From Lactiplantibacillus garii (lineage in GTDB: Bacteria; Bacillota; Bacilli; Lactobacillales; Lactobacillaceae): DNA of 36,564 nucleotides. The position numbers and the translations under genes were made by a program. The notes beneath the pieces are model-generated. The model was not told the DNA's origin. It saw only the letters and a program-made list of their open reading frames with translations, and did not search any database. Positions 1 to 36,564 of this stretch are shown here, piece by piece; the stretch's first letter is position 1; every line of letters starts with the position of its first letter. Where the stretch lies: contig NZ_QWZQ01000031.1 of assembly GCF_003885105.1 (NCBI RefSeq), forward strand, positions 1 to 36,564, read 5' to 3'.

Positions 1-86
1 TAACTCCACTATTTATACAAACTTATTCCACCATGATAAAAACTAACTAATCCCACCCCACTGCCACGATTTTTCGTTTAATTAAA

Positions 87-110
87 TTATGTCTATTATC
101 ATAAACATAA
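87..110. repeat. imperfect 24-bp palindrome, possible operator
   Basis: The arms TTATGT and ACATAA are perfect, and 10 of the 12 positions of each half-site are symmetric. Dyads of this size and AT content are typical of repressor binding sites. No adjacent gene is visible to assign it to; the controlled gene, if any, would start left of position 1. Confidence 0.3.
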
Positions 111-268
111 CATCATAGCGATAATTAGTTTTGTTTCTTACTTATAGAATAAGCACGGCGCCCAGCTTGAAAACTACCGCCACTAAAATGTAATCGCAGG
201 ACGCGCGACTAATCACCTCTAACGCAAAATATAATTCCAGCATTGTACATAAAAATAAACAAATTTTT

Positions 269-310
269 GCAATCCGGCTTAAGACCACAACGTGCTTAGC
301 TTAGGATTGC
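269..310. repeat. bulged stem-loop in the 3' flank of rpoD
   Basis: GCAATCC (269-275) pairs with GGATTGC (304-310). The stem continues inward through GCT and AAG paired to CTT and AGC, with bulges, and closes an 11-nt loop. No T-tract follows on either strand, so it is not a typical intrinsic terminator. Role unknown. Confidence 0.3.
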
Positions 311-473
311 TACTTGGATTTATTTAATCTGCTAGTTAGCACGGCACCTAAAACGAAACAGCAGCGTAATGATTTCTTGTACAAATAATCCCCGTCGTTA
401 AGCCAATTTTAGCGTATACTTACGTCCGCATTTTACCTAGTTGTTCTGTCACAGATTTTTTTTGTGCGCCCAT

Positions 474-507
474 AAAAAAAACGGCGCACCGTTTACCGGT
501 ACACCGT
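474..507 (-). terminator. intrinsic terminator of the dnaG-rpoD operon
   Basis: Read on the minus strand, ACGGTGTACC (507-498) pairs with GGTGCGCCGT (490-481). The 10-bp stem includes two G-T wobbles and is followed directly by a run of T (A at 474-480 on the plus strand). It starts 11 nt after the rpoD stop codon, so it ends the operon. Confidence 0.88.
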
Positions 508-517
508 AAAGTTCAAA

Positions 518-1624
518 CTATTCTAAGAAATCTTTTAATTGTTTACTACGGGATGGGTGGCGCAACTTCCGCAACGCCTTGGCTTCGATTTGACGAATCC
601 GTTCACGGGTGACACCGAAGACCTTTCCGACTTCTTCCAAAGTCCGGGTCCGGCCATCATCCAAGCCAAACCGCAACCGCAAGACGTTTTCTTCCCGGTC
701 AGTTAAGGTATCAAGTACCCCTTCCAACTGTTCTTTAAGCAGTTCGTACGCGGCCGCGTCGGCTGGTGAAGTGGCGTCCTGATCTTCAATGAAGTCGCCT
801 AAGTGTGAGTCGTCCTCTTCACCAATTGGGGTTTCGAGTGACACGGGTTCTTGCGCGATCTTCAAGATCTCACGAACCTTTTCGGTCGGCATATCCATTT
901 CAGCCCCAATTTCTTCGGGAGTAGGTTCACGCCCGAGGTCTTGGAGTAATTGCCGCTGAATCCGAATCAACTTATTGATGGTTTCAACCATGTGGACTGG
1001 GATCCGAATCGTCCGGGCCTGGTCCGCGATTGCCCGCGTAATCGCTTGACGAATCCACCAAGTAGCGTACGTTGAAAACTTGAACCCCTTGCGATAGTCA
1101 AACTTTTCAACGGCCTTCATCAGCCCCATGTTACCTTCCTGAATCAAATCCAGGAATTGCATCCCGCGACCAACGTAACGTTTAGCGATTGAAACGACCA
1201 ACCGTAAGTTAGCTTCAGCTAATTCCTGCTTGGCACTTTCGTCACCCTGTTCGATCCGTAACGCCAACGCAACTTCTTCGTCGGCGGTCAATAGATCGAC
1301 CCGGCCAATTTCTTTCAAGTACATCCGCACGGGGTCGTTGATCTTGATCCCCGAGGCGGAACCAGCGTCACTTAGTTCCTTTTTGCTGACCTTTTTAACA
1401 CTCTTGACGGCCCGCATATCGGGATCGCCCTTTTCGTCTACGACACTGATTCCAGCGTCTTCAACTTTTTGTAGTAACTTATCAATGCCACTAGCATCTA
1501 GTTTGTAAGGCGCCGCAATCTTGTCTGATAGTTCGTCGTACTTGATACTACCAGTCTTCTTATAATCCTTGATTAATGCTTTAACGGCTTTATCGTAAGC
1601 CGTCGTTGCTTTTGCTTTTGCCAT
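518..1624 (-). CDS. rpoD: RNA polymerase primary sigma factor RpoD (sigma A)
   Basis: Directs RNA polymerase to housekeeping promoters. The 368-residue protein is the usual length for lactobacilli and shorter than proteobacterial sigma 70 because the non-conserved region between 1.1 and 1.2 is minimal. Region 1.2 ([12 protein letters not shown]), region 2 ([20 protein letters not shown], then the [15 protein letters not shown] part of 2.3/2.4), region 3 and the C-terminal region 4.2 helix-turn-helix ([20 protein letters not shown]) are all present in order. The ATG is preceded by AGGAGG. It lies 11 bp downstream of dnaG, forming the classic macromolecular synthesis operon, here without rpsU in front (rpsU sits farther right at 11308). 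Nothing unusual. Confidence 0.98.
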
Positions 1625-1635
1625 GTAGTAGCCTC

Positions 1636-3507
1636 CTATAAGTTGTCAGCTTGTTGCACTTGCTGTTGTTTGCGATATAACTCAATTAATGCCAAGGTCA
1701 ATTGTTGAACCAGATCGTGGTTCCCAATCTGCTTAGCCGCCGTTAATTCGGCTTTTTTACCGTTAATTTGTTCCACCAGCGGTTGCTGGTTCATGATCAC
1801 GTTGACCAGGTCCGCAACCTCTTCTTTTGACGACTGACTGGCAACGTCCATAAATTCTAAGCTGGTCAGCACCGGTTGCAAACTAGTATCGGCCATGAAG
1901 TCGGTAAAGTTTGCGAGGTCGAACTGATTATGGGTCTTAAAGTACGCTTCCGCGTATACTAAGATCTGCTGATACGGATCGTGAACGAAGTGAAACCCCG
2001 CAATGGCCATCACCCGTAACCAGACGTCGTGGTCGTGTAGCAACCGGAATAGTAAGAGCCGTTCCGCTTTTTCGACCCGACTTAGCGGGCCGCGATTACC
2101 AGTCTCCCCCGTCACCGTAGCGGGTGGCGGCGTCAAGGGTGCCGGTGCGGGTGGTGGGGCTTGGCGCGTGGCGGTGTGGTGCACCGACCGTTGGCCAATC
2201 ATTGACCGCAACTGTTGCTTTAAGTCGTCCTTATCTAACCCAAATTCTTGCACTAACTGGTTTAAATAAAGGTCCTGTTCAACACTCGAAGATAACTTGA
2301 CCAGTTGATTCAGCACAGCGCTTAAATACGTCAGCTGGTCCTGAGTGTTTTGCAAGTTTAAATCGTGCCGCAGATAGGTCATTTCAAACGCGGTTGGTGT
2401 TTGCTTACCGTCCTCAAAAACCTGCACAAATTTTTCTTGACCGGCGTGCCGCAAGTACTCGTCCGGGTCCATCCCGTCGGGCATTTGAATCACACCAAGC
2501 TTTAAGCGGCTGTTATCGCCGAGAAGCTTGAGCGCCCGATCCGTCGCTTTTTGTCCGGGCAAGTCGCTATCATAACAGATGTAAAGCTGGTCGGTCACCC
2601 GTTCCAGCATGTAGATCTGTTCGTTGGTCAGACTGGTCCCCATGGAGGCCACCCCGTTTGGTAATCCGGCCCGGTAAGCAGCAATCACGTCCATAAACCC
2701 TTCAAATAACACGACCGCTTTACGCTGGCGAATCGCGCCACGGGCCAGATCAAAGTTAAACAACACGTTGCGCTTATTGAATAGCTTCGTTTCGGGACTG
2801 TTAAGGTATTTAGGCTCGTCCGGGGATTTCGTTAAAATCCGCCCGGAAAAGGCGATCACCCGACCACTCGCATCCTTAATTGGAAACAGCACCCGGTCCA
2901 CGAACCGGTCCCGCAACTCCCCGGCCTGGTTTTCAATGAACAGACCCGATTGGCGCAACAACTGATAATCGGTTCCGTGTTCTTTGAAAAAATCGAGCAG
3001 TAACTGGTTTTTAGGCGCATAGCCAATGCCAAAGGTGGCAATGGTATCATCGTCTAACCCCCGCTCGCGTAAATAAGCTAACGCCGGCTCACCTAACTCG
3101 GTGTTGACCAAAATGTGTTGATACATCTTGGCACTGTCCGCGTATAGTTTTAACAGGTCGGCCTGTTGCTGATCCTTGGGCGTGCTCGGTTGTGCTTGCG
3201 CCGTATAGTTAGTCGGCAGGTCCACGTGACCAAATTCCGCAACTTTAACAACGGCTTCGGGAAAGGATAAGTTCTCCAGGTCCATGATGAACGAGAAAAC
3301 GTTCCCCCCGCGACCGCAACTAAAACAGTGAAAAATTTGTTTTTGTTCATTTACCGAAAAAGACGGCGTCCGCTCTTCGTGAAACGGGCACAGGCCAAAT
3401 AAGTTCTTACCGGCCTTTTTTAACTGGACGTACTGTCCGATGAAGTCCGCAATGTTGACCGCGGAACGGACCTGATCAACCTTCTCTTCAGGAATTCGAT
3501 TGGCCAC
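1636..3507 (-). CDS. dnaG: DNA primase DnaG
   Basis: Makes the RNA primers for lagging-strand synthesis and works with the replicative helicase. The N-terminal CHC2 zinc finger is visible (CPFHEE near residue 41, then HCFSCGRGG near residue 61). The TOPRIM core carries its acidic residues in [13 protein letters not shown] and [11 protein letters not shown]. The C-terminal third contains a Pro/Ala-rich linker (around residue 455-470) leading to the helicase-interaction domain. Length (623) fits the family. The start is GTG, preceded by a GGGGTGG ribosome binding site; a nearby ATG is out of frame. A sigma-A promoter is found about 110 bp upstream, so dnaG-rpoD is transcribed separately from glyQS. 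Confidence 0.97.
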
Positions 3508-3615
3508 TTTGCCACCCCATTTCTTACGCTACGACAAAACAACCAAACGGTTCACAACAATCAAAAGCCGCACCACTGAATCGGGATGCGACTATTAACG
3601 TGCGAACTTTTACAG

Positions 3616-3644
3616 AATATATATTATCACAAGCTTGACAGCAA
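3616..3644 (-). promoter_or_regulatory. predicted sigma-A promoter of dnaG-rpoD
   Basis: On the minus strand TTGCTG (3644-3639), a 17-bp spacer and TATATT (3621-3616) precede dnaG. The resulting 5' leader would be about 100 nt. The site lies downstream of the glyS terminator, consistent with an independent unit. Confidence 0.6.
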
Positions 3645-3695
3645 TGCAATAATAAGTCACACTTATTAGACGATTTTATAAGTTTTGTCTAACAT

Positions 3696-3739
3696 AAAAA
3701 AGGAAGTCCGCGCAGTGGTTGGCCACTACCAGACTTCCT
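3696..3739 (-). terminator. intrinsic terminator of glyQS
   Basis: On the minus strand AGGAAGTC and GACTTCCT form the outer stem, and GTGG/CCAC forms an inner stem around a CCAA loop. A T6 run follows. It begins about 20 nt after the glyS stop codon. Confidence 0.9.
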
Positions 3740-3760
3740 CACATTATACGCGCTTAACCG

Positions 3761-5845
3761 CTATTTAACGATTAATTGGTTTAAGTCACCCATGACGTTG
3801 ACCATTTGCGCAATAATCAGTAATTGCTTAATGTGGTTGTTACGGACCTTTTCATCCTTACTCATAACCATCGTTTGTTCAAAGTAGTCGACGATCAGCG
3901 GCCGTAAACCAGCCAGTGCCTTAAAACGTGCTTCCATCGGCATATCCGGCGTGATCTGCTTTTGTAATTCAACAACGGCGTCGTACAAGTGCTGTTCAGC
4001 GTCATTTTCAAACAGTGCCGGATCCACCGTCAAGTCCCCCACGCTCAAATCGGCCTTAGCCGTGATCCGGAGTAAACGGGTAAAGGCTTCAATGGTATCC
4101 TTGAACTTAGGATCATCCTGATGAGCATTCAAAACGTCGGCCGCTTTGAACATCTCCCGAATATCCTGCCGACTCCCTTTAACCACCGTGTCAACAATGT
4201 CGTAACGCAGCTTTTGGTTACTGAACCATTGCTTGACCCGGTCCGTTAAGAAGGCCGCGACCGGCGTGGTTTGTTTAGCAAAGTCTAAGCTGTACGTCGC
4301 GTCGTGGGCTTCCAATTCCTTTTGAATCTCGGCTTCGAACTTCCGAATTGGAAAGTCCCAACCTTGGTCACGCACGATCCGCACGATCCCGAACGCTTGT
4401 CGCCGTAAAGCAAACGGATCGTTAGACCCACTCGGCGTCAAGCCCACGGCAAAGAAACTGCTGATGGAATCGATTTTATCGGCAACTGCCAGCACGGCAC
4501 CAACCTTAGATTTTGGTAAATCACCGTCGGCACTAACTGGTAAATAGTGTTCGCGGATGGCTTGGCCCACCGCCGGATCTTCACCCTTCAAAACGGCGTA
4601 CTTTTCACCCATGACCCCTTGAAGTTCTGGGAATTCACCGACCATCCCGGTCACTAAGTCAAACTTGTAAATTTGGGCAGCCCGGTGTAACTGGTTCTTT
4701 TCAGTTTCTGATAAGCCAAACTGGTTTGCCAGGAAGCCGCTAATGTACATGACCCGCTGCATCTTTTCGTACATCGTCCCGATCTTATCGTGGAAACTAA
4801 CCTTTTTAAGCCGTTCCACGTATTCCTGGATCGAGTGCTGCTGATCTTCGTGGTAGAAGAAAGCGGCGTCTTCCAAACGGGCCGTTAGAACCTTTTGATT
4901 CCCGCGCGCCACGTTTTCGAGGTGCTCCGTGTTCCCGTTACGCACCGAAACGAAGTGTGGTAACAAGTTGTCCTGGTCATCAGTCACGTAAAAGAACCGT
5001 TGGTGATCCCGCATGGACGTGATCAAGACTTCGTCCGGAATCGTCAAGTACTTAGTATCAAAATCTCCCGCAAAGGCGGTCGGGTATTCAACTAAGTTGT
5101 TAACTTCTTCCAATAGATCCTCGTTAACCTTGATCTGCCATTTTCGTTGTTCGGCCAAAGCCGCGATTTGTTTACGAATGGTGGCTTTACGTTTGTCAGC
5201 GTTGGCGACGACAAAGACACTTGCCAAGTCGGCTTCGTAATCGGTCGCCGTTTTAATTTCAACGTCGTGGCCCAAGAAGCGGTGGCCCCGACTTGTCCGA
5301 CCAGCGTTAACGTCTAAGATCTGGATCGGCACGATTTCGTTGTCCAGTAACGAAACTAACCAGCGAATTGGCCGGATATATTTAAAGCTGTACGTTGACC
5401 ACTTCATCATCGTCGGAAAGTTCATCTTCGTAATAACGTCCTTGATTCCGGCCGTCAAAACTTCTTGCGCGGTTTTGCCCGCGGTAAAAGTTTGCACGAA
5501 AACGTACGGGGTCCCCTTAACGTCTTTAAAAACGATGTCGTCCGTCGACGCACCCTGGCCCTTAGAAAAGCCAATTGCGGCTTTTGTCCAGTTACCATCC
5601 GCATCCTGGGCGATTTTCTTAGCCGGTCCGCGGACTTCCTTTTTAACGTCAGCCTGCTTGTCATCAAGCCCACTGACTTCAACGGTCAACCGCCGCGGCG
5701 TTGAGAACGTTTTAATGGTCTCAAAGCCCAGGCGTTCATCCTTTAAGAACTTCGTCATGCGTTCCTTCAGTTGTAACACACTCGGTGTAACGACGTGTGC
5801 CGGCATTTCTTCCAAACCGATTTCAAGCAAATAAGTTTTAGCCAT
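3761..5845 (-). CDS. glyS: glycyl-tRNA synthetase beta subunit GlyS
   Basis: Beta subunit of the bacterial alpha2beta2 glycyl-tRNA synthetase; it contributes tRNA recognition while GlyQ carries the aminoacylation site. The 694-residue length and N-terminus [15 protein letters not shown] are typical. The central HD-like motif region and the C-terminal DALR-type anticodon-binding region are in the expected order. Its ATG overlaps the glyQ stop by one base (TAATG), indicating translational coupling and balanced subunit synthesis. Expression is expected to follow the glycine T-box in front of glyQ. Confidence 0.98.
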   Translation of the reverse strand: MAKTYLLEIGLEEMPAHVVTPSVLQLKERMTKFLKDERLGFETIKTFSTPRRLTVEVSGLDDKQADVKKEVRGPAKKIAQDADGNWTKAAIGFSKGQGASTDDIVFKDVKGTPYVFVQTFTAGKTAQEVLTAGIKDVITKMNFPTMMKWSTYSFKYIRPIRWLVSLLDNEIVPIQILDVNAGRTSRGHRFLGHDVEIKTATDYEADLASVFVVANADKRKATIRKQIAALAEQRKWQIKVNEDLLEEVNNLVEYPTAFAGDFDTKYLTIPDEVLITSMRDHQRFFYVTDDQDNLLPHFVSVRNGNTEHLENVARGNQKVLTARLEDAAFFYHEDQQHSIQEYVERLKKVSFHDKIGTMYEKMQRVMYISGFLANQFGLSETEKNQLHRAAQIYKFDLVTGMVGEFPELQGVMGEKYAVLKGEDPAVGQAIREHYLPVSADGDLPKSKVGAVLAVADKIDSISSFFAVGLTPSGSNDPFALRRQAFGIVRIVRDQGWDFPIRKFEAEIQKELEAHDATYSLDFAKQTTPVAAFLTDRVKQWFSNQKLRYDIVDTVVKGSRQDIREMFKAADVLNAHQDDPKFKDTIEAFTRLLRITAKADLSVGDLTVDPALFENDAEQHLYDAVVELQKQITPDMPMEARFKALAGLRPLIVDYFEQTMVMSKDEKVRNNHIKQLLIIAQMVNVMGDLNQLIVK

Positions 5846-6744
5846 TATTTCGTTTCCTCCTGTGCGTGTTTTAAGAGTGGGAAGCCCCGTTTTTCGCGTT
5901 GTGCCACGAATTCTTTGGCAATCGACTTCGCCATGTTACGGATACGGTCTAGGTAACCGGCCCGTTCCGTAACGGAAACCATGCCACGGGCGTCCATTAA
6001 GTTGAACGTGTGACTACACTTTAAGCAGTAGTCGTAGGCCGGGTGGACCAAACCATTCTTAATTTGTTTTTTAGCTTCTTTTTCGTATTCGTCAAATAAC
6101 ATTAACAGCAGGTCTTCATTGCTGTCTTCAAAGGCGTACTTGGAGTTTTCGAATTCTGGTTCCAAGAAGATGTCCCCGTACTTGACGCCGTCGCCCCATT
6201 CGAGGTCAAACACGGAATTAACGTCTTGAATGTACGACGACAACCGTTCCAACCCATAGGTGATTTCGGAGGTGACCGGGTCAACTTCGAGTCCGCCGAC
6301 TTGTTGGAAATAAGTGAACTGGCTGATTTCCATCCCGTCCAACCAAACTTCCCAACCAACACCGGCACAACCCATGGACGGGTTCTCCCAGTTATCCTCC
6401 ACAAACCGAATGTCGTGTTCCAATGGGTCAATGCCCAACTTTTCAAGACTTTGCAAGTATAAGTCTTGGATATTTTCGGGTGACGGCTTCATCACTACTT
6501 GGAATTGGTGGTGTTGGTATAACCGGTTCGGGTTTTCACCGTAACGCCCGTCGGCTGGCCGCCGTGACGGTTCAACGTAGGCCGCGTTCCACGGTTCCGG
6601 ACCAATTGCCCGCAAGAAGGTGTACGGGCTCATCGTCCCGGCCCCCTTCTCAGTATCGTAAGACTGCATTAACATGCAACCCTGGTCCGACCAAAACTTC
6701 TGCAAGGTCAAAATAATCTCTTGCACTGATAATTTTTTGCTCAT
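5845..6744 (-). CDS. glyQ: glycyl-tRNA synthetase alpha subunit GlyQ
   Basis: Catalytic alpha subunit of glycyl-tRNA synthetase, charging tRNA-Gly with glycine. The protein has 299 residues, the normal size. Family signatures visible include [17 protein letters not shown] near the N-terminus, [19 protein letters not shown] and [19 protein letters not shown]. The ATG is preceded by GGGAGGAAAACC. It is the first gene of the glyQS unit, behind a T-box leader and its own promoter. Confidence 0.98.
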
Positions 6745-6785
6745 GGTTTTCCTCCCAAAATTAGTGACTGAACGGCTAAAACCAC

Positions 6786-6998
6786 AAAAAAAGTCCCCTG
6801 CCGTTTGCTAAAAACGACATAGGGACGATTGATTTCGCGGTTCCACCCTACTTCTGAGTAACCTCAGCAGCTTGATTAATGTTTATAAAGCTCCGAGAGC
6901 GCCAATCAACGCGTCTGACTGATCGCTTCGCACCACCGCGACCTCACTGGGAATCAAACCACGTTCACTTTCTCTCATCAACGCTTAACTATTCAGTT
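6786..6998 (-). promoter_or_regulatory. glycine T-box leader of glyQS
   Basis: The T-box core AGGGTGGAACCGCG is at 6849-6836 on the minus strand. Stem III (CTGAG-GTTA-CTCAG) precedes it. The Stem I elements GAGAGAAAGTGAACG and GGTGGTGCGAAGC are present, and the specifier loop reads GATT-GGC-GCTCTC, giving a Gly GGC specifier at 6903-6901. The UGGA of the antiterminator bulge matches the U discriminator base of tRNA-Gly. A terminator hairpin (6826-6793) followed by T7 (6792-6786) competes with the antiterminator. Uncharged tRNA-Gly should therefore allow read-through into glyQS. Confidence 0.93.
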
Positions 6999-7005
6999 CT
7001 TCATC

Positions 7006-7034
7006 ATCATAGCCGATGAACCGGCGTTTGTCAA
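7006..7034 (-). promoter_or_regulatory. sigma-A promoter of glyQS, overlapping the recO stop
   Basis: On the minus strand TTGACA (7034-7029), a 17-bp spacer and TATGAT (7011-7006) form a near-consensus promoter just ahead of the T-box. The -35 box shares bases with the TGA stop codon of recO, so the promoter is fused to the end of the upstream gene. Confidence 0.85.
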
Positions 7035-7813
7035 TCTTCACCACGCGGCTTTAACGGCTGATACCAGCTGCCCATTTGATCAATAAAGCGTTTAGACTTC
7101 AACCGTAACCCGACCGAATTATTATAAATCTCATCCAGAATGCGCCGCAACTGGGCAGCGGTGTTTGGTTTAACCTTAATTGAATGGACCTTGGACAAGT
7201 CGAGCACCGAAAACTTTCGCAAATAGAAGATGGCGGCCTGCGCCGCGTGCAGTCGGTGCGGGTCTAAGTGCCAGTGTTGCTGACACAACAGCCCGCCGTA
7301 ACTTTCTGAGTAATCAAACGGTAAGTCGGTCCGCCCACAAACGGTACACCAACGTAATTCCGGGGCCACCCCGAACGCCCCCAGCATTTGAATTTCCACC
7401 ACGTTTGCCACTAGGGCCGGGGCCACGTTCTGATCAATTAGCCGTAGTGCACTGGTTAATTGCTGGTACCAGCGGCCCACCGGTTGATTATCCGGGTAGG
7501 CCACGTCTAGTAGATTCATGACGTAGGTCGCGTAGGCGTTTAAGGCAATGTCCTGACTAATGTGTTCAAAATACTGGACCGATTTGACGCTGTTAATGTA
7601 GGACAGGCCGTCCCGCAAGTCACCAACGTATTCACCCATCGTAAACGGCAGCAGTTCGGCCGCCATCTTAAACCCGCGTCGGCGGGCCCCCCGGATGAAA
7701 AACATCTTCTTCCCGTATTCCGCGGTCAAAAACTTGATCAGCATATCCCGTTCCCGGTAATCCCGTCGAAACAGCAGGATGCCGTTAAAGTTGGTAATCA
7801 TTTGCTGCGCCAC
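7031..7813 (-). CDS. recO: DNA repair protein RecO
   Basis: Mediator of RecFOR recombinational repair: binds single-stranded DNA and helps load RecA. The 260-residue protein has the N-terminal OB-fold region (NFNGILLFRRDYRERDMLIK), the helical middle and the four-cysteine zinc motif (CTVCGRTD, and a C with CQQHWH further on). The start is GTG with AGGTGAG upstream; an ATG four codons later is an alternative. It follows era by 18 bp and belongs to the phoH-ybeY-dgkA-era-recO run. Confidence 0.94.
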   Translation of the reverse strand: MAQQMITNFNGILLFRRDYRERDMLIKFLTAEYGKKMFFIRGARRRGFKMAAELLPFTMGEYVGDLRDGLSYINSVKSVQYFEHISQDIALNAYATYVMNLLDVAYPDNQPVGRWYQQLTSALRLIDQNVAPALVANVVEIQMLGAFGVAPELRWCTVCGRTDLPFDYSESYGGLLCQQHWHLDPHRLHAAQAAIFYLRKFSVLDLSKVHSIKVKPNTAAQLRRILDEIYNNSVGLRLKSKRFIDQMGSWYQPLKPRGED

Positions 7814-7831
7814 GTTCTCACCTACTACTTA

Positions 7832-8740
7832 TTAATAATCGTCGGAACGGTAACCATAACTGGCCAAGAGATCTTGCCGATCCTTCCAGTTTTCCTGGAC
7901 CTTGACCCAGAGTTCTAGGTAAACCTTGTCACCGAGCAAGTGCTCAATATCTTTACGGGCCATTGAACCAATCTTTTTCAGCATACTGCCGCCCTTACCG
8001 ATGATAATGCCCTTTTGGGACGGACGTTCAATAATGATGGTCGCCTGCACGTGAATTTTTTCTTCATCCTGACGTTTGATCGAGTCAATCACCACCGCGG
8101 TTGAATGCGGAACTTCTTGGCGGGTGAGTTCTAAGACCTTTTCGCGGATCAGTTCAGAAATGATAAACCGTTCCGGGTGATCCGTGATTTGATCAGACGG
8201 GTAGTATTGGGGCCCTTCTGGCAGCTGCGCCTTCAAGGTGGTCAAGAGTTCATCAACGTTGTTACCTTCCAAAGCGGAAATTGGGTAAACTTCCTTCCAT
8301 GGTAAGGCATCCTTGTATTGATCCATAATTTCTAATAAATGGTCGGGGTGAACCTGATCAATTTTATTAATGACTAAGTAAATCGGCTTCTTCACGTTTT
8401 TTAACCGGTCAATGATGAAATTGTCACCGGCCCCGCGGCGCTCGTCGGCGTTGATCATGAACAGGACCGCGTCAACTTCGCCCAACGTGGACAGTGCCGA
8501 TTTGACCATAAAGTCGCCTAACCGACTGTGTGGTTTGTGAATCCCGGGAGTGTCAATGAAAACCATCTGGGTATCACTCGTGGTGTAAATCCCCTGAATT
8601 CGGTTCCGGGTCGTTTGAGCCTTATCGGACATAATTGCCACTTTTTGACCCACGATTCGGTTTAATAACGTTGATTTACCGACGTTCGGACGACCAATAA
8701 TCGCCACAAAGCCGGAATGAAATGCAGTATTTTCTGCCAT
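7832..8740 (-). CDS. era: GTPase Era
   Basis: Essential GTPase that binds the 3' end of 16S rRNA and helps assemble the small ribosomal subunit. G motifs are clear: GRPNVGKST (P-loop), DTPG and NKID. The C-terminal KH domain carries IIIGKGG. I start it at the ATG at 8740 ([10 protein letters not shown]), which has an AGAAAGGAAAG ribosome binding site. The longer frame to 8809 would add 23 atypical residues and run into dgkA. Length is then 302 residues, the normal size. It sits between dgkA and recO, the conserved order in Firmicutes. Confidence 0.97.
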
Positions 8741-8753
8741 AAAACTTTCCTTT

Positions 8754-9173
8754 CTACAACCAGGCCATGAGTAACGGCCACAGTTTGGGAACAAATAAAA
8801 TGAGACCAACTAGCACGGCAAAGGCCGCCGCAAAAACGACGGCACCGGCCGCGATGTCTTTGACCTTTTTGGCGAGCGGGTGGTAATGCGGTCCGGTCAC
8901 GAGGTCACAAATGTTTTCCGCAATCGTATTATTGATTTCACACAGCATCACCATAAAAATTACCAAGCACAGCCAGAGCCACTGGTTCACCGTTAGATTG
9001 ACCCACCAGCCTAAGAGTAACGCCAGCACACCCAAAACTAAGTGCGTCCGCATGTTCCGTTCTTCAACGACGACCGTTTTCAGACCGTTCCAGGCGTGCA
9101 GCCACGACTGCCAAAACGAATGGTTTTTACCGACTTGGAGCCGGTCTGGTCTATTTTTTGAGGCCATAAGCAT
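8754..9173 (-). CDS. dgkA: diacylglycerol kinase family protein (undecaprenol kinase type)
   Basis: Small integral membrane kinase; Gram-positive members phosphorylate undecaprenol to recycle the lipid carrier for cell-wall synthesis. The protein has three hydrophobic segments (about residues 41-57, 59-75 and 108-135) and the active-site stretch [14 protein letters not shown]. This carries IA where the family consensus (NTAIE) has AI, but the key Glu, Asn and Asp are kept. The start overlaps the end of ybeY by 23 bp (or 17 bp if the second Met is used), suggesting coupled translation; no strong ribosome binding site is visible. The substrate assignment comes from family knowledge. Confidence 0.88.
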
Positions 9174-9630
9174 CTAAGATTTGGCGCTGCAGGCCAAACA
9201 TTTTCGTTTCATCCGCCGGAGTCAAGTGGTCATAACCATTTAAGTGCAGGAAACCGTGCACAACGAGGTACCCTAATTCCCGTGCCTGGGAGTGGTCCAA
9301 AAAGGCCGCTTGTTCAGCAACTTTGTCCACGGAAATCATGATATCGCCTAAGTTTAACGGTAATTCGGCCGCTAGCTCCGGGTCCATAATGATGGGGTCG
9401 TCGTCTTCGTCATCATTAATGGCAAAACTGATCACGTCGGTCGGCCGGTCGACCCCGCGGTACTCTTCATTGATCTTTTGAATCGCATCGTTGTTCATTA
9501 AGGTCACCGAAACTTCGGTGTCGTCCCTTAACTCAAGGGTTTGCCCCGCCAAATCAATTAAATCGCGCACTAGCTGTAATTGTTCGGGTTGCGCCCCGTT
9601 CACGGTTTGATCATATAATTCTAAATCCAT
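9151..9630 (-). CDS. ybeY: endoribonuclease YbeY
   Basis: Zinc-dependent RNase involved in 16S rRNA 3'-end maturation and ribosome quality control. The diagnostic metal-binding motif HGFLHLNGYDH is present near the C-terminus, and the 159-residue length is normal. GGAGG lies just before the ATG. It is 11 bp downstream of phoH and overlaps dgkA, as in other Firmicutes. A short acidic stretch (NDDEDDDP) in the middle is a local variation. Confidence 0.96.
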   Translation of the reverse strand: MDLELYDQTVNGAQPEQLQLVRDLIDLAGQTLELRDDTEVSVTLMNNDAIQKINEEYRGVDRPTDVISFAINDDEDDDPIIMDPELAAELPLNLGDIMISVDKVAEQAAFLDHSQARELGYLVVHGFLHLNGYDHLTPADETKMFGLQRQILDAYGLKK

Positions 9631-9641
9631 ATTTCCTCCGT

Positions 9642-10613
9642 CTACTTTTGTTCCACGCGGTCGTACGCCGTGATGATCTTTGCAACGACCGGATTACGAA
9701 CCACGTCATCCGCCGTAAACTTAACGAATGAAACGTTACTGATTCCACCTAAGATTCGTTCGGCTTGAATGAGGCCACTAGTCGTATTGCGGGGCAGGTC
9801 AATTTGTGAGATGTCCCCGTTGACGATCATTTTGGCGCCAAAACCGAGCCGCGTTAAAAACATCTTCATTTGCGCGTTGGTCGTATTCTGCGCTTCGTCC
9901 AAAATAACAAAGGCGTGGTCCAACGTCCGTCCCCGCATATAGGCCAATGGCGCAATTTCAATTACCCCGCGGTCCATTAACCGCTGCGTGTGCTCCGCCC
10001 CGTAAATATCGTAAAGGGCGTCGTAAATTGGCCGTAAGTACGGATCGACCTTTTCCTTTAAGTCCCCGGGCAAAAAGCCGAGGCTTTCGCCGGCTTCAAC
10101 GGCCGGGCGGGTCAAAATCAATTTTTCAACGTCGCCGCGTTTTAGAGCGGCAATTGCCATTACAACGGCCAAGTAGGTTTTCCCAGTCCCGGCCGGTCCA
10201 ATGCCGAAAGTGATGTCACTCTTAGCAACGGCTTGAACGTACTGGCGCTGACCAAAGTTTTTCACCCGAATTGGCCGACCGCGGTTATCCTTGATCAGAG
10301 TCTCCGAATATAAGTCTTTGAAGTACTCCAACGTCCCACGATTGACCATTTTAATCGCGCTGATCACGTCGGGCGCGCCAATTTGGATGCCCTGTTTAAT
10401 TAAACTCGTTAGATTATCCAAGACGGCTTGCGTGTTATGCACGGCCGCTTCGTCGTCACCACTGATGGTCATTTGATCACCAAACACGTGTAAATTAACG
10501 TGCAGGCCGTCCTCTAGGAGCGCCAAGTGGGCGTCTTCCGGGCCTAATAGTGCAACCGACTGGGCGGGATCAGCAATTAAAAATTTTTGTTCATATTTTG
10601 AGTTTTCAGTCAA
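9642..10613 (-). CDS. phoH: PhoH-like ATPase (PhoL family)
   Basis: Cytoplasmic P-loop ATPase found almost invariably beside ybeY; thought to assist RNA metabolism, exact role unsettled. Walker A is GPAGTGKTYLA and Walker B is FVILDEAQN, inside a PhoH domain spanning roughly residues 120-320. The N-terminal 110 residues match the KH-like extension of the long form. The start is TTG at 10613 with GGGG about 9 nt upstream. It is the first gene of the phoH-ybeY-dgkA-era-recO unit, with a predicted promoter and a dyad in front. Confidence 0.94.
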   Translation of the reverse strand: MTENSKYEQKFLIADPAQSVALLGPEDAHLALLEDGLHVNLHVFGDQMTISGDDEAAVHNTQAVLDNLTSLIKQGIQIGAPDVISAIKMVNRGTLEYFKDLYSETLIKDNRGRPIRVKNFGQRQYVQAVAKSDITFGIGPAGTGKTYLAVVMAIAALKRGDVEKLILTRPAVEAGESLGFLPGDLKEKVDPYLRPIYDALYDIYGAEHTQRLMDRGVIEIAPLAYMRGRTLDHAFVILDEAQNTTNAQMKMFLTRLGFGAKMIVNGDISQIDLPRNTTSGLIQAERILGGISNVSFVKFTADDVVRNPVVAKIITAYDRVEQK

Positions 10614-10646
10614 AAACGTGAACCCCTTTATAAACAGATTTAGTTA

Positions 10647-10662
10647 CCACCAAAATTGGTGG
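10647..10662. repeat. short palindrome between the phoH promoter and start
   Basis: CCACCAA and TTGGTGG are perfect 7-bp arms separated by AA. The site lies about 35 bp before the phoH start codon, inside the leader, so it could be a small hairpin or a protein-binding site. No regulator can be named. Confidence 0.35.
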
Positions 10663-10714
10663 GACCCGCTAGCAGTGTGATAACCACGCCGTTTAAACGG
10701 GTATTTGTTAACTA

Positions 10715-10723
10715 ATCATAGCA
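10715..10723 (-). promoter_or_regulatory. possible extended -10 promoter of phoH
   Basis: On the minus strand TGC followed by TATGAT forms an extended -10 element about 100 bp before the phoH start. No good -35 hexamer is seen at the correct spacing. Confidence 0.45.
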
Positions 10724-10782
10724 TAAAAGCGCACCACCTACCAGCGCGACCGCCCGTTCGGTCCCCAAACCACCGGCACACC

Positions 10783-10811
10783 AAAAAAGCCGGGGAAACA
10801 CTTCCCCGACT
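10783..10811 (-). terminator. intrinsic terminator of rpsU-yqeY
   Basis: Minus strand AGTCGGGGAA pairs with TTCCCCGGCT around a GTGT loop, followed by T6. It begins 7 nt after the yqeY stop codon. Confidence 0.92.
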
Positions 10812-10817
10812 TTACCG

Positions 10818-11261
10818 TTAATTCAATAATGATTTAACTGTTTGGTTGATTAGTTTACCGTCCGCCTTGCCTTTCAGCTTCGGCATCACGGCACCCATTA
10901 CCTTACCAAAGTCACCCTTACCGGTTGCTCCGACTTGTTTAATGGTCGCCGCCACAATCTGCTGGACTTCTTCGTCCGACAGTTGTTTCGGCATGTACTT
11001 CTCAACGATTGCAATTTCAGCTTTAACGCCGTCAACTAAATCTTGACGACCAGCACTTTCGAATTCGCTTAATGATTCGCGCCGCTGCTTCAGTTCACGT
11101 GAAACCACGCTCACTTCTTCATCGGCAGTTAAATCATGGCCCGCGTTGATCTTTTCATTCATCAACGCCGACTTCAGCATGCGCACAACGCTCAAGCTTT
11201 GCTTATCGCGTGCCTTCATCGCAGCTTTAAGATCACCATTGAGTTCATCTGTAAGACTCAT
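10818..11261 (-). CDS. yqeY: GatB/YqeY domain protein
   Basis: Soluble helical protein of the YqeY family, related to the tail domain of GatB. Its function is not firmly established, although the domain binds tRNA in GatB. I start at ATG 11261 (MSLTDELNGDLK), which sits 6 nt after GAGGAGGG; the longer frame adds seven residues encoded by the ribosome binding site itself. The resulting 147 residues are the standard family length. The motif MKARDKQSLSVVRMLKSAL is typical. It is 46 bp downstream of rpsU and shares its promoter and terminator. Confidence 0.95.
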   Translation of the reverse strand: MSLTDELNGDLKAAMKARDKQSLSVVRMLKSALMNEKINAGHDLTADEEVSVVSRELKQRRESLSEFESAGRQDLVDGVKAEIAIVEKYMPKQLSDEEVQQIVAATIKQVGATGKGDFGKVMGAVMPKLKGKADGKLINQTVKSLLN

Positions 11262-11307
11262 TGGTTGCCCTCCTCGTAGCAAGTATTCATTAGTTACAAT
11301 GAACTAA

Positions 11308-11496
11308 TTACTTGAAACGACGACGGTTCTTACGCTTACGAGCTGCTTCAGATTTTAACTTCTTCTTCACACTTGGTTTTTCGTAGAATTCCCGTTTGCG
11401 GTATTCTTGTAAAGTACCACTTTTTGAAACGGTACGTTTAAAGCGACGAAGAGCATCATCAAGAGATTCGTTTTTACGAACGACTGTTTTTGCCAT
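11308..11496 (-). CDS. rpsU: 30S ribosomal protein S21
   Basis: Small basic ribosomal protein of the 30S platform, near the anti-Shine-Dalgarno end of 16S rRNA. At 62 residues it is close to the family's usual size, with the canonical N-terminus ([20 protein letters not shown]) and a Lys/Arg-rich tail (KRKNRRRFK). A GGAGGGAGGG ribosome binding site precedes the ATG. It is the first gene of rpsU-yqeY, behind a strong promoter. Confidence 0.98.
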
Positions 11497-11572
11497 GTTA
11501 AATTCCCTCCCTCCGAGCTTAAAAAGTAACCGTCAAATTATGCATACTTACATAACGCAACTGTTCTAGTAA

Positions 11573-11601
11573 ATTATACATAAATCCAAAAAGGCCGTCA
11601 A
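11573..11601 (-). promoter_or_regulatory. strong sigma-A promoter of rpsU-yqeY
   Basis: On the minus strand TTGACG (11601-11596), a 17-bp spacer and a perfect TATAAT (11578-11573). It lies about 77 bp before rpsU and diverges from the ppsR promoter. Confidence 0.9.
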
Positions 11602-11663
11602 CAAAAGTTTTAAGATTCTTACAAATAATCGTTAACAAGTCCGTTATCCCGGACAGTAAATCG

Positions 11664-11692
11664 TTTTCATAAGCCCGGTGCTATGCTACACT
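11664..11692 (+). promoter_or_regulatory. predicted promoter of ppsR
   Basis: TTTTCA, a 17-bp spacer and TACACT, with TGC just before the -10 (extended -10). It lies 35 bp before the ppsR start. Confidence 0.65.
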
Positions 11693-11726
11693 AGAGACAT
11701 TATCGAACCGAAATGAGGTTAAATCC

Positions 11727-12542
11727 ATGTCAGAAATTAAAATTTTTATTATCTCCGATTCCGTCGGTGAAACGGCCCACGGCGTTGCCCAAGCCGCCGC
11801 GGCCCAATTTTCCGAATACGAGATCCGCTACCAGCGGTTCCCCTTCGTCCGTACCAAGTCACTCTTACAAACGGTCCTCACACAGGCCCAAAAAGAACAC
11901 GCCGCGGTTTTTCACACCTTCGTTGACCGTAAGCTCAGCCAAGCCGTTAATAATTTCTGCGTGGTCCACGAATTGCCCTATTACGACGTCATGACGCCGG
12001 CCCTAGACACATTTTCTGAAATCACCCACGTTCAACCGTCCAACCATCCCGGCACGGTTCACGCGTTAAACACGAACTACTTTGACCGGATCAACGCCAT
12101 CGAATTTGCCGTGACCTACGACGATGGCAAAAACCCGACCGGCTTCTTAGAAGCCGACGTCGTTTTACTAGGCGTCTCACGGACGTCCAAGACCCCGTTA
12201 TCACTTTACCTGGCCAACCGGAACTTAAAAGTCGCCAACTTGCCGCTCGTTCCCCAGGCCCAAATTCCCGATGAAATTTGGAAAGTTGATCCGAAAAAGA
12301 TCTTTGGTTTAACCAACGACCCCGAAAAACTGAACGACATTCGGCGTCAGCGGATGGTCCAGTACGGGTTAAACCCCGACACGATGTACTCCAACACCGA
12401 TAAGATCAAGGACGAATTGGCATACGCGGATAAAGTGTTCAAGAAAATTGGCTGCTTAGTCATTAACGTTGCCAATAAGTCGATCGAAGAAACCGCCACT
12501 TTAATTACTGAAAGCCTCGGTAACGTCGATACGGATCAATAA
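11727..12542 (+). CDS. ppsR: pyruvate,phosphate dikinase regulatory protein (PpsR/YqfL family)
   Basis: Bifunctional kinase/phosphorylase family that switches pyruvate,phosphate dikinase or PEP synthase on and off by threonine phosphorylation. The N-terminal motif IFIISDSVGETAHGVAQAA and the P-loop GVSRTSKTPLSLYLANR (about residues 150-166) are diagnostic; 271 residues is the usual length. The ATG follows a weak GAGG. It is a single-gene unit with its own promoter and terminator, divergent from rpsU. No candidate target enzyme is in the window, so the substrate is unproven. Confidence 0.93.
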   Translation: MSEIKIFIISDSVGETAHGVAQAAAAQFSEYEIRYQRFPFVRTKSLLQTVLTQAQKEHAAVFHTFVDRKLSQAVNNFCVVHELPYYDVMTPALDTFSEITHVQPSNHPGTVHALNTNYFDRINAIEFAVTYDDGKNPTGFLEADVVLLGVSRTSKTPLSLYLANRNLKVANLPLVPQAQIPDEIWKVDPKKIFGLTNDPEKLNDIRRQRMVQYGLNPDTMYSNTDKIKDELAYADKVFKKIGCLVINVANKSIEETATLITESLGNVDTDQ

Positions 12543-12572
12543 CCGGTGTATTTAAAGATTTAATCAATTTAA

Positions 12573-12610
12573 GGAGTGTGCCAAGCGAATTGTTTGGACA
12601 CTCCTTTTTT
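12573..12610 (+). terminator. intrinsic terminator of ppsR
   Basis: GGAGTGT pairs with ACACTCC, and CCAA with TTGG further in. A run of seven T follows. It lies about 30 nt after the ppsR stop. Confidence 0.9.
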
Positions 12611-12626
12611 TACGGCTTCGGGTTGC

Positions 12627-13343
12627 TTACAACGCGACCCCACCGTCAACGTGCAACACCTGACCAGTCACAAACTCATTTTGCATCAAATAAACATACG
12701 CGGACGCCACCTCAGCCACCGTTGCAACTCGCCGTAGCGGCACCCCGCGGCTAAACTCGTTTGCTTGCTTCTGACGCTGCTCAGGTGACAGTTGTCGCCA
12801 TAACCCGGTCGGCGTCCAGGTCGGGGCCACCGCGTTAATCCGGTAATCAGGGGCCAATTCAACGGCCACCCCGGCAACTAAAGTATTAATGGCCTGATTG
12901 CCAATGATAGCTCCCGAAGCGTCGTACGGGTGACCACCGGCACCAGAGGTCAAAACGATTGTTCCGTGGCGGTTTAACCGCCGGCTGGCCAGTTGAACCA
13001 ACTGTAAATTTGCAAAAAACTTCGCTTCAATTGTTGCCCGAATCGCCGTGACCGAATTTTCCAAAAAGCCGCCGCCCATGGCACCACCTAAAAAGGAAAG
13101 CACGTGGTCAAAGGGCGCGTGGCGCTCAAAAAACGCCCCCATAGCCGTGCCAGCCTGCGCATCGAGGGCCGTTCCGTGTACTACTCCCAAGCTCGTTAAT
13201 TGCCGTAAAGCGCGTTGCACGTGTGCCGGCGTGTGTCCAATCACGTGCACCACTGCTCCCCGGGTGAGGACCTGCTTGGCGACTTCCAACCCAAACCCGG
13301 ACGTTCCACCTACAATTAAAATCCGTTGACCTTTTAAATCCAT
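12627..13343 (-). CDS. SDR-fold protein lacking the catalytic Tyr-x3-Lys
   Basis: Rossmann-fold protein of the short-chain dehydrogenase/reductase superfamily, 238 residues. The nucleotide-binding GGTSGFGLE is at residues 12-20, and the late motifs ELAPDYRINAVAP and a C-terminal VTGQVLHVDGG are typical. The serine position is kept (LTSGAGG, S133), but aligning GNQAINTLVAGVAVELAP to the usual ASKAA...ELAP segment puts Ile146 and Gln150 where the catalytic Tyr and Lys belong. The only nearby Tyr (140) has Gly at the Lys position. It may be a reductase-like binding protein or use another mechanism; some SDR subfamilies are known to lack these residues. AGGAGG precedes the ATG. It stands alone, flanked on both sides by GAGTGTGCCAA. 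Confidence 0.85.
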   Translation of the reverse strand: MDLKGQRILIVGGTSGFGLEVAKQVLTRGAVVHVIGHTPAHVQRALRQLTSLGVVHGTALDAQAGTAMGAFFERHAPFDHVLSFLGGAMGGGFLENSVTAIRATIEAKFFANLQLVQLASRRLNRHGTIVLTSGAGGHPYDASGAIIGNQAINTLVAGVAVELAPDYRINAVAPTWTPTGLWRQLSPEQRQKQANEFSRGVPLRRVATVAEVASAYVYLMQNEFVTGQVLHVDGGVAL

Positions 13344-13372
13344 GACGCTACCTCCTACGTGTAAATAAAACA

Positions 13373-13420
13373 GAGTGTGCCAAAAGTCGGTTAGCCGTTA
13401 AGCGGAGCCCGCTGACTTTT
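13373..13420. repeat. intergenic element with CAAAAGTC/GACTTTTG dyad
   Basis: GAGTGTGCCAA at 13373-13383 repeats the sequence at 12574-12584 on the other side of the SDR gene. It runs into CAAAAGTC, paired with GACTTTTG about 24 nt later. On the minus strand TTTTATTT follows a short distance downstream. This looks like a repeated extragenic element, perhaps acting as a weak terminator or RNA stem. Confidence 0.45.
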
Positions 13421-13457
13421 GAAACCCGTTTCGACAATAATTGTGCGGAGATACAAC

Positions 13458-13485
13458 AGAGGCTGTGACTTTTGTCACAGCCTCT
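13458..13485. terminator. perfect 12-bp hairpin after nfo
   Basis: AGAGGCTGTGAC pairs perfectly with GTCACAGCCTCT around a TTTT loop, starting about 12 nt after the nfo stop. The T-tract is weak on both strands, so terminator function is probable but not certain. Confidence 0.6.
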
Positions 13486-13496
13486 CAATTCTAGTT

Positions 13497-14393
13497 TTAT
13501 GCTTGATTCTGAATATCTTCCAACAGGTTCGGGTTAAACTTGCCCGCCCGTAACATGGCAATTTCGTACTTATACGGTGGAAACTGATGTTTTTTGTTCT
13601 CACCCACGTACGGCGTTTCCAAAATCTTACTGATATCGGGTAACTGGGGGTGGTGTGCGACGTAGTTCAACGCGTCAAACCCAATGGTGCCCATGCCAAT
13701 GTTGGTATGGCGGTCCTTATGCGCCCCTTGTGGATTTTTCGAATCGTTCAGGTGAACCACCTTTAACCGGTCCAAGCCGATCACGTGGTCAAACTCGTTG
13801 AGCACCCCGTCAAAATCATGCTTAATGTCATAACCCGCGTCACTAGTATGGCAAGTATCAAAGGTGACTGACAACTTTTCGTTGTACGTCACGCCGTCGA
13901 TCATTTGGGCCAGTTCTTCAAAAGTCCGTCCAACCTCGGTCCCCTTGCCGGCCATCGTTTCTAATGCAATTTGGACGGTCTGCTCCGGGCGGATAACGGC
14001 GTTTAATCCCTTAATGATTTGCGCGATTGCCGCGTCCGCCCCGGCGCCGACGTGAGCCCCCGGATGTAGCGTTAGTTGAGTCGCACCCACCGCTTCGGCC
14101 CGCTGAATTTCCTGGTATAAAAAGTCGGTTGCAAATTCAAAGTACCCCGGCTTCTTGGTGTTCCCGAGGTTCACGATGTAGGGAGCGTGCACTACGATTT
14201 GACGCAAATCGTGTTTTTCAATAACGGGTTGGGCGGCCGCGATGTTCAGCTCGTCAATTGGTTTTCGGCGGGTATTTTGGGGTGCCCCGGTATAAATCAT
14301 GAAAGTGTTTGCGCCGTAGTTGGCGGCCTCCTCAGCCGATCCGAGTAGCATTGCGGGCGCCTTCATCGAAACGTGTGATCCTAATCTTAACAT
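13497..14393 (-). CDS. nfo: deoxyribonuclease IV (endonuclease IV)
   Basis: AP endonuclease of base-excision repair: nicks DNA 5' to abasic sites and removes blocked 3' ends. It has a TIM-barrel fold with three metal ions. Family motifs are visible: GSHVSMKAP at the N-terminus, [12 protein letters not shown], the [11 protein letters not shown] segment, [28 protein letters not shown] and ILETP. Length (298) is normal. The start is ATG with a weak purine-rich site upstream. It stands alone between tagG and the SDR gene. Confidence 0.97.
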
Positions 14394-14414
14394 CGTCCAT
14401 CCATCCCTTTTTTC

Positions 14415-14423
14415 ATTTTAGCA
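14415..14423 (-). promoter_or_regulatory. possible extended -10 promoter of nfo
   Basis: TGC followed by TAAAAT on the minus strand, 22 bp before the nfo start; no clear -35. The short distance to the start leaves little room for a leader. Confidence 0.35.
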
Positions 14424-14457
14424 GTTAACCGTACGTGTTTACTAATTTTTATTATAC

Positions 14458-14491
14458 AAAAAAAGAGCAAACCACGAAAAGTGATTCGCTC
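14458..14491 (-). terminator. intrinsic terminator of tagB-tagG
   Basis: Minus strand GAGCGAATCAC pairs with GTGGTTTGCTC, 11 pairs including wobbles, around TTTTC, followed by T7. It lies 16 nt after the tagG stop. Confidence 0.92.
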
Positions 14492-14507
14492 GCTAATTTA
14501 ACTAAAA

Positions 14508-15326
14508 TTAAATCATGTCCACAAACCGGGAACGGAACTTGTAGTGCAAGTGCGACCCAATCAGGAGGAAGAACAAAACGATGCCCCAGAAGATCAGGGT
14601 CAAAATGGGCTGACTCCACATGTAGGTGTCACTGCCCTGGTGGAACATCGATTCCCGAAATCCGTTGATCACGTAGAAGAACGGGTTCAACTGTAAGATC
14701 CGGACAAACGGTGCCGGGAAACCGGTCGTTTGGAAATTGAACAAAACACCGGACAAGTAGAACAGCATCCGCATTAGGGATTGTAATAAAATCTGCCAAT
14801 CACGGACGAGCACCGACACCGTCGAGTTAAAAATACTGAGGGCAAACATCAACGCCATCATGCAAATAAAGTAGTAGATCCACTGTAACCACTGTACGGC
14901 CGGGTAAACGCCGTTAAAGAACCCAAGCGCGATTGAAAACACCAGCATCGTCCAAAACGAATTTAAGTTACCAATGATCCGAATCGACGGTAACACCGAG
15001 ACCGGGAACTTCATTTTAGAAACCATGTTGACCCGTTGATAAATACTCTTTGAACCGTCGAGGACGGCACGGTTCATGAAGAACCACGGGGTGATTCCAA
15101 TCACCATCCACATCAGGTAAGAGACTCCATCCAGGTTGCTGCCCTTCTTAAAGCCGCCACTGAAAACGATCCAGTAAATGGCAATTTGAATTAACGGGTA
15201 TAAGTATTCCCAGGCTAGTCCCAGGTAATGGTTTTGATAACTGGCTTGATCTTCATAGTTGGAAATCCGCCAAATAATGCCCCAATTTTGGAACTGTTCC
15301 TTAATTATTGATACGACCTCTTTCAA
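14508..15326 (-). CDS. tagG: teichoic acid/polysaccharide ABC exporter permease (TagG type)
   Basis: ABC-2 family membrane permease that, with a TagH-type ATPase, flips lipid-linked teichoic acid or a similar polymer across the membrane. The 272-residue protein starts with an amphipathic segment (NYQNHYLGLAW-like QNHYLGLAWEYLYPLIQ) and has about six hydrophobic segments. The motif LNPFFYVINGFRE near residue 215 is characteristic. The start is TTG, 8 nt after GGAGTG. It is 39 bp downstream of a TagB-type gene in one unit. No ATPase partner is found in this window, so it must be elsewhere. Confidence 0.9.
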   Translation of the reverse strand: MKEVVSIIKEQFQNWGIIWRISNYEDQASYQNHYLGLAWEYLYPLIQIAIYWIVFSGGFKKGSNLDGVSYLMWMVIGITPWFFMNRAVLDGSKSIYQRVNMVSKMKFPVSVLPSIRIIGNLNSFWTMLVFSIALGFFNGVYPAVQWLQWIYYFICMMALMFALSIFNSTVSVLVRDWQILLQSLMRMLFYLSGVLFNFQTTGFPAPFVRILQLNPFFYVINGFRESMFHQGSDTYMWSQPILTLIFWGIVLFFLLIGSHLHYKFRSRFVDMI

Positions 15327-15365
15327 GGCACCGACACTCCCTATCTATCGTTGTGACGTAATCGT

Positions 15366-16511
15366 TTATTTTTGATAAAAGTAAGCTAACGTCCGCTTAG
15401 TAGCGTGACCGTCATTACGGGTATTCCATAACTGGTTAAACTTGGTTAGCGGCAACGCTTGCGGCGTTTGCGCTAACTCCCGATTCAACGCGGCCACGTT
15501 TGTCACCAGCGGTCCGGGCGCCCAGGTTTTGAAATCCGCCTGCAACCCCACGTCCCGGGTAAAACTTTGCCAGTCAAAAACATAGAATACCATTTTCTGA
15601 CAATTTGGCAAGAGCGCGTAGTCAAAAATTACGGACGAATAATCGCTGATCAAGGTCTGCGTTACGGTCAGCAACTCGTCCGTACTGAAGTCCGGAACGA
15701 CCGTGATCAAATCGGGATACCGCGCCTGTAACGCCCGTGCCTGGTCTTGCAAGTGCGGATGTAATTTGACAATCAGCCGCTGATTCGCCGCTAACTTTAA
15801 TTGACCAAAATCTGCCGGCAAGTCAAACCGGACCCCCGCCCGGTACGTGGGGGCGTATAAAATAACGTTTTTGGCTGCTAAATCCGGGTATTGCGCGTAA
15901 ATGGCCGCGCGGGTCCGTTCAACCCACGGTGTTTGTCGGTACCGGTCCGAACGCGGATAGCCTAAAACCCGCATCCGCGATTCGGGAACGTGGTAACTCT
16001 CCGCAAACACGCGCCCCATTTTTTCAGAACCAACGACAAAGTCCGTAATGTGATTATAGACCGCCTGAAAACGACGCTGATCCGCCGGGGAACGCCGCGC
16101 GGTCTGGGGATCCCCCCAGCCAAACGCCTTGATTGCACCACCGGCGTGCCACAATTGCACGACCCGCTGTTGACGGTGCCGATATAACCCGGCCGTAAAC
16201 GCGTAGTAGTTATCCAGGTAGAGGTCCGCCGCACGGGTAAAAACCGGGATCCCGGTCAAGACGAACCGTAGTGAATCCTGAAACGCCCGCGTGGCAACTC
16301 CGTCAGCTGCCAATTGAAGGCCACCCGCCCGCGCTGACGGTAAGTAGTACACCGTCAACCGACCAGAGACTCGTTTGTTTAGTTGCCGAATAAAATCAAG
16401 GTTATCCGCAAAACTCATCACGTAAATCACGCGGGCCGACGGTTTAAAGTGTGTCAGCCACGAAACCACCCTGATCAACCAGATGTACAGTGCTTTTTTC
16501 AATCCGGCCAC
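15366..16511 (-). CDS. CDP-glycerol glycerophosphotransferase (TagB/TagF family)
   Basis: Membrane-associated transferase that adds glycerol phosphate from CDP-glycerol in wall teichoic acid synthesis. At 381 residues it is the size of the single-domain TagB primase rather than the longer TagF polymerase. Conserved motifs are QLWHAGGAIKAFG (around residue 120), GSEKMGRVFAESY, YAPTYR, KLHPH and SDYSSVIFDYALL. The GTG at 16511 overlaps the AAAGGGTGG ribosome binding site; a TTG at 16502 sits about 9 nt after that site and may be the true start (removing MAG). It is transcribed ahead of tagG. Primase versus polymerase role is inferred from size only. Confidence 0.9.
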   Translation of the reverse strand: MAGLKKALYIWLIRVVSWLTHFKPSARVIYVMSFADNLDFIRQLNKRVSGRLTVYYLPSARAGGLQLAADGVATRAFQDSLRFVLTGIPVFTRAADLYLDNYYAFTAGLYRHRQQRVVQLWHAGGAIKAFGWGDPQTARRSPADQRRFQAVYNHITDFVVGSEKMGRVFAESYHVPESRMRVLGYPRSDRYRQTPWVERTRAAIYAQYPDLAAKNVILYAPTYRAGVRFDLPADFGQLKLAANQRLIVKLHPHLQDQARALQARYPDLITVVPDFSTDELLTVTQTLISDYSSVIFDYALLPNCQKMVFYVFDWQSFTRDVGLQADFKTWAPGPLVTNVAALNRELAQTPQALPLTKFNQLWNTRNDGHATKRTLAYFYQK

Positions 16512-16539
16512 CCTTTCACGCTGTCAAATACAACAATTG

Positions 16540-16548
16540 ATTATAGCA
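16540..16548 (-). promoter_or_regulatory. extended -10 promoter of tagB-tagG
   Basis: On the minus strand TGC followed by a perfect TATAAT, about 30 bp before the gene. The -35 is poor, as is common with extended -10 promoters. Confidence 0.6.
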
Positions 16549-16637
16549 TATTTTACTTTTACAACTATTCCAAATATGAATTACTTTATCGTTGCTTAAT
16601 AATTTAACCAGCCACCACCAGCATTACCCGCACGTTC

Positions 16638-16679
16638 AAAAACGGCGCGGAGGCACACCGGACCCTCGGCGCCCGTTTT
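16638..16679 (-). terminator. intrinsic terminator downstream of the YitT gene
   Basis: Minus strand ACGGGCGCCGAGG pairs with CCTCCGCGCCGT with small bulges, followed by T5. It is flanked by complementary A and T runs and may also stop plus-strand transcription. It lies about 110 nt after the yitT stop codon. Confidence 0.75.
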
Positions 16680-16700
16680 AGCACCATCCCGTGGAAACGT

Positions 16701-16747
16701 AAGACGCGTAAACTACTCGGTCCTACTTTGAGTAATTTACGCGCCTT
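16701..16747 (-). repeat. 18-bp stem-loop in the 3' untranslated region of the YitT gene
   Basis: Minus strand AAGGCGCGTAAATTACTC (16747-16730) pairs with GAGTAGTTTACGCGTCTT (16718-16701) around an 11-nt loop. All 18 pairs form in the minus-strand RNA, two of them G-U, whereas the plus-strand RNA would have two A-C mismatches. No T-run follows, so this is not a simple terminator. Confidence 0.7.
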
Positions 16748-16789
16748 AAAGTTTAGTTTCAGTTTCAACGGAGCTGGATTAGTCGGTAG

Positions 16790-17665
16790 TTACGGCTTGG
16801 GCTCGTAAAAATGGCCCAAAATTTTAACCGTATCGGAAATACTAACGAACGCGTGCGGATCGGACTCCGCCATGGCCGCCTTTAATTCCGGCATTTCGTA
16901 ACGCGTGATAACCGTAAATAAAATTGTTTTGTCGTCATGTTGGTAGGCCCCTTCAGCGTTATGGACAATGGTGACCCCGCGCCGAATTCGATTTTGAACG
17001 CTATCGATGACCGTTTTGGGGCGACTGGTGATAATCATGACCTGCATTTTTTGCTGACGGGTATAGGTCATGTCAATCACCCGGCCGTTGACGAACAGGC
17101 CCAACGCGGAGTAGAACGCGTACGGCCAGCCGTACACGAAGCCCGCGGCCAGGATAATGACCGAGTTAAAAGCCATGTTAATGGTACCAATGCTTCGCCC
17201 GGTCTTACGCCGCAAGACGATGCCGATGATGTCTAACCCCCCAGTCGAAATCCCGTTTTTCAGGGCGGTCCCGGTCCCAAAACCGTTGACCGCGCCCCCG
17301 AAAATTGCACAGATGATTGGGTCGTGGGTCAACCCAACTGGTGAGATCACCTTGATCATGATACTAGAAAGGGTGACCGCTAAGAAGGTGTAAACCGTAA
17401 ACCGGTGGCCAATCGAACGCCAGGCCAAGATAAACATCGGGACGTTTAACAGGAATAAGAGCGCGGCGGTGGACAGTTGTACCGGCATAAACTTAGTCAT
17501 CAAGCTATTCACCAATTGAGCCAGCCCGGTGATCCCAGAAGAGTAAATGTGACCGGGTGTCCAGAAGTAGTTCATCGCAATCGACACAAGAATGGCGTAA
17601 ATGAAGGCGGTCGAAGCCTTGACCACGTCACGGTGGTGCTTGGATAACTGCTGAAAATCATCCAT
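16790..17665 (-). CDS. YitT family membrane protein (DUF2179 C-terminal domain)
   Basis: Multi-pass membrane protein of the YitT family, common in Firmicutes and of unsettled function. Five to six hydrophobic segments span roughly residues 18-195. The characteristic glycine-rich GFGTGTALKNGISTGGLDII lies near residue 130. The cytoplasmic C-terminal part (from about residue 205, QKMQVMIITSRPKTVIDSVQ) matches the DUF2179 domain. Length 291 is normal. GGAG lies about 10 nt before the ATG. It forms a single-gene unit with an unusual structured 3' region. Confidence 0.9.
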   Translation of the reverse strand: MDDFQQLSKHHRDVVKASTAFIYAILVSIAMNYFWTPGHIYSSGITGLAQLVNSLMTKFMPVQLSTAALLFLLNVPMFILAWRSIGHRFTVYTFLAVTLSSIMIKVISPVGLTHDPIICAIFGGAVNGFGTGTALKNGISTGGLDIIGIVLRRKTGRSIGTINMAFNSVIILAAGFVYGWPYAFYSALGLFVNGRVIDMTYTRQQKMQVMIITSRPKTVIDSVQNRIRRGVTIVHNAEGAYQHDDKTILFTVITRYEMPELKAAMAESDPHAFVSISDTVKILGHFYEPKP

Positions 17666-17699
17666 TTAGTAAGTGCTCCTTTACGTTTTTGCTTTCGCT

Positions 17700-17708
17700 A
17701 TTGTAACA
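17700..17708 (-). promoter_or_regulatory. possible extended -10 promoter of the YitT gene
   Basis: TGT followed by TACAAT on the minus strand, 35 bp before the start codon; -35 not recognisable. Confidence 0.4.
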
Positions 17709-17783
17709 CGCATAACCCCTAACTGACGCGGTTTTGCGGTTTTCTACCAGAAGTCTCACCGTTCTCAGCAAATTCACAGATTA

Positions 17784-18314
17784 TTAATCCACCTTGGGCG
17801 TATCGGCCCACTTTCGGGCAATAAAGGCCGCCCGACCCCCGGCTTCCTGTTCCGCAAACACTACCGGATTATTTTTATAAAAGCGCTGGTGCTCGGCCTC
17901 CGCCGGATAAAACGGCTGGGCGTCTTCAATCGTCGTGACGATTGGTTGATCAAAGCGTTCGCTGGCTTGTAACGCGGCTTTTGAAGCTTCGGCAACGCGC
18001 CGCTGGTCTGCGCCGTTAACGAAAATGACCGGCCGGTAGTTATCCCCCCGGTCCTGGAATTGGCCCATCGCGTCAGTTGGGTCGGTCTGGTGCCAGTAGA
18101 TCTCCACGAGGTCCGCGTAGGAGATCACCGCCGGATCAAAGGTGATCTTGACCGCCTCGGTATGACCAGTTGTGTGGGACTTAACTTCTTGATACGTCGG
18201 GTTCTTGGTATGGCCACCGGTATAACCCGAAACGACACTTTCGATGCCTGGCTGACTATCGAACGGTTGGACCATGCACCAGAAACACCCGCCCGCAAAA
18301 ATTGCTGTTTCCAT
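17784..18314 (-). CDS. msrA: peptide-methionine (S)-S-oxide reductase MsrA
   Basis: Repairs oxidised methionine (S-sulfoxide) in proteins, using thioredoxin as reductant. The catalytic [10 protein letters not shown] motif is at residues 9-18, and [23 protein letters not shown] and YWHQTDPTD follow as in the family. The only cysteines visible are the two in GCFWC. Length is 176 residues. GGAGG precedes the ATG. It stands just after the aspS terminator and is likely a separate unit, but no convincing promoter was found in the short gap. Confidence 0.97.
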
Positions 18315-18358
18315 TAAAATTCCTCCAATTAAGTTTTAATATAAATTTAACACGAAGC

Positions 18359-18394
18359 AAAAAGAACGTCCAATCTACGGATTGAACGTTCTTT
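18359..18394 (-). terminator. intrinsic terminator of hisS-aspS
   Basis: Minus strand AAAGAACGTTCAATC pairs with GATTGGACGTTCTTT (15 pairs, one wobble) around a 4-nt loop, ending in a T run. It lies 12 nt after the aspS stop. Confidence 0.9.
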
Positions 18395-18406
18395 CGCTGA
18401 GATAAC

Positions 18407-20200
18407 TTAGTCCTGATTATCTTCGTCTGGTTTTTTCGTGATCAACAAGTCCAAGTCGGCTAGTTGTTGGTCGGAAACCGTCGCCGGTGCGTTAGTCATC
18501 GGTTCGGAAGCCTTGGAGTTCTTAGGAAAGGCGATCACTTCCCGGATGTTATCGTTACCGGATAACAACATAGCGAAGCGGTCCAAACCAATGGCTAAAC
18601 CGCCGTGCGGTGGAAAGCCCATGTCTAAGGCGTCAAGCAGGAACCCAAACTGTTCCTGAGCCCGTTCCTTAGTAAAGTCGAGTGCTTTAAACATCTTTTC
18701 CTGTAACTCACGGGTGTGAATCCGAATCGACCCACCACCTAGTTCGTAACCGTTTAAGATGATGTCGTAAGACTGGGCATGGGCCTTGTGCGGATCTTCG
18801 CCTTCGTCTAAGTAGTGCACGTCTTCTTCGTTAGGCATCGTGAATGGGTGGTGTGCTGGAACCCAGCGTTCAATCCCTTCGTCGTATTCGAAGAGTGGCC
18901 AGTCAACGACCCAGAGGTAGGCGTACTGGTTTTCATCGATCAGGTCAAGTTCTTTAGCAATGGCTTTACGAAGGTAACCCAACGTATCAGCCACGACTTT
19001 AAACTTGTCCGCGGCGAACAACAACAGGTCACCCGGTTTAGCATCAGCTGCACTGGTGATGGCTTCAAAATCCCCGTCGTTCTTAAAGAACTTAGCAACC
19101 GGACCGCTGAAACCATCATCGGTCACCTTCATCCAGGCCAGCCCCTTGGCACCAAAACGTTTGACGTATTCGGTGTAAGCGTCGATTTGCTTGCGGGAGT
19201 ACTTGTCTGCGCCGCCCGGTACGGCAATGGCTTTAACTTGCCCACCAGCGGCTAAGGCGTTGTCAAACACTTTAAAACCGGCGTTCTTAACGGCAGCGGC
19301 CATGTCCTTTAATTCCATACCAAAGCGTACGTCGGGTTTTTCGGAACCGAACCGGTCCATGGCTTCTTGCCAGGTGATCCGCTTAAACGGCGCCTTCACG
19401 TCAATACCTTTAACGTCTTTCATGACCTTTTGAATCAAACCTTCCGTGTAGGACTGAATTTCTTCAGCCGTTAGGAAGGACGTTTCCATATCGATCTGGG
19501 TAAATTCAGGTTGCCGGTCGCCCCGTAGATCTTCATCCCGGAAACAACGGGCGATTTGGTAGTAACGGTCAAAGCCCGCCCCCATCAATAACTGTTTGAA
19601 CAGTTGTGGTGATTGGGGTAGCGCGTAGAAGTGTCCCTGGTAGATTCGGGATGGCACTAAGTAGTCCCGGGCCCCTTCCGGCGTGGACTTCGTTAAGAAC
19701 GGCGTTTCAATGTCATAAAAACCGTTGGCGTCAAAGTAACTGTGAACCGCCTGGGTAATACCGTTGCGAATCTTCAACCCGCGTTGCATTTCTGGCCGGC
19801 GCAAGTCCAAATAACGGTACTTCAACCGCAATTCGTCCGAAACGTTAATGTTGTCTTGAATATAAAATGGCGGCGTTTTAGCCTTATTTAGAATTTTGGC
19901 CGTGTGAATTTCAACTTCCACTTTACCCGTTTTCATGCGGTCATTGATGGCGTCGGCGTTGCGGTTAACCACCTTGCCTTGCACTTCAATGACGTATTCG
20001 CTCCGCAGCTGGTCAGCTACGTCTAAGGCGTCCTGTGAAAATTCCTGACTAAAAACTAATTGGACGATGCCTTCACGGTCCCGCAGGTCGATAAAAATCA
20101 AGCTACCTAAGTCCCGGCGCTTTTGCACCCAACCTTGTAAAGTCACTTCTTGACCTAAATAATCTTCGTTAACTAGGCCCGCATAAGTGGTTCTTTTCAT
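18407..20200 (-). CDS. aspS: aspartyl-tRNA synthetase AspS
   Basis: Class II synthetase that charges tRNA-Asp (and tRNA-Asn where the enzyme is non-discriminating and GatCAB is present; this cannot be decided here). The 597-residue bacterial-type enzyme has the N-terminal OB anticodon-binding domain ([20 protein letters not shown]), motif 2 ([20 protein letters not shown]), a GAD insertion and motif 3 ([13 protein letters not shown]). AGGAGG precedes the ATG, 12 bp after hisS. Cotranscribed with hisS from a T-box leader. Confidence 0.98.
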
Positions 20201-20212
20201 TAAAAATTCCTC

Positions 20213-21496
20213 CTATTTGCTAGTTAAAAGTTGATCAACGTGGTTAAACACGTCCGCCATGGCAACTTTGCGTTCTTCACCAGTGGCCATTTCCTTTAAG
20301 TTGACGACTTGGTCGGCCATTTCCGTTTCCCCGACCGTCATCGTGTAACGGGCGTTCAAACGGTCGGCACTCTTAAACTGGGCCTTCGGTTTGCGGTCCA
20401 AGTAATCACGTTCTGCCGTATAACCGGCACCCCGGATGGCCTGAACCAGCTTCAAGGTCGTTGCGCTGGCATTTTCGCCAATACCGACCACGTAGACGTC
20501 CAGCGCATCGTCGGTTGGAATCGCGACCTTTTCAGCGTCCATCAAAACTAGTAACCGTTCAACCCCAAGTCCAAAACCGACGCCGGAAACTTCGGGACCG
20601 CCCAGTTCTTTGACCAAGCCGTTGTAACGACCCCCGGCACAGATGGTCGTGTAACCCTGACCCAGTGCTTTGGAATTGGTCATGATTTCGAAGATGGTGT
20701 GGTTATAGTAATCTAAGCCCCGCACCATCGTCGCGTCGACGTCGTAAGGAATGTCCAACGCTTCGAGGTACGCTTTGGCTTGTTCAAAGTGTTGCTGGGC
20801 GTCCGGCGTTAAATAATCCAAAATCGACGGTGCGTCGGCAACGAACTTCTGGTCTTCCGGCGCCTTACTATCCAGGACACGGAGCGGGTTTTTGTGTAAC
20901 CGTTCCTTGGAATCATCACTTAATTCGTCAAAGTGGGGTTCCAAATAGTCGATCAAGGCTTGGCGGTAATCGTCGCGCGTTTGTTGGTCACCCAAGGTGT
21001 TGATCACCAGTTTTAAGTCGTTTAAGCCAAACTTCTTTAACAGGTTGTAACCCATCGCGATCACTTCAACGTCTAACGCGGCGCTTTCACTCCCAAAGGC
21101 TTCGACCCCGAGCTGATGGAATTCCCGTAACCGCCCAGATTGGGGCCGCTCGTAGCGGAACATTGGTCCCATGTAATAAACTTTAAGCGGTTTTAAAACT
21201 TGGGGGCCGTACAGCTTATTTTCGACAAAGGCCCGAACAACACCGGCCGTACCTTCTGGCCGTAACGTGACGTGCCGGTCACCCTTATCGTGAAAATCAT
21301 ACATTTCCTTAGTAACGATGTCGGACGTGTCCCCCGCTGAACGCGAGAACACTTCAAAGTTTTCAAACATCGGCGTGCGAATTTCTTTAAATTGGTAAGT
21401 CTTAAACAGGTCGCGGGCCGTTTGTTCAACGTATTGCCACTTCTCACTTTCACCGGGCAAAATATCCGCGGTGCCTTTTGGCCGTTGGTATCTCAT
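20213..21496 (-). CDS. hisS: histidyl-tRNA synthetase HisS
   Basis: Class II synthetase that charges tRNA-His; cytosolic homodimer. The 427-residue protein shows [13 protein letters not shown] at the start, motif 2 with [19 protein letters not shown], the histidine motif [12 protein letters not shown] and a motif 3 around [12 protein letters not shown], followed by a HGTP anticodon-binding domain. GGAGG precedes the ATG. First gene of hisS-aspS, behind a T-box whose specifier appears to be Asp rather than His. Confidence 0.98.
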
Positions 21497-21526
21497 TAGT
21501 TACTTCCTCCTTCTAATCAAATCGAC

Positions 21527-21741
21527 AAAAAAAGCGCCCCTGAATCGAATCAAGGGCGCTTTTAGCGCGGTACCACCTTTATGAGTACTATCTGATAACG
21601 TCTGTAATCACAGGCGGAACGTTCCGTTCACCTCAAAAGCGTCTCCTCATTGCTCGCCATCCGGAATTCTCAGCACTACCGGTCTCTGCCTAAAGCGTTG
21701 CACAATGCTCTTACTTTCTCTGCGGTCGATTTATTAACTTA
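21527..21741 (-). promoter_or_regulatory. T-box leader of hisS-aspS, apparent Asp (GAC) specifier
   Basis: The core AAAGGTGGTACCGCG is at about 21580-21565 on the minus strand. Stem III (CTGT-GATT-ACAG) and the Stem I elements AGAGAAAGTAAGAG and GATGGCGAGC are present. The specifier loop reads GAGGA-GAC-GCTTTTG, with GAC at 21643-21641, in the same place as GGC in the glyQS leader. The antiterminator bulge is UGGU: its U can wobble with the G73 of tRNA-Asp but cannot pair with the C73 of tRNA-His. A terminator (AGCGCCC...GGGGCGCT plus T7) occupies 21564-21527. Confidence 0.88.
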
Positions 21742-21747
21742 CGGTTA

Positions 21748-21776
21748 AAGTTACACGAAAAGCTCGTAAAAGTCAA
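21748..21776 (-). promoter_or_regulatory. sigma-A promoter of hisS-aspS
   Basis: Minus strand TTGACT (21776-21771), a 17-bp spacer and TAACTT (21753-21748), just ahead of the T-box. Confidence 0.75.
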
Positions 21777-21824
21777 CTGATGCCCGTAAAATAATGGCCA
21801 TTAGCGTCCGTTCGGAACATTTTT

Positions 21825-21833
21825 TGGTATACT
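21825..21833 (+). promoter_or_regulatory. extended -10 promoter of the amidase gene
   Basis: TGG followed by TATACT about 50 bp before the amidase start. No clear -35. It diverges from the hisS promoter. Confidence 0.55.
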
Positions 21834-21884
21834 GGGTGAAGTATTCTAAAAAAACTCATTATATATTTAGTTGGTGACCTATTC

Positions 21885-22733
21885 ATGCAAGTGTTAAAAC
21901 AATTTTGGCGCCAAATTACGGTCGCAGTCGTCTTTATCGGCCTCGTGGCTGGCTTTGTCGTACTCCTCGCGACAAATAATACGGCGACCGTGAACATCGC
22001 CAACGTCAATATTCGTCAAGGACCCGGAATGAGTTACGCGATCGCGGACTCTACGACCAAGGGAACCAAGGTCCACATTATGAAACGCAAAAATAACTGG
22101 TTATACGTGCGCTACGCAGACCACAAGTTTGGCTGGATCGCCAGCTGGCTAGTTAACGAGCACAACACGCAACTCACGCGGACCACCAAGATTTCCGAAG
22201 CGACCATCGTGTTAGATCCGGGACACGGGGGCTCCGATTCAGGGGCCCTTTCCAGTCAGGGTAAAATGGAAAAAACGTACACCTTAAAGGTGGCACAAGC
22301 GGTCGCTAAAAAGCTCCGGGCTGCGGGTGCCCACGTGGTCATGACCCGCGACACTGACACGTACGTGGGACTAAGTGCTCGACCGGCCATTGCAAATAAG
22401 CTTCACGCCGACGCGTTTATTAGTTTCCACTTTGACAGTTCTCCGGAAAAGAACCAGGCTTCCGGGATTACGACCTACTACTACCATAAATCCACTTCAC
22501 TGACCCTCGCAAAGGACCTCAGTAACGACGCCTCAACCTTGCCAATTCAAAGCAAGGGCGTTGACTTCGGCGATTTTCTGGTGATCCGGGATAATTCAGT
22601 ACCGGCGGTCTTAATGGAATTAGGTTACATTAATGATAAAGCGGACTTTAAAACCATCAGTTCGGCAAAGTATCCGAACGAAGTTGCCCACGCGGTTTAC
22701 GCCGGCTTAAGCACCTACTTTGCAAATCAATAA
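21885..22733 (+). CDS. N-acetylmuramoyl-L-alanine amidase with SH3 domain (LytC/Amidase_3 type)
   Basis: Cell-wall hydrolase that cuts the bond between muramic acid and L-alanine. A single N-terminal hydrophobic segment (residues about 11-29) acts as anchor or uncleaved signal. An SH3-like domain follows (about 33-90, VNIRQGPGMSYAIADSTTKG), then an Amidase_3 domain (about 105-282). The zinc ligands and catalytic Glu are seen in LDPGHGGSDSGA, GKMEKTYTLK, SFHFDSS and LMELGYI. Length 282. The start ATG has only a weak GGTGA site. Single gene on the plus strand, just after the hisS promoter region. Confidence 0.94.
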   Translation: MQVLKQFWRQITVAVVFIGLVAGFVVLLATNNTATVNIANVNIRQGPGMSYAIADSTTKGTKVHIMKRKNNWLYVRYADHKFGWIASWLVNEHNTQLTRTTKISEATIVLDPGHGGSDSGALSSQGKMEKTYTLKVAQAVAKKLRAAGAHVVMTRDTDTYVGLSARPAIANKLHADAFISFHFDSSPEKNQASGITTYYYHKSTSLTLAKDLSNDASTLPIQSKGVDFGDFLVIRDNSVPAVLMELGYINDKADFKTISSAKYPNEVAHAVYAGLSTYFANQ

Positions 22734-22805
22734 CCATAACAAGTCGTCGACGCTGGTCGGCGGCTTGTTTTCGTGTTACAACTAATTAAAAAGGAGTTGA
22801 TTGGG

Positions 22806-23648
22806 ATGCAATTATCAAAGGAATGGTTAGCCCAGTTACCGCTTACTAACATTACGAGTGTCACTCCCGTCAGTGGCGGTGACATCAACGCGGCCTTTGC
22901 CGTTCAAACGGCCCACCACCGCTACTTTTTAAAGGTTCAACCCCAGCGCGGCGCCGCCTTTTTCAGTCACGAAGTCGCGGGACTGGCCCTGCTGGAACCA
23001 GTAGTAGCCACGCCGCACGTGATCGCTAACGGAACCATTGATGGCGACGGCTACCTGCTGCTCAGCTGGCTGGAAGCGGGCCACGGCAGCCAGCGCGCCT
23101 TAGGTCAAGCAGTGGCACGAGTCCACCAGCAACACGCCTCTCAGTTTGGACTCGACCACGATTTTACGTTGGGTAAGATTCCAAAACTCAATCACTGGCA
23201 ACACAGCTGGGCCACCTTTTACACCCAGCAGCGTTTGGATGTACTAGTCAAATTGGCGCAAGATCAAGGTCACTGGTCCGCACAGCGAGCGGCCCATTAC
23301 CAACGGCTCCGCAAACACATTCTCGCTGAAGACCACATGCGGACGGTACAACCGAGCCTCTTACACGGGGATCTTTGGTCGGGCAACTATTTGTTTACCG
23401 CTGACGGAACCCCGACACTGATTGATCCCGACGTTTTTTATGGTGACCGTGAAATGGACCTGGCGATGACCACCATTTTTGGCGGCTTCAGTGACGACTT
23501 CTACGCCGGCTACCAGCAGGTGTACCCGATTGCACCCGGGTTTGAAGAACGGTTGCCAGAATATCAGCTCTATTATTTACTGGCGCACCTGAACCTCTTC
23601 GGTGAAACGTACGGTCCGGCCGTTGACCGCATCCTGAACCGCTATTGA
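22806..23648 (+). CDS. fructosamine kinase/APH-type phosphotransferase family protein
   Basis: Protein-kinase-like fold of the fructosamine-3-kinase family; bacterial members phosphorylate sugar adducts on proteins or related ketoamine sugars, and exact substrates are often unknown. Visible features: the N-terminal SGGDINAAF glycine motif, FLKVQ with the ATP-binding Lys, HGDLWSGNYLF catalytic loop and LIDPDVFYGDREMDLAM metal-binding segment, ending in a typical RILNRY. I start at ATG 22806, preceded by AAAGGAG; the longer frame begins with GTG inside the leader. Length then is 280 residues. No neighbour indicates the substrate. Confidence 0.85.
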   Translation: MQLSKEWLAQLPLTNITSVTPVSGGDINAAFAVQTAHHRYFLKVQPQRGAAFFSHEVAGLALLEPVVATPHVIANGTIDGDGYLLLSWLEAGHGSQRALGQAVARVHQQHASQFGLDHDFTLGKIPKLNHWQHSWATFYTQQRLDVLVKLAQDQGHWSAQRAAHYQRLRKHILAEDHMRTVQPSLLHGDLWSGNYLFTADGTPTLIDPDVFYGDREMDLAMTTIFGGFSDDFYAGYQQVYPIAPGFEERLPEYQLYYLLAHLNLFGETYGPAVDRILNRY

Positions 23649-23681
23649 TGCCGCTAGTTGTACCATGCGCCCTAGTGAGCC

Positions 23682-23719
23682 AAAAAACGTCCCCCAAGAA
23701 CTTAGCTGGGGGACGTTTT
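23682..23719. terminator. bidirectional terminator between the kinase-like gene and the HAD gene
   Basis: AAAACGTCCCCC and GGGGGACGTTTT pair perfectly (12 bp) around a 12-nt loop, with T-rich sequence on both sides. It can end both convergent genes. Confidence 0.93.
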
Positions 23720-23725
23720 ATTTAT

Positions 23726-24349
23726 CTATTTAACGAACGGTAACAGTTCGTTAAGGTTCGCGACTTGGACTTCGGGGTGGCTAGTCACGTGAATTAAATG
23801 ATCAACGTCGAATAAATAACCCGCGATTCCCGCGTTATGTCCCGCTTCAATATCCAAATTACGATCGCCGACCATTACGGCAATGTGCCGGTCAACGTGG
23901 TGCTTATCAAGCAGGTAGTTCAACGCGGCCGGATCGGGTTTACGAGCAAAGGGTTGTTCGGCCGTGACCGCATCAGTAAAGTATTTCGCAAGGCCCGCAC
24001 GTTGTAAATACTGGTGGGCACTTTGATTACGGTGGGTCATCAGGTAATTATGACCACCTAACGCTTGAACTGCCCGTAAAACGGCTTCAGCTCCGGCAAA
24101 CGCGGCCGGAGCAACTTGCAACGCGGGTTCGTATTGCTGATACCCCGCTCGCAAGTCGTGCCAGTCCCAACCAAAACGTTTCGCCACCGTGCGCTCCGCG
24201 TAACCTACGGAGTGTTGCCGCATCATTGCGTAGGTTTCATCCGCGCTCACAGTCGCGCCTAAGTTGCTGACAGCTTGCTGGAACCCGGCGACCATCGCCG
24301 GGTAGGTAGCGAGTAGGGTTCCGTCCAAATCCCACAAAAATTCACGCAT
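23726..24349 (-). CDS. HAD superfamily hydrolase (phosphoglycolate-phosphatase-like)
   Basis: Small-molecule phosphatase of the haloacid dehalogenase superfamily with a helical cap. Motif I is WDLDGTLL, motif II is the Thr in LMTHRN, the Lys is in FARKPDP and motif III is GDRNLDIEAGHNAG. I start at ATG 24349 (MREFLWDLDGT), preceded by GGGGGC. The frame to 24382 would overlap the dtd terminator. Length is then 207 residues. The substrate cannot be told from sequence; the group includes phosphoglycolate and sugar-phosphate phosphatases. Confidence 0.88.
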   Translation of the reverse strand: MREFLWDLDGTLLATYPAMVAGFQQAVSNLGATVSADETYAMMRQHSVGYAERTVAKRFGWDWHDLRAGYQQYEPALQVAPAAFAGAEAVLRAVQALGGHNYLMTHRNQSAHQYLQRAGLAKYFTDAVTAEQPFARKPDPAALNYLLDKHHVDRHIAVMVGDRNLDIEAGHNAGIAGYLFDVDHLIHVTSHPEVQVANLNELLPFVK

Positions 24350-24380
24350 TGTTAAAGCCCCCATATTAATTGTATTAGTC

Positions 24381-24416
24381 AAAAAGCCGAAAGTTCAATA
24401 ACGGACTTTCGGCTTT
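24381..24416 (-). terminator. intrinsic terminator of rsh-dtd
   Basis: Minus strand AAAGCCGAAAGT pairs with ACTTTCGGCTTT (12 bp), followed by further T. It starts 4 nt after the dtd stop and argues against the longest HAD start. Confidence 0.92.
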
Positions 24417-24420
24417 AACG

Positions 24421-24867
24421 TTATTTTTGATCAGTGTCGTAAATGATCGTGACCGGGCCATCGTTGGTCAGGCTCACTTGCATATCGGCACCAAATTCAC
24501 CGGTAGCGACTTGTACCCCACCAGCAGCCAGTTGCTGATTAAATGCATCATACAACTGACTGGCAGTTTGCGGATCGCCAGCCGCGGTAAAACTTGGCCG
24601 GTTTCCGTGCCGGGTATCCGCGTACAGTGTAAATTGCGAAACGGATAAAATTGCGCCACCGACCTGTTGCAGGTTTAAATTCATTTTTCCCGCCGCGTCA
24701 CTAAAGACCCGCAGGTTGAGAATCTTGTGCACTAAATAATCTAGTTCCGGCTGACCGTCACCGTCTCTAAAACCGACGAGTAACACAAAGCCGTGGTCGA
24801 TTTGCCCCCGCAGTTCACCGTCGATGGTGACCGTGGCCTGCCGACTACGTTGTAATACGACGCGCAT
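24421..24867 (-). CDS. dtd: D-aminoacyl-tRNA deacylase Dtd
   Basis: Removes D-amino acids (and glycine from tRNA-Ala) mischarged on tRNA. Both family signatures are present: [17 protein letters not shown] (with the S-Q-F-T-L core) and the C-terminal NDGPVT motif carrying the cross-subunit Gly-Pro. Length 148 is typical. AGGAGG precedes the ATG. Located 11 bp after rsh, the usual rsh-dtd pairing. Confidence 0.97.
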
Positions 24868-24878
24868 TGGTTAACCTC

Positions 24879-27146
24879 CTAAGATAATTTGCGTTCAACG
24901 ACGTAGACGTCCTGAACGTTCTTTAAACTATCGATAATGCGTTGCAGGTGGTCCAAGTTACGAACCCCCAACGAAACGCTAATGATCACCATTTTGTTAT
25001 GGTCAACTTTACCGTTAACGTTGGTCAAAAACTTCGTATTATTGTTAATGACCTTTAAAACGTCGTTCAGCATCCCGTTGCGGTTGTACCCTTGAATTTC
25101 AAGGTCGGAGTTATAGTTGGTCCGGTCACCCTCGGGATCCTCCCACTGCACGTCAATCAACCGTTCACCCTGAGCTTCGGCACTCGTCACGTTGGGACAT
25201 TCCACCCGGTGCACGGATACCCCGCGGCCCTTAGTGATATAACCCACGATCTCGTCACCCGGAATGGGTGAACAACAATGGCTTAAACGTACTAACAAGT
25301 TATCAACGCCCTGAATAATCACCCCACCGGATGACGAGACTTTACGGCGTTTCTTTTCTTGTTTGTCCTGTTCCTCGGTCTTTTCCTTGGATTTTTTCTT
25401 TGGTGACGATTGTTCGGCAGTTTCGGCAAGAATCGCTTCTTCCCGTTCCCGCTGCCGGTCAGCTTCCCGTTGTTTACGCACGTCACTCGTTAACCGGTTG
25501 GCGATTCCCACGGGCTGCAGGTCGCCAAAACCAAGGGCGGCAAAGAGATCGTCCTGGCTGGCATAGTGCATCTTTTTCGCCACAGCGTCAAGTTTGTCCT
25601 TAGTCATCACGTCTTTAGGACTAAACTCAAATTCTCGTAATTGCTTTTCCAGCAATTCCCGTCCGGTAATGATGTTTTCTTCCCGGTCGGCGTTGCGGAA
25701 AAACTGCTTGATCTTATTACGGGCCCGGCGAGTGTAAACCAGTTTTTGCCAGTCCCGACTCGGTCCGGTCGAACTCGTCGACGTTAAAATATCGACGATG
25801 TCTCCGTTTTTGATTTGGTAATCCAACGGGACGATTTTACCGTTAACCTTGGCTCCGGTAGTGTGGTTCCCAACCTCGGTATGGATCGAATAGGCCATAT
25901 CCAGCGGACCGGCACCCTTTGGTAACTCGGTGACGTCACCCTTCGGTGTAAACGCGTAGACCCGGTCACTAAAGAGGTCCCCCTTAACGCCTTCCATAAA
26001 GTCGGCGGCGTCCTTACTTTCATCTTGAAGCTCAATGATTTCCTTAACCAAGTTCAGTTTGTTGCCCGATTTGGTTGCTTGGACTTCACCGCGTTTACCT
26101 TCCTTGTATGCCCAGTGGGCCGCAACCCCGTATTCAGCGACCCGGTGCATTTCAAATGTCCGAATCTGGATCTCTAAGGGTTTGCCTTCGGGGCCGACCA
26201 CGGTCGTGTGCAGCGACTGGTACATATTGGCCTTAGGCATCGCGATGTAATCCTTAAAGCGGCCCGGCATGGGTTTCCACTGGGTATGAATAGCCCCCAA
26301 AACGGCGTAACAGTCCTTAATGGAGTCCACGACCACCCGAATTGCCAATAAGTCGTATAACTGGCTAAACTGCTTATGTTTATCGCGCATTTTTTTATAA
26401 ATGGAATAAATATGCTTGGGCCGGCCGTAGATTTCCGCGTCGGGTAGTTCCAAGTCCTTCAAGGCTTTTTGAATATCTTGAATGGCAATTTCAATGTATT
26501 TTTCCCGGTCTTCACGCCGTGAGTTCATTAAATGCACGATGCGGTAGTACTGTTGCGGATTCAAATAACGCAGTGAGATATCTTCAAGTTCCCACTTGAT
26601 CGTACTAATCCCCAACCGGTCCGCAATCGGTGCGTAAATTTCCAACGTTTCGTTGGCAATGCGCCGTTGTTTATCGGGACGGAGGTGTTGTAACGTCCGC
26701 ATATTGTGCAGCCGGTCCGCCAGTTTAACAATCATGACCCGAATGTCTTTAGACATCGCTAACAGGAGTTTACGGTGATTTTCGGCTAACTGTTCTTTAT
26801 TGGACTTATACCGAATTTTACCAAGTTTCGTGACCCCGTCAACGATGACGGCGACGTCTTTACCAAATAATTCTTCAACGTCACCGAGTGTTACCCCGGT
26901 ATCTTCCACCACGTCGTGTAAAAAACCCGACGCGACGGTTTCTGGATCCATCTTTAATTCCGCTAAAATGCCGGCAACTTGGATGGGGTGCATTATGTAC
27001 GGCTCCCCGGACTGCCGGTACTGATCACGGTGCACGTAAGTTGCAAAGTCGCAGGCCCGTTTGACGAGTGCGACGTGATCTTTATTCATATATTCTTGAA
27101 CCATATTCAGGACGTCTTGAGCCGTCCAGGTTGGTTGTTTGGGCAT
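24879..27146 (-). CDS. relA: bifunctional (p)ppGpp synthetase/hydrolase (Rsh/RelA)
   Basis: Makes and degrades the alarmone (p)ppGpp in the stringent response. The N-terminal HD hydrolase domain is intact (H53 in YIMHPIQVAG, HD at 77-78 in FLHDVVED), and the synthetase domain has YGRPKHIYSIYKKM and RFKDYIAMPKANMYQSLHTT. A TGS domain follows (VYAFTPKGDVTELPKGAGP), then a Lys/Glu-rich linker, a SHCCSPIPGD zinc-finger-like motif and a C-terminal ACT domain. Both activities should be present. I start at ATG 27146 (MPKQPTW), preceded by GGTGA; the frame to 27167 uses GTG and lacks homology. Length 755. Precedes dtd. Confidence 0.97.
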   Translation of the reverse strand: MPKQPTWTAQDVLNMVQEYMNKDHVALVKRACDFATYVHRDQYRQSGEPYIMHPIQVAGILAELKMDPETVASGFLHDVVEDTGVTLGDVEELFGKDVAVIVDGVTKLGKIRYKSNKEQLAENHRKLLLAMSKDIRVMIVKLADRLHNMRTLQHLRPDKQRRIANETLEIYAPIADRLGISTIKWELEDISLRYLNPQQYYRIVHLMNSRREDREKYIEIAIQDIQKALKDLELPDAEIYGRPKHIYSIYKKMRDKHKQFSQLYDLLAIRVVVDSIKDCYAVLGAIHTQWKPMPGRFKDYIAMPKANMYQSLHTTVVGPEGKPLEIQIRTFEMHRVAEYGVAAHWAYKEGKRGEVQATKSGNKLNLVKEIIELQDESKDAADFMEGVKGDLFSDRVYAFTPKGDVTELPKGAGPLDMAYSIHTEVGNHTTGAKVNGKIVPLDYQIKNGDIVDILTSTSSTGPSRDWQKLVYTRRARNKIKQFFRNADREENIITGRELLEKQLREFEFSPKDVMTKDKLDAVAKKMHYASQDDLFAALGFGDLQPVGIANRLTSDVRKQREADRQREREEAILAETAEQSSPKKKSKEKTEEQDKQEKKRRKVSSSGGVIIQGVDNLLVRLSHCCSPIPGDEIVGYITKGRGVSVHRVECPNVTSAEAQGERLIDVQWEDPEGDRTNYNSDLEIQGYNRNGMLNDVLKVINNNTKFLTNVNGKVDHNKMVIISVSLGVRNLDHLQRIIDSLKNVQDVYVVERKLS

Positions 27147-27183
27147 TGCTATCACCACGACTTCCACAGAATTCTAATTGCAT

Positions 27184-27217
27184 AAAAGGCACGTTAGTTA
27201 TCCACCCAACGTGCCTT
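27184..27217 (-). terminator. intrinsic terminator of the prmA-rsmE-membrane protein unit
   Basis: Minus strand AAGGCACGTT pairs with AACGTGCCTT around a 12-nt loop, followed by TTTT. It lies about 16 nt after the small membrane protein gene. Confidence 0.85.
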
Positions 27218-27233
27218 ACCGACCGATTTTACA

Positions 27234-27563
27234 CTAAACTTCGCGAGGTGCGGTCAACCCGTATGCTAAGTAAGAGATGCCTAGATCGACTAACGCCAAA
27301 TAATAGACATAGGTTGGAAAAAACAGGTACAGGCCAATAAAACAAAATACCGGCAGCACGAATACCAGCCAGCCAGTCCGGTCCGCTTTACGAATCCACC
27401 AACCAATTACCGCCGCCAAGATGAAGTCGACTACGAATAACAGCCATACAATTTGGTGAAACCGGCTGACACTCATAAGCTTCAATCCCCACGGTAACAC
27501 CACCCCAACGACAAGCGCAATGAGCCAATATTGGCCACTGTATTTCAGAAACTTTTCCGTCAA
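27234..27563 (-). CDS. small four-helix membrane protein, function unknown
   Basis: A 109-residue protein not recognised. It has four hydrophobic stretches: about residues 12-30 (YWLIALVVGVVLPWGLKLM), 38-56 (IVWLLFVVDFILAAVIGWW), 64-82 (GWLVFVLPVFCFIGLYLFF) and 85-103 (YVYYLALVDLGISYLAYGL). A short basic loop (RKADR) separates the second and third. The start is TTG, 8 nt after GAGGGAA. It lies 70 bp downstream of rsmE and before a terminator, so it is probably cotranscribed with prmA-rsmE. Confidence 0.8.
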   Translation of the reverse strand: MTEKFLKYSGQYWLIALVVGVVLPWGLKLMSVSRFHQIVWLLFVVDFILAAVIGWWIRKADRTGWLVFVLPVFCFIGLYLFFPTYVYYLALVDLGISYLAYGLTAPREV

Positions 27564-27633
27564 ACTTATTCCCTCACTTACGCTTAATTGCTAAATGACT
27601 ATGATTATTCATTGTACACCACTGCCCGTTAAA

Positions 27634-28386
27634 TTACACTAGTTCGCACCAAAAAGACACGCTACTTAACAAGTAGAGGGGCGCGGTTTCGGCTCGCATG
27701 ATTCGTGGCCCAAGACCGGCTGCCACGATACCCGCGGCGTTTAACTGGCCGACCTCGTCCGGCGTCAGGCCGCCCTCCGGCCCAAAAATCGCTAACAAGC
27801 GCTGACCCGGTTGCATCTGTTTCAAGGTTTGGACCAGTTGGCCGCTTTCACCCCGTTTCGCCGATTCTTCCCAGGCAACGATACCGCGGTCGTACGGCAC
27901 ATCCGCAACGACCCGCTGTAAGTTGGCCGCGTAGCTGACGGTCGGAATCATGGTTCGGTGGGACTGTTCCGCCGCCCCCTGCGCAATCTTGGCCAAGCGT
28001 GCTAACTTGCGTTCACGTTTATTAGCGGCCCACTTGGCAACCGCCCACTGACTATCAAAAAAGACGAAGGCGCTGGCGCCTAGTTCGGTCCCCCGTTGAA
28101 CGATTTGTTCGGGTTTGTCCCCCTTGGACAGCCCGCAGGCAATCGTCACGGGCAGCGGTAATTCAACTTGGGGGTGGCTGACCGCCGTAACGGTGGCCGT
28201 GGCCGTTTGACCGTCCGTAGTCACGAGTTTTGCAACCAACACGGCGTGGGTCAGCGTCACAAATTCCGCTTGGTCGCCGGGTTGGGCCCGCATGACCTTG
28301 ACCCAGTGTTTAACAACGTCCCCACTGACGGTAAAGGTCGTCCCAACCGTCGCAGCCACCGTCGTTTTTAAAAAGTATCGTTGCAT
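27634..28386 (-). CDS. rsmE: 16S rRNA (uracil1498-N3)-methyltransferase RsmE
   Basis: SPOUT-family methyltransferase that methylates U1498 of 16S rRNA in the assembled 30S subunit. The N-terminal PUA-like domain (HWVKVMRAQPGDQ) and the C-terminal knotted domain with FGPEGGLTPDEV and RAETAPLYLLS are typical. Length 250. GGGGGA precedes the ATG, 12 bp after prmA. The prmA-rsmE order is conserved in lactobacilli. Confidence 0.96.
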   Translation of the reverse strand: MQRYFLKTTVAATVGTTFTVSGDVVKHWVKVMRAQPGDQAEFVTLTHAVLVAKLVTTDGQTATATVTAVSHPQVELPLPVTIACGLSKGDKPEQIVQRGTELGASAFVFFDSQWAVAKWAANKRERKLARLAKIAQGAAEQSHRTMIPTVSYAANLQRVVADVPYDRGIVAWEESAKRGESGQLVQTLKQMQPGQRLLAIFGPEGGLTPDEVGQLNAAGIVAAGLGPRIMRAETAPLYLLSSVSFWCELV

Positions 28387-28398
28387 GGCGTTCCCCCG

Positions 28399-29349
28399 CT
28401 AATCTTCATCGGTTGGCAAGTAGGCCACAATACTGTGCCAGTCACCCATCTGAGTATGCTGAGCAATTTGAAAGCCCGCTGCCGCGATCGCGTCACGGAC
28501 CGTTTTGAACTTATCGTTAATAATCCCCGAAGTAATGAAGTACCCGCCCCGTTTTAAGTTTGCTTTTGCTTGTGGAACTAACGGGACGATGATTTCGGCC
28601 AAAATGTTGGCCACGATAATGTCCGCTTGAGCATGAATCCCCTTTAACAGGTCGTTAGCCGCCACCTTAACGTCCTTAGCGACCGGGTTTAAGTCTAAGT
28701 TGGCTTGAGCCGAACGCACGGCGACTTCGTCTAAGTCGTAAGCTTCGACGGCACCCACGCCCATGGCCTTAGCCGCAATGCTTAACACACCGGAGCCGGT
28801 CCCAACGTCAATCAAATGTTCGCCCCCGTTGATGACCGTTTCGAGACCCTGTAAGGAAAGCTTTGTCGTCGGGTGTGTCCCGGTACCAAAGGCCATCCCG
28901 GGGTCTAGCTTAATAACCTCTTCACCGGGCTGGGTAACCTGATAGTTTTCCCAACTAGGGACGATGGTTAAGTAGCGGGTCACCCGCACCGGGTGGTAAT
29001 ACTTTTTCCACGCCGTTGCCCAATTTTCATCAGACAGGGCCGCCATGCTGACTTCGTTGGGGTCCGGGTTCAATCCGTATTCCGCCAATTTAGTAACCCG
29101 TTGCTTAATGGTTGGTAAAATTTCAGGAACGAACACCGTTTCTGGAAAATACGCTGAAACCTTGGCACCGCTGGTCACGTGCGGAATGGTATCCAAGTCG
29201 ATAATTTCACCGTAACGGTCGGGCTTTAAATTCTGGTAATCAAGGGCGTCGTCAATTTTAACACCACTCGCACCGGCTTCCATCAAAATATTTGAAACGG
29301 CTTCAACGGCTTCGTTCGAGGTACTAACGGTAACTTCAGTCCACTTCAT
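28399..29349 (-). CDS. prmA: ribosomal protein L11 methyltransferase PrmA
   Basis: S-adenosylmethionine-dependent enzyme that trimethylates ribosomal protein L11 at several sites. The SAM motif is [15 protein letters not shown], with [11 protein letters not shown] before it and [11 protein letters not shown] after it. The N-terminal ferredoxin-like domain that binds L11 is in place. Length 316. GGAGG precedes the ATG. First gene of prmA-rsmE. Confidence 0.96.
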
Positions 29350-29381
29350 TAAATTTCCTCCATATTATAATAGTAGATTAA

Positions 29382-29403
29382 CAATCCCACTTAGCCGGGA
29401 TTG
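29382..29403 (-). repeat. leader hairpin of prmA
   Basis: CAATCCC pairs with GGGATTG around an 8-nt loop in the 5' untranslated region, between the promoter and the ribosome binding site. No T-run follows. It may affect mRNA stability or regulation. Confidence 0.5.
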
Positions 29404-29426
29404 GACTTAACGCTGTAATCCTACCC

Positions 29427-29456
29427 ATTATATAACAAGCCACAATTTGGTTTCAA
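29427..29456 (-). promoter_or_regulatory. sigma-A promoter of prmA-rsmE
   Basis: Minus strand TTGAAA (29456-29451), an 18-bp spacer and a perfect TATAAT (29432-29427). Confidence 0.8.
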
Positions 29457-29507
29457 TTCCCAGCAGATGACGCCCTTAAACAGCGACTCACTTTAACAAT
29501 CACAATC

Positions 29508-29546
29508 AAAAAAACTCGAAACCGTCTAAAAAACCGGTTTCGAGTT
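29508..29546 (-). terminator. intrinsic terminator of the surface-glycosylation operon
   Basis: Minus strand AACTCGAAACCG pairs perfectly with CGGTTTCGAGTT, followed by a T run. It starts 15 nt after the Mur ligase stop. Confidence 0.93.
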
Positions 29547-29561
29547 AACTGATTACTGACG

Positions 29562-31091
29562 TTAACGAACAGCCGCCCGCTTTAACAACCGTGGCGTTAA
29601 GCGGCGAAGATCCGAGCCGTACTTGAAGTGTTGCCCCTTTACGATGACAAAAGCATCCTCTGGTAAAGCTTCAATGTTATCGATCAAAGCATCCATTTGG
29701 GGATAGTACTTAGCCCGCTGACCCCGTTCTGCTAACGCATCAATTAACGGCTTGATCGTTGGATCCCGATAGCCAAGGACGAGATCGATACCGCTATCCA
29801 AAATCGGTTGCACATAACTTAGGTTAAGTTGGACGGCCGCCTCCGCGGTAATGTCATCACCGGTTTCAATCACCAGCACTTTGGGGCCGTGGTAAAACGG
29901 TCCCCGCTCCTTTAAGACCGTCAAGACGTTCAAGACGGAATGACGCGTTGAATTATAGGTATCCTCCACTAACGTAACTGCCCCTTGAGTCGTGCTTAAA
30001 TTATGAAAAACGAGTTCGTTGTGCAGCGGCTTAAACGCTTGAAAGGCCTTAGTCAGATTGGGCAACTGCCAACCTTGTAAACGAAAAGCTAAACACGCCG
30101 CCAGTAAGTCCATTACCGGGCCATCGCCGGGAAGCGCTAGTCGGATCACCGCCGTTTCGTCTAAAATGTTCAGGGTCAATTCCGAATAATCACGGAAATT
30201 TTGGCGACTAACTAAGTAGGCATCCGCATGCGGATCGTGCAAACTAAACGTATGGAGATCCTGGGCGTGTTTCTGCGCAGTCAGTTGGAGTAATTTATAA
30301 ATTTGGGGGTGCATATCATAATTAAGGATGGCATGCCCACCCGGGCGCATCTTTTCAAAAATACGGCCCTTCACCCGTGCCGTTGCTAAATCCTGCTTCA
30401 AACTAGACGTCAAATCATCCTGTCCAGGAATAACGGAACGCTGATGAGCCCCGCCAATCTGTGTAACAATCGCCGTTGTGGCCTCAAAATTATGTGAAAG
30501 CGGCGCGTTTTTAAAACCATCCACCGTTTTGGTAGTCAGGGCCCCAATTGATAACTCCGCGACCATCGCGTCCGGCGTAGTCAACAACGTCGTTAATAAT
30601 TGGGGCAAGACTTGCCGCACGTTGTCATTCCCTAGGTTGGTCATCACCCGGTGGCCACTAGCACGCATTAATTGTGCCAACATCAGGCGGGTCGTGGTTT
30701 TGCCCACCGAACCCGTGACCGTTAGGACCTTACCAAGGTAGCGTTCACGAATATAGGCTGCTACCTCCAAATAAAACCGCCAGGTATCCGGGACAACAAA
30801 TTGGGCAACGCGCCCCTTCAAACCGGGTACCGGTGCTTCGGTGATAACCAGTTCAATTTGTGAATGGGTCAAGACCCACTTGGCGACGTCGAATTCCGCC
30901 GACAACGCGCGCGCTTTAATCTTTGCGCGCCGGGCATTATCCCAGTAGATGAAGCCGCCGTGTTTAACTTCCGGACGCTGCTCAAAATGCATCCCCGTCT
31001 TGTGGCCGAAGTAGTCCACCGCCCAGTCCTGAGTTGGTTCCCCCACTAATTCACCCGTAAGTTGCAAAAAGTCATTCCTATCTAACCGCAT
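29562..31091 (-). CDS. MurF-like Mur ligase family protein
   Basis: Probable ATP-dependent amide (peptide bond) ligase of the Mur family; substrate unknown. The P-loop VTGSVGKTTT spans residues 125-134. NLGND (152-156), VAELSIG (177-183), GGAHQRS (213-219) and EDTYNST (376-382) correspond to the substrate-loop, metal-binding and C-terminal motifs of MurF. A C-terminal VKGQHF resembles the MurF VKGS motif. The N-terminal domain (1-120) is longer than and unlike that of housekeeping MurF. GGAGG precedes the ATG. It is the last gene of a run with two glycosyltransferases and a surface protein, 13 bp behind the nearest. This context argues against a role as the essential MurF and for modification of a glycan or surface polymer, but that is inference. 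Confidence 0.85.
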   Translation of the reverse strand: MRLDRNDFLQLTGELVGEPTQDWAVDYFGHKTGMHFEQRPEVKHGGFIYWDNARRAKIKARALSAEFDVAKWVLTHSQIELVITEAPVPGLKGRVAQFVVPDTWRFYLEVAAYIRERYLGKVLTVTGSVGKTTTRLMLAQLMRASGHRVMTNLGNDNVRQVLPQLLTTLLTTPDAMVAELSIGALTTKTVDGFKNAPLSHNFEATTAIVTQIGGAHQRSVIPGQDDLTSSLKQDLATARVKGRIFEKMRPGGHAILNYDMHPQIYKLLQLTAQKHAQDLHTFSLHDPHADAYLVSRQNFRDYSELTLNILDETAVIRLALPGDGPVMDLLAACLAFRLQGWQLPNLTKAFQAFKPLHNELVFHNLSTTQGAVTLVEDTYNSTRHSVLNVLTVLKERGPFYHGPKVLVIETGDDITAEAAVQLNLSYVQPILDSGIDLVLGYRDPTIKPLIDALAERGQRAKYYPQMDALIDNIEALPEDAFVIVKGQHFKYGSDLRRLTPRLLKRAAVR

Positions 31092-31104
31092 GTGATTTCC
31101 TCCG

Positions 31105-32613
31105 TTAACTTTGCATTTGCCGAATAAAGCCTTGCCACTGAGTAAAAACGGCCTTTTCGGAATAGCGGTGTGAATTTTGATAAGCTGCCCGACTGTACTC
31201 AGCTAATTGATCAGGCCGTTGCAGTAAACTAAGCATGCTGTCAGCCAGTTGTTGCACATTGTCACAAGTGGTGAGAATTCCACTGACACCATCTTGAATA
31301 ATCGCACTCGGCCCGTAGCGGACATCGTTTGCAATCATCGGTAGACCGTGTGCCTGTGCTTCCAACAACATTAATGAAAAACCTTCCGCCCGACTAGGTA
31401 GAACGCCCACTTGTGCCCGGTTATAAACCGCGTTGACATCGTTGGTATACCCTTTAAAACTAACGCAATCCTCTAACTGAAGCCGTTTAACTTGCTCCTG
31501 AACTTTTTTTAACGTATCCCCGTTGGCGTAACCCCAAAATTCCAGCTGGGCATCGGGAATTTGTTGGTGAACTTGTTGAAAGGCCGTGATGGTTTGGTCT
31601 GGTTGCTTTTCCGGTGCTAACCGGGCTACTTGAACAATCAGGTGCTGTTGCCGTTCTTCAAACGGTACCGGATCCGCGCTCAACGTGGCGTCACCCACGT
31701 AACCAACTGGAATGGTGAAAGCCGGTACGCTCGTTCCAAAGCGTGCCTGGACCTCCTTCGTTTGTTCCGGCGTTGCGGAAATCACCGCATCCCAGCGTTC
31801 AAAGTTATTTAAGGCGTTCGCGTAGTTATTATTCAACGGCGCGTGCATAAAGTCTCCATCCGAGCCAACGTGATTATTATGTAGATGCAGGACTTTTTTC
31901 GCCGGGGTCTCCATATTAAATAACCCCCAGGCACATTCCACGGTTCGATCACAAATAAAGACGTTGTCCTCACCATTACGATTAAGCTCGTCATAGAAGA
32001 AACGCGTTAACTCATTCATTCCGTTAAACAGCCAGTTTTGTCCGCGATAGTTAATAACGCGCCACGTGATTCGCTCTTGTTGCGCACGATTCAACATGTG
32101 AATTTTCTCCAAATGAATTTGTCCATCGGCACCAAAATAGGCTTCTTGCGCGATTTTGCCGTTCCAGTCAAAGAGTTGTTCTAAACACTTAACGCCGCGC
32201 GTATCCCACCAAACCATTTTTAAGGTCTTACCGTTAACGTCGAAGTACTGAATATTGCTAACGTGCTCCGTTTCTTCGCGCAGATAAATAATCATCAATA
32301 GCTTGCCCTTTTGAATCACGTTGACTTGCCGTCCCTTACGCGTTTTTATTGCGTCGGCCGGGACCACAACGTCCGCCAAGTCAAACGTTTTCGGCGTAAC
32401 TGCCTGGGTGCCGCAGAAAAAGTCAAAGAGATTAATAAAGTCGGCATCGGCAATTTGGGCGGCTTTCAGCACCTCGTGGAGGTTCATCGCAAACATCCGC
32501 GTAACAATTTTGGCAGCAACCCGGTGACGTTTAAAAATCGCTAAACGACTAATTTCGGCGTGCTCAATACCCGATTTTGAAAATTGCATATTGTCGTTTA
32601 AAAAATAATACAT
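31105..32613 (-). CDS. GT4 glycosyltransferase, TagE/GtfA-like, likely catalytic
   Basis: Retaining GT-B glycosyltransferase with the N-terminal beta-rich add-on domain (DUF1975 type) found in TagE poly(glycerol phosphate) glucosyltransferases and GtfA protein O-glycosyltransferases. The N-terminus SGIEHAEISRLAIFK is the family hallmark. The C-terminal donor domain has R331 and K336 (VARLAPEKQPDQ) and the complete E-x7-E motif, E410-GFSLMLL-E418, plus a GPSAIIQDGVSGIL segment. Length 502. AGGAGGG precedes the ATG, 12 bp after its paralogue. The context next to a Ser/Thr-rich surface protein favours protein glycosylation over teichoic acid. Confidence 0.88.
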   Translation of the reverse strand: MYYFLNDNMQFSKSGIEHAEISRLAIFKRHRVAAKIVTRMFAMNLHEVLKAAQIADADFINLFDFFCGTQAVTPKTFDLADVVVPADAIKTRKGRQVNVIQKGKLLMIIYLREETEHVSNIQYFDVNGKTLKMVWWDTRGVKCLEQLFDWNGKIAQEAYFGADGQIHLEKIHMLNRAQQERITWRVINYRGQNWLFNGMNELTRFFYDELNRNGEDNVFICDRTVECAWGLFNMETPAKKVLHLHNNHVGSDGDFMHAPLNNNYANALNNFERWDAVISATPEQTKEVQARFGTSVPAFTIPVGYVGDATLSADPVPFEERQQHLIVQVARLAPEKQPDQTITAFQQVHQQIPDAQLEFWGYANGDTLKKVQEQVKRLQLEDCVSFKGYTNDVNAVYNRAQVGVLPSRAEGFSLMLLEAQAHGLPMIANDVRYGPSAIIQDGVSGILTTCDNVQQLADSMLSLLQRPDQLAEYSRAAYQNSHRYSEKAVFTQWQGFIRQMQS

Positions 32614-32625
32614 AAAATCACCCTC

Positions 32626-34131
32626 CTATAGTCCCAATGCTCGTTGCCAACGGTGCCAAACCTTGGTCGCCGTCTGATGATCGTGCAGTTGCGCGTACGC
32701 TGCCTCACTAAACGCCGTCAACTTTTGAGGACTAGCCTGTAACTCAAGAATCCGTTTACTCATCGTTAACTGATCACCAGGTTTAATCACGTAACCAGTG
32801 ACCCCGTCGTCGATAAAATCGGCCGGTCCATAATTAAACTGGTAACTAATTACCGGCAACCCGTGGGCCATGGCCTCTTGCATTGCCATTGGACCACCAT
32901 TAGCTAGCGCGGTATTTAACAAGATTTGATAATTGTCATAAACGCCGCTCAAATCTGGTTGGTAGCCACACAACCGAACTTGTTTTTCCAGTTGAAGATC
33001 CGCCACTAACTTTTTCAATTGGTCAACGTACTTAGCATCCCCGTACCCGTAGAGGTCACAACGGACGTTGTTGATATCTTTTTTAACTAACGCGACGACC
33101 CGAATCAATTGCTCCAACTGCCGGTCCGGAGCTAACCGTCCCACGTAGAGCAGTTGGTTTTTGCGTTCAGTGATGGGCCGCAACGGGGCCTGTGAACGCG
33201 CGGTCGTCGTTACGTTGGGCATCACCATGACGTGGCCGTTTGGAAACCGCCGTTGCAAGTGTTGGGCCTGCTTGTTCGTCGCGGTAATGACACCGTCAAA
33301 GTGAGTCAAATTATCGAAAGCTGGTTGTAAGTACCCGTCCAATGGTGAATGCAGCGGCTCGTTAATGTCCTTTGCGTGATAGATTGGAACGTTAACGTAC
33401 TTATGAGAATCATCATTCAACCGTAATAGTGGTTGGACCCCGGTTCCCGGTCGGTCGCTAATAAACGTCGTTGTGGTGGAATCTAACCGACTGAGTTCCG
33501 CTATGAAGAAGTTAAATAAATCATCCCGATTCTGGAAAAAGCGCTCGGACTGATGCTGATAGTTTCGTAAAATTACGCGTGATAATAGGGGGTTCCCTTT
33601 GACGTCAGCCACGTAATACTCTTCCAACACCGTTTGACCAGCCAAGTTGTAATACCGTTGCATGATCAACTTACCGTTTTGTCCAAAATACTGCGTACTA
33701 GATTTAAAGCCCCGCCAATCCCAAAGGTCCGTCGAAAGCGGGTTCCCCTGGTTATCAAGAAATTCCTGATAATAGACTCGCCCAATCGTTCCCGGAATAA
33801 ACCCAACCTTACTAACTAAATTATCACCGTTGGTCACTTCGCTAAAATCGGCACCAACTGTAACCGCGTATTCCACCGGCAACTTAAGGTCATCCGTCCG
33901 TACGAACCGTGATTCGACGCTGGTCGTTTGTTGAAAGAAATCAAACATGTTCAAAATTTGCTCATCAGGCAGCTTAATTGCGGTAACCGTTCCGTGCAGT
34001 AACCGGTCGTAGGTCTTGGTCACAATTTTTGCCGGTTGGTGGAACTGATTAAACAAACGGACCCGGTCAATTGCGGCGTGTTCCACACTGGAATTTTTTG
34101 CTAATAAATATTCATTAATAAAATAAAACAT
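32626..34131 (-). CDS. GT4-type glycosyltransferase paralogue with altered active site, GtfB-like
   Basis: Same architecture and length (501) as its neighbour: N-terminal NSSVEHAAIDRVRLFN, beta-rich middle domain and GT-B donor domain. The active site differs. The E-x7-E motif reads N411-GGPMAMQ-E419, so the first Glu is Asn; and the Lys after VGRLAPD is Arg (R337). GtfB in the accessory Sec GtfA-GtfB pair is a non-catalytic partner that binds the acceptor, and this copy is a candidate for the same role. It lies 15 bp after the 544-residue protein gene. Whether any activity remains cannot be told. Confidence 0.82.
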   Translation of the reverse strand: MFYFINEYLLAKNSSVEHAAIDRVRLFNQFHQPAKIVTKTYDRLLHGTVTAIKLPDEQILNMFDFFQQTTSVESRFVRTDDLKLPVEYAVTVGADFSEVTNGDNLVSKVGFIPGTIGRVYYQEFLDNQGNPLSTDLWDWRGFKSSTQYFGQNGKLIMQRYYNLAGQTVLEEYYVADVKGNPLLSRVILRNYQHQSERFFQNRDDLFNFFIAELSRLDSTTTTFISDRPGTGVQPLLRLNDDSHKYVNVPIYHAKDINEPLHSPLDGYLQPAFDNLTHFDGVITATNKQAQHLQRRFPNGHVMVMPNVTTTARSQAPLRPITERKNQLLYVGRLAPDRQLEQLIRVVALVKKDINNVRCDLYGYGDAKYVDQLKKLVADLQLEKQVRLCGYQPDLSGVYDNYQILLNTALANGGPMAMQEAMAHGLPVISYQFNYGPADFIDDGVTGYVIKPGDQLTMSKRILELQASPQKLTAFSEAAYAQLHDHQTATKVWHRWQRALGL

Positions 34132-34146
34132 CTTATCACCCTCGCT

Positions 34147-35781
34147 TTAATATTGACGGTAAGTGTAATCGTAGTAATTGATCAATCCGGATAAAAAGTG
34201 CTCACAATCGTCAATCCGGGTTCGGAAATTATCGTGACGAGCATAAAAGCCACCGATAAATTTAGCAGGATTGTATAAATACATCGCAATTTCTGGTAGG
34301 AAGCTCCCACTGGTGATTTCATACTCCGCGCGGTACTTCCAAGCTTGCCGTAGCCGCACTAAGTTGTACGGTTCCAATAGGTCTTCATTTCCCGAGTCCC
34401 GGACCAGGTCGGTCATTTTAACCGCGGCGTCCAGTAACTCAAGCAACGTCGGGTAAGTGGTTTCCCGATCTTCCATGAACTTCAAGTGGTCAAACGCATT
34501 CTTTAATCCCAGTGCCATGTAATCCCGGTTATTTGGGAAAACGTGCAATGATTCATTAATTGCGTATGAGATCCAGTGATCATGGTACTTTCCGTAATTG
34601 TGCGCAACCATGTAATCTAAAATTTGTTTGATTTGCGCCAACACTTCCGGATCTTCAGTTAATTCATAAAGACGGGTCAGGCCAAAGACCACTTCGCCTT
34701 CGTAATAAATGATTCGGTAGGCACTTTTTAGACTCAAATCCGGGTTCAAAACGTGTACCAGTTTGCCGTCCTTTTGAATGAAGGCGGGAACCCCTTTGAA
34801 GACCTTTTTCAAGACTGGCATAAACGTCGGGTCCCCGGTCACCGACTGATACTTACTCAGCGTCAACATGAGTAACGCCTGTCCACCGAGCTTTAATTCA
34901 CCGTTATCATCGATAAAAATTTTGCCCTCATGCTCGACGGTAGCTTCCTTTAGCCCCCATTCAATGGCCCGTTTGACCTTTTGATAATCTTCCGTCCGTC
35001 CCGTGAACTGAATTGCTTCCAATAAGGCGTATAGTGATGAAAAATGACGAACGGTATTGTACTTACTAAGTATCAACTGTTTAGCTGGATAATAACCGTA
35101 CACAAATTTCCCGTTAGGCTTCATTTGATTAATTAAAAACGTTTCACCAACGTCAATGGCGTGCGCAATCTCGCTCTTTGGATCACGCATGACGCGCAGC
35201 CCCTTATTACAATCTTCTTTGGTTGAAAGCTGATAAATCTGCGTTCCGTCGGTAAAAATGCCGGCGGTCGTAAACGTCCAGACGTACGCCGTTTGCTCAA
35301 TATCCACGGGCAATTCACCACTGCGCTTAATTAAGTAAGGTTTCACACGGGTGTAATCCACCCACGAGCCAGAACGGTTCCGCCCAATCACGTGTTTTTT
35401 GCTCGGCTGGAACATTGCTTGCCCGTTAATCTCCATTTCTAACAACGCGGTCTTAAGTTCAGGGTCAAAGCTAACACCGTAACGCCAATAATTCATCCGA
35501 ATCGTTGCCGCCAATTGCTTTTCGAACTGGGCACGTGGCAACCGCTGTAAGCACTGCACACTCTCGATCCGTACCCAGCTATCTTGCGGTGTCGTGGCTA
35601 GATGCCGTTCCACTTCGTCCCATGTCCGCTTAAAGCTGTTGTGCCGAATAAACGTCACTTGCGCCCGGTGCCGATGATCACTCACCGAAAGCGCTAAGGT
35701 AACGGTACCCGTACCACGATCAATTAAGTTACCCGTTGAAGTAATCGCAGTTTGCAGTTGTTTAATGAAAGATTTTTGCAT
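34147..35781 (-). CDS. 544-residue protein with helical (alpha/alpha-barrel-like) C-terminal half, function unknown
   Basis: Not assigned to a named family. Residues 1-190 are mixed alpha/beta. From about residue 195 to the end it is built of paired amphipathic helices with short loops (e.g. HFSSLYALLEAIQFTGR, GGQALLMLTLSKYQSVTGD, YYEGEVVFGLTRLYELTEDP), the pattern of (alpha/alpha)6 barrels seen in sugar epimerases, six-hairpin glycosidases and unsaturated glucuronyl hydrolases. Acidic and aromatic residues line these helix ends (NDNGELKLGG-type IDDNGELKLGG, YHDHW). No signal peptide is seen, so it is probably cytoplasmic. The ATG follows AGGATGGG. It is the first gene of the unit with the two glycosyltransferases and the Mur ligase. 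Confidence 0.7.
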   Translation of the reverse strand: MQKSFIKQLQTAITSTGNLIDRGTGTVTLALSVSDHRHRAQVTFIRHNSFKRTWDEVERHLATTPQDSWVRIESVQCLQRLPRAQFEKQLAATIRMNYWRYGVSFDPELKTALLEMEINGQAMFQPSKKHVIGRNRSGSWVDYTRVKPYLIKRSGELPVDIEQTAYVWTFTTAGIFTDGTQIYQLSTKEDCNKGLRVMRDPKSEIAHAIDVGETFLINQMKPNGKFVYGYYPAKQLILSKYNTVRHFSSLYALLEAIQFTGRTEDYQKVKRAIEWGLKEATVEHEGKIFIDDNGELKLGGQALLMLTLSKYQSVTGDPTFMPVLKKVFKGVPAFIQKDGKLVHVLNPDLSLKSAYRIIYYEGEVVFGLTRLYELTEDPEVLAQIKQILDYMVAHNYGKYHDHWISYAINESLHVFPNNRDYMALGLKNAFDHLKFMEDRETTYPTLLELLDAAVKMTDLVRDSGNEDLLEPYNLVRLRQAWKYRAEYEITSGSFLPEIAMYLYNPAKFIGGFYARHDNFRTRIDDCEHFLSGLINYYDYTYRQY

Positions 35782-35828
35782 TTTAGTCCCATCCTAACTT
35801 AATTCTATTTTTTACAACTATGTATGCC

Positions 35829-35847
35829 CACGGGCGAAGTGCCCGTG
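35829..35847. repeat. GC-rich hairpin in the leader of the 544-residue protein gene
   Basis: CACGGGC pairs with GCCCGTG around a 5-nt loop. Similar GCCCACGGGC...GCCCGTG hairpins occur at the right ends of IS200/IS605 elements, but no transposase remnant was recognised here. No T-tract follows on either strand. Confidence 0.5.
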
Positions 35848-35851
35848 AGAC

Positions 35852-35925
35852 TGACGAGTTATTAAAGGTCTTAAAACACGATCTTCGTTCTGAAATGACT
35901 AAGCGATTATTACGACTACTCGTCA
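35852..35925. repeat. 8-bp inverted repeat enclosing 58 bp
   Basis: TGACGAGT (35852-35859) and ACTCGTCA (35918-35925) are perfect inverted copies. Together with the adjacent hairpin they make the 193-bp gap unusually structured. On the plus strand the same segment is open from ATG 35820 to TAA 35933 (37 codons, no ribosome binding site). Confidence 0.45.
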
Positions 35926-35936
35926 AAGCGTAATTT

Positions 35937-35964
35937 CATTTAAATTAGTCTTTCTTCTTGTCAA
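35937..35964 (-). promoter_or_regulatory. possible promoter of the glycosylation genes
   Basis: Minus strand TTGACA (35964-35959), a 16-bp spacer and TAAATG (35942-35937), just after the stop codon of the surface protein. The -35 is perfect but the -10 is poor. It would give a leader of about 150 nt. Confidence 0.4.
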
Positions 35965-35974
35965 ACTGTTCCTA

Positions 35975-36564
35975 CTACTCATCACGCCGTTTTTTACCGA
36001 GCCCCAACATTGCTAACAACCCACTCGCCGCAAGTAGCAAACTACCAGCAAGCGTTGCGTTCGTGTTATCAGCATCATTAGTTTGTGGCAAGGCACTATC
36101 GGTGCCAGTTTCGGATGAAGATTCAGTTGCATTTGCGCTGGCCGCAACACCAGTTTGGGCTTGATCACCAGCAGACGTGGTTACATTCGCAAGGTTGCTT
36201 GGTTGACTAGTCCCACTAGTATTACCTAGATTGCTAGTATTCCCGGCAGCGTGGTTGTTATCAGAATCTGAACCACCAGTTAGTTCATCGGCATCTGAAC
36301 CAGATTCTAATCCAGCATTAGCACTGTTACCCAGTCCATTGTCGACATCAGTACCACTGTTTGAACCGTTTTCTGAGTCAACTTCATCACCAGAACCATT
36401 ATCAGTAACGGTGCCACTACCTAATCCATTATCCGTATCAGTACCACTGCCCGAACCAGTATCCGTGTCAGTGCCACTGCCCGAACCAGTATCCGTACCA
36501 GTACCACTACCTGAACCAGTATCCGTACCAGTACCGCTGCCTGAACCGGTATCCGTGTCAGTAC
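35975..36564 (-). CDS. LPQTN-anchored surface protein with Gly/Ser/Thr/Asp repeats, C-terminal part
   Basis: Only the last 195 residues are in the window; the start lies beyond 36564. The C-terminus is a sortase signal: LPQTN (36091-36077), a hydrophobic stretch (ATLAGSLLLAASGLLAMLGL) and the basic tail GKKRRDE. Before it is a low-complexity region rich in Ser, Thr, Gly, Asn and Asp, beginning at the edge with perfect decapeptide repeats (TDTGSGSGT plus G or D) that degenerate toward the anchor. Such regions act as wall-spanning stalks and are common O-glycosylation substrates. The protein is not a strict Ser-x-Ser adhesin. Size and head domain are unknown. Confidence 0.9.
   Translation of the reverse strand, partial: TDTDTGSGSGTGTDTGSGSGTGTDTGSGSGTDTDTGSGSGTDTDNGLGSGTVTDNGSGDEVDSENGSNSGTDVDNGLGNSANAGLESGSDADELTGGSDSDNNHAAGNTSNLGNTSGTSQPSNLANVTTSAGDQAQTGVAASANATESSSETGTDSALPQTNDADNTNATLAGSLLLAASGLLAMLGLGKKRRDE
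36401..36564 (-). repeat. 30-bp tandem repeats in the stalk region
   Basis: Units of exactly 30 bp start at 36431, 36461, 36491, 36521 and 36551 (the last cut by the window edge), with a degenerate copy before 36431. Each encodes ten residues. Most differences between units lie at third codon positions or swap Gly and Asp, so the array is maintained as coding sequence and probably continues outside the window. Confidence 0.92.

Follow-up and report, generated by a model that had tools for sequence, protein, structure and literature searches.

Alternating-Asp stalks of surface proteins are usually taken as spacers. Where such stalks hold Ser, they are taken as carriers of O-glycans, in line with the portion of the SdgB work considered here (PMC8561734). 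The closest described system is that of the S. aureus Clf/Sdr adhesins (see also PMC3794999), in which SdgB and then SdgA glycosylate Ser-Asp repeats and SdgB modifies the Ser in the DSD motif (PMC8561734). In S. warneri, gtf genes follow the sdr genes, and the word "ligase" occurs 0 times in the portion of that paper covered (PMC8360574). Protein O-glycosylation by GtfA and GtfB in Lactiplantibacillus plantarum is likewise described, in the part of the source covered, as the work of two GT-B proteins that are both required (PMC4919987, citing Lee et al. 2014), and for Lmo1799 the covered text gives "226 Ala-Asp tandem repeats" (PMC8687577).

The stretch of DNA analysed in this work (the window) is the entire contig G000:C83, with a length of 36564 bases, and its end is the contig end (L, G and C numbers denote loci, genomes and contigs). 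The locus under study consists of the following features:

35975..36562, minus strand: 3' end of the gene for the LPQTN repeat protein, called from the ORF and its LPQTN motif and open at the window end
34147..35781, minus strand: P544, a 544-aa protein with an N-terminal domain (1-198) and an (alpha/alpha)6 barrel (199-544)
32626..34131, minus strand: GT1, an SdgA/GtfB-type GT-B protein, assigned from the SdgA model (234 bits) and the motif column
31105..32613, minus strand: GT2, a predicted SdgB/GtfA-type O-glycosyltransferase, assigned from the SdgB model (265 bits) and the motif column
29562..31091, minus strand: MurL, a predicted MurF-like ATP-dependent carboxylate-amine ligase, assigned from Mur_ligase_M (5e-16), the MurF profile match and invariant columns
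29508..29546, minus strand: intrinsic terminator of the unit, from the fold (z -5.1) and the sequence

The five minus-strand genes and the strong terminator of the first-pass annotation were all recovered at these positions by ORF calls and a fold test, and its LPQTN anchor, glycosyltransferase pair and Mur ligase returned as Pfam matches to Gram_pos_anchor (1.9e-6), Glycos_transf_1 (1e-33 for GT1 and 2e-30 for GT2) and Mur_ligase_M (5.4e-16, 59.6 bits, cut-off 24). P544, GT1, GT2 and MurL are spaced 15, 12 and 13 bp apart, a 193-bp gap separates the LPQTN gene from P544, and the repeat gene is likely co-transcribed with the other four. The terminator after MurL has a 12-bp stem, a 10-base loop and a T run at about 29546-29508, and its fold reaches -26.7 kcal/mol over 71 bases, with 0 of 200 shuffles equally stable; the consensus terminator scan missed it because the loop limit of that scan is 8. 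The promoter scan performed at chance level, with 11 promoters found and 10.9 expected.

The 5' part of the LPQTN gene lies beyond the window because the contig ends inside the gene, and the visible part encodes GSGTDTDT-type repeats. Another contig of the same genome (C132, 5.6 kb) encodes 1660 residues of a protein (L033) that begins with a KxYKxGKxW signal (TIGR03715, 28.6 bits, cut-off 18), continues with Ala/Ser-rich stretches and reaches TD repeats at the very contig end, and a homologue (L018) has the same order of parts with LPQTN near its end. C132 therefore probably carries the missing first 1660 residues of the LPQTN protein, presumably joining C83 within the repeats. The KxYKxGKxW signal on L033 is a substrate signal of the accessory Sec system for SRRPs, which would apply here through the presumed junction. 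SecA2 and SecY2 of that system were not found in the draft genome of 158 contigs. Its sole SecA match stays below the SecA2 cut-off (902 vs 930) and exceeds the cut-off as canonical SecA (1081-1130 bits), and its sole SecY match stays below the SecY2 cut-off (184.9 vs 249.6), so that SecA1 and SecY1 explain both and the accessory system was set aside. The lack of SecA2/SecY2 genes first remarked for the window thus extends to the whole draft genome, where only these below-cut-off matches occur.

The core of the locus is P544, a member of an undescribed enzyme family with relatives across Bacilli, for which no Pfam or NCBIfam family scored above cut-off. Its C-terminal half, which had been described at first sight only as helical, fits an (alpha/alpha)6 barrel (199-544) folded like the N-acylglucosamine 2-epimerases, and the N-terminal domain (1-198) is weakly AMMECR1-like; a monooxygenase-like match of profile positions 92-177 (E 0.004) was set aside, as fold searches with the N-terminal domain rank other entries first. 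Despite the common fold, P544 differs from the N-acylglucosamine/cellobiose 2-epimerase family in that the best epimerase rows show only 12-15% identity, PF07221 is absent from its Pfam matches up to E 0.1, and the alignment of its profile to 12 proteins from PF07221 loci (hhalign probability 72.7) is out of register. We do not claim an epimerase function from the fold, which leaves the reaction of P544 unfixed. The family contains nine invariant Arg/Lys and four invariant His, and D401, H402, D524, D525 and H528 are its invariant acid/His residues.

Across Bacilli, the near-constant neighbour of P544 is an alternating-Asp repeat gene. When any ORF in which strict D-x-D-x runs of length 12 or longer cover at least 20 residues is counted as a repeat ORF, 53 of 60 P544 ORFs have such a neighbour on the same strand and within 600 bp, upstream in 52 cases and downstream in 1, and beyond these neighbours 6 of 1208 locus ORFs (at least 100 aa) carry such repeats (L026, L041, L146, L154). 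The 60 ORFs, each of at least 300 aa and with near relatives counted separately, were taken from the window, all 13 loci of one set, and 8 of 13, 18 of 54 and 19 of 30 genomes of three further sets, whereas the count excludes the shorter pieces in L044, L157 and L158 and the smaller half of P544 in L043. The 18 and 19 genomes were picked to give a broad spread at a stage when their neighbours had yet to be looked at, for the 8 genomes short flanks were seen before longer stretches were taken, and the remaining 5 of the 13 were the window or contigs already in the 13-locus set; the link was counted from the P544 side only, that is, from the P544 ORF to its repeat neighbour. The X positions, which lie between the aspartates, hold Ser (6759), Ala (4635), Thr (1870) or Gly (312), and other residues are rare there. 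The seven exceptions are the window itself, owing to the contig end, L028, the second copies L095, L141 and L152, whose genomes also hold a normal P544 copy, and the distant members L155 and L156, which adjoin LPxTG proteins without alternating-Asp runs. In L044, P544 is broken, no repeat gene was seen and the GT pair is intact. By a simple pattern, 28 of the 53 repeat proteins have an LPxTG-type end, and several lactobacillar ones (e.g., L017, L019, L023, L024, L027) lack LPxTG and finish with a hydrophobic stretch and a basic tail, so sortase anchoring is not universal.

One of these neighbourhoods touches a named family. The L106 repeat protein belongs to the Lmo1799 family by NCBIfam (NF046114, 443.5 bits), which is a computed match, in contrast to the labels Listeria-, Enterococcus- and Staphylococcus-like used in this work, which are genus labels inferred by us. 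The Listeria-like loci L106-L108 (family scored for L106) agree with the window in that a P544 relative immediately follows the gene for an LPxTG protein with alternating Asp, and differ from it in that the alternating residue is Ala and no GT-pair homologue or ligase gene was seen adjacent. The P544 relative beside the Lmo1799-family protein is probably Lmo1798, a name that we assume from gene order; among the literature matches listed, lmo1798 appeared only in a GWAS SNP list.

The glycosyltransferases follow the residue that alternates with Asp. GT2 matched the SdgB model best (264.9 bits) and GT1 the SdgA model (234.2 bits), both far from the cut-offs of 800. They are of the same type as SdgA/SdgB and, like them, would serve a giant surface protein with Asp-alternating repeats (TD-type in the window), and they differ in these low scores and in GT1, whose E-x7-E motif has no Glu at its first position. 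This motif of retaining GT-B (GT4) enzymes is intact in GT2 and in 17 of 17 orthologs, and it is absent from GT1 (0 of 17 orthologs), where the first Glu is Asn in the window and Asp or Asn in 17 of 17. On this basis, the transferase role probably falls to GT2, with GT1 as a partner that is possibly non-catalytic. With a locus called Ser/Thr-rich when Ser/Thr fill half or more of the X positions, and a GT called absent when no BLAST match to the window's pair exceeded 250 aligned residues, GT1/GT2 homologues lie within 6 kb in 21 of 24 Ser/Thr-rich loci vs 0 of 29 others (Fisher 6e-12, a value that ignores relatedness; the p values are too favorable, since related genomes do not count as independent cases). 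A single GT instead of a pair occurs in several of the 21 (L038-L040, L142, L144), and two of the three exceptions among the Ser/Thr loci, L098 and L143, have a Glycos_transf_2 gene beside P544. A 70-bit GT match was also noted in L146. The same holds within one Staphylococcus-like genus (g108), where GT homologues occur in 3 of 4 Ser/Thr loci vs 0 of 6 (p 0.033; L141, which has no repeat, was omitted). One or two SdgA/SdgB-like GTs are therefore present when the inter-Asp residue is Ser or Thr. The GT pair is not the centre of the locus, as P544 is nearly always beside an alternating-Asp gene and P544 and a Mur ligase occur without the pair. The covered Results portion of the SdgA/SdgB work mentions no P544 or Mur ligase (PMC8561734).

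The predicted ligase shows a different distribution from the GTs. MurL belongs to the Mur ligase superfamily and is predicted to be an ATP-dependent carboxylate-amine ligase, with T126, G127, G130 and K131 (P-loop), N155, E179, K241, D377 and T378 invariant in 15 members; its E and K align with those of MurF, and we take the catalytic roles of these positions (P-loop, Mg Glu, Lys, D-T region) as presumed. Its profile matched MurF structures best (E 3e-47), and it has the middle and C-terminal ligase domains and catalytic positions in common with MurF, the UDP-MurNAc-tripeptide-D-Ala-D-Ala ligase. In contrast, roughly the first 85 MurL residues are not aligned to the best MurF structures (the best two matches start at 85 and 90, other MurF entries at 64-96), and at 100.3 bits MurL is far below the NCBIfam MurF cut-off of 288.6, which its relatives L109 (205.7) and L159 (202.8) also do not reach. 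In answer to the question of whether the genes are scattered, MurL orthologs (E<=1e-20) were found in 3 of 201 Lactobacillaceae genomes, with P544 about 3 kb away on the same contig in all three. At E<=1e-70, MurL occurs in 12 of 266 Lactobacillales genomes, and 11 of these 12 are P544-positive (p 1e-7, even assuming that all 54 P544 genomes are in the sample). MurL is adjacent or fused to P544 in 7 of the 12, whereas in 4 (G071, G214, G346, G374) the two are far apart in the genome, and G351, apparently one of the genomes covered by the P544 search, has three MurL matches and no P544 match. In five genomes of genus g65, MurL directly follows P544 at a distance of 233-292 bp. In G237, G475 and G472, which belong to one genus and perhaps reflect one event, P544 and MurL form a single uninterrupted ORF of 1084-1162 aa, whose second half is 29-30% identical to the window's MurL (E 4e-60 to 5e-49).

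The presence of a Mur ligase is independent of the Ser/Thr content of the repeats, as it is found within 4 kb of P544 or fused to it in 7 of 24 Ser/Thr loci vs 11 of 29 others (p 0.57), and P544 and a Mur ligase are also found together next to (DA)n repeats that contain almost no Ser/Thr, at loci where a GT-pair homologue is not nearby. A YheC/D-type ATP-grasp gene is next after P544 in L042 and next but one in L150, L151 and L153; alongside the Mur type, ATP-grasp proteins form the second major class of ATP-dependent carboxylate-amine ligases. Neither a Mur-type nor a YheC/D ATP-grasp ligase is nearby in 31 of the 53 loci, among them the three Listeria-like (DA)n loci L106-L108, so P544 must act without an adjacent ligase there. 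A Mur-type or, in four loci, ATP-grasp ligase is thus an optional companion of P544. The module is well supported by these neighbourhoods, and the shared distribution also supports the first suggestion of a surface-protein modification locus that includes a Mur ligase and the 544-residue gene.

On the function of this module, we tentatively favor a reading whose likelihood we place a little short of even: the GTs would glycosylate Ser/Thr, and P544 and the ATP-dependent ligase would tailor the Asp repeat, most simply by amidating Asp. The locus would then make and tailor a giant surface protein with an alternating-Asp stalk, (D-T)n in the window, with (D-S)n or (D-A)n in related loci. While the protein is still in the cytoplasm and awaiting export, GT2 would add sugars to Ser/Thr with the aid of GT1; P544 would bind the polyanionic repeat through its invariant Arg/Lys/His and either make the first modification or present the chain; and the ligase would activate a carboxylate with ATP and couple it to an amine, which would change both the charge of the stalk and its resistance to proteases. 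This Asp-tailoring chemistry is inferred from sequence comparison. The Asp side chain would be the simplest acceptor because aspartate is the carboxylate common to the loci; the chemistry of Mur and ATP-grasp ligases, which join a carboxylate and an amine with the help of ATP, also fits such an acceptor, and addition of an amino acid to an O-glycan is not the simplest route because the ligase and P544 occur with (DA)n and without the GT pair. The early idea that an amino acid or peptide is added to the glycan or its carrier would accordingly hold better for the carrier, through its Asp side chains, than for the glycan, and the glycan-centred view was set back since the ligase and P544 do not follow Ser/Thr. 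In cyanophycin synthetase, a Mur-type domain couples Arg to the Asp side chains of a polymer; the likeness to MurL lies in the proposed mode of action, as MurL scores 17.1 bits against a cut-off of 850. A more far-reaching version, which seems to us somewhat unlikely, is that P544 and an interchangeable ligase turn the repeat aspartates into amide-linked side chains across Bacilli, giving a cyanophycin-like, protein-templated surface polymer to which O-glycans are an add-on where Ser/Thr are present. Ligase-free loci, distant MurL genes, the Mur-S11-PGA_cap fusions in G193 and L191, the giant Ser-Asp-rich proteins without an adjacent P544 (L050, L051) and the P544 exceptions were counted against Asp tailoring.

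The GT layer of this proposal is already known, and the P544/ligase layer would be new, resting on comparative evidence; in a limited search of open-licence literature, we found no description of P544-like proteins or of a Mur ligase tied to alternating-Asp proteins. The almost pure Asp-Ala repeats beside P544 offer no O-glycosylation site, and if P544 modifies the stalks, their real surface chemistry may differ from the spacer or O-glycan view. These neighbourhoods suggest that the Asp-repeat surface proteins of food bacteria and of Listeria-, Enterococcus- and Staphylococcus-like relatives bear an undescribed chemical decoration, a system that would be of a new kind if the Asp chemistry holds true. 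The locus offers a first way into the function of a family that Pfam and NCBIfam do not name, and the question is testable in harmless lactobacilli.

An explanation that we consider unlikely is that the ligase acts on a sugar, so that P544 and MurL build or finish an acid-bearing glycan by adding an amino acid or peptide, with a uronic or lactyl sugar or a UDP-MurNAc-peptide-like compound as the substrate, before or after GT2/GT1 attach the glycan to the protein. The resemblance of the P544 barrel to sugar epimerases and glycosidases, the GH88 and C5-epimerase matches of a Listeria-like member (both below cut-off) and the closeness of MurL to MurF are in its favor; however, the occurrence of P544 and MurL next to (DA)n repeats that are nearly free of Ser/Thr and have GT1/GT2 homologues nowhere within 6 kb, the independence of MurL from Ser/Thr, and the replacement of the ligase by ATP-grasp near P544 speak against it. 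Some related loci have features of their own that suit a glycan acceptor: in L191, a gap of 5 bp separates a Mur-S11-PGA_cap fusion from a GT, and nucleotidyltransferase/kinase genes are additional members of the Levilactobacillus loci (domains scored in L027). In G193, which has no P544 match, such Mur-S11-PGA_cap fusions follow another giant LPxTG protein.

Escorts of the GtfB/Asp type are known for other repeat proteins, and P544 could be a cytoplasmic escort of this sort, which would prevent the polyanionic repeat from folding and hand it over to Sec, with the ligase in a side role such as wall attachment and no Asp chemistry at all. The adjacency of the repeat gene in 53 of 60 cases, none of the other enzymes being universal, the nine invariant Arg/Lys and four invariant His, and the specialised signal peptides on the repeat proteins are consistent with this, but the five invariant acid/His residues sit in a barrel fold that is catalytic elsewhere and P544 has, in its fused form, an ATP-dependent ligase as partner whose catalytic positions are intact, which makes a pure escort unlikely. 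That the genes act on teichoic acid or produce a polymer of their own, with their place beside the repeat gene incidental, is highly improbable, for although TagE-type GTs are annotated as teichoic-acid enzymes and capsule-type PGA_cap domains occur in some related loci, P544 adjoins one narrow protein class across many genera and has decayed where no repeat gene was seen (L044); the different surface polymer once considered for this locus is likewise unsupported by the neighbourhoods.

The GT2 search (E<=1e-40) returned matches in 113 of 201 genomes, and these counts were left out of the argument because the matches are largely other GtfA/B-type pairs. The window's genome itself contains a second GT pair on C125, whose members are 45% and 35% identical to GT2, and this pair, rather than GT1/GT2, is the likelier counterpart of the L. 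plantarum GtfA/GtfB.

In the window, prmA-rsmE-rel (24879-29349) adjoin the locus, and in L. modestisalitolerans rel lies near a P544 locus (neighbourhood L022) and prmA-rsmE are found on that contig too (L058). This arrangement suggests that the locus occupies a conserved site. In five of the neighbourhoods fetched from related genomes, a MurF-like ligase forms part of a large fusion that also contains a PGA_cap domain and an S11 region resembling D-Ala-D-Ala carboxypeptidase; the domains were scored in L022 only.

MurF-like/S11/PGA_cap fusions (coordinates within each neighbourhood)
L022, 14802-17996: fusion
L056, 8562-14112: two copies of the fusion
L057, 8463-11672: fusion
L058, 10005-13205: fusion
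L191, 6649-9885: fusion

The L191 fusion follows a glycosyltransferase (GT) gene. Both L056 copies, the second of which is shorter (720 aa), lie downstream of a giant LPxTG protein, and P544 had no match in the genome of L056. The MurL proteins of five Staphylococcus-like loci (L141, L142, L143, L145 and L159) reach 683-715 aa, the MurL of the window being shorter at 509 aa, and the L159 protein matches the MurL N-terminus a second time, at residues 606-682.

P544 itself is broken into three ORFs at L044:8337-9939, where the GT pair is intact and no alternating-Asp ORF was seen; at L043:12132-13773 it is split into two ORFs, yet the repeat gene is present. The f24 genomes encode a 200-223 aa protein between P544 and the YheC/D-type ATP-grasp ligase, with overlapping ORFs.

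ORFs for the 200-223 aa protein
L150, 8305-8907
L151, 11008-11679
L153, 8513-9169

Levilactobacillus loci (L023-L027 and L029 near GT2, plus L020 and L021) carry extra genes whose content varies by locus. Two of them, with domains scored in L027, encode a nucleotidyltransferase+APH protein of about 547 aa and a separate nucleotidyltransferase of about 240 aa. Another product, of 597-617 aa, gave no Pfam match when scored in L023 and L024. A PGA_cap-like protein was seen in L026 and its domain scored in L021, and L020, L021 and L024 encode proteins with HEWTHWN or HEWAHWN. In three neighbourhoods from Levilactobacillus-like genomes (L050, L051 and L052), another giant protein begins with a KxYKxGKxW-like sequence; it lies together with the GT pair, one further GT and twin proteins of 289-306 aa, and P544 does not adjoin it there.

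Alternating-Asp proteins from outside the lactobacilli, as judged by eye in L090, L091, L094, L099, L100 and L102-L108, have a basic motif in common at the N-terminus: D[YF][KR]xx[ML] or a close variant, with a stretch rich in K/R after it. This motif differs from both the YSIRK and the KxYKxGKxW signal-peptide types.
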